Positions 1 to 64,000 of a DNA stretch of 64,000 nucleotides are shown in pieces. The notes under the pieces are model-generated. The model worked only from the letters and a program-made list of their open reading frames with translations, was not told where the DNA came from and ran no database searches. A program made the translations under genes and the position numbers. Numbering within the stretch: position 1 is the stretch's first letter; each line of letters begins with the position of its first letter. Origin of the DNA: Apteryx mantelli (lineage: Eukaryota > Chordata > Aves > Apterygiformes > Apterygidae); assembly GCF_036417845.1 (NCBI RefSeq), contig NC_090010.1, forward strand, positions 4,196,503 to 4,260,502, read 5' to 3'.

Positions 1-526
1 CGTGGCTCCGCTGATCACGGCTCTGCTGGCGTTTCCGGCTCGCGCTGTCCCCCATGGGCTCGCCAGGTGGGTGCTGCTGCCCCCCCCCCCCAGGGCACCG
101 GGACCCCCACCCTGGACACCGGGACCCCCTCCTCGGGCAGGGCGAGAGCCCGGACTCCTGAGTGCTCCCCTGGGTAAGGGGGTGCCCCCAAACCCCAACC
201 CCTTCTCCCTCCCTGCTGGGCAGGGGGCTGTGACACCCCCCTTGGCTTGGGGGCGGGGGGGGGTGTCAATCCTCGAGAGGCCTCAGTGCCACCTGGGTGG
301 CACCTGGGACAGGTCCCGTCCCATCCACCCTGGAGCCTGGGGAGGGTCCGGGGGGGGCACCCAATGCCCATTGGGGAAGCATCATGGCCTGGGAGGAGAC
401 CCGTGGAGGGACACCATAAGGAAGGAGCAAGCTGGGGACACTGCGGGGGAGGGGGGTGCTGTGACACCCCGGGGCGAACCCCGCACCCGGCGGGCTCTGA
501 CGCCACGGGCCTGGGGCCCCCCCCAG
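1..526 (+). other. Non-coding DNA upstream of the first visible DTX3 coding exon
   Basis: No exon with family resemblance is seen here. The stretch ends in a polypyrimidine tract and an AG at 525-526 that acts as the splice acceptor of the DTX3 exon, so it is most likely DTX3 intron 1. An upstream exon may lie in it or left of the window. G- and C-runs are frequent. Open frames on both strands are composition artefacts. Confidence 0.6.
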
Positions 527-546
527 TGTCGTTTGTCCTGTCCAGG

Positions 547-2458
<1,912 letters not shown>

Positions 2459-2733
2459 TGACGGACAGATGGATGGACAGATAGTGCCACCCTGTACATA
2501 CCCCCCTGCTGCCTCCCGCAGCCCCCCATGGACAGACGGACGGGCTGGGGGGGGGGGTCTCGTGCCCCTTTCCCCCCCCCCCCACCCCGTGTCCCCCGAG
2601 CCGGGGAGCGGGTCGGTGCCCGTTTGGGGGGTCGTGGGCATCGGGTTAATTTATTTTTTATTTTTATTTCCCCCCTCCCTCCCCCCCCCCCCCCGCGTGC
2701 CCACCCTCCTTCCCAGCTCTGTAACTTTGATCC

Positions 2734-2739
2734 AATAAA
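2734..2739 (+). terminator. Poly(A) signal of DTX3
   Basis: A canonical AATAAA lies 470 bp after the DTX3 stop, in a locally AT-richer stretch (TTAATTTATTTTTTATTTTTATTT at 2645-2668 is just upstream). It is probably the main DTX3 cleavage signal. Confidence 0.75.
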
Positions 2740-2764
2740 AAATATGCAAGACTGCGAAGCGAGC

Positions 2765-4263
2765 GCGGCTCTGGGGGGGCCCGTGTCCCCCCCCCCCCCG
2801 TCTGCCTGGGTTCCTTGGGGGGGACGGACATGGGGGGCCTGGGCTGTGTCCAGCATGGCTGAGGGGGGGATAGGCCACGCCCCCACCAGGCCACGCCCTA
2901 TGTTCTGCTGGCCCCTCCCATACTGCACTGGGGTGGGGGGCTCCATGGGGCAGGGGGCTGTGTGGGGTGGGGACACTGTTGGGCTTGGGGGGGGGGTGTG
3001 GGAGGGAGTCCATGGGGCTGGAGAGTCTGTGGGGCTGGGGGGGGGCTGGGGGTCTCTGTGGGGTGTGGGGGTCCCTGTGGGGCTGGGGGACACTGTGGGG
3101 AGGGGGGACACCGTGGGGCCGGGTACCCTGCAGGTGGTGGGGGGCTTTGGGTGCCCCCTTCCTCACCCCCTGGCACCCCCACAGACCCTATAGACCCCCC
3201 CTGGACCCTGCAGACACCTCACCTCCCCCCCCACCTCCATGGGGAGCTCTGCCCCATGGGGACCCCTGCCCCATGGGCACTGCCACCCCATGGGGACCCC
3301 CCCCCAACCTCCAGGACCCCCCCCTTGGGGCAGGAGACCCCCCCCCAATAGCATGGGGCTATTGGGGTTCTGGAAGCTGCCCCTGGGGGGGGAATGGGGC
3401 AATTGTGGGGTTGAACCTGCCCCGGGGGAGGTTATGGGGCAGCCCCGGGGGGGGGGGGGGGTGCTCTGGGCATGATGTCATGGCAGGGGTGGGCAGGGAT
3501 TGGCTCCCAGCCAGTGATGTCACCCACCTTCAGCAGTGGGGCTGGGCAACCTGGGAGAGGGGCAGGGTGCTGGGGAAGAGGTGGAGCTACTGCTATTGTG
3601 GGTGGGGATTGGTTGAGGGGGTGGGTCCAGGGCAGCCCAGGGGCGGGGCTTGGCCTGGGGGCGGGGCTCCCTGCTGCCTGCCTCTTTTTCTCCCTGGTTT
3701 TCACAAATAAAAGCGTCGGGTGTTTTTTTGGTGGTTTTTTTTTTTTTGGTCTCGTTAAAATCTCACCATCGGATAGAAAAGGGCCGGGTGGGGGGGCCCG
3801 TGGCAGCGCCCCCCCTGCGGCCGGGGGGCCGCCCCGGCCTGTGGCCCTGGCGTGGGCCACCCCCCCCCTCCGTGGCCGGTGGTCCCCGTTGGGGGGGGGG
3901 ACAGAGACTTGGCACAAAAAATCCTCATCGCAGCATTGGGGGGGGAGGGGGGCGTCTGTACAATAGAAAACAGAGTCTCTGGTGGGGGGCCAGGGCTCGG
4001 ACGCCTGGGCCCCTCAGGGGTCCTCATGGCCTCGCCTCCCCCCTCCCAGGGGCCGCGGGACCGTCCCCTCCGTGGCCTTGAGGGGGGGGCAGGGGGGGTC
4101 CCGCTGCCATGGTCCTCCCCCCCCTCCCCCCGCCCCCGGCCTGGTACAAAAGAGCTAAAAACGCCGTGAGCGGGGGGGGGGCGGCCGCGGCGGCGCCAGT
4201 CCCGAGGCGGCTGCAGTCCGGTGCGGTGCTGGCCGGCGGTGGCGGTGGTGGCCAGCGCGCGGG
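2765..4263. other. Interval between converging DTX3 and B4GALNT1; includes a second poly(A) signal
   Basis: No coding exon is seen. It holds G-run-rich imperfect repeats (2930-3130, GGGGCTGGGGG-type), CCCCATGGGGA-type repeats (3235-3310), and CCAAT/GC-box sequences at 3475-3665. A second AATAAA on the + strand at 3706-3711 is followed by long T-runs, a good cleavage context and possibly a distal DTX3 site. The part from about 3760 to 4263 is probably B4GALNT1 3' UTR on the minus strand. No AATAAA is visible for that strand, so a variant signal would be needed. Confidence 0.5.
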
Positions 4264-7200
4264 CTAGTTGCCCGTCATGCACTTGAAGCGGTTCTTGAAG
4301 TAGAAGAGGCCGTGCTTGAGGCTGAGGCTGTCGTCGCGGGCGGCCGGGTAGCGGTACTTGGCGTACTGCTTCTCGCTCTCCGTCTTGCGCCACGGCAGCT
4401 TCAGCTTGGACGCGTGGTCCACCACCACGTCCTCGCAGGAGCCCACGTGCAGCACGCCCAGCCCATCGATGAAGAACTCTGCGGGGCGCCCGGCGTCAGC
4501 GGGCCCCAGCGTCCGGGTGCCCCCCAGCTTGGGGGATCCCCCCCCCCGCCGCCCCGCTCCCCCCGGGCGGCAGCTCACCGAGGTGGGCGACGCGGCGGAG
4601 GCGGGGGTCGAAGCCGACCTGGCGCACCTTGTCGGTGCGGGCCAGGAAGAAGTTGACGACGCCGTCGGTGACCACGCAGCCCGGGAAGCCGGCGAGGCGG
4701 TGGTGGAAGCCGGGCCGCGTGCGCAGGCAGTCGCCGCCGGCGCCGCCCGCCCGCACGCTCAGCCGCTGCCGATACGTCGTCGTGTAGCCCGTGATCTCCC
4801 GCACCGCGCCGCCCACCTGCGGCACCGCCGTCACGCCGGGCACCGGCGCCCCGGCATGGGGATGCACCGGGCACCGGCACAGGGATGCATTGGGCACTGG
4901 CACCCTTGAGCATAGGGATGCACCGGGAACCAGCACAGGGATGCATTGGACACTGGCACCCTCAAGCATGGGGATGCACCAGGCACTGGCACCCTCGGGC
5001 ATGGGGATGCACTGGGAACCGGCACCCTTGGGCATGGAGATGCACCGGGAAACAGCACCCCACGGCATGGGGATGCACTGGGAACTGGCACCCCCCCAGC
5101 ACAGGGAGGCACCGGGAGCTGGCACACCCCTGGCACAGGGATGCACTGGGAACTGGCATGGGGATGCAACGGGACACACCGGGCATCAGGATGCACCAAG
5201 CACCAGGAGCCACCGGGAGCTGCCACCCCCCAGCACTGTGCCACCCACTCGCAGCACTGCCGTCACACGGGTCACCAGGACCCCCCAGGTACGGGGACAC
5301 CCCTGGGGCATTGGGGACAGCAGGACCCCCATGCTGTGCCACCCACCTGCAGCACTGCTGTCACACCAGGGGGACAGGGCCCACGGCCCCCCCACAGCCC
5401 CACGCCGCCACCGGCCCCCGACTCACCAGGTCAAGGCTGGTCCGCTCCAGCACATCCACCAGCTTCTCCAGCCGCGTGCGGGGGGTGAAGATGAAGTCAT
5501 CGTCCACCCACAGCACGTATTTGGTGGTCACCTGCGAGATGGCCAGGTTCCTCCCCGCGAACCAGCCCTGCGGCAGCACTGGGGGTCAGCACCCCACGGC
5601 CTGGTCACGGCCACCCCACGGCCGAGCCATGGCCCCACCGCCACCCTCCCTGGGATCCCGCTGCCCTCCAGGGCTGCCTCAGGGTCCTCCAACAGCCCCA
5701 CCGTGCACGACCTCCCCGGGGTCCCACCACACCCCGTCATCCCACCAGCCCCTCAGGGCCGCCGCGGCCCCCAGCCCACCTTGCCGAAGGGCATGAGGTA
5801 GTGCTCGAGGTGGGGGCCCTGCAGCGGCTCGGGGCGCTGGCTGTCGTCGGCCACCACGATGGTGACGGAGGGGTAGAAGCGGCGCACGCTGGCGATGAGC
5901 CCCCGCAGCTTGTCGTAGCGCAGGAAGGTCTTGGTGGCGATGGTGACCAGGGCGCTGATGTTGTACTCTGCGGCGGGCGGGCGGGTGGCTGTCACCCCTG
6001 GGTGCCCGGCTGGCGTTCAGGGGGTGGCTGGGGGTCCCCAGGGTGCCCTGGCGCTCACCTGCGTCCCCGTCACCCGGGGGGCCGGGGCTGTAGAGCCGGG
6101 GCGTGGGTGGGTGCCGGATGCGGATGGTGAAGGAGGCCTCGTGCCCGTCGGTGGAGAACTGCACTGGAGAGCCGACGGGGCGGTGGGTGCTGGGGCTGTG
6201 CACCCCCCTTGGCATCCCCAGAGCCAGCACCCATCTGTGTCTCACCCGTAGTGTCCCCAGGACCAACACCCAGCCACGTCCCACCCGTAGCATCCCCAGG
6301 GCCAGCACCCATCAGCATTCCACCCATGGTGTCCCCAGGGCCAGCACCCATCAGCATTCCACCCATGGTGTCCCCAGGACCAGCATCCATCTGCATCCCA
6401 CCCATGGTGTCCCCAGGACCAGGACCCATCTGCATCCCACCCATGGTGTCTCCAGGACCAGCACCCATCCACATCCTACCCGTGGTGTCCCCAGGGCCAG
6501 CACTGATCCACGTCCCATCCCTGTCCCCTTCCAAGCCCCGAGCCCTACCATGTCTCCCCCCATGGCCCAGCTCCCACGTGTGGCCCAGCCCCCCTGGCAG
6601 CACCCACCTATGTCGGCCGTGTTGGGGTGGAAGAGGGTGTTCGTGTAGGTGACGAACTGCAGCTGGCGGTTGAGGTGGTCGAGGCGGGCGGCCGCGAGCG
6701 AGAGCTGGGGCTCACCCTCGCCCTGCAGCACCACGCCGTCCACCACGGCCGCCACATCCAGCGTGCCCATCGTGGCTGTCAGGTTCACCTGCGAGACCGC
6801 CAGCGGGTTACAGCTGCCCCAGGGGTGTCCCCGCGGTGCCGCTCTCCTCCCCAGTCCCACAGCCAGGACGTGGCCCCCGTGGGCCCTACTGTGCCCCACG
6901 GGATTCATGTCCAATAAAGAACCACTCCAGAACCACGCATGTCCCTGCTAGGACCATGCACAACCACCCTGGCATCATGCAGGACCACGCCAGGACCACG
7001 CACGACCACACCAGGACCATGCTGGGACGGTGCACCTTGCCAGGACCATGCATGTCCACACTGGAACCATGCACAACCATGCCAGGGCCATGCACGACCA
7101 CGCCAGGACCATGCACGACCATGCCAGGACCGTGCATATCCATCCTGGAACCATGCACCATGCCAGGACCATGCATGACCATGCCAGCACCATGCACCGC

Positions 7201-8900
7201 CACGCCGGGACCATGCACATCCCTGCTAGGACCATGCACAACCATGCTTGGACCATGCACCATGCCAGGACCATGTACAACCACACCAGGACCGTGCACA
7301 ACCACAGCAGGACCACGCACGTCCATGCCGGGACCACGCAGGTCCATGCCAGGCCCACACCATGCCCTCACCTGGTAGGATTTCCTGCCCGTCGCCTGCA
7401 AGCTGAGCCCTGCGGAGCCGGAGAAGCCGAAAGGGTGAGCAGGGCCGGGGGCAGCCCCGAGGCCGTGGGCAGCGTGTCCCCACAGCCCTGCCCCATGCCC
7501 GCGTCCCCCGGTCTCACCTGGCACCAGGACGCTCTGCAGCGGCCTCACCTCCACGCCCTGGGCCGGGTACTCGAGGGGCGAGTTGGCGCGGACCACGAGG
7601 AGCCGGTCGGCTGGGGACTGCACCCTGCGCGGGGGGTGAGACCTGGGGCCCCGGGTGTCCCTGCCCCACGTCTTGCCCCATGCACTGCCCCACGTGCTGC
7701 CCCATGCGCTCCCCATGTTGCACCCCCAACAAGGGCCACATCCTGCCCCACATAGTGCCCTCCTCCTGCCCCACATGGAGCCCGCACCATGCCCTCACCC
7801 TGCCCCACAGAGAGCCCATACAGTGCCCCAGGCGAGGGCCATATCCTGCCCCGTGCTGCAGCCAGGCGACACCCACATCCTGCCCCATGTGGTGCCGGTG
7901 CAGCACCCCACACAGTGCTCAGCGCTGCCCCGTGCCGTGCCCCACGCGATGCCCCTGCTCTGCCCCACGCAGTGCCCAGCCCGGCCCCACACCGTGCCCA
8001 TCACCGCCACCCGCCGCGCACCGGAGCTGCTGCCGCTGGTACTCCTGCTCGCGCTGGCGGTGGATGAGGGGCAGCTCGTCGGGGTCGAAGGCGCCGGCGA
8101 AGTCGACGCTGTGAACCTGCCCGAAGAGCTGCTTCGGGAAGGGCAGCGTCATGCCCGGCTCGGCCTCGCAGGAGCAGGCGTTCCTGGGCAGCCGCCTGCC
8201 GAGCCGCCGCCGTCACCGCGGGCCAGGGGCGTCTGCCGCCTCATCCCGACCCACCACGGCTGCCCCCAGGGGGGGGTCACAGGCCCTGCCACCAGCCCTG
8301 TCCCTGCCCCATGCCCTGGACCCCCCCCCCATGCGGTGCTGTCCCTGCCCCATGGGTGCCCCACATCCCCATGCACATCAACTCTGTGCAGCCCCCAGCC
8401 CCAGAGGTGCCCCACAGGTGTCCCATGTCCCCACCCTGGGGTGCCCCCAGCCCCATGAGCACCCCATGTCCCCACTACATGCAGCCCCCAGCCCCATGGC
8501 TGCCCCACATCCCCACCCTGGGGTCCTTCCAGCCCCATAGGTCCCCCGCATCCCCATGCGCATCCGCCACGTGTAGTCCCCAGCCCCACGGGTGTCCCGC
8601 ACCCCCACTACATGCAGCCCCCTGCCCCACGGGTGCCCCACATCCCCAGCCCAGGGTGCCCCCCTGCCGGGGTGCCGGGCACGCGGGGCCTTACTCCATG
8701 ACCTGCTCCTTGAGGCGGAAGGCGATGTGGGGGTACTGGCGGGCCGGCTGGCCGAGGCGCCCGTCCGGCAGGCGCGCGGGGGGCCGGGGCCGCAGGTCCA
8801 CGCTGCTGTAGGGCTTGGGGGCCCACACGTGCAGATAGAGCAGGGCCAGGGACGCCGCGGCCACCAGCAGCGCGCACAGCGACTTCTGCACCGGCCGCAT
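4264..8900 (-). CDS. B4GALNT1: B4GALNT1, GM2/GD2 synthase (beta-1,4-GalNAc transferase 1)
   Basis: This Golgi type II membrane enzyme transfers GalNAc from UDP-GalNAc to GM3/GD3/LacCer to make GM2/GD2/GA2. Ten coding exons on the minus strand: 8900-8695, 8195-8022, 7624-7518, 7409-7372, 6788-6608, 6163-6059, 5967-5780, 5567-5427, 4816-4579, 4478-4264. Phases are consistent throughout and give 530 aa (human 533). A cytosolic MRPVQK stub is followed by a signal anchor at about 7-23 ([19 protein letters not shown]). The catalytic GT region has [17 protein letters not shown] and the metal-binding VDDDF (Asp355-357). Conserved [26 protein letters not shown] and [13 protein letters not shown] follow, and the protein ends FKCMTGN. 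An acceptor AG directly precedes the start codon (8902-8903), so the 5' UTR is split. Minisatellites fill introns at 4830-5390, 6190-6530, 6930-7365, 7640-8010 and 8280-8660. Confidence 0.97.
4840..5390. repeat. 33-bp minisatellite in a B4GALNT1 intron
   Basis: Tandem units of about 33 bp resembling GCATGGGGATGCACTGGGAACCGGCACCC; the best-ordered part is 4960-5150. Units become degenerate toward 5390. Confidence 0.85.
6190..6530. repeat. 39-bp minisatellite in a B4GALNT1 intron
   Basis: About eight units of 39 bp built on CATGGTGTCCCCAGGGCCAG followed by CACCCATCAGCATTCCACC. Two adjacent units near 6328-6405 are almost identical, which suggests recent array turnover. Confidence 0.88.
6930..7365. 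repeat. 21-bp minisatellite in a B4GALNT1 intron
   Basis: Roughly twenty units of 21 bp, consensus near ACCATGCACGACCACGCCAGG, with occasional short units such as CACCATGCCAGG. Confidence 0.9.
7640..8010. repeat. Degenerate TGCCCCA(C/T)-rich repeat in a B4GALNT1 intron
   Basis: Irregular tandem variants of CTGCCCCACATGGTGCCC spaced about 15-25 bp, without a clean unit length. Contains no coding exon. Confidence 0.7.
8280..8660. repeat. Imperfect repeat in B4GALNT1 intron 1
   Basis: Recurrent CCCCAGCCCCATGGGTGCCCC and ACATCCCCACCCTGGGGTG modules in variable order between the first two coding exons. Confidence 0.75.
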
Positions 8901-11900
8901 CCTGCGGGCCACCGGCAGCTGGGGCCGGGCCGCCGTGGGGCCGCCGTGGGGCTGGGCCGCCCACCCGAGCCCCAGAGCCCACCCGAGCCCCCAGCCATGG
9001 GACCGGGCTGGACGTGGCGCCAGGCCACCGCAGCACCATGGTGGTTCTCTCCCCCCCCCCCCCCCGAGACCCCCCAGCTCCCCCCATGGCCATGGGGCAC
9101 CTGGACTGGGCACAGGCTGGCAAAGGGGGTGAGGTGTGTGGGGGGGCCCCCAGTGCTCCCAGTTCCCCCAGTGCCTCCCAATGCTTCCCAGTGTCTCCAG
9201 TGCCTCCCGATGTTCCCAGTATCTCCCAGTGCCACCCACTGCCACCTGGTGTCCCCTGCAATGGCCCTTGTGCTATGTCCAGATGGCTGCACCCACTGTC
9301 TTATGCCCCAGTACCCCCCAGTCCCCCCCGTTCCCCCCAGGCCCCCAGCCTCCCAGTACCCCCCAGTCCTCCCAGTCCTCCCCAGTTCCCTCAGCACCCT
9401 CAGTACCCCCATCCCACTAGTACCGCCCCCAAGTCCCCCAGGCCCCCCCAGCCTCCCAGCCCCCCCATTTCCCCCAGCCTCCCAGTTCTCCCAGTCCCCC
9501 CAGTCCCCCTGCCCCTCACCTCGGGGCGGACGAGAGTCCCGGCTCGGCTCGGGGGGTGCCGGGGTCTCACCCCACGCTCATGGCTCTGCCCTCCCCACTG
9601 CCACGGCCTGGGGACAAGGTGTGACATGAGGGGGGGCCCAGGCGCCCTGCTCTGCGGGGGGGGGGGGGGGTGCAGCCGGGGCCAGCCCCCTCCCCCCGGT
9701 GTGCCGGGCCCGGCCGGGAAATGGCCGCAGCCCCCGGCGGGAGGGAGGGGGTCGCTTTTGGCCGGGGAATTGACAGGATTTGGGAGGCGGGGGGAGCTGA
9801 GCTGGGGGGGGCTGTTTCGGGGCGCTGGGAAGGATCTGGGATGCAGCGGGGCCGGGGGGGGAGCAAGGAGGATCCGGGGGGGGGGGTTCGGGGGAATCCG
9901 GGGGGGGCAGGGCGATCCGGGCACATTTTGGTGGTGCGGGGGGGGGGGGGGAATCTGCGAGGACCAGTGAAGGCGGGGGGGCAAGGAGAGGCCCGGGAGA
10001 TGGGGACGATGCGGGGGCCCGGGGGGGGCCAAGGGGAGCCGGGGGGGGCCGGCACCAACCGGGGCGGGAGGGGGATGCGGGGCCTGGCGGTGCTGGAGGG
10101 CCGGGGGGGGGCCGGGGCTTTCGGGGGGCCCCGGGGAACGGGAGGGGGCCGGGGCAGGTGATGTGGGGACCGAGGGGGAGCCGAGGGGCGGTGGCAGGAA
10201 CCTCCCTGTCACGACATGTCGCGATAGGCCCGGCCGGGGCGGGGGGAGGTGCTGAAGCGCTGGACAGCTCCGGCCCTACCTGGCTCCGCCGGCGGGTCCC
10301 GGCGCTCCGCGGCCGCGCACCGGCCCCGGCCCCGGCCCGGCAGCTCGGGGGGGCGGGCGGGGAGGGCGCCCCCGGCGGCCCCGGCCGGCAACGGCAGCGC
10401 CGCAGCCCCGGCAGCGGCGGGGGGGGCTCGGGGAGGGGGCCGGAGCCGGCCCGGGGGGGCCGGGAGGGGGCCCAGGAGGGTCCTGGGGGACCCCGGGGGG
10501 GGGGTGAAGGGTGCCGGGGGCCGCGGAGGTGGGGGGAGCCCAGACAAAGGCAGCGGAGAACAAAGGAAGGGGGGGGCAAAGGCGGCTGGGAATGGGGGGG
10601 GCCGGGCTGCACCCCCAGGCTGGGTCCCATTTACTGGGGCAGATCCCAGCTGGCAGTGAGGGATTTTGCCCCGGGGGTGGGGGGAATGAGGGGTGCTGGG
10701 TGCATGGGACCCAGGAGTCCTGAGTCTCGACCCCCCCCCGGGGCAGACCCCTGGTGGGGCAGGTCCTGGGGGATCTGCCCCACACCAGGCCCGGGGCCTG
10801 CTCTGTGCCAGCCCCTCGCCCCCCCCCCCCCCCCAGGCAGGGAAACTGAGGCAGAGGAGGGGCTGGGGCCACAGCAGCTCCCAGTTGAGGCAGGGGATTT
10901 ATTAGCTCCATTTGAAACATGGGATTAACCCCCCCCCCCGCCCTGCCATGGCCCCCCTGAGCCCTGCCACTAATGGCATTAGCAGCCCGAGCCCTAATTG
11001 TGGCTAATCCCATGGCAATTCCAGGTCTCCAGCTGCTCTGGGGCTAGGGGGGGCTGAGCCAGGGCCCAGCGGGAGGGAGTGTGTGGGGGGTTGGTGGGCA
11101 CCAAGCTCCGGCACAGGCATGACAAGCCAGGCTTTGTGCCCACGCCGAGAGCCTGCCACAATGTCCCCATTGAGGCCATGGGCGCAGGCAGCTGCTGGCA
11201 CCGCAGGGCCAGGCCTGGGCCCGCCTGGGGCCCGGCTGCCTCCAGCTGCCGCCAGCGTGGGGGGAACAAGAGGGACGGCGCTCAACAAGGGCTGGGCTGG
11301 GGGTCCATGGTAGCAGGGAAAAGGGGGGCAATGAGAGCAGAGAGGGTCACACACGTGTGTGCATGGGCTGGGCTCATATGTGTGTCCCCCCCCAGCATGG
11401 CAGGGACAGTCCCCAGGCTGCTGGGCTGGCGGGTGGAGGGGGCCTGTCCTTGACCAGTGCATAGCTGTGGCTGTGGCCGTGGTGGGGGCACCTGGTGGCC
11501 TGGGCCAGGGTTACTCTGCACTGTGGCAGGTCACATCCCCTCGATGTAGCAGGGACGGTCCCCAGGCTGCTGGACTGGGGGAGCCTGGCCTTGCCCAGTG
11601 CGTGGCCGTGGCCGTGGCCAGGCCATGGCGGGGGGGCACTAGGTGGCCAGGCCCAGGCCACCCTGCCCCATGGTGAGTCATGCCCCCCCCCGACGTGGCC
11701 TGGGCCTGCTCCCTCGCCCACGAGTGTCCCCCAACCGGGCTCTGCGGTCACGTGATGCAGCCGGATCGTCCCCCCTCTCCCCAGGATGCTCTGGCGCCCC
11801 CTCGACCAATCAGAGCCCCGGGATCGCCTGTATCCTTCTCCACCAATAGGGAGCCAGCTGGCTCCCCTCCGCCCTAGCCCTTTAAGAGCCCGGAGCTACG

Positions 11901-12160
11901 TCATCGGGGCCAACTGGTCCTCTTCCCTCCGATTGGCTACCGCCTGCGCTGATTCAGCCCCAGCGCTTCACCCCGAGGGAGGGGCTTCCGTTCTCCCACC
12001 GCGGCCTCAGTCCCGACGGCGTCATCGCCGCGCAGCGACCAATAGAAGGCGCTCTCGGCCCTGACGGGCGGGCGGGCTGTCCAACCGCCGCGCGCGGCGC
12101 CGGGAGGCGGGGCGGGCGCGGGGAGGCGGCGGGCGGAAGCGGCGGGCGGCCGGGGGGAAG
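8901..12160. other. Divergent intergenic region between B4GALNT1 and OS9
   Basis: No coding exon seen. It contains CCCAGTxCC-type repeats (9150-9510), a very G/C-rich CpG-dense block at about 9700-10550 likely to be the B4GALNT1 promoter/5' UTR island, a TAAT-rich patch at 10965-11010, and imperfect repeats at 11380-11750 in which the AGCAGGGACxGTCCCCAGGCTGCTGG module occurs twice (around 11400 and 11548). The OS9 promoter follows at 11740-12160. Non-coding 5' exons of B4GALNT1 are expected; donor-like sites on the minus strand occur near 9520 and 9571. Confidence 0.6.
11740..12160 (+). promoter_or_regulatory. OS9 promoter with CCAAT boxes and an E-box
   Basis: Upstream of the OS9 start are four CCAAT boxes: near 11805 (CCAATCAG), 11842 (CCAATAGG), 11931 (inverted, GATTGGCT) and 12040 (CCAATAGA). 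There is a palindromic TCACGTGA E-box at 11748-11755 and a CRE/ATF-like TACGTCATC at 11897-11905, with GC-rich sequence to the start codon. NF-Y plus USF/TFE-type control is an inference from these sites. No exact ERSE (CCAAT-N9-CCACG) was found. No TATA box is evident. Confidence 0.6.
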
Positions 12161-15100
12161 ATGGCGGAGCGGTGGGGCCCGTGGCCGGCGCCGGTGCTGC
12201 TGGTGGTGCTGGCGGTGCTGGGCCCGGGGCGGCCGCTGTGCGGGGCCCGCGCCGCCCTCAACCTGCAGGAGCTGAGCGAGCTCAAGTACGGCATCGAGAT
12301 CCTCGCCGAGCCCGTGCTGGCCGGGCAGGTGCGGCCGCGGCACCGCGGCGGGGGGCGCCGGGCCTGGGCTGCGCCGGGCCTACGGGGGCCGGGGGGGGGA
12401 CCGGGGACGGGCTCGGGCTCGGGCCTGCCTGGGGGTCGTACCGGGGCGGGGGGATACCCGGGCCGGGAAGGGTCCCTGGGCTTGTCTGGGTGTCGTAGCG
12501 GCACCGGTAGGGGGGTACCTGGACCGAGGCGGGTCCCCGGACCTCCCTGGTGGTCGTGTCCGTACCAAGGGGGCGATACCGGGGCCGAGGGGGGGTCACC
12601 GGGCCTCTCTAGGGGTCATACCGGGACGGGGGGGGCTCCAGGGAGAAACAGGCCAGCACCGGGGGTGACACTGGGGCTGTCCTGGGGGGGTGGAATTAGG
12701 CCAGGGGACACTGGGGTCGCTGGGGTGAGGGGACATCTAGCCCGTCACGGGGGGGGGGGGCTGGGAGCACTGGGAGCACTGGGGGAGGGCTGCTTCGGGA
12801 GGGGGGTCCAGGGCCGGACTGGCGGGGAGCTGGGGGAGGCACCTGGCTCGACTGGACAGGTCCCAGTGGGAGCTATGACCAAGATGGGAAGAGAACTGGG
12901 AGTGCTGGGCAGGGGCACTGGGACTAGGGCAGGGAACTGGTTGAACTGAGCTAGCACCGAGGAGGAACGAGGCTGGGGGGGCGTTACTGTCACGTGAAGA
13001 GAGGGAAAGGGATAATCAAGGTTTGCCTGCCAGAGCCCTCCTCAAAAGGACTTTCACTGGGTCGGGTTTACAAAGTTGATCAAAATAAACAAATTATTAA
13101 AGCGACAGATCAACAAGTTCAGGGTTGCCGGTGATAAATGCACTTACTGCAACAAATTCTACTTTTTTTGAGCTCAAACTGATAATTAAGCGTTTCCAAC
13201 AATGGTATTTTTCCTGGGGTTACGTCCGACGTTGTCAGAGGCGCAAACCTTACCAAAAAGGCGTCCCTGTTTTGGGGAGGAGAGAGGTCCAGGTCCGTTG
13301 ACCCGTCCGTAGGTTTCTGTTCTCGTCCTTGAAATGGAGGAACAGTTACGCGCTGAATTTATGCTCTTGGTGAGGGGGGGCTGAGTCAAACACTGTGGGA
13401 CGTTTGGTCCTTGTCGAGCACAGCAGAGGGTGTCGTTAGCTGCTGGCCTTTTTTTGCTTTTGCCCTTAACAAGAACGTCAGGCTGCAAGACTCCCGCCTT
13501 GCCCCCGGTGTCATTTTGGGTGGAGCAATGTTGAGTGGTGAGACCTCCGCCTCACCCCGGGCACTGCCTCATCCCTCACCGGTGTTTCGGGAGGGGGGAG
13601 CTGGGGCACGGGGAAGAGACGGGGCTGTGATTTGCCCCGAGGTCCCGGGGGGATGGAACTGCGACCGGCCCCCCGTCCCCTGCGGCACAGCATGGCCTCC
13701 CCGCGCCAGCGCCCGCCACGTACCTGGTGCCAGGCCGGACCCCGGGCTTCCCAGGCTTGTCCTTGCGCCACGAGGAGTGATGGCAGCAGTGCCGCGGGCT
13801 CGTCCTCCCCGCTCCGGCCCCACCGCCACGCACCCCTGTCGATGCCCTTCCCCAGAGGCAGGCAGAGGACGTGGTGACTGTGGCATCAAAGTTCAAGCAG
13901 CGATATGAGTGTCGCCTCCCCCCCGCTGCCGTGCGGCGCCAGCCCGATCCCGAGGAGGAAGCGCAGCTCTACAATGGCTCCGGCATCGCCGAGCTCCTGC
14001 GCCCCATGGGGGCTGCCCCCTGCCTCGTCAAGGTGGGGGGCCAGGGGGATGGCGGGGTCAGCTGGGGGGGTGCAGGGGGGCTGCCTGTGGGTCACAGGGA
14101 TGGTGGGGGCGTGGGGACCTGCCCCTGAGCTGGGGGGATGGTGGGATCCCACTGGGGGAGCAGGGCCCTGCCCATGGGGTGGGGGGGACGGGGTCACCCA
14201 GGAGCACGGGGATCCTCCTGGAGGGCCAGGAAGGGGGATGGAGTCACCCCAGGGCGGTGGGAGTCACCCGGGGCCTATGTCACCCCTTGGAGCACATCCC
14301 GGTCCCAGCCCCGGGTCCTGCCTGTCTCTTCCAGACCAAGGACTGGTGGACGTACGAGTTCTGCTACGGGAAGCACATCCAGCAGTACCACGTCGAAGGT
14401 ATCCCCACGCGTGGCCCGTGCCCGCGGGCGGGTGACCCTGAGCGCAGCCAGGGACGGCGAGAGGGGCAGAGTGCCGGGCTGGCCCCGGTGCTGCCCGCGC
14501 GACTCCGTCTCTCTTGCCGCAGAGTCGGAGATCAAAGGCGACGTCCTGTTTCTCGGCTACTACCAGTCGGCGTTCGACTGGGACGATGAGACGGCCAAGG
14601 TTCGTGCTTCCCTCCGGGCCCCGCGTGCAGCCGCAGGGCTGATTGGGGGCCGCCGCGTCCCCTCTGTGCCCTTGTGGGAGGGACCGGACGCCGCGGGGGC
14701 TGCGCAGCCCTTTACGAGACGCCGGAGGATCTCCGCGGGGAGCGCGGCCCCGCTCCCAGCCCGCTCTCTGCCCCCAGGCCTCCAAGCAGCACCGGCTGAA
14801 GCGGTACCACAGCCAGAGCTACGTGAACGGCTCCCAGTGCGACCTCACCGGGCGAGCCAGGGAGGCCGAAGTCAGGGTAAGACGGGGGCCACGGTGCTGG
14901 GCAGGGGCTGGAGGTGCCACGGTGGCCCCCATGTCCCCATGTGGGTGGCCGTGGCTGGGAGGGGTGGAGAACGTGGCTGATGTCTCTTGCCCTGGGCGCA
15001 GTTCCTGTGCGAGGAGGGCGCTGGGGACTACATCGCGAGGGTGGACGAGCCCCAGTCCTGCTCCTATGTCCTGACCGTCCACACCACCCGCATCTGCCAC

Positions 15101-17980
15101 CACCCCTTCCTGCGCCCGCCGGCCAGCGCCACCCCCCAGCCCATCCTGTGCCAGCCGGCCCTCAGCCCGGCCCAGTACGTGGAGTACGTCCGGGCCCAAG
15201 TCTGTGAGTATCGGGGACCCCCGGGCACGCGGCCGGCCCCGGCATGGATCTCCGGGGGTGACGAGTCCCTTCTGTCTTGCTTTTCCAGCTGACACCAAGC
15301 GAAAGGTGGAGGAGATCTCGGAGGAGCTGAAGACGCTGGACACGAGGCTGTGGAGCGAGAAGGACCCCGAGGCCCCTGCGCAGCCCCCCGAAGGAGCCAC
15401 AGCGGCCCACGGTGACGGTACAGCCCACGTCCCCCGAGCCTCGGTCCCCTCCTCACCCGGCTGCGCGTCCCCTCGCTGGGCTCGGGGAGGCCCTGGCAGT
15501 GCCCGTAGGCGCAGGATCACCGCTCCTGCTCTGCCCTCTCGGCCCGGGAGCTGCCATGGGCGTTTGCCAGCTCTGGCAGCGGGTTCGGGGCCGGGCTGGT
15601 GGCCTGTGGTGGCTGGGGGTGCCAGTGCCACGCCTCCGTGGTGCCAGCTTTGCCCATCCCCTCCCTCCTGTGCCAGCTGCTCCGGGGGACGAGCTGGACG
15701 CAGCCAAGGATGCCGCCTTCTGGGAGCGGGTGCGCGAGGTGACAAGCAAAGCCAGCGGCCAGCAGGACGGTGCCAAGGTGAGTCCCCGGTGTCCTCGGGC
15801 CCTTGTGCTCCCACAGCACATGGCTCCTGCGGCCACGTGCCAGGATGGGTTGGGGCCAGGCGCGTGTCACGTTGACTGTGGAGCGAGAGGGGTGTGATGT
15901 GGGCTCCCGCTCCACCACCCCATCCTTCCCGCAGGAGGAAGAGCCGGCCACGAAGCAAGCAGAGAGTCATGTGGCTGGTGAGTATCTGGCAGCGTCCACA
16001 GGCCGGGGTGGCTGGACACTGCCGCTCCATCCCCTCCGTGGCAGGTGCCCTGCATGGGATGCAGACGTTAGTCAGCTACATTCTTCCTGGTTTTGTGGCC
16101 GTCTTTTAGAAAACCGGAAGAAAATCCACTTCAAAGTGATCAGGAACCCTGGGGACCTGCTGCAGTTCATCGAGGAGCTGAAGGAGAACACCAAGAAGGT
16201 GGGCCACGGCCCATGGCTTGGCTGCAGGCACACCCATGGGTGATGGGACCCTGGGGTGGGGGACGTTCCCATGCTTCCATCCCTGTTTGGCTGCGGCAGC
16301 TCTTTGTGTCCCGCTCTGTGACTTGGTTTCCCCGTTGGCAATGCCATTTCGCCCACGAGGGACGTTCACATAGGTCAGGTGCCGCAGTCATGGGGTGCCT
16401 CAGCTCCCAGCCCCTTCTCACTCCATCGGGGCCAGGATTTTGCCCTCCGAAGGGATTTAGGCACTTGCTGCCCCTGCCAGCCTGTCCTGGGCTTAAGGCC
16501 TGCAGTAGCCCTGGACCATGGTGTGGTGGTTCCCACGTGGCTGAGCCCTCCTCTGCATGTCCAGGCTAGGGAGAAAGCGGTCGAGGAGGAGGTGGCAGAG
16601 AAGAGCCCAGAGCCCCCAGTCCCTGAGGAGCCCCCGGCCACGGCAGCCGATGGGGAACGCCCAGAGGAGGAGGAAGACGATGAGGAAGAAGGGGACCTTC
16701 TGCACGGCTTCGAGAAGGAACTGGAAGCTGTGCTGCTGCCCCGGGACCAGATGGCCCAGCTGAAGGAGGAAGTTAAGACAGAAATGGAGAAGGAGTTTGA
16801 CAACATCATCAATGAGGTGAGCTGCCGCGCGGCCCCACCGTGGCGCTGGTGGGACCGGACCCCGTCCTTGTCCCCTGCTGAGCCTCTGCCCCGTGCCCGC
16901 AGGTGGAGGACGAGCTGGAGACAGAGGGGCTGAAGGGGGAGTTTGACCGTAATCAGGCGTCCAAGTCCTTAGCCTCCACCCTCAACCGCCTCATGGACAA
17001 GCTGGATGGGGGCCGCCCCAGCAAGGCAGCAGAGAAAGAGGAAGAGGAAGGTCCCAGGAGCAAGGCCAGCCCCGGCCCCCCGGCCGAGCAAGCACCCGGT
17101 TCGTCCTCAACTGCCGGTGCAGCCGTGTCCTGGAGGGGACAAAGCTGCCACCCCGGGCTGGTCCCGTCTCTCTAATTCCTAAACCCACCCAAGGGGTGGT
17201 TTTGGGGTGCTGGGGGCAACCAGGCACCCCCATCCCGTGCACCCGGGAGGGAGGCCCTGACGCGGCCCCTCTCCCCCTCGCAGACGCCAGCTCGGACGGA
17301 CGTGTCCGGGTGCAGGTGAGCAGGATCAGGCCCGGCAGCGCCCAGCACCGGGAGCCCCGCGTGCGGGAAATGGGCCGGGACAACCCGCAGCTGCACCACA
17401 TTGAGAGCGAAGTCCGGGAGCTGCTGGCCAAGGAGGGCCTCAGGGCCGAAGGTACCGTCGTGGGGTGCCGGGGAGCCCAGGTGTCCAGGGCCGGGCAGGG
17501 CTGGGGCTACTTCTCCGTGCTGGTGCCAGGCTCCCACTGGCATATCCTCCTTCCTGCAGGGAAAATTGAGATCAAGATTGTGACGACGGGGGGGCCGGGT
17601 GACGAGGACGATACGCACTGGCTCTCAGATGAGGACACCAAGAACCTCAAGGACATCTTCTTCAACATCCTGGTGAGCAGGGAAACCGAGGCACGGGGCT
17701 GGGGCAGACGGACACGGCCTGGAGCTGCAGCCGCTTCTCTGGGGGAGACCAAGGCCCTGTGCAGCAGGGGCTGGGGGGGTCCCGGTGCCCCCGGTGGGGG
17801 TCCCGGTGCCCACGGCGGGGGTCCCGGTGCCCACAGTGTCTCCCCCCCCAGATCCAGGGCACGGAGGAGGCGCAGAAGGAGCGGCGGCGGCAGCAGGCGC
17901 TGGAGGACAACTACCGCTTCGTGTGGGGGCGCCGCGACGAGCCTCAGCCCCCCGGGGACTCCGAGGACCCAGATTTCTGA
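12161..17980 (+). CDS. OS9: OS9, ER lectin of glycoprotein quality control
   Basis: OS-9 is a luminal ER lectin that binds trimmed mannose glycans through an MRH domain and passes misfolded glycoproteins to the SEL1L-HRD1 ligase. Fifteen coding exons: 12161-12328, 13856-14032, 14335-14398, 14523-14599, 14778-14876, 15002-15203, 15289-15417, 15677-15777, 15935-15977, 16110-16198, 16565-16816, 16903-17098, 17284-17451, 17560-17672, 17852-17980. They give about 668 aa (human 667). A signal peptide covers about residues 1-30. The MRH domain starts near residue 110 (DWWTYEFCYGKHIQQYHVE, KGDVLFLGYYQSAFDWDD, GDYIARVDEPQSCSYVLT). An acidic EEEEDDEEEGD stretch lies in exon 11, and a conserved C-terminal block has WLSDEDTKNLKDIFFNIL. 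The second-exon acceptor could also be 6 nt later (13862), same phase. The donor at 17099 is weak (GTTCGT). Intron 1 carries an AT-richer patch. Confidence 0.97.
12990..13530. other. AT-richer block in OS9 intron 1, possible old insertion
   Basis: About 540 bp with ordinary complexity and much lower GC than its surroundings, for example AAAGTTGATCAAAATAAACA at about 13072. It contrasts sharply with the G-run DNA on either side. On the minus strand it has a 100-codon open frame (13488-13186) with no recognised family. A degraded LTR or other transposon fragment is one possibility; a conserved intronic element is another. Neither terminal repeats nor a target-site duplication could be confirmed by eye. 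Confidence 0.4.
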
Positions 17981-18459
17981 CCCCCCCCCCCCGGACTTGC
18001 GGCTTCGCCCCCCCCCCCCCCCCCCCCGGGCAGCCTGGGGCTGAGCCCAGCCCTGGTGAGGGGTGCCGGGGCCCCCCCAGGAGGGTGTTAATGCCCAGGG
18101 TGCCCCAGGCAGTGCGGGGCCCTGGGGGGAGGACTGTGCCCCCCCGGCCCTGCTCTGCCCCCTCCCTCCCTTTGACCCTGTGTGGGGGACTTGGACTGTT
18201 TTGGGGGGGGGGGGGAGCATCTTGCTGTGTCCCCCATGGGGGGACCATGCCCTGAGGCCGGGCACGGTTGTGATGTGGATGAGCTGGGGGTGGGGGGGGG
18301 AAGAGTGTGTTGGGGAGGGGGGGTTTCCTATCATTGCCTCTGGAGCCATTTGTGCCCCCTCTCTTCTCGGGGGGGGGGGCTCTTTCTCATAATGAGATGT
18401 AAAAAAGTCGTTAAGCGCCTGGGGCCCCCTGGCCTTGCGCCCGCCGCTGGATTTTTATC

Positions 18460-18465
18460 AATAAA
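18460..18465 (+). terminator. Poly(A) signal of OS9
   Basis: AATAAA lies 480 bp after the OS9 stop within ATTTTTATCAATAAAGCAAGG, the only AT-rich motif in an otherwise G/C-run 3' UTR. Confidence 0.85.
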
Positions 18466-18479
18466 GCAAGGTCAGCCCA

Positions 18480-19762
18480 GGGCTGCGTCCGTGTCCGTGT
18501 CCCCCGCTGCCCCCCCCCCCATAGCCTGCTGTGCCCCCCTGGCCCCCCCACCGCATGCTGCCCCACGGCAGCCTCCTGCCCCCCTCCCGCCAGGGCCGGT
18601 GTGGGTTGCCCCACGGGGGTTGGGGGGCTGCAGCCACCACTGTGGGCAGGGGGTGACACTTGGGCGGGGGGGGGCAGGAGAGGCTGCTGTGGGCCCCCCC
18701 CCCCCCCCCGCGCCGGGTGCTGGGCTCGGCCCTGCCCTCGGGGCTGGGCACGGCCAGTTCCTGCCCGACCGGTCGCGCCGCTCCCGTGGGGCCCGGCCTT
18801 ATCGTGGGGGGGGGGGGGAACACACTGCCCCCCCCCGGGCCATTCTCGGGGGCGGCCTGGGGCCGACGTGGCCCTGCGCGGGGGGACTGGGGGCGACACG
18901 CGTGGCAATGGGGCCGCGTCGTGGGGACCCCCCCCCCTTGCGCGCCGCCCCCCATATTTCCCCCCCATGTGGGGGGTGATTCCCCCCCCCGGGCAGTGTT
19001 GCAAAGAGGAGGGGTGTGGCAGCGCGCCAGCCAATCAGGGGCGGGGCGGGGCGGGGGCCCGCGCGGCGCCGGCCAATGGGCGCGCGGCGGGGCGGGGCGC
19101 GCCCCTGCGGCTCGCTACAATGTAGCGGGAGGCGGCGGGACCGGGGGGAGACGCCGGGGGCCGCCGGGACCCCCCACGCCGCCGCCGCCGCCGCCGCTCC
19201 AGGTAACGGCGCCGCCGGGCCCGAGCCCGGGGACCCCGCCCCGCCCGGCCCCCCCCGCTGCCCATCCGCCCCCCTCCCGCGGACCCTCGCGCCCCCCCAT
19301 CACTCCCCCCCTCTGGATCCCCTCTCCCCAAATCCCTCCCGTTTCCTCCCGGGATCTCCCCTGTCCCTCCCGTCCTAACGGGCTGCAGGGAGCATCTGGG
19401 AGCACATGGGGCTCAGACTCCCTTTTCCACCCCACCTTCAACGGATAGCCGGGGGGGGGGGGGTCTCTGTTGCCCACGCTGTGCCCCCGGCGATGCCCCT
19501 TCACCGAGGCCTGGGGGGTCTGGGGGGCCCGGGGGTCCGGCCTCCCGCCACTGTGGGGCCCCTGGACTTCGCTCCAGGGCCTCCCCAGATCCCTGGCGAT
19601 CGGCTGGCGTGGCGGATGCGGGAACGTGGCGGATGCGGGAACGTGGCAGGTGCGGGAAGCATGGCGGGTGCAGGTGGCCATGGCGGGTCCCCGCTCGTCC
19701 CCCTGGCCTGACCCCCTTGTCCCCAGGCCGTGCCGGACGCCGGCCCCTGCCGCCGGCACGCA
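18480..19762 (+). promoter_or_regulatory. Intergenic DNA, promoter and 5' UTR of the C1GALT1-like gene
   Basis: There is no coding exon before 19763. Two CCAAT boxes (GCCAATCAGGGGCGG near 19029 and GCCAATGGGCGCG near 19071) and several GC boxes sit just before a CpG-dense stretch with a (GCC)n run at 19178-19195. A good donor (CAG/GTAACG) ends a probable non-coding first exon at 19202. An acceptor at 19724-19726 opens the exon carrying the start codon. A GGCGGATGCGGGAACGT tandem pair lies at about 19610-19645 in the intron. Confidence 0.6.
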
Positions 19763-21981
19763 ATGATGCTGCCAGGCCTGAAGAGCCCGTGGCTGGCCTT
19801 CCACGGCGGCGTCTTCGTGGGCTTCTCAGCCACCTTCTACCTCCTCAACGGCGTCCTGCTGCCGTGGCCGGTGCCGCCGGCGCGCCAAGCCCCCCCGGCG
19901 GGCGAGGACCCTGTGGGGGCCGCCCAGCGCCCCGGGCTCTTCAGCGTGGCTCAGCCGCGCTCCGCAGGTGGGTGACGCCACGGTGAGGGGCACGTGGAGA
20001 GCACCGGGGGCTGGATCTGCCCCGGCCGGGGACGCTTGTCCTGATCCCATCAGTTGGGGCCACGGGAGGCTTGAGGGTCCCCAGCACCCAGGGCGCACGT
20101 CGTGGGGGGGCTCAGCCCCCTAGAGGAGTGGGGGGCATTTGGAAACCCCTTGTCCACATGCATTGGTGGCCTCCCATGGTCCAGGAGGCTTTGGCCACAG
20201 GCAGTGCAGCGCAGCTGGGGGCAACGTGGCTGAGCGCCCTGAGGGCCCCCGCGGTCTGTGGCCGACGTCACCCCTGTGCCCACAGGAGAGGACAGCAGCG
20301 TGGCGGACGAGCTGTACCGGCGGGTGCGCATCCTGTGCTGGGTGATGACGGGGCCCCGCAACCTGGAGAGCAAGGCCCGGCACGTGCGGGCCACATGGAC
20401 CCGCCACTGCAACGTGGCCCTGTTCATGAGCTCGGAGCGGGACGAGCGCTTCCCGGCCGTGGGGCTGCCCGCCAAGGAGGGCCGCGACCAGCTCTACTGG
20501 AAAACCATCCGGGCGTTCCAGTACGTGCACCGGCACCACCTGGGCCAAGCTGACTGGTTCCTCAAGGCGGACGACGACACCTTCGTGGTGGTGGCCAACC
20601 TGCGCTGGCTGCTGGCCAACTACACCCCCGAGCGCCCCATCTACTTCGGCAAGCGCTTCAAGCCCTTCGCCAAGCAGGGCTACATGAGCGGCGGCGCCGG
20701 CTACGTGCTCAGCAAGGAGGCCCTGCGGCGCTTCGTGGCTGCCTTCGCCTCCCGCGCCTGCACCCACACCAGCGCCGTGGAGGACCTGGCGCTGGGGCAG
20801 TGCATGGAGAAGCTGGGCGTGGAGGCGGGCGACTCGCGCGACACCCGGGGCCGCGAGACCTTCCACCCCTTCGTCCCCGAGTCCCACCTCACCGAGAAGT
20901 TCTCCAAGAGCTTCTGGTACTGGAACTACTGCTACTACCCCATCGTGGAGGTACGTGGCACCTCCCGGGGGCTCGTGACTGCCGCACTGCCCCGGCCGTC
21001 CCCGTTTTGTCCTGCTGGCACGGTCCTTGCCGGCGCCTCTGTCACCGGCCACGGGGCTGAGCCACCCGCTGTGGCTGCGGTCTCCTGTCCCCGTTGAGCC
21101 CGTTGGTGGGAAAGCTGCCCCGTGGCCCCGGTCCTGCTCGCCCCGGGGGCGCCGGCCACCCCCCGGCACTGCTGTCCTGCTGGGTGTCACGGGGCCACCA
21201 GCTCAGGTCTGGCTCAGCTCCATGTGGTGCGGGCTAAGCCGGCCACGGGGTTAATAGCCTCCGTGGGCGGTGTGACCACGCTGGCCCCGCGCCTGCCCCA
21301 CGCTGGGGATCGGGGGCTGGGGGCTGGTTCTGTGGGGCTGGGGGGGCCTTGCCTTGTGGGGCAGGGGGCTGGTTTTAGGGGATCTAAAGAATCCTGGCCA
21401 TGGGGGGCTGAGGCTGGGGGGGGGGCAGCTGGTCTTATGGGGCTGGGGGTCCTGGATGGGGGGGGGCTGGAGGGTGGGTTTGTGGGTCCAGGGGCTCCTG
21501 GCCATGTGGGGCTGGGGGGTCCCGGCTGTGCTGGACCCTGGGCTGCCGGGAGTTGCCTTGGGGGAGGCCTGGGAGCTGCCACCCCCCCACCAAACACCCT
21601 GCCATGGGGATGGACCTGGCCAGAGGCCATGGTGATGGGCTGGAGGGGGTGTGGGGGGAACCTGGCCAGAGGCAATGGTGATGTACTGGGAGGGATATGG
21701 CCAGAGGCCACGGTGATGGGCTGGGGGTGGGGGGGGGGTGGGGGAGGGAATCCAACCTCGGCATGTCTCCCCCCCCCCCCAGCTCCTGTCTCTGCCCCCA
21801 GGGCCCCCAGTGCTGCTCCGACCTGGCCGTGTCCTTCCACTACGTGAGCGGGGAGCAGATGTACGTGCTGGAGTACCTCACCCACCGCCTGCGCCCCTAC
21901 GGCTACCGGCCCCGCTACCGCCCCCCACTGCCCGCCCTGGCCCCCGTGCCCCCCGCGCCCCCCAACACCACCCTGCCGTAG
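19763..21981 (+). CDS. Core 1 beta-1,3-galactosyltransferase paralogue (C1GALT1-like)
   Basis: This is a member of glycosyltransferase family 31 closest to C1GALT1 (T-synthase), which adds galactose to GalNAc-Ser/Thr in the Golgi. Coding exons are 19763-19967, 20286-20950 and 21802-21981, phases consistent, 349 aa (human C1GALT1 363). A short N-terminus is followed by a type II anchor at about 8-28 ([21 protein letters not shown]) and a Pro-rich stem. The catalytic domain has [25 protein letters not shown], a metal-binding KADDDTF (Asp164-166), [31 protein letters not shown] and [10 protein letters not shown]. The last exon has [15 protein letters not shown] and [10 protein letters not shown]. 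All expected catalytic motifs are intact. It lies between OS9 and AGAP2, where the human order has no such gene. Activity and acceptor are inferred only from the family; whether it needs the chaperone C1GALT1C1 is unknown. Confidence 0.88.
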
Positions 21982-22029
21982 CCCCTGGCGCCCCACAGCC
22001 CCACCACCACTGCCTGCAGCCCCTGTTTT

Positions 22030-22620
22030 GGGGACTTTCACTGCTCCTTTGGTGGCTGAGGCTGCTCTTTTGGTGGCCATGGCCACCATCCTGGGGCTGT
22101 TACCACTATTTCAGTGGCCAAGGCTGCTATTCTGATGGTCAAGGCTGCTCTTTTGGTGGCCGAGGACACTATTTTGGTGGCTGTGGCCACACTTTTAGCA
22201 GTTCAGGCTGCTCTTTTGCAGGCTGAGGCTATTCTTTGGGTGGCCAACGCTGCTATTTTGGTAGACAGGGCTGCTCTTTGGTGGCCAAAGCCACTATTTT
22301 GGCGGCCCCAGCTATGCATTTAGAGGCTGAGGCTGCTCTTTTGGCAGCTGAGGCGACTATTTTGGTGGCCGAGGCCACTCTTTCTGTGGCCATATCCACC
22401 TTGGCCACCAAAAGCGCAGTCTTGGCCACCAAAATGACAGGGCTTGGTGGCCGCCACTGCTATTTTGGCGGCTGTAGCTGCTATATTTGTGGCCAAGGCT
22501 GCACTTCTGGTGGCTGAGGCCACTATTTTGGTGGCCAGGGCCACGCTTTGAGCAGCTAAGGCTGCTCTTTTGCAGGCTGAGGTTGTTTTTTTTGGTGGCC
22601 GAAGCTGCCGTTTGGGTGGC
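22030..22620. repeat. 21-bp minisatellite after the C1GALT1-like gene
   Basis: About 28 divergent units of about 21 bp such as AAGGCTGCTCTTTTGGTGGC and GAGGCCACTATTTTGGTGGC. It starts 50 bp after the stop codon, so it is probably within the 3' UTR. T-tracts make it locally AT-richer. Confidence 0.85.
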
Positions 22621-22844
22621 CATGGCTCCTGCGGTGCTGCTGCCCCATGGATGAAGGGGGATGGCCCTCTCCGTGGGGGACGGGGACATGTTACTCCCCC
22701 CCGGGGTGGCCTGCTGTGACCACGTGGAAGGGGCTGGGGTCCCAGCAGGGGGGTGGGGGTGGGAGACCCCAGGGGATTTGGAGGGTGCTGGGGGGGACGA
22801 CACCGGCCATGGGCTCTGCCGCAGCCACGCGGGCCAGCCCGGGG

Positions 22845-23375
22845 GGGGGTGTGTACTGGAGTACTGCGTCCAGTTCTGGGCTCCCCAGTACAAGAGGGAT
22901 GTGGCACTACTGGAGCAAGTCCAGCGAAGGGCCACAAAGATGATTAGGGGACTGGAGCATCTCTCTTATGAGGAAAGGCTGAGAGAGCTGGGCCTGTTTA
23001 GCTTGGAGAAGAGAAGGCTGAGAGGAGATCTTATCAACGTGTACAAGTATCTGAAGGGAGGGTGTCGAGAGGATGGGGCCAGACTCTTTTCAGTGGTGCC
23101 GAGCGACAGGACGCGAGGCAACGGGCACAAACTGAAACACAGACACTTCCATCTTAACATGAGGAAAAACTTTTTCACTGTGAGGGTGACAGAGCACTGG
23201 AACAGGTTGCCCCGAGAGGTGGTGGAGTCTCCTTCTCTGGAGATATTCAAAATGCGCCTGGATGCAATCCTGTGCAATGTGCTCTAGGTGACCCTGGTGG
23301 AGCAGGGGGGTTGGACTAGATGATCTCCAGAGGTCCCTTCCAACCTCAGTGATTCTGTGATTCTGTGATTCTGTG
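22845..23375 (+). mobile_element. CR1 LINE, 5'-truncated 3' end
   Basis: CR1 is the main non-LTR retrotransposon of birds. This copy keeps the last part of the reverse-transcriptase ORF, open for about 145 codons (22850-23287) with the typical CR1 C-terminus: [57 protein letters not shown]. It ends with the CR1 3' tail, GGTTGGACTAGATGATCTCC, followed by ATTCTGTG octamer repeats at about 23352-23375 and a (TG)n run. It is truncated at its 5' end, as most copies are. The intact frame suggests it is not very old. Confidence 0.95.
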
Positions 23376-23423
23376 TGTGTGTGTGTGTGTGTGTCTTGGG
23401 CAGGATCCTGCCCAGCCTCCTGC

Positions 23424-23429
23424 AATAAA
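23424..23429 (+). terminator. Poly(A) signal downstream of the CR1
   Basis: AATAAA in CCTGCAATAAAAGCCC, just after the CR1 tail. It may end a long 3' UTR of the C1GALT1-like gene that includes the minisatellite and the CR1. No closer AATAAA follows that stop codon. Confidence 0.45.
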
Positions 23430-23464
23430 AGCCCTTTGCCCGGGACTTAACGGCTGTTTCCTCG

Positions 23465-24540
23465 TTTGGGCGCGTCCGTGTACCCAGTGAGGCGGGGGAC
23501 CGGCCACGTGGGACCTGCATGGGACCGGGGGGGGGGGGGGGCACATGGCCAGTGCCAGCGCTGCGGCTTGGGGTGCAGCCTGTCACCGTGCTGTCACCCA
23601 CAACAGGATCCCCCCAGATCAGTCACAGCAGGGACCCCCCCCAATTTGGGCACAGCTGAATCCCCCATTCGGGCACATCTGGGTCCCCCCATTCAAGCAC
23701 ATCTGGGTGCCCCCATTTGGGCACTGCTGGGCCCCCCCAGGGCTGGGGATACGGCTGGGCCCCCCCAGGGACGCAGGGCTGTGCTGGCAGTGGGTGAGCC
23801 CCCCATCAGGGGCTGGGCAGGATTGGGCTGCCCCCCGCCCTGAAACGGCACCTGGGGGGCTGGGAACAGCCCCCACCCCATCACTGCCCCAGCCTCCCCC
23901 CCAGCTCTCCTGTGTTCCCCCCCCCCCTTTGGCCCTAATTAGTGCCTGTAATGAGCTTTGCCTCATTGCTGGAGCTGGTGTCCCTGATCCTGGTCACAGC
24001 GGAGGGAGCAGGAGGGTCACACCGGGCTGGTGGCTTTGCGGGGGGGCATGGTGTCACATGGGGAGGGGAACAGAGGTGTCACATGGGGGGGGGAAACTGG
24101 TTTGGGGGGGGGCTCAAACACTAGTGCAGGGAGCTGGCTTTTTTTTTGGGGGGGGGGGGTGTCTCACTAGAGCAAAGATTTGGTCACTTTTGGGGGGGGG
24201 GCATATGGTGGTTGTAGGGACACCAGGGGGTTCCCCATGGGGAAGGAGCTGGTGGCATTGGGGGGGGGGGGGGGTCCGACAGCCTCCAAGCCAGGGCTGG
24301 CTATTGCTAAGTCCCGCCCACCACATCTGCATCCAAGCCCCGCCCACACAGCCAGCATCCCTCCATCCCTGCCCCCTGTACCACCTCCATCCACAGCCGA
24401 GCCCCGCCCACACTATTTGCATAAAGCCACACCCACCACACCACCCGTTGCCAAGCTCCACCCTCCCTCCCGGCCCCACCCACCCTATTTGCATACCAGC
24501 CCCACCCACCCTCAGGCCCCACCCACCCCAGGGAGCCCCG
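23465..24540. other. Non-coding spacer with short repeats
   Basis: No gene seen. Contains GGGCACATCTGGGTCCCCCCATT-type repeats (23640-23740), a TAAT-containing patch (CCTAATTAGTGCCTGTAATGAG) at 23933-23955, G-run sequence (24030-24280) and a CACCC/octamer cluster at 24300-24540 described in the findings. Confidence 0.6.
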
Positions 24541-24564
24541 CCCCTGACGTGGTCCTGCAGGCAG

Positions 24565-24675
24565 CAGGGAGCTGCTCCGACCTGGCCGCGTCCGTCCACT
24601 GATGTACGCGCTGGAGCACCTCACCCACCGCCTGCGCCCCTACGGCTACCGGCCCCGCTACCGCCCCCTGCTGTG
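24565..24675 (+). pseudogene. Broken duplicate of the last exon of the C1GALT1-like gene
   Basis: The sequence matches the start and middle of exon 3 (21811 onward): GCTGCTCCGACCTGGCCG, then GTACGxGCTGGAGxACCTCACC and CTACGGCTACCGGCCCCGCT. Relative to the parent exon it lacks 16 nt (the parent's ACGTGAGCGGGGAGCA, just after CCAC(T)), which breaks the frame and makes an immediate TGA. The remainder reads [19 protein letters not shown] in another frame. An AG acceptor at 24559-24560 (CCTGCAG) precedes it. From that site the phase-0 reading runs 14 codons to the TGA, so use as an alternative short terminal exon cannot be excluded. Confidence 0.8.
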
Positions 24676-24699
24676 CCCCAACGTCTCCCCACCCACGGC

Positions 24700-25290
24700 C
24701 CACCGGCACTGCCGCGCTGTGTGGTCCCACCGCGCTGCGTGGTCCCACCACCACCACGTTGCATGGCTCCGATGGCACTGCCACGCTGCATGGTTCCCAT
24801 TGGCATGACCCTCCAGCATCACCATGTCGCATGGCTCCACTGGCACCGCCACGTTGCATTGTCCCACTGGCACCGCCGTGCTGCATGGCCTTCCAGGACT
24901 GCTGCGCTGCGTGGGTCTACCGGCACTGCCATGCGGCACGGCCCCACGGCACGGCCCTCCGGTGTTGCCACACTGCATGATCCCATCGGCAATGCCGCTC
25001 TGTGTGGTCCCATCAGCATGGCCCTGTGGCATGGCCCTCCGGCATCACCATGCTGCATGGCTCCACCAACACCACCACGCTGCGTGGTCCCCCCAGCACC
25101 ATCGTGCTGCACGGCATCACCACGCTGCATGGCTCCACCAGCACTGCCACACCGGATGGTCCCACTGGCATGGCTCCGTGGCACGGCTCTGCGCCACCAG
25201 CACGCTGCATGGCTCCACGGGCACCACCACGCTGCATGGTCCCACCACGCTGCATGGTCCCACCAGCATGGCCCTGCGGCTCAGCCCCAT
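24700..25290. repeat. Minisatellite between the C1GALT1-like gene and AGAP2
   Basis: Degenerate tandem units of roughly 27 bp around CACCACGCTGCATGGTCCCA followed by CCAGCACTGC. It begins where homology to the duplicated exon ends. Confidence 0.85.
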
Positions 25291-25299
25291 ACCAGGGCA

Positions 25300-26776
25300 C
25301 GGCTCCCCACCAGCATGACCCCCCCCCCCCCAGCCCACCTCCAGCCCCCCTCGGTGGCCACAGCCCCATGGTAGCCACGGCTCGTGGCTCACTGCAAGGA
25401 TTTGGGGGGGGGGGGCTGGTGCCGTGTCCCCCCCATCCCCGCGGCGCCGCGAAGGAGTGAGGCCATGGTCACAGCGCCAAAGTCCAACATTGTTACGTAC
25501 TTACAGTTATGACCTGCGAGATTAAAACGCTGTACAGGGACCCGGCACCCGTTTCCCCCCCCCCCCCCCACACCCCCCAAAAGTGCCCGCAGCCGCCCCG
25601 GCCCGCGGCACGGCCCCCCCCCCCCCACCGGGCCACAGTGGCCCCCGCTCAGCCGCCGCGCCGGCCGGGTCCCCCAGCGGTGCCGGGGCGGCAGGCGTCA
25701 CAGCAGGCGCCGATACATTCATTGGGGGGGGGGGGGGGAGGGGGATCCGGGATGCTCGGGGCAGGGGGATGCACCATGGCCCCCACCCCCCTGCCGGGAC
25801 TGGGCTGGGGCGGGGGAGCCCACATCCCCCTCTCGCCCCCAACACCAGCCAGAGAGGGACGTCACGGGCCCCCACGCTGGGCACCGGGGGGGGGGGGGGG
25901 GGGGCTGGCTCTATCCTAAGTCTAAACGAAGCAATAAATTAAAGAGGTTCCCAAGGGGACGCTGAGAAAAGGGGGGGGCAGGGAGAGGGGTCAGGCCACG
26001 GCGGGGTGGGGGGGTTTGTACAAAAGGTCGTCTAGAAAAGGATGGGGGGGGGGGGGACGCTGGGGGCTGCTCTGCTCCCGCCACGGCCCCCGCGCCCCAT
26101 GCCAGGGGCACGGGGTGGCACCGGCAGGGTGGCATGGACAGAGGTGATGGGGTGGGGTGAGCAAGGGGGGGGTCACCGATGTGGTGGTGTGGCCAGGGAC
26201 AGTGGTGACAAGGGTGGCCTGGGGTGGCAGGGACAGGGTGACCCAGCCAAGGGTGGCATGGACAAGGGTGGCCTGGATGGGATGGCATGAATGGGGTGGC
26301 CTGACCAAGGGTGGCCTGGATGGGGGTGGCCCAGGCAAGGGTGGCATGGACAGGGTGGCATGGATGGGGTGGCCCAGTCAAGGCTGGCTTGGCAAGGTGG
26401 CCTAGATAGGGGTGGCATGGACGAGGTGACATGGAGAGGGTGGCATGTGCATATCAAGGTGGGGTTGTCACCACCCATGGTGCCAGGCACGGCGGGGATC
26501 CCAGGCATCCCGACCCCGGCAGGGGCTGTGCAGGCAGTGTGGGGACCCCTGGGGCATCACGCACCGGCAGCGGGCGAGGAGCCCAGGCGTCCGGGCATCC
26601 CCTCACCCCCTGGCATGGAGGGGGGGGGGAGACAGGAGCAGAAGAGCCCCCAGCAGGAGCTGGATAATAAATAGAGCATCAAAAATACCAACCGTGCTGC
26701 GGCGGGCAGTGCCGGGGTGGCGTGGGGGGGGGGGTGGGGGGGCGCGTGCAGTCCGCCGCTGCCGGCCCCGGCCCGG
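25300..26776 (-). other. Probable AGAP2 3' UTR and downstream DNA
   Basis: No coding exon. Non-G-run islands at 25475-25540 (read on minus: TGTAAGTACGTAACAATGTTGG) and 25905-25950 (minus: TTTAATTTATTGCTTCGTTTAG) look like conserved 3' UTR segments. No AATAAA on the minus strand was found, so a variant signal may be used. A GGTGGCATGGACAAGGGTGGCCT repeat (about 20-35 bp units) occupies 26130-26460. Confidence 0.45.
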
Positions 26777-36359
<9,583 letters not shown>

Positions 36360-37159
36360 GGGTGCGGGCAGGGCCCCCCCGAGCCGGGCGGGCCGGGCCT
36401 CCCCCCCCCCGGGCTCCGGCGCCGCGCGCGGCTCCGCGTCCGCCGGTGCCGAATTGAGGCTCCGGCGCGGTCCCCACCCCCGGCCCTGCCTCCCCAAAGC
36501 CTTTCCCGCTCGCCCGCCCCCGGAGGGGTTGGCACCGCCGCCGGCCCCCCCCCGCTCCGCCCGCCGGATCGGGGCCGCCCCCCCCCCGCCCCGCCGCCGC
36601 CGCCGCCCCGGGGGGCTCCGCCGGGAGGAGGGGGGGGCGCAGCCCCGGGGCTAGCGAGCGGGCAGCGGCGACCGCGGGGGCATGGCCGGGGGCGGGGGTT
36701 TGGGGAGGGCGGGTTATTGGGGGTCCGGCGTTTGCGGGGGCCGCGGCGCGGGGGGGGCCATGCCCGGCCGCCGCGGTGCCGCCGCGGTGCCGCCGCGGTG
36801 CCGGTGCCGGCGGCTCACGGCAGCGCCCCGACGGGCTTCTCCTTTGTGGCGGCGCGGCGGGGCCGGGGCCGGGGCCGGGGCCCGGCGGTGGGGGGCCCTG
36901 CGCCGCCGGGGGGGGCCGGGGCCGCCGCTCTCCGCCATGTGCCGCTCCCGGGCGGCGGCGGCGGCGGCGACAGGGAGGGAGGGAGGGAGGGAGGGGGCGG
37001 GCGGTGGCCCCCGGTGCTACCGGGCACGCGCGAGCGCTCCCGGGAGCCCCCGCCTCCCTCCCCCCCCCCGGGGGCGGGAGGGACCCTCCGGACCCCCCCG
37101 GCACTGGCATCTGCGCCCGGACTGGCCTTCGCTGCTGGGAGCCACCTCTCAGCCCTTCC

Positions 37160-37795
37160 TCCTGCCCCCCTGCCTCCGTCCATCCCTCCATCCAGCTCTT
37201 CATCCCCTCCATCCCTCCATCCATCCCTGCATCTCTTCTCCCCCTCCATCCATCCAGCCCTCCATCCCCTCAGTCCTTCCCTTCACCCCTCCATCCATCC
37301 ATCCCCTCTACCCATCCCTGCATCTCTTCACCCACTCCATCCGTCCCTCCATCTGTCCCTTCACCCCCTCCATCCAATCCTTCACCCCTTCAGTCCCTCC
37401 TCCATCCATCCCTTCATCCTCTCCATGTCCCTTCATCCATCCCTTCACCCCTTCCATCTTTCCCTCCATCCCTCCCTGCACCTCTTCATCTACGCACCAC
37501 CCACCCCTCCATCCCTCTTTTCCCTCTCCTCCATCCCTCCATTCACCCCATCCTTCCCTTCACTGTCTCCATCCACCTCTCCATCTGTACAACCTGCATC
37601 CATCTCTCCACTCCTCCATTCACCCCTTCCATCCATTTCTTCAGTCTATTCCTCCATCTCTAGTTCTTCTTTCCACCCCTCATCCATCCCATCCATCCCT
37701 CTACCTCCATCTCTCTATCCACCTTCCATTCATCCCCCATCCCTTCCTGCACCCTTTCCTCCATCTACATCCATCCATCCACCCTTAGGCCACCT
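37160..37795. repeat. (CCAT)n/(CCCTCCAT)n microsatellite
   Basis: Over 600 bp of interrupted CCATCCATCCCTCC units with CACCCCTTCA spacers, on the opposite sense to the GGAT arrays at 33.8 and 43.5 kb. Confidence 0.92.
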
Positions 37796-38189
37796 CTTCC
37801 ACCCCTGCAGCCCCCCCTCCGTGGCTCCAGCTGCGCCCCGGCACCCCGAGGGCGCCGCGAGCGGGGCGCAGGCCGGGCCCGGGGGAGCAGCGAGCGGGCC
37901 CAGCCTGCCTCTGTTTTCTGGCATTTTTAGCAGCGGCGCAGAAATCCTCTGCATCCCGTTGCCGTGGCAACGGCGGGGCTGGAAATGCAGTAAAACAGCG
38001 GGATCTCGCCCCGGGGGCGGAGGCCGGGCACGCACGGGCTGGCACCGCCGCTGGCACCGGCACCGGGCGGTCACCGTGACGCCCCGTCCCCCCTCCCCGG
38101 GCCCACCGGGTCCCCGGGCCGCGCCGGCACGTCCCCCTCCCCGTCCCCGTGCCCTGCCCGTGTGAGCCATGGCCTGGCACGACGCAGGG

Positions 38190-38480
38190 ATGGATGTGAT
38201 GCCCGGGGGCCAGACACGGTGCCCAGGGATAGACATGGTGCCCAGGGACGGATACGGTGCCTGGGGACGGACATTGTGCCCAGGGACGGATACGATGCCC
38301 AGGGACAGATACGGTGCCAGGGGACAGATATGGTGCCAGGGGACAGATAACGGTGCCCAGGGACAGATACAGTGCCAGGGGATGGATACGGTGCCAGGGG
38401 ATGGATACAGTGCCCAGGAACAGACATGGTGCCTGGGGGCAGACACGGTGCTTGGGGACAGTCCCGGTGCCCGGGTGAGG
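38190..38480. repeat. 20-bp minisatellite upstream of AGAP2
   Basis: About fifteen units near GGTGCCCAGGGACAGATACG; several neighbouring units differ by one or two bases. Confidence 0.88.
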
Positions 38481-40359
38481 CTGGGCAGACAGGCGCCCCG
38501 TCCCCTCGGGGTGCACCCGTGGGTGCCAGGGCTGGGGCTGCCGGCACCCGGCAGGCAGGGACGGGCGACGGGGACCTGCCTGTGTACCCGTGTGGGGCGG
38601 CAGCGTGGCAGTCCCACCGGGAGGGACAAAAACGCCCCACGGCAGGGGGGGAACGCAGGTGCCCCTGGGGCGGCCCGCAGGGCCGGAGTGCTGCATCTCC
38701 CTCCCTGCACTGGGGTCCCCGGGGAGCCGAGCCGGCCCCCGCGCCCCCCCGGCGGGCTCGTGACAGCGCCGGGCGCGTCGCCACAGCAACCCGCCCACGG
38801 CCGTGCTCGCGCGGGGCGCGTGGCCGCCCGCCCCCCAACCTGCCTGCCGTGGGGGGGCCCGCACTCACCCCCCCCAAACTGCCCCGGGAACCCCGCGTCC
38901 CCCCTGCCACCGAGCCCCAGGGACAGGGCGGGGGGACACACAGTGTCCCCAGGCCAGGCCCCGACCCCCCCACGGGGGAGGCCTGGCCCCTCGTGGCACC
39001 CACCGGTGCCAGCGCTGGACCCCCCCAGTGCATCCCAGTCCCTCCCAGTGCCCCCACCCAGCAGGACCCCGGAGCGGGGCTGGGGACCCTCCCTGTCCCG
39101 GGGGGGGCGGCCGCAGCGGCACGAGCTCCCGGCCGTGGGGGTGACACCAGGTCATGCCAGGCCTGACCCCCTCCCCCGCTGCAGTCGCACCCCTACCCCA
39201 TCCCGCCGAGCCCCCCAACCCCTGCCTGCCCCCTAAGTGCCCCCCCCCAGCAGCGGGGGGCTGTGGGGCACAGGAAGGAGGGGCCATGCACCCCATTACG
39301 GGGGGGGGGGCTCAGGGGCAGGAACAGCACCCAGGCGGGCACCGGGGAGGGGGCCGCAGCCCCCCGGCGCTGGCGGTGGGTACCACGTCCCGGGCGCCTA
39401 GCAACAAGGCATCCCCCTGCTTCCCGTCGCCACGGCAACCGCGGCGCGGGGAGATGCTGGGGATGCGGGGGTTCGGCGCGGGGAGGGGGGGGCCCCAGGA
39501 GCGGAGCAGAGCCCGCCCCACACCAGCGCCCCCCCCGCCGTGCCGCCGTGGGGGCCGCAGGGGCCCATCTGGCCCCCCCCCGGGGGTGCGGGGCCCCAGC
39601 GGGGGGCGCTGGGGCCCCCCCAGGCGCCCGCCAGAGGTGAGGAAACGGCCCACGTCACCGACCACAGCGCCGGGGTTGTTGCAGCGGAAACCGCGCCGAC
39701 GGCACAGCCGCCATGGCCCGGGGGGCCACGCACCCCCCCCCACGGCCCCCCCACACCGCGCACGGTGCCCCACGGTCGGGTCCTTGCAGCAGGACGGTGC
39801 CCGCTGGGCCCAGCCCGCTGTGCCGCAGCCCCTGCCCACCCCGGCACAGTGCCGGGCAGGATGAGGCCTCGGCCCCGTGGGGGTCCCCGGGGTGCCAGGC
39901 TAGTGGGGGACCCTCAGTCGGGGCGTCCTGGCCCCCCCCCCAAACACAGCCCCCCCACCCCATCCCAGCACCCACAGGAAGTCAGCGCTGGCGGATGCGA
40001 GCGACGGGGCAGGCAGGCGGGAGGACGACGGGGCCCCATGGCCCCGAAACCCCCTGAAAGGGCGACGTGGCACCCCGTGACATCCCCCACAGTGCCACGC
40101 CGGCCTCGCGTCCCCCGCCGGGGAGCACCAGATTTGTCCGTCCATCTGTCTGTCTGCCCGTCCATCCAACTGCCCATCCGCTCACCTGTCCGCCTCTCCA
40201 TCCCTCCGTCTCCCCTGCCATCCCTCCAGCTGTCTCCCCCCCTCCCCGGCCCATCCGGGGGCTCCCCCGGGACCCCCAAGCACGGCGCTGCACCCCGCGG
40301 TGCCGGGGGTTGGGGGGGGGCCGCGGCTCGGGGCCGGCGGGTGCCAGCGCTGCGGGTAC

Positions 40360-40519
40360 CTTGCACGACGCTGAGCGAGGCGGTGAGGCCGGCCCGGAGC
40401 CGGGGGTCGGGCACCGTCTCCACCAGCCGGATCAGCTTGTTCACGTGCTTCTTGGCCCCCTCGTGCCGCTTCACCTCGGCCCGGATGGCGGCCAGCACCA
40501 GCTGCCGGGGGGCGCTCAT
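40360..40519 (-). CDS. AGAP2: Alternative first coding exon of AGAP2 (short, PIKE-A-like form)
   Basis: An ATG at 40519 opens 53 codons plus one base, ending in a GT donor (AAG/GTACCC at 40359). The peptide starts MSAPRQLVLAAIRAEVKRHE and continues as a Lys/Arg-rich helix. This is the kind of N-terminus carried by short AGAP isoforms (AGAP2 short form and AGAP1). Its ending phase (1, final base G) matches AGAP2 exon 2 at 32898, giving the junction E-A-L-V-N-S-Q-E-W. The long exon gives K-A-L-V at the same place. The short protein would be about 850 aa and lack the Pro-rich N-terminus. It implies a second promoter about 4.2 kb upstream of the long-form start. Confidence 0.88.
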
Positions 40520-41882
40520 GGCGCCCGGCTGCCCCTCGGCACCCCGCTAGCGCCGCGCCGGGCCCCGCCGGCTCCCCGGGGCCATGGCTCGGCCCCGGCC
40601 TCGTCCGTCCCCCCCCCCCACAAATCCGCAGCCTCACCCGCCCCGGGCCATCCGGCCCCGCTGCGCCTCGCTGCGCCTCGCCGCGCTTCCTGGCTGGCGT
40701 CACCCCGGTGGGGCTGGCGTCACCCCGGTGGGGCCGGCGCGGGTGCCCGCCGGCGGGCGCAGGGCTGGGCCTGGGAACTGCCGGCCCACGGAGCCCCGGC
40801 GGGCGGCGACGCGCCGGTGCCCGGCCCCGCCGGCGCGTCGGGGCACGTTGGGGCACGCTGGGGCCCATCGGGCAGCCCGGCTTGCCCATCCGCCCCGCGC
40901 GTGCCTGCCGCCACCGCCGCCACCACCACCCCGCCGCCCCCAGGCACCCGCTGGGGTCATGCACGTGCGGGCGCCGGGGCCAGGCTGGGGACCCCCCCCC
41001 CGGGACGCCCGCAGACGGGGGCACGGCAGGGAAACGCCCGGGAGGCATCGGAGATGCGCGGGCGCTGGGAACAAGGTGGGACGTGCCGGGGACACGTTGG
41101 GGACACGCCTGGGCTGCACGCAGCAAAGGCACGCGCAGGCCAGGGACATGCACAAGCTGGGGACACCAGGGACGTGCCACAGGCATGCACACGCTAAGGA
41201 CACGCCACGGACATGCACACACAGCCTAGGGACACGCCAGGGCCATATGCAGCTGCGTGGACACGCTCGGGACATGCATGTGGCCACGCACACGCGCTAG
41301 GAGCACACACAAGGGACATGCATGCAGCCGCGCAGCCCCCCGCACGCGCACACGCCGGCGGCACGCTCCCCCCCAAAACACGCATGCAACCTGCATGCAC
41401 GGGGGTCCAACCCCCCCCCCCCCCCCCCATGTAGGATGTCGCATGGGCACGCTGGGGACGGGACAATGAGCCGGGGTGGCTGGACTCCTGGGTGCACCCC
41501 AGGGCCCACGTAAGCCACATCCCCATAGTGCCTTTGGGTGAGGGTCTGTCCCCACAACCAGCATGTCCCGGGAGGGGGGGGGTGACAGTCATGTCCTCCC
41601 CATGTCCCTGTCCCCGGTGCAGCTCTGAGCAGAGCCGTGGCCCCAGCAGGGTTGGGAAGCGCCCGGGAGGAAACACAACCTCCCCCCTCGTCCCCCCCCC
41701 CCACGGCTTCCTGCCGCCGTGACGTGGCCCAGCACCTGTTGGGGAGGGGGGGCAGCACCCACAGGAACAGCGCCGGGGCAATCGCAGCGCCGGTGGCCGT
41801 GCCGCGCGCGCGTCCCCGGGGTCCCCACGGCAGAGGCAGGGTGGCGGGGGCGAGTGGAGGTTTATTGCCCCGCGCGGGCGGC
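40520..41882. other. Spacer between the EndoU-like gene and AGAP2 alternative exon
   Basis: CpG-rich sequence to about 40960 is the likely promoter of the short AGAP2 form, with a duplicated TGGCTGGCGTCACCCCGGTGGGG near 40690-40735. It is followed by a GGGACATGCACACGC / GGACACGCCxGGG repeat (41080-41320) and unique spacer. An AATAAA on the minus strand at 41861-41866 ends the EndoU-like gene. Confidence 0.55.
41861..41866 (-). terminator. Poly(A) signal of the EndoU-like gene
   Basis: Reads AATAAA on the minus strand only 17 bp after the stop codon, so the 3' UTR is very short. Confidence 0.8.
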
Positions 41883-44234
41883 TCAGGGGCTCACGGGGTA
41901 CGAGGAGGCCACGAAGCGCTGGCCGTCCCCGTAGAAGGAGTTGGTCCAGGAGTAGGTCTGGATCCGGGCGGCTTTGCCCCCCAGGCTCACGTGGCACCTG
42001 CGGGGACCGAGACGGCGTTGTGACCCATGGGGCCAGGGCCGCGGACGGCAGAGCCCATCCACGCCACCCCCGGGTGCGGGTGCCCCCCACTCACTGCTGG
42101 TCGGGCCGGGCTTTGTAGCACAGGGTGTAGAGGGCCAGGTCGAACTCGGGGCTGGAGCCCATGAAGACGGAGCCGATGCTCTTGAGGTAGCCGCTCCAGC
42201 GGTACTGCAGGGCCAGGACGTCGGGGAAGGCAGCCCACTGCGGGCACAGGGGCGCGTTCGGGGGACGCCGGGGACGGCCATGCTGGGGAGGGTCACGGGG
42301 GCACGAGGACTGGGGTGACAGTCACAGGGGGGAGATAGGAACCGTGGGGACGGTCATGGGGCAACGGGGACCCTGAGGTTGGTCGCAGGGGGACGGAGAC
42401 CCTGGGGATGGACGTAGAGGAAGAAGGACCTTGGGGATGATGAGGGGGAAGAGGGTCTCTGGGGACATTCACTGGGAGGAGGTTTGGGATCTTGGGGATG
42501 GCCATAGGGGGACACGGACCCTGGGAACAGGCACAGGGACTCTGGGGATGCCTGTGGCTGGGATATAGGCGCTGGGGACAAGTCGGGGAGCTGCCAGGAC
42601 CCGTGTCCCTTGGGTGATGGGAACTGTCCCCTCCTGGGGGGTCCCCTGTCCCCGCACTCACGGGCCCATCGTAGCTGTAGCTCAGGTAGTTGAGTTGTCC
42701 CGATTTCTCCAGCTCGTAGAGCTGGACCCAGCTGTGGCAGCCTGACACCGTCCCCTTCTTGATCTCCCCTGGGCAGAGAGCGGGGTGAGGACAACGTGTC
42801 CCCGTGTCCCCAAGCTCTGTCCCCCCATCCGCCCCATATCCCCAGGTCCCCATCTCCCCCTGTTCTCATCCCCAGGGACTCTGCCCCCTGCATTCCCTTG
42901 TCTTTCCCTTCCCCATGTGTCCCATATCCCCCCCGTCCCCCCGGCTCCATCCTCCCTGTCCCCCCCCGTGGTACCGTGGAAGACGTGCTCAAAGCCGGAG
43001 GAGTCGAGGGCCGCCCCGCTGGAGCGCGAGTACAGCCCGAACCACATGTCCTTCAGGTCAGCCTGGAAAGCGTCCGCCGAGGGGTACAGGCCTGGGGGGA
43101 CCGCGGTGCCGTGGGGCCAGGCCGGGGGGGGGCACAGCCACCCCCAGCCCAGGCAGTGCCAGCCCCTTGCTGGCCCCATGGTATCCCCAGCCCCGTTTCC
43201 CTCCCGTCCCCTGTCCCCATCCCCTACCCTTGGCGAGGAAGAAGCGCGTGAGCGTGGCCATGACGGGCGTCCGGAAGACAGCCTCCAGGAAGGCCTCCTC
43301 CTCCTCCTCCTCCTCGGACGTCAGCGTCTCGCTGTGGCCCGTCATCTTGTCGTAGTTGTCCAGGAGGGCCAGGAGCCGGGCAAAGGTGGGCTTGGCAAAG
43401 AGCGTGGCCTCCGCCACGTACTTGAAGAGGCTGGGCCACGGGGAAGGTGAAGGAGATATGGCGACAGGAGCGGAGGCACAGGAGAAGGTTATATGGGTGG
43501 GTGGATATGGGATGGATGGACAGATAGGGGATGGCTGGAAGGACAGCAGACAGATGGATAAGGATGGAAGGACAGACAGGTGGACAACAAGATGGATATG
43601 GGTGGACAGAGATAGATGCACTGAGGGATGGATCAGTGTAGGTTGGATGGATGGATATAGGATGGAAGAAGAGAAAAATATATACAGGCAGATGGACAGA
43701 TGATTGAATGGACAGACAGACAGACAGACAGACATGGATGTTTGAAGGACAGATAGATAGCTGCATGGCTAGTTAGATGGCCAGATGGGTGGATAAACCA
43801 ATGAGCAGATGGACAGACAGATGGCCAAAAGGACAGACAGCCAGGCGGGTGGAGGGACAGACAGGTGCCTGGGCACTTCCCACGCTCTTCCCCCCGCTCG
43901 GCACCTCTTCGAGGCATAGTCCTTGCCGGCGCTGGCCTCCGAGGTCAGGATCCTGTGCTGCAGGTCGAGGATGATCTCCCCGCTGGCGGCCCGGTTCCCG
44001 TCGGCGGCGTAGAGCTGCTCCGAGACGTCCCTGAGCTCGTCGTCGGAGATGGAGCGGAGGGCGAGGAGCTCGGCCCGCTCGCGCCCTGGGGATGAGAGAG
44101 GGAGAGAAAAGAGAGATGCGGGTTCAGCGGGCGCCGCGGCTGTGACATCCCCGACCTGCAGCCGCCCCCTCACCGAAAAAGGCCCCGTGGGTCAAGCAGG
44201 GCAGGAGGCAGAGCAGCCCCAGCGCCGCTGCCAT
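41883..44234 (-). CDS. Secreted EndoU-family (XendoU) endoribonuclease-like protein
   Basis: EndoU (XendoU) enzymes cleave RNA at uridylates in a metal-dependent way. Seven coding exons on minus: 44234-44174, 44085-43905, 43430-43228, 43091-42975, 42768-42662, 42237-42095, 41997-41883; 308 aa. A signal peptide covers about residues 1-18 ([17 protein letters not shown]). One EndoU domain fills the rest. The expected catalytic residues are present: His184 in SGFEHVFHG, His199 in [10 protein letters not shown], and Lys242 in WSGYLKSIG, followed by [18 protein letters not shown]. There is no somatomedin-B domain, unlike human ENDOU, so it resembles the short poly(U)-specific endoribonuclease-like proteins of non-mammals. 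An E-run (seven Glu) lies in exon 3. It is transcribed divergently from TSPAN31 and sits in the AGAP2-TSPAN31 interval, where the human order has no gene. Symbol left blank because orthology to ENDOU is uncertain. Confidence 0.88.
42290..42560. repeat. Degenerate GGGGACGGAGACCCTGGGGATGG repeat in an EndoU-like intron
   Basis: Repeated ACCxTGGGGATGGxCxTAGGGGGA modules every 30-35 bp or so. Confidence 0.65.
43485..43860. repeat. (GGAT)n/(GACA)n microsatellite in an EndoU-like intron
   Basis: Interrupted GGATGGATGGACAGATA arrays with a (GACA)n run at about 43712-43732. Confidence 0.92.
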
Positions 44235-44276
44235 GGTGCCGTTCCCCCCCTCCCTCCACAGCCCAGCCGCCTGCGT

Positions 44277-44283
44277 TTATATC
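44277..44283 (-). promoter_or_regulatory. TATA box of the EndoU-like gene
   Basis: ATATAAA on the minus strand, about 43 bp upstream of the start codon, predicts a very short 5' UTR. GATA-type motifs (TTATCAG and AGATAG on minus, 44290-44305) lie just upstream. It contrasts with the TATA-less CpG promoters of its neighbours and suggests tissue-restricted expression (inference). Confidence 0.6.
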
Positions 44284-44639
44284 CCGGCTCTATCTCGGCT
44301 GATAATGCCCGAAGGCCGGCAGTGGCCCCTGGGAGGGGGGCAGAGAGCCCGGCCGGTGCCCTAGGGTGGGGGGCAGCACATGGGCCGCCCCGCGCCACGC
44401 CGCCCGCTGTTAATCGCCCCAGCTTCGTTAAGGCGGCGCGCGAGGCGCCGGCCCCGCTTACCCGAACCCGAGCGCCCAGAATCGCCCAGCTTCGGCTGCC
44501 GAGCTGCCTCCGACTGCTCGGCCCTTGCCCCGGCCGAGGGGGCTTGGGCTCCCCCCTATCCTGCCGTTCCCCCCCCCCCCCCGGGGGCCCCGGCCACACC
44601 CTTATCAACGGGGGCTGGTTAATATTTAAGGGACCAAAT

Positions 44640-45150
44640 GTCGCCGGCCCAAGGCCTTCCCAGCGCCCGGGTTGGGGGGGGGACAAGGGACACCCACCCC
44701 CTCGCCCTGCATCCAGCTCTGGGGGGTCAGGGATGGACTGGGGAGGCTGGGGGGGGCTATAGAGGGGCCTTGGGAGATTATGGGGGCCATGGGGGCACCA
44801 AGGGATATATGGGGGAGGCTATAGGGGATCATGGAGCAATAGGGGAGCAATCGGGGTGGCAATAGGGGGCTTTGGGGTGCCTGAGGGGCTATGGGGAAGC
44901 CTAGAGAGATTATGGGGGGCCATGGGGGCACCTAAGGGTATATGGGGAGCTATAGGGGACCATAGGGCAGCCCGGGGGGGGGGCAATATGGGGCCTGGAA
45001 GTACCTGAGGGGCTATGGGGAAAGGGGACCATGGGGTACCTGGGTGACCATGGGGGCTATAGGAGACTATGGGGGAGCCTAAGGGGGCTATAGAGGCATG
45101 GATTAGTACCCGGGGGGCAATAGAGGAGCCTATGGGCACTTGTGGAGCTG
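44640..45150. repeat. GGGGCTATAGGGGA-type repeat in the EndoU-like/TSPAN31 spacer
   Basis: Irregular tandem units around GGGGCTATAGGGGACCATGG and AGCCTAAGGGG from about 44740 to 45150. No exon is seen in the rest of this divergent spacer apart from the promoters. Confidence 0.75.
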
Positions 45151-45259
45151 AGGGGGGGCCATAGGCCTGTCCGAGGGGGCTGCTCCATCCAGGGCTCCCC
45201 CCCCCCATCCCCGTGGGCAACCACCATCCGGGCATTTGCCCCGGCGGCGGCGTCAGGAC

Positions 45260-45480
45260 GCGCAGCGCGCATGCGCCGCCCCGCGGAGAGCGCACTTCCG
45301 CCCGTCCTCCGGGTCTGCGCAGGCGCGAGGGCGGGGCCGGCGCAAGCGCGCGGCGGCGGGCGTGTCGCGCAGGCGCAGTGCGGCGCTGCGCGCTCGGCTG
45401 GGATTTAAAGGGCCAGGAGCGGCGGGGGCCTACGCTGCCCCCCCCCCCCCCCCCCGCCCCGCTCCGGGGACCACCCCCAC
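45260..45480 (+). promoter_or_regulatory. TSPAN31 promoter with NRF1-like sites
   Basis: TATA-less CpG-rich sequence with a perfect palindromic NRF1 core GCGCATGCGC at 45267-45276 and close matches TGCGCAGGCGC at 45316-45326 and CGCGCAGGCGCA at 45366-45377, roughly 50 bp apart. The start codon is at 45494. Confidence 0.6.
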
Positions 45481-45493
45481 CTCGCTCCCCAAA

Positions 45494-48400
45494 ATGGTGT
45501 GCGGCGGCTTCGCCTGCTCCCGCAATGCCCTCTGCGCCCTCAACGTGGTCTACGTGGTGAGCGGGGCCGGGCGGGGCGGGGGACCCCGCGGTGGGGGGCG
45601 GGGAGGGGCCCCGGGGATGGGGGGGGTCGCGAGGGGGGAGGGGGAGGACCCCCCCCGGGGGTCTGGGGTCTCTGGAGGGGGACCCCTTTGGGGGGGGGCT
45701 GGGCACCCCTTTTGGGGGGCTGGGGTCCCTAGGGGGAGGGGAGGGTGGGGACCCTCCTCTGGGGGGGGGGCTGGGTGCCCTTTGGGGGGGCTGAGATATG
45801 GGGAGGCCTCGTCGGGGAAGGGCTACAGTGGGCCCCCCCCTTTGCTGGAGGCTGGGGGTCCCTGTGGGGGCCCCCCCACTGTAGGGGCTGGAGTTGCTGT
45901 AGCCCCCCCCTAGGGGCTCTGGGGTCCTTTTGGGGTCCCCCATTCCTGGGAGAGGGGGGGGAAACGAATCCCTCTGCATAGGCTGGAGTCCCCCATGGAC
46001 AGATGTGGCCCCCCCCAGGGAAAAACAGACACCCCCCTTCCCAGGAAGGGACTGGCAGTCCCTGCTTGGACAGGGGGGCCTTCACCACCCCCACCCCCCC
46101 CAAAAAAAAAAGGGTGAGGTTTTGGGGTTGAGCCCGGCCAGGCAGCCCCATGAAGAGGGGAAGGGAGCCCAGACTGAAGTGGAGGAGGAAGGACCCCCCC
46201 CCCCCAAGGTGCCCTGAGCCTCTCCAGGCCCTAGGCCAGAGCTGGGGGGCCCTGGTGCAGGGTTGGGGGGGGGCAAGCTGGTCCCCCAGACCCACAGAGG
46301 GGCTATGGGTCGTGTCCCGTCCCCCCTGCCGTGTCCACGTCCCTGCCCCAGGCCTCGTCCCCAAACTGACCCCAATTGAACCAGGCCCGGGGCCGGCGGG
46401 ACCGTCCCCCCCCCCCCCCCCCCGGCCTCCAGGGGGGATCCGGGTGGGCAGGAAGGGGACCGGGAGGGGGGGGGGCTCAGGGAGGCCAGGCTGCTCCCGG
46501 CCCCCCTGCTCGGCCCCTCTAATCGGCTGGGCCAGGATGGGGGCCCGGCGGTGACGGCGCGGCGCTGGGGTGGGACGTTTCCAGGAAGGGGCCCCCGGCC
46601 GGCTGCCCGCCGGGCATCTCCCGATAACGGAGCAGACGCGGCCGCCAGCTCCAGGGACGGCGTCCCCTCCTCCTGCCCCGCTGCTGCCCCCGGGGGGCAC
46701 GTTCAGCTCTTCCCCCCCCCCCCACCCAAATGCGCCGGCTCCAGGGAGAGCTTGGCCCGAGGCCGCCCGACCTCGCAGGGCCATGCCCAAAGGGGCCCTG
46801 GGGCCCCACGGCGGGGGGGGGAAGCCCTCTGCCACCCCCGTGGCTCCGCGGGGTTTTCCCGCACCCTCCTGACTCGCCACCTTCCTGCGGCCTCGGCCCC
46901 AGCAGCGGTGGCAGCTCAGCACGAAGCTCCCGGTCCGGATGCAGGTGGTGACGCTGGTGGGGGACGGCTGCGGGCTCTCGGGGGGGCCGGGCACCCCCGG
47001 CCTCACTCCGGGACCCCCAGCGCCACCCCCCAGCCTGCTGGGTAGAGAAGCACCCGGCAATGAGGGATTCACCCTGCTCCGAGCGGAGCAGCCCTGGGGT
47101 GACCCATCCCCATGCAGGCGCCAAGCCCCGCAGATCTCAGCCCACCCCTTGGCGGGGGGCGGTTTACAGCTGGGGAGGAAAACTGAGGCATGGGGGAGAT
47201 TGGGGCCCCCTCTCCTCTCCCCGGTCCAGCGCGGCTCGGACACGCTGGGGGGGGGGCCGTGGCTGACGCTGCCCCTCATTGCAGCTCGTGGGGCTGCTGC
47301 TCATCGGCGTGGCCGCCTGGGGCAAGGGCTTCGGCATCGTTTCCAGCATCCACATCATCGGCGGCGTCATCGCCGTCGGCTTCTTCCTCCTGCTCATCGC
47401 CATCGTGGGCCTCATCGGAGCCATCCACCACCACCAGGTCATGCTTTTCTTCGTATCCTTCGCCCAAGGGGAAGGGACGGCGCGAGGACGAGGGATGGGC
47501 GACATCCCCCACGTCAGCCAGCACAGCCCAGGCAGCACCGTGGTGTGGGGGGGGGACTCAACACGGCTTAGCCGTGGCACGAGGGACACGGGGCCCTGGC
47601 CAGGACACGGCGCTGGGGTCACTGATCCCCCGCGGCCCAGCGCTTGCGAGTGCTTGAGATAGGAATCTAACCCCAATATCTCGACAGCGCCGCTCTGATC
47701 TGTAAATAACCCGCGGCAAAGCTCCGTTCTCCCCTCTCACAGCCTGAGAGAGGGAGCTGCCGATTCGGACCCCCCCTGCCCAGAGCCCACCCCAAAACGC
47801 AGCCCGGGGCTGCCCTGCCGGGCCCCGGGGATCCGAGTGTCTCCGTACACGGCCCCGGGCTGGGAAATACCTCCGCCGCGAGAGCGGGTTTGGCTGAGCA
47901 AGGCTTTAGCGAGGGCTGTTTTGCTTCCCCCGTGGGAAGGGAAGCGGAGGGGAAACCACAGCCCTGCTTGCAGCCCCGCACCCACGGGAGAGTTTCCCCT
48001 GCCGGCGCCGGCGCTGCCCGAACGGGCCCGAGGGGCGCAGGACGCCTCGGCCTGGCTCCGCTGTCGGGGCAGGACAGGCAGGGAGGGCAGCGGGCTTTAT
48101 GGGACCACGACCGGAGCTGGCGGGGGGGGCCGAGGCAGCCCCCAGGCGCCCCGCAGAGGGTCCCCAGCTCCCCGGGCGCGAGGAGCGGGTGCTGCCGAGC
48201 CCCTTGCCTTGACTCCAGCCCTCCCCAGTACATGATCATCCTGGGCCTCGTCTTCATCTTCCAGTTTGGCGTGTCCTGCTCGTGCCTAGCTATTAACAGG
48301 ACCCGGCAGGTGAGTCCTCCCCCCGTGCGGGGCCAGATGGGGGACAGGGCTGTCCCCCCCCCCCCCCACCTCTCCCTGTACCCAGCCTGCCCCTGGGGGC

Positions 48401-49197
48401 ACTGGAGGCCACCGGCGTGGCATTGCCCCAGCCCGGGGACACTCAGGTGGGCACGAGGACACGCATTGTCCCCCTGCCAGCAGGGACACCCCTTCCCCTC
48501 CTTGGGGGTCCCTCCAGTGGGTGCCACCCCCCATGCTCGCACCGCTGTCCCTGCCCGTCCCTGTCTCCTCTGTGCGGGGGGGGGGGGTTGACCCGAGAGG
48601 GCCCCAGGGCCAGGGTTTAACGGCGGCGGGGCCCTCCTGGTGCCCCCTCCCTGCGCAGGAAGGTCTCTTTAGCTCCACCTGGCCCATCCTGAGCAACAAG
48701 ACCAAGACGGAGCTGGAGAAGAACCTGGATTGCTGCGGGCTGCTCAACAGCACGGCTGACTTCCAGACCTTCCAGGCAGAGTTTGTCGTCTGCCCCGCGG
48801 TGAGTGGGGATGCCGGCACCCTGCCACCCCCCGGGGACCCTGCCCCACGTGCCCCACCTTGCCCCGCTCACCCTGGCATCTCTTCTCCCCCCCCCCTTGC
48901 AGAAGTGCAAGACCCTCCTGGGCAAAGACCCCCGAGCCAAGTGTCTGACCTGCGGCGAGAAGATGCTGCAGCACTCGGACGAAGCCCTGAAGATCCTAGG
49001 TGGCGTCGGCCTCTTCTTCAGCTTCACAGAGGTGAGGAGGGGACCCGGGGGGGGGGCCAGGCGCCCACGGGGGCCACACCAGCACCCCTAACTGCCCCCC
49101 CCCCGGGCCATGTCTCTTGCAGATCCTGGGCGTGTGGCTCGCCATGCGGTACCGAAACCAGAAGGACCCCAGAGCCAACCCCAGCGCCTTCTTATAG
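45494..49197 (+). CDS. TSPAN31: TSPAN31, tetraspanin 31
   Basis: Tetraspanin 31 is a four-pass membrane protein that organises membrane microdomains. Coding exons: 45494-45556, 47285-47452, 48229-48309, 48659-48799, 48903-49031, 49123-49197; every junction is phase 0; 218 aa (human 210). The N-terminus [20 protein letters not shown] is diagnostic. TM1 and TM2 lie in the first two exons ([35 protein letters not shown]), TM3 is [19 protein letters not shown], and the large loop has the CCG signature (Cys129-Cys130-Gly131) plus further cysteines (CPA, CKTL, CLTC). TM4 ([20 protein letters not shown]) precedes the [14 protein letters not shown] tail. The large loop is longer and more divergent than the membrane parts. 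It converges with CDK4, as in human. Introns 1 and 2 are large and GC-rich with no extra exon seen. Confidence 0.98.
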
Positions 49198-49988
49198 GGC
49201 CGGTGCCCTGCCCTGTCCCTCACCGGGGCCCGCGCCGCCCCTCTGCCCCCGTAGCCGCTAGCAAGCTCCTCCTGGGGACTGTCTCCGTCGGTGCCACGAA
49301 AGGTGCCCCCACCGCGCAGGGCCTTTGCCATGTTCCTGAGCCGCTGATCGGACGCGCTGCCGCCGCATGAAGCCTTTGGCGCGTGGCAGCCAGGCCCGAG
49401 GGGCTCCGAAGGAGATGGCGGTGGCACCGTGGGCGCGGGCCGGGGGCCGGATGGCTGGCTGGATGGATGGAGGCGGCCCATGGCGATGGCCGGCCCCGGC
49501 TGGAGCTGGGCTTGCGGCCGCGGACCCTGCCGGCCCTCGGAGCGGGCGCCGCGGCGGTGGCACCGGCCCCACGGAAGCCACGGCCCCTCTCCTCCGCGGG
49601 CACCGGATGGGCCCGGCCCCTACAGGCCGAGGCTCCCCACTTCATCCCCCCCCCATCCCAGTAAGCTTTGCCCCCCAGACTGGTGCATGCTGGTTATTTA
49701 TACGCTGGGAAGGGGAAACAGGACAAGCAGCACCCGAAAGCCCTCGGCACCTTCCTGCCCCCCCCCCTTCACAGGGCTGGTACTGCCCCAGGGTGTCCCC
49801 CCATGCCAGCCTGGCATGGGGAGGACACCAAGGGCAGGCGGGTGCCCCCCTGCTGGGCTATTGACCCCCCCCCCACACCCTCTCCATACCACTGCTGAGT
49901 GGGACGGAGGGGGTGGCAGCACAGTGTATCCCCCCCCCCAGTCTGCCCACTGCCACTGTAGGAATGTCACCGTGTCCGAGACAGTTCG

Positions 49989-49994
49989 AATAAA
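49989..49994 (+). terminator. Poly(A) signal of TSPAN31
   Basis: AATAAA in TTCGAATAAACGCC, 792 bp after the stop and 180 bp from the CDK4 poly(A) signal on the other strand, so the two 3' ends are close but need not overlap. Confidence 0.85.
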
Positions 49995-50173
49995 CGCCAT
50001 TCCGTGACGCTGGCTCTGGCTTTCCTTGGGGGGGCCCAGGGTGGCTTTGCCCCAGGGTCCAGGCAGGGGGTTTCTCCCTCCCCATGTCCCCCGTGACACA
50101 TGGGAGCCGGGTGGCCGAGCCAAGTGACAGCGTGGGCAGGAGGCCAGGCCGCCCCAGGCACTGCCCGCGCCCC

Positions 50174-50179
50174 TTTATT
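50174..50179 (-). terminator. Poly(A) signal of CDK4
   Basis: AATAAA on minus (CCAATAAAGGG), 470 bp after the CDK4 stop codon. Confidence 0.85.
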
Positions 50180-50649
50180 GGGAAGAGCAGCGGCTGGAGC
50201 TGAGAGAAAACCCGGTGCGCGTCTCCGCACCCCCCCCCACCCCCAAAATCCGCACCAAACCCTCATAAATAGCAACCAGCAGCCGCAGCATGGGGGAATG
50301 TGGCCGTGCCGAGGCCCCTTGTGCCGGGGCTCTCCGTCCCTCCCCAGTTCCGCCATGCGAGCAGAGCACCAGTGCAGGGAAGCCTCTTCCCTCGCACGCG
50401 GCTCACATGCGGCCGGGGGGTGGGGGGGGACCCAGGCGCCTGCCCCCCCCGCGCACACGGCTCGCACGGAGGCACCGCTCCGGGTCTCCCCGTGCGAGCG
50501 CTTCGCCAGCAGCAGCCCCCCTCCCCCGGCGGCACTGGCACTAGAGAAGGGGGTCGAGCCCCGAGTCCGTAACCGCTGTGCGGGCGGGGGGGGGGCACAG
50601 GGCTGCCCCTGGGGCCGAGTCCAGTCCTGCACGGCCCCCGCGGGGGTCA

Positions 50650-52952
<2,303 letters not shown>

Positions 52953-53149
52953 GTTGGCACCGCGCTCGGCCGGGGCCCCCGGCACCCTGCAGCACCCGCT
53001 GACCGGCACCGGGGTCAGCCGGGACTGGCCTGCACCCCACAGCCAGCGCCCCAAGGAGAGGGGTCCGCTGGGGGCACCCAGCACCCTGCAGCCCCTGGCA
53101 TGTCCTGGATGCCCAGCTCAGACGTGGCCACGGCACCGTGTGGCCCCCT

Positions 53150-53645
53150 CCAAAGCCCAACCCCAGCACCCCAAGGCACCAGCACCCCAGAGCACCCTGC
53201 AGATCCCAGCACCCTGCAGACTCCAGCACCCCAAGGGACCAGCACCCCACAGCTCCCAGCACCCCAAGGGACCAGCACCCCAAGGGACTATGCAGATCCC
53301 AGCACCCCAAGGCACCAGCACCCCAGAGCACCCTACAAATCCCAGCATCCTGCAGACTCCAGCATCCCAGGGACCAGCACCCCACAGCTCCCTGCAGATC
53401 CCAGCACCCCAAGGCACCAGCACCCCACAGCTCCCTGCAGATCCCAGCACCCCAAGGCACCAGCACCCCAGAGCACCCTACAGATCCCAGCACCCCAAGG
53501 GACCAGCACCCCAGAGCACCATGCAGATCCCAGCACCCCACAGCTCCCAGCACCCCAAGGGATCAGCACCCCACAGCTCCGTGCAGCTCCCAGCACCCCA
53601 AGGGACCAGCACCCCACAGCACCCCGCAGCTGCCAGCACCCCTAG
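53150..53645. repeat. CAGCACCCCA repeat in the CDK4 5' UTR intron
   Basis: About 500 bp of CAGCACCCCAAGGCACCAGCACCCCAGAGC modules joined by CACCCTGCAGATCC, with higher-order copies of about 65-110 bp. Confidence 0.9.
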
Positions 53646-53789
53646 CACCCATGGATTCCCCCCTCCTCCCGCCAGACCTCTGCTGCTTCTCCCCTGTTGT
53701 TAGCACTATTCCCCCCCCCCCCCGCAACTCTACGACAACACGCCCCCTCCCAGGGACACGCGTGCAACAGGGATCCTGGGGGGGGAGGC

Positions 53790-54175
53790 TCTGTCCCCTC
53801 GTGCAAGGGGCCGGTGCACGGGGAAAGGCGCGTGCAAAGGGGGCCCGGGGGGGGGAGGGGCCGCCCGCGTGCAAGGCGCTCGTGCAAGGCGGGGGCCGCC
53901 CGCGTGCGGCGGGGCCGGTGCAAGGTGCGGGTGCCACGCGCGCACGGGGCTGGTGCAAGGCGCGGTGGGGGATCCCACGCGTGAAAGGGGCCGGGGGTCC
54001 CGCGCGTGCACGGGGCGCGTGCAAGAGGGCTCCGCCGCGTGCACGGGGCGCGCTCGTGCAAAGGGGCCCGTGCAAGGGGCCCGTGCAAGGGGCCGCACCC
54101 GTGCAAGACCCCCCTGCAAAGGGCCCCACTCGTGCAAGGCGCCCGTGCAAAGCGGCGCGGCGCGCACCGGGGCCC
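53790..54175. repeat. CGTGCAAGGxG-rich repeat near the CDK4 promoter
   Basis: Repeated GTGCAAGG/CGCGTGCA motifs in CpG-rich context immediately 3' (gene sense) of the CDK4 non-coding exon. Confidence 0.8.
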
Positions 54176-54326
54176 CGGGACTCACCCGAGCAGCAGCGCG
54201 CGTCCCGCGGGTTTCGGTGGCGGGGCCCGGGCCGGGGGCGGGGCTGGAGGACCGGAACCAGAGAGACGGGCCGGCCGGAAGGGCTGGGGGGGGAGGTGAG
54301 GGAGTCGCACGCCTGGGCCCCCTGAC

Positions 54327-54332
54327 TTTATT
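54327..54332 (-). terminator. Orphan poly(A) signal upstream of CDK4
   Basis: AATAAA on the minus strand (CCCAATAAAGTCAGG), close to the expected CDK4 transcription start. It would end a minus-strand transcript coming from higher coordinates, but no coding exon was recognised between it and CYP27B1. Confidence 0.4.
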
Positions 54333-56690
54333 GGGAGGGGCGGGAAGGGGGGGGGATGCTGCGTGCCGGTTCGCAGGGGGCAGCCCCGGACGCCTGGGTT
54401 CCTTCCTCCCTTCCCGGATGCCCGGAGTGGGGGGGCACCACCCCCCCCGGACGCCTGGGCTCCCCGCCCCGGGGGGGGAGGAGGGGTGATGGGGGTGGCG
54501 CCCCGGGCCGGACTCGAACCCGCGATCCCGAGCGCTGCCCGCCCGCCCCCCCTTCCCGGAGCCGCGGCGCGACGGCGCCCCCCCAGCGGGCAGCGACCTC
54601 GCCGCCCCCGCGGCTCCGGCGTCGCGGAGCCCACGCGCGTGGGGCCCCTCGCCCGGCGGGGCGGGGAGGGCTCCGGTAAGGATTCACCGGGAGCAAACGG
54701 CTGTCGCCAAATCCGCGCCTGTCCCCCACCGCGGGGCTGCCCGGGCCCCTCCCCGCTCCGGCACCGGCACCCCCCGGCCCCGGGACGGGACCGCCGAGAC
54801 CTCCCCGGCCCCGGGACCCCCAGCACCAAGAAACCCCCCGGGACCCCGCCAGCCCCGGGACCGAGACCCCGAGACCATCCCCATCTCCCAGCACCAGGCC
54901 GGGCCCCTGGACTCCCCCCAGGCTGCCAACGCTGCGGTCGGGCCCCCCCCCCCGGCACCACGACCCCCAGGACCCTCCACCTGGAGGGGGAAGGGACCCC
55001 CGAGACCTCCCCAGGGCCTCCCGGGACCGAAACCCACGGGACTGAGACCCCTGGGACACCGAGCTTGGGCACCGGCCCGCCAAGTGGAGCGGACCCCCAA
55101 AGGACCCCCCCAGGGGCCGGGACCCCCATCCGGGGACGCCCAAGACCCCCAGCTGCGGGCGGGGACCCCTCCGGGTCCTCCGGCCCCCCCTCGTAGCCGT
55201 CACCGGGACCCGGCCTCTGTCCGTGGTGCTGAAAGGGCCCCAGCGCCGGGAGTGGCCTGTGGGTCTCACGGGGGACGGGGACCGCGGCGGGGGGCACCGA
55301 GCCCACGGGGGGGGGGGGACAGGGACCTCAGAGGACACTGGGACCATGTGCGGCACCGGGCCCACGGGTGGGACAAGGCCCGGGGAGGGCTGCTCCCCAG
55401 ATCCACCCCCTGGCCCCCACGGGGCTCCCCCCAGGCCGGGGGTCCCCGCCACGTCCCGGGGCCGCTGTGCGGTGCTGGGCACGGCGGGGCTGAGCCCCAC
55501 ATCTGGGAACAGCTGGGCGTGCAGAGGTGGCACCGCGGGCCCACGCGTGTGAATACTGCTCCCACACACGAGCACACGTGTGTGCACACAGCTCCTCGGA
55601 CACGCCACGTCCCCATGCCCACAGCCCCCAAGCCGCCCTGGTTTTGGGGGGGGGGGGCCAGGCGGTGCCCACCCCGGGGTTGCCACGTCCCCGGCACCGC
55701 GGGCACCCACCCTGCTGCTCCCCAGCTCCGTGCAGAGCGGGAAGGCGCCGGGGCACCCGGAGGGCAAAAGGCCAGCGCGGGGCAGCGCTGCCGGCTCCGT
55801 GCCAGGCCTCGCCGTGCCTGAGCCACCACGCACGGCTGGGTTGGCGTCAAGAGGCGCCGGGGGCCCCTGCGGGGTCCAGAGTCCCCCGAGCATTGACGTC
55901 AGTGCCACGTCCCCACGGGGCCGGCGGGGACATCAAGCGGCTCGGGGGGCAGCCGCGAAACGGGCACCTGAGGCCACGAGGAACCACCCGGGGGGGGGGG
56001 CAACGGCGGCGTGGGACAAGGGATGTCCCTGCCCTCTCCCTGCCCAGGGCCTAGCCAGCCCCGGGGAGCCCTGTTCGCCCCCACGGCACCCGGCACCACC
56101 TGGACTGGGAGCGTGTGGGGGCCGCGCTTCGCCCACCGCCATCCAGGCCACCCGGGTGCCGCCCGGCGGGTGTGGGGACGAGTCATGTCTGGGTGTCCCA
56201 CAGCACGCCGGGGCAGCGGGCATGTTGGGGCAGCGTGGCACGCCTCACTCCGGGAATGCCGGGCTGCTCTGGCACGGAGTCCCCTTTCCCCCTGGAGCCC
56301 TGCAAGGGCGGGCCAGGGCTGTGCCAGGGTGCAAAGGCAGCACTGTCCCCCTGGGGTGGGCACGTCGGGGCAGGGGTGCCCCCGGGGGCCCCCACTGCTG
56401 GCGCAGGTGGCACTGGGGGCGGGAAGCCAGATGGGAGCTCGGGGCACAGAACGGGCTTTGAATCACACCGGGAAGCTGGGGTGGGTGGCGCGGGCCGATG
56501 GGAAGGGCTCAGGAATGGGGGTGAAGTCAGCGGCACCCCCCCCCCCCCCCCGGCGCGGCCCCCGGGGGCAGGGAGCGCCGCTTGCTGGCGAGTCGGTGCA
56601 GCCCGAGCGGCCCCGCGCCAACCCATAGCCTCCAGACGCGGCTGGAGCCCGGCCAAGCAGGTGCACCGCTGCCGCTCCCCGCTCCGTACA
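54333..56690. other. Spacer between CDK4 and CYP27B1 without a recognised gene
   Basis: GC-rich unique DNA with C-runs and CCGGGACC(C/G) repeats (54770-55060). A tRNA-like B-box occurs near 54512-54530. Long open frames (for example minus 54328-55908) are proline/arginine/glycine-rich composition artefacts. MARCHF9, expected here from the human order, is not recognisable. Confidence 0.5.
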
Positions 56691-56696
56691 AACCCA

Positions 56697-56702
56697 TTTA
56701 TT
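56697..56702 (-). terminator. Poly(A) signal of CYP27B1
   Basis: AATAAA on minus (GGATAATAAATGGG), 246 bp after the CYP27B1 stop. A conserved-looking AT-rich stretch (56690-56745) surrounds it. Confidence 0.7.
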
Positions 56703-56947
56703 ATCCGCGGAGCAATAAATAAACCTTTAAATATCACTGCAGTGCTTGGAGCCTCCCCGCCGGCTGCAACCGAGAGGAGAGTCGGAAGCACGGACAGACC
56801 CGACCAGCCGGGCTCTGCCGTGGATGAGTCGGGCACTGCGTGGGGAGTCTCTTCCTTAAGAGCAATAATAAATAGGGCCCGTGGGCTTAAATAGGGGGCA
56901 GTTTGCAGACAGCCACCGCGGGGGCTGTGGGGGCCACGTGGGCCCGC

Positions 56948-57520
56948 TCAGCGGCTCAGGAACCGCAGGTTGATGTCCGTCTCGGGCACCAGCAGGGTCT
57001 GTGTCATGGGCTTGATGGGGCATCTGCCAGGCTTGGGCTTCACATTGAAGTGCAGGATCTGCAAGAGCCGGGGGGGGGGGGGATGAGCAGGGCTGCAGCG
57101 GGGGGGGGGGGACACGGCCGGCGGCGGGGGTCCCACTCTCACCTGCACCAGCGCCAAGTGGATCTCCAGCTCAGCGACGCGGCAGCTGACGCAGCTGCAC
57201 TTGCCCACGCCGAAGGGCACCGAGGCGAAGGGGTGGCCGCCGGGCTGGTGGCGCAGCCAGCGCTCCGGCCAGAAGGCATCAGGTGCAGGGAAGAACCGGC
57301 TGTCGCGGGACGTGGCGTAGTGGCACAGCATGATGAGGGTCTGTGGTGGTGGTGGTGGGGGACACACAAGCAGGACTGAGCCGCAGCAAGGGGGGGGGGG
57401 GGGGGGCGCAGAGCTGGCTCCCTCTGCGCCGCTATCCTGGTAGTCTCCCAAATGGATGTCCCGGTGGGAGATGACGCGGGCATTGCCGAGGATGACGGGG
57501 TACAACTCGCAGCAGGGGGG
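56948..57520 (-). pseudogene. CYP27B1: 3' exons of CYP27B1 (25-OH-vitamin D3 1-alpha-hydroxylase), apparently decayed
   Basis: CYP27B1 is the mitochondrial P450 that makes 1,25-dihydroxyvitamin D3. The last two exons, 57340-57143 and 57058-56948, have good splice sites and open frames (LIMLCHYATSRDSRFFPAPD, GGHPFASVPFG, RVAELEIHLALVQ, LLVPETDINLRFLSR) and match CYP27B1 better than CYP27A1. The heme loop, however, reads FGVGKCSCVSC instead of FGxGKRSCxGR: the heme-propionate Arg is Cys and the Gly after the Cys ligand is Ser. The exon before (about 57520-57425; YPVILGNARV, HRDIHLGDY) has one extra G in CTGCGA-G-TTGTACCCC, which breaks the frame. It lacks both the conserved end after GDY and a GT donor. 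The 10-bp array starts about 20 bp further upstream. It may be a pseudogene or a damaged or misassembled allele; earlier exons are outside the window. Confidence 0.72.
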
Positions 57521-57540
57521 ATGACACCGGAGCTGGTGAG

Positions 57541-60500
57541 GCCAATGTGAGCCCGTGCAAGCCCGTAGAGGCCCGTGCGAGCCCGTAGAAGGCCTATGCG
57601 AGCCCGTAGAGGCCCGTGCGAGCTTGTGCGCGCCCGTGCGAGCCCGTACGAGCCCGTAGCAGGCCTCTGCGAGCCCGTAGAGGCCCGTGCGAGCTTGTGC
57701 GAGCCCGTAGAGGCCCGTGCGAGCCCGTACGAGCCCGTACGAGCCCGTAGGAGGCCTCTGCGAGGCCGTAGAGGCCCGTGCGATCTTGTGCGAGCCCGTG
57801 TGCGCCCGTACGAGCCCGTACGAGCCTGTAGGATGCCTCTGCGAGCCCGTAGAGGCCCGTGCGAGCTTGTGCGAGCCCGTGCAGGCCCGTGCGAGCCCGT
57901 ACGAGCCCGTACGAGCCCGTAGGAGGCCTCTGCTCGCCCGTAGAGGCCCGTGCGAGCTTGTGCGAGCCCGTGCGCGCCCGTAGCAGGCCATTGCGAGCCC
58001 GTAGAGGCCCGTGCGAGCTTGTGCGAGCCCGTGCGCGCCCATGCGAGTCCGTACGAGCCCGTACGAGCCCGTAGGAGGCCTCTGCCCGCCCGTAGAGGCC
58101 CGTGCGAGCTTGTGCGAGCCCGTGCGGGCCCGTACGAGCCCGTACGAGCCTGTAGGATGCCTCTGCGAGCCCGTAGAGGCCCGTGCGAGCTTGTGCGAGC
58201 CCTTGCGAGCACGTACGAGCCCGTACGAGTCCGTAGCAGGCCTCTGCGAGCCCGTAGAGGCCCGTGCGAGCTTGTGCGAGCCCGTGCGCGCCCGTGCGAG
58301 CCCGTGCGAGCCCGTACGAGCCCGTAGGAGGCCTCTGCGAGGCCGTAGAGGCCCGTGCGAGCTTGTGCGAGCCCGTGCGCGCCCGTTCGCGCCCATGCGA
58401 GCCCGTACGAGCCCGTAGCAGGCCTCTGCGAGCCCGTAGAGGCCCGTGCGAGCTTGTGCGAGCCCTTGCGCGCCCGTACGAGCCCGTACGAGCCCGTACG
58501 AGCCCGTAGGAGGCCTCTGCGAGCCCGTAGAGGCCCGTGCGAGATTGTGCGAGCCTGTGCGCGCCCGTGCGCGCCCGTACGAGCCCGTACGAGCCCGTAG
58601 GAGGCCTCTGCCATCCCGCAGAGGCACGTGCGAGCTTGTGCGAGCCCGTGCGCGCCCCTGCGAGCCCGTACGAGCCCGTAGCAGGCCTCTGCGAGCCCGT
58701 AGAGGCCCGTGCGAGCTTGTGCGAGCCCGTGCGCGCCCGTGCGAGCCCGTACGAGCCCATACGAGCCCGTAGGAGGCCTCTGCGAGCCCGTAGAGGCCCG
58801 TGCGAGCTTGTGCGAGCCCGTGCGCGCCCGTGCGAGCCCTTACGAGCCCGTAGGAGGCCTCTGCGAGCCCGTAGAGGCCCGTGCGAGCTTGTGCGAGCCC
58901 GTGCGCGCCTGTACCAGCCCGTACGAGCCTGTAGGATGCCTCTGCAATCCCATAGAGGCCCGTGCGAGCTTGTGCGAGCCCGTGCAGGCCCGTGCGAGCC
59001 CGTACGATCCCGTATGAGCCCGTAGCAGGCCTCTGCGAGCCCGTAGAGGCCCTGTGCGAGCTTGTGCGAGGCCGTGCGAGCCCGTACGAGCCCGTACGAG
59101 CCCGTAGCAGGCCTCTGCGAACCCGTAGAGGCCCGTGCGAGCTTGTGCGATCCCGTGCGCGCCCGTACGAGCCCGTACGAGCCCGTAGGAGGCCTCTGCG
59201 AGCCCGTAGAGGCCCGTGCGAGCTTGTGCGAGCCCGTGCGAGCCCATGCGAGCCCGTACGAGCCCGTAGGAGGCCTCTGCTCGCCCGTAGAGGCCCGTGC
59301 GAGCTTGTGCGAGCCCGTGCGCGCCCGTGTGAGCCCGTACGAGCCCGTACGAGCCCGTAGGAGGCCTCTGCGAGCCCGTAGAGGCCCGTGCGAGCTTGTG
59401 CGCGCCCGTGCGAGCCCATGCGAGCCCGTACGAGCCTGTAGGAGGCCTCTGCTCGCCCGTAGAGGCCCGTGCGAGCTTGTGCGCGCCTGTGCGAGCCCGT
59501 ACGAGCCCGTACGAGCCCGTAGGAGGCCTCTGCGAGCCCGTAGAGGCCCGTGCGAGCTTGTGCGAGCCCGTGCGCGCCCGTGCGAGCCCGTACGAGCCCG
59601 TACGAGCCCGTAGGAGGCCTCTGCGAGCCCGTAGAGGCCCGTGCGAGCTTGTGGGAGCCCGTGCGTGCCCGTGCGAGCCCTTACGAGCCTGTACGAGCCC
59701 GTAGGAGGCCTCTGCTCGCCCGTAGAGGCCCGTGCGAGCTTGTGCGAGCCCGTGCGCGCCCGTAGCAGGCCATTGCGAGCCCGTAGAGGCCCGTGCAAGC
59801 TTGTGCGAGCCCGTGCGCGCCCATGCGAGTCCGTACGAGCCCGTACGAGCCCGTAGGAGGCCTCTGCGAGCCCGTAGAGGCCCGTGCGAGCTTGTGCGAG
59901 CCCGTGCGCGCCCGTGCGAGTCCGTACGAGCCCGTACGAGCCCGTAGCAGGCCTCTGCCCACCCGTAGAGGCCCGTGCGAGCTTGTGCGCGCCCGTGCGA
60001 GCCCATGCGAGCCCGTACGAGCCCGTAGGAGGCCTCTGCGAGCCCGTAGAGGCCCGTGCGAGCTTGTGCGAGCCCGTGCGCGCCCGTGCGAGCCAGTACG
60101 AGCCCGTAACAGGCCTCTGTGAGCCCGTAGAGGCCCGGGCGAGCTTGCGCGAGCCCTTGCGAGCCCATGCGAGCCCGTACGAGCCCGTAGGAGGCCTCTG
60201 CGAGCCCGTAGAGGCCCGTGCGAGCTTGGCGAGCCCGTGCGCGCCCGTGCGAGCCTGTACGAGCCCGTAGCAGGCCTCTGCGATCCCATAGAGGCCCGTG
60301 CGAGCTTGTGCGAGCCCGTGCGCGCCTGTGCGAGCCCGTACAAGCCCGTACGAGCCCTTAGCAGGCCTCTGCGAGCCCGTACGAGCCCGTGCGAGCTTGT
60401 GCGAGCCCGTGCGAGCCCGTACGAGCCCGTACGAGCCCGTAGCAGACCTCTGCGAGCCCGTAGAGGCCCGTGTGAGCTTGCGCGCGCCCGTGCGCGCCCA

Positions 60501-63500
60501 GGCGAGCCCGTACGAGCCCGTAGGAGGCCTCTCCCCGCCCGCAGAGGCCCATGCAAGCTTGTGAGAGCCCGTGCGCGCCCGTGTGAGCCCGTACGAGCCC
60601 GTACGAGCCCGTAGGAGGCCTCTGCCCGCCCGTAGAGGCCCGTGCGAGCTTGTGCGAGCCCATGCGTGCCAGTACGAGCCCGTACGAGCCCGTAGCAGGC
60701 CTTTGCGAGCCCGTAGAGGCCCGTGCGAGCTTGTGCGCGCCCGTGCGCGCCCGTGCGAGCCCATACGAGCCCGTAGGAGGCCTCTGGGAGCCCGTAGAGG
60801 CCCGTGCGAGCTTGTGCGAGCCCGTGCGCGCCCGTGCGAGCCCGTACGAGCCCGTACGAACCCGTAGCAGGCCTCTGCGAGCCCGTAGAGGCCTGTGCGA
60901 GCTTGTGCGAGCCCATGCGCGCCCGTGCGAGCCCGTACGAGCCCGTAGGAGGCCTCTGCCTGCCAGTAGAGGCCCGTGCGAGCCCGTACGAGCCCGTACG
61001 AGCCCGTAGGAGGCCTCTGCGAGCCCGTAGAGGCCCGTGCGAGCTTGTGCGAGCCCGTGCGCGCCCGTAGCAGGCCATTGCGAGCCCGTAGAGGCCCGTG
61101 CGAGCTTGTGCGAGCCCGTGCGCGCCCATGCGAGTCCGTACGAGCCCGTACGAGCCCGTAGGAGGCCTGTGCCCGCCCGTAGAGGCCCGTGCGAGCTTGT
61201 GCGAGCCCGTGCGGGCCCGTACGAGCCCGTACGAGCCTGTAGGATGCCTCTGCGAGCCCGTAGAGGCCCGTGCGAGCTTGTGCGAGCCCGTGCGCGTTTG
61301 TGCGAGCCCGTACGAGCCCGTAGGAGGCCTCTGCTCGCCCGTAGAGGCCCGTGCGAGCTTGTGCGCGCCTGTGCGAGCCCATGCGAGCCCGTACGAGCCC
61401 GTAGGAGGCCTCTGCTCGCCCGTAGAGGCCCGTGCGAGCTTGTGCGCGCCTGTGCGAGCCCATGCGAGCCCGTACGAGCCCGTAGCAGGCCTCTGCGAGC
61501 CCGTAGAGGCCCGTGCAAGCTTGTGCGAGCCCGTGCGAGCCCGTACGAGCCCGTACGAGCCCGTAGCAGGCCTCTGCGAGCCCGTAGAGGCCCGTGCGAG
61601 CTTGTGCACGCCAGTGCGCGCCCGTGCGAGCCTGTACGAGCCCGTAGGAGGCCTCTGCCATCCCGCAGAGGCCCGTGCGAGCTTGTGCGAACCCGTGCGC
61701 GCCCGTGCGAGCCCGTACGAGCCCGTAGGAGGCCTCTGCGAGCCCGTAGAGGCCCGTTCGAGCTTGTGCGAGCCCGTGCGCGCCCATGCGAGCCCGTACG
61801 AGCCCGTAGGAGGCCTCTGCGAGCCCGTAGAGGCCCGTGCGACCTTGTGCGAGCCCGTGCGCGCCCGTGCGAGCCCGTACGAGCCCGTACGAGCCCGTAG
61901 GAGGCCTCTGCGAGCCCGTAGAGGCCCGTGCGAGCTTGTGCGAGGCCGTGCGAGGCCGTGCGAGCCCGTACGAGCCCGTAGGAGGCCTCTGCGAGCCCGT
62001 AGAGGCCCGTGCGAGCTTGGCGAGCCCGTGCGCGCCCGTGCGAGCCTGTACGAGCCCGTAGCAGGCCTCTGCGATCCCATAGAGGCCCGTGCGAGCTTGT
62101 GCGAGCCCGTGCGCGCCTGTGCGAGCCCGTACAAGCCCGTACGAGCCCTTAGCAGGCCTCTGCGAGCCCGTACGAGCCCGTGCGAGCTTGTGCGAGCCCG
62201 TGCGAGCCCGTACGAGCCCGTAGCAGACCTCTGCGAGCCCGTAGAGGCCCGTGTGAGCTTGCGCGCGCCCGTGCGCGCCCAGGCGAGCCCGTACGAGCCC
62301 GTAGGAGGCCTCTCCCCGCCCGCAGAGGCCCATGCAAGCTTGTGAGAGCCCGTGCGCGCCCGTGTGAGCCCGTACGAGCCCGTACGAGCCCGTAGGAGGC
62401 CTCTGCCCGCCCGTAGAGGCCCGTGCGAGCTTGTGCGAGCCCATGCGTGCCAGTACGAGCCCGTACGAGCCCGTAGCAGGCCTTTGCGAGCCCGTAGAGG
62501 CCCGTGCGAGCTTGTGCGCGCCCGTGCGCGCCCGTGCGAGCCCATACGAGCCCGTAGGAGGCCTCTGGGAGCCCGTAGAGGCCCGTGCGAGCTTGTGCGA
62601 GCCCGTGCGCGCCCGTGCGAGCCCGTACGAGCCCGTACGAACCCGTAGCAGGCCTCTGCGAGCCCGTAGAGGCCTGTGCGAGCTTGTGCGAGCCCATGCG
62701 CGCCCGTGCGAGCCCGTACGAGCCCGTAGGAGGCCTCTGCCTGCCAGTAGAGGCCCGTGCGAGCCCGTACGAGCCCGTACGAGCCCGTAGGAGGCCTCTG
62801 CGAGCCCGTAGAGGCCCGTGCGAGCTTGTGCGAGCCCGTGCGCGCCCGTAGCAGGCCATTGCGAGCCCGTAGAGGCCCGTGCGAGCTTGTGCGAGCCCGT
62901 GCGCGCCCATGCGAGTCCGTACGAGCCCGTACGAGCCCGTAGGAGGCCTGTGCCCGCCCGTAGAGGCCCGTGCGAGCTTGTGCGAGCCCGTGCGGGCCCG
63001 TACGAGCCCGTACGAGCCTGTAGGATGCCTCTGCGAGCCCGTAGAGGCCCGTGCGAGCTTGTGCGAGCCCGTGCGCGTTTGTGCGAGCCCGTACGAGCCC
63101 GTAGGAGGCCTCTGCTCGCCCGTAGAGGCCCGTGCGAGCTTGTGCGCGCCTGTGCGAGCCCATGCGAGCCCGTACGAGCCCGTAGGAGGCCTCTGCTCGC
63201 CCGTAGAGGCCCGTGCGAGCTTGTGCGCGCCTGTGCGAGCCCATGCGAGCCCGTACGAGCCCGTAGCAGGCCTCTGCGAGCCCGTAGAGGCCCGTGCAAG
63301 CTTGTGCGAGCCCGTGCGAGCCCGTACGAGCCCGTACGAGCCCGTAGCAGGCCTCTGCGAGCCCGTAGAGGCCCGTGCGAGCTTGTGCACGCCAGTGCGC
63401 GCCCGTGCGAGCCTGTACGAGCCCGTAGGAGGCCTCTGCCATCCCGCAGAGGCCCGTGCGAGCTTGTGCGAACCCGTGCGCGCCCGTGCGAGCCCGTACG

Positions 63501-64000
63501 AGCCCGTAGGAGGCCTCTGCGAGCCCGTAGAGGCCCGTTCGAGCTTGTGCGAGCCCGTGCGCGCCCATGCGAGCCCGTACGAGCCCGTAGGAGGCCTCTG
63601 CGAGCCCGTAGAGGCCCGTGCGACCTTGTGCGAGCCCGTGCGCGCCCGTGCGAGCCCGTACGAGCCCGTACGAGCCCGTAGGAGGCCTCTGCGAGCCCGT
63701 AGAGGCCCGTGCGAGCTTGTGCGAGGCCGTGCGAGGCCGTGCGAGCCCATGCGAGCCCATACGAGCCCATACGAGTCCGTAGCAGGCCTCTGCGAGCCCG
63801 TAGAGGCCCGTGCGAGCTTGTGCGAACCCGTGCGAGCCCATGCGAGACGAGCCCGTACGAGCCCGTACGAGTCCGTAGCAGGCCTCTGCGAGCCCGTAGA
63901 GGCCCGTGCGAGCTTGTGCGAGCCCCTGCGCGCCCGTGCGAGCCCATACGAGCCCGTACGAGCCCGTAGGAGGCCTCTGCGAGCCCGTATAGGCCCGTGA
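57541..64000. repeat. 6.5-kb tandem array built from a 10-bp motif (GAGCCCGTAC)
   Basis: The array runs to the window edge. The basic motif is 10 bp, GAGCCCGTAC or GAGCCCGTGC. These are grouped into units marked by GGAGGCCTCTGC and GAGGCCCGTGCGAGCTTGTG. Unit spacing is mostly 91 bp, with 61- and 81-bp forms (start-to-start steps seen at 58264, 58355, 58446, 58537, 58709; 59550, 59641, 59732, 59793, 59884). That implies on the order of 70 units. It lies in CYP27B1 intron position or replaces upstream exons. Because 10 and 91 are not multiples of three and stops are rare, both strands carry long open frames that are not genes. Confidence 0.97.
60180..63749. repeat. 1.78-kb tandem duplication inside the 10-bp array
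   Basis: 60180-61968 and 61969-63749 are near-identical. Private variants recur at a fixed offset: the 1-bp-short GCGAGCTTGGCGAGCC at 60220 and 62011, CCCTTAGCAGG, GCGCGTTTGTGCGAG, TTGTGCACGCCAGTG. The offset is 1791 bp at the left end and 1781 bp after one 10-bp motif is lost from copy two (near 62205). Confidence 0.93.

Follow-up and report, generated by a model that had tools for sequence, protein, structure and literature searches.

We report that the window, a stretch of 64,000 nucleotides whose end is also the end of contig C33, carries on its minus strand the last third of a CYP27B1-like gene (hereafter the window copy), flanked on its 3' side by CDK4 exons and on its 5' side by a satellite array reaching as far as the contig end. 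The following features are referred to below:

52265-52955, minus strand: CDK4 exons, the neighbour on the 3' side of the tail copy
56566-56947, minus strand: copy of the 3' UTR and of adjoining downstream sequence; an AATAAA stands at 56702
56948-57058, minus strand: probable pseudo-exon 9, with an in-frame 3-bp deletion (one codon), nine substitutions and the stop codon kept
57143-57340, minus strand: probable pseudo-exon 8 of CYP27B1, reading KCSCVSCR against KRSCVGRR, with splice sites kept and the frame open
57184-57199, minus strand: three CpG-type heme-loop changes relative to the intact copy in the same genome
57441-57506, minus strand: exon 7 remnant, its last 16 bp and GT donor lost to a 21-bp deletion
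57549-64000, no strand assigned: satellite array with periods 81 and 91 (TRF), in place of all gene sequence 5' of the last part of intron 6

The P450 fragment and its surroundings

The penultimate exon (exon 8) is preceded by an AG acceptor before 57340 and followed by a GT donor after 57143, and the last exon occupies 57058-56948. Translation of the minus strand from 57340 to 57143 gives TLIMLCHYATSRDSRFFPAPDAFWPERWLRHQPGGHPFASVPFGVGKCSCVSCRVAELEIHLALVQ, which matches the P450 family PF00067 with 56.6 bits and has CYP24A1, CYP11A1 and CYP11B2 as its best solved relatives. Its heme loop is FGVGKCSCVSCR, i.e. FGVGKCSCVS, and departs from the motif of functional P450s, FxxGxRxCxG. The unusual loop, which had been pointed out in the original prediction, is thus real as judged by the translated sequence and by comparison with the intact copy described below. 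In the numbering of the intact copy the three changes are R442C (C>T at 57199), G446S (G>A at 57187) and R447C (C>T at 57184), each at a CpG position.

The human gene order quoted in the partial text of PMC9300649 is DTX3, ARHGEF25, SLC26A10, B4GALNT1, OS9, AGAP2, TSPAN31, CDK4, MARCH9, CYP27B1, METTL1 and METTL21B. Exons resembling DTX3, B4GALNT1, OS9, AGAP2 and TSPAN31 were named by eye in the window; Pfam supports the DTX3-like exons (RING) and the AGAP2-like exons (PH), while a Pfam search of the OS9-like and TSPAN31-like exons gave no match. For the exon at 52737-52955 CDK4 was the best hit (100 bits), with a CDK6 chain close to it (95 bits), and no other match above 71% identity was found in the genome, so this flank is not a redundant haplotype piece. 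A search for MARCHF9-type RINGv domains (PF12906) gave ten matches in the genome, none of them on C33 including window positions 53000-56600, which does not prove absence of the gene. Two features of the window have no counterpart in the human order as quoted in that part of PMC9300649: XendoU (ENDOU-like) exons on the minus strand at 42668-43762, between the AGAP2-like and TSPAN31-like exons, and an open exon on the plus strand at 20288-20953, after the OS9-like exons, with Fringe/Galactosyl_T similarity and C1GALT1-like by eye.

The array is a dispersed GC-rich satellite with 267 matches (40 of 1294 candidates scored); those listed lie on C33 and 12 other contigs, e.g. C34, C35, C177, C241 and C125. 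Because of this dispersal we gave up a first idea, in which the array had originated where the duplicate was joined. Near the contig end, positions 60422-61967 and 62203-63748 form a block of 1546 bases repeated without difference at an offset of 1781 bases, which would stem either from a recent duplication of higher order or from faulty assembly.

A complete CYP27B1 on the same contig

The exon was searched against the window's own assembly (1.504 Gb, 408 contigs). Nine matches were obtained: the window itself, C33:2631900-2632097 at 86% amino acid identity, and seven at 35-55%. The second CYP27B1 copy that the original prediction proposed to look for is therefore present, and it is complete. 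It lies at C33:2628357-2632298 (read as locus L009), 1.6 Mb from the window copy, and consists of nine exons separated by eight introns, all GT-AG, with 1494 bases encoding 497 codons plus a stop and no internal stop. Its heme loop is normal, FGVGKRSCVGRR (FGVGKRSCVG), and PF00067 matches over residues 35-491 with 317.7 bits. Among the 60 of 354 solved chains listed, the best relative was CYP24A1, followed by CYP11A1 and CYP11B2, and no CYP27 entry was present among these 60. The gene thus encodes a mitochondrial-type P450 with a complete heme loop.

METTL1 is located directly upstream of the complete copy (E 7.2e-112), preceded by an exon of METTL21B/EEF1AKMT3 (E 1.2e-29), an arrangement as in mammals. 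In the mouse, kidney enhancers of Cyp27b1 sit in introns of these two neighbouring genes (partial text of PMC7839818), so the complete copy would be the one on the regulated side, the enhancers here being putative. Taken together, the sequence features suggest that the complete copy is most likely the working gene, and we infer that it is expressed.

Exon 3 of the complete gene, the only early exon searched singly, occurs once in the genome, and the 961-bp tail occurs at two places, the window and C33:2631683-2632666 (90%). Seven of the eight exon matches besides the window (L002-L008, all but the weakest) were examined, and the loop Arg is present in all seven of these P450 loops, two of which (L007 and L008) have the same sequence. 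This supports Arg as the ancestral residue.

Structure and probable decay of the window copy

The homology (blastn) extends over window positions 57542-56566 against L009:6682-7681; its 3' end lies at 56566 by blastn or at 56609 by the last exact 8-mer. The trimmed core alignment has 871 identities (871 of 928 ungapped columns), 57 substitutions and six indels. Of the gene, the window retains a damaged exon 7, two further exons (8 and 9) and the 3' UTR. In exon 7 the 21-bp deletion corresponds to intact L009:6784-6804, and the acceptor has changed from CAG|G to CGAG, which shifts the AG by one base. In exons 8 and 9 the splice sites are intact and the reading frames open. Upstream, the last part of intron 6 abuts the array, and exons 1-6 are missing between there and the contig end. 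The copy has retained introns 7 and 8, which align with those of the parent; it was therefore not retroposed, and a processed pseudogene is ruled out.

We consider it very probable (roughly 93%) that the window copy is a pseudogene, an unprocessed, 5'-truncated duplicate of CYP27B1, which on the basis of the alignment starts at the end of intron 6 and stops shortly beyond the 3' UTR. It has the hallmarks of such pseudogenes: a parent elsewhere, retained introns, and disabling lesions (exons 1-6 replaced and the exon 7 splice sites damaged). Given a complete, normal-looking gene elsewhere on the contig, the damage in the window reads as ordinary pseudogene decay. The original prediction had listed a pseudogene with an active paralogue among its explanations. 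The first half of this is borne out by the complete gene on the same contig and by the missing exons 1-6 and broken exon 7 of the window copy, while the activity of the paralogue is predicted from its intact sequence.

The copy would have decayed at about neutral rates and mainly through CpG deamination, the heme-loop changes being three of the ordinary hits. CpG deamination had also been suggested in the original prediction, correctly: taking the intact copy as reference, 31 of the 57 substitutions change an intact CpG to TpG or CpA, eight are the reverse, nine are other transitions and nine are transversions. By direction, 45 are strong-to-weak, nine weak-to-strong and three neither. Exon 8 alone has 12 substitutions in 198 bp, nine of which change an amino acid, so that the remainder of this exon, described earlier as well conserved, is so only in relative terms.

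Neutral decay was simulated in 5000 runs with rates taken from the non-coding part of the window copy (changed sites: CpG 14/90, other G/C 11/297, A/T 6/166), with the intact copy as the ancestral state, i.e. with a direction unpolarised by a DNA outgroup. Exons 8 and 9 carry 21 substitutions, 15 of them nonsynonymous, against simulated means of 20.1 and 13.3. At least three nonsynonymous hits in the 12-codon heme loop were seen in 35% of the runs; the cluster is thus not more than expected by chance, since 15 of the 36 loop bases are in CpG. The totals accordingly give no sign of protein-level constraint, with few events and hence a result compatible with weak or past constraint. The fit in totals hides a difference between site classes. 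Compared with the non-coding part, CpG sites in exons 8 and 9 changed more (17/74 vs 14/90) and other G/C sites less (1/144 vs 11/297), which might be due to chance or to residual or past constraint.

Errors in base calling or assembly are very unlikely to account for the window copy, and so is allelism with the intact gene. Such readings draw on the position of the copy, 6.5 kb from the contig end and beside a satellite array, where assemblies fail, and on the exactly repeated 1546-bp array block. Against them are 57 substitutions and six indels spread over the 1-kb copy with a CpG-biased spectrum, and different flanks, the 3' flank leading to CDK4, unlike that of the complete gene, with a CDK4 exon for which the genome contains no second close match. 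On these grounds the base-call problem raised in the original prediction is dismissed as well.

The Arg lost from the window loop is presumably the one altered in human R453C. This human CYP27B1 variant is tabulated among mutations with no enzymatic activity (PMC7860650), and by analogy a protein carrying the window loop would be expected to be dead. That the exon belongs to the animal's sole CYP27B1, with constraint on the heme loop lost, is hardly tenable: the exon does read KCSCVSCR between its own intact splice sites, but the inactive human R453C enzyme speaks against this reading, and C33 carries a complete KRSCVGRR copy, by which it is refuted unless this second copy is foreign DNA. Relaxed constraint on the 1-alpha-hydroxylase, suggested earlier, is likewise not supported, as the complete copy keeps the normal motif. 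The seeming loss of an important residue from an enzyme of vitamin D metabolism is thereby removed, and annotation pipelines could wrongly call CYP27B1 defective at this end of the contig. In itself the case is unremarkable, and the rearrangement that produced it is of mild interest.

Origin of the duplicate and comparison with known systems

The split in the block that is contiguous in the human order falls within CYP27B1: the window has the CDK4 side, and METTL1 together with METTL21B/EEF1AKMT3 stands at the complete copy. The two halves lie 1.6 Mb apart in opposite orientation. The array family of the window also abuts the 3' side of the intact gene, and the satellite adjoining the two halves has opposite plus-strand orientations, as an inversion predicts. 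Orientations and gene order would fit an ancestral order recovered by re-inverting the segment, in a comparison that covers one assembly and is confounded with the orientation of a contig that ends in the array.

We tentatively regard an inversion whose staggered breaks fell in the tail of CYP27B1 as the most likely origin, at somewhat under even odds. Staggered breaks would leave one 1-kb copy of the tail at each breakpoint, in inverted orientation, and the other break of the inversion would lie in a satellite array. After the inversion the complete gene with its METTL1/EEF1AKMT3 side would be found at one breakpoint and a decaying tail beside CDK4 at the other. The inversion may, with similar reservation, have broken the CDK4-CYP27B1-METTL1 block inside the only 1-alpha-hydroxylase gene, which survived because its tail was duplicated, by staggered breaks or by satellite-mediated repair. 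If the inversion reading is true, the locus is a small example of a gene surviving a breakpoint inside it.

A second, somewhat less likely origin, given that the copy is a pseudogene, is a local tandem duplication giving the order complete gene, array, tail copy and CDK4, combined with mis-orientation of the terminal 1.6-Mb piece of C33. It likewise predicts opposite plus-strand orientations of the array, and it agrees with the array standing directly after the copied block at the complete gene and directly before it in the window. Downstream of the complete gene the array (C33:2632680-2650600) flips orientation for its last ~90 bases (L011:5520-5610, C33 about 2650520-2650610), and past the flip the sequence is of lower GC and lower CpG content; this change of orientation at the far end of the array would be in line with tandem duplication. 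Against tandem duplication, no N is present in L009-L020, so there is no marked gap at the array end, in an array that is hard to assemble, and the dispersal of the array family over many contigs argues against its birth at this junction. Tandem duplication would also recall the 'exon stuttering' of avian dot chromosomes, but the published exon parts are 20-187 bp long with a median of 36 (PMC12954441), as compared with exons 8 and 9, the greater part of exon 7 and the 3' UTR here. Only with the copy downstream and in the same orientation, as under tandem duplication, could the tail supply the intact gene with alternative terminal exons and give a catalytically dead isoform, which is scarcely credible: exons 8' and 9' do keep acceptor, donor, open frame, stop and AATAAA, but the substitution totals fit neutral decay and the copies are in opposite orientation 1.6 Mb apart in the assembly.

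Among the matches listed for CYP27B1 with pseudogenes, birds, microchromosomes or METTL1, no such CYP27B1 copy is described in the titles and opening parts of the abstracts. The four occurrences of CYP27B1 in the partial text of PMC6723978 do not concern a second copy, and CYP27 is not mentioned in PMC12954441. Compared with other unprocessed 5'-truncated pseudogenes nothing essential is different: introns, truncation, splice lesions, approximately neutral substitutions and a parent on the same contig are shared, and what is particular here is that the truncation point is a satellite array and that, as assembled, copy and parent face in opposite directions.

With avian exon stuttering (PMC12954441) the locus shares a GC-rich, repeat-rich gene region and a partial exon copy beside a repeat array. 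It differs in having one copy of ~1 kb (exons 7-9), located outside the parent's introns in the assembly, next to an array of a dispersed family. Stuttering is recognised by partial exon copies, usually clustered, in the adjacent intron, and here there is one extra copy 1.6 Mb away; single-copy cases are counted as stuttering too (PMC12954441), and the distance would vanish under tandem duplication.

Finally, inverted duplications at inversion breakpoints, attributed to a staggered-breaks mechanism, are described for Drosophila subobscura (PMC5080602, partial text). In these breakpoints as in the preferred inversion reading, the two ends of the inverted segment each carry one copy of a short block, the copies face opposite ways, and the gene order is broken at that block, whereas the present case concerns a bird, with satellite arrays at both ends and a single assembly compared.
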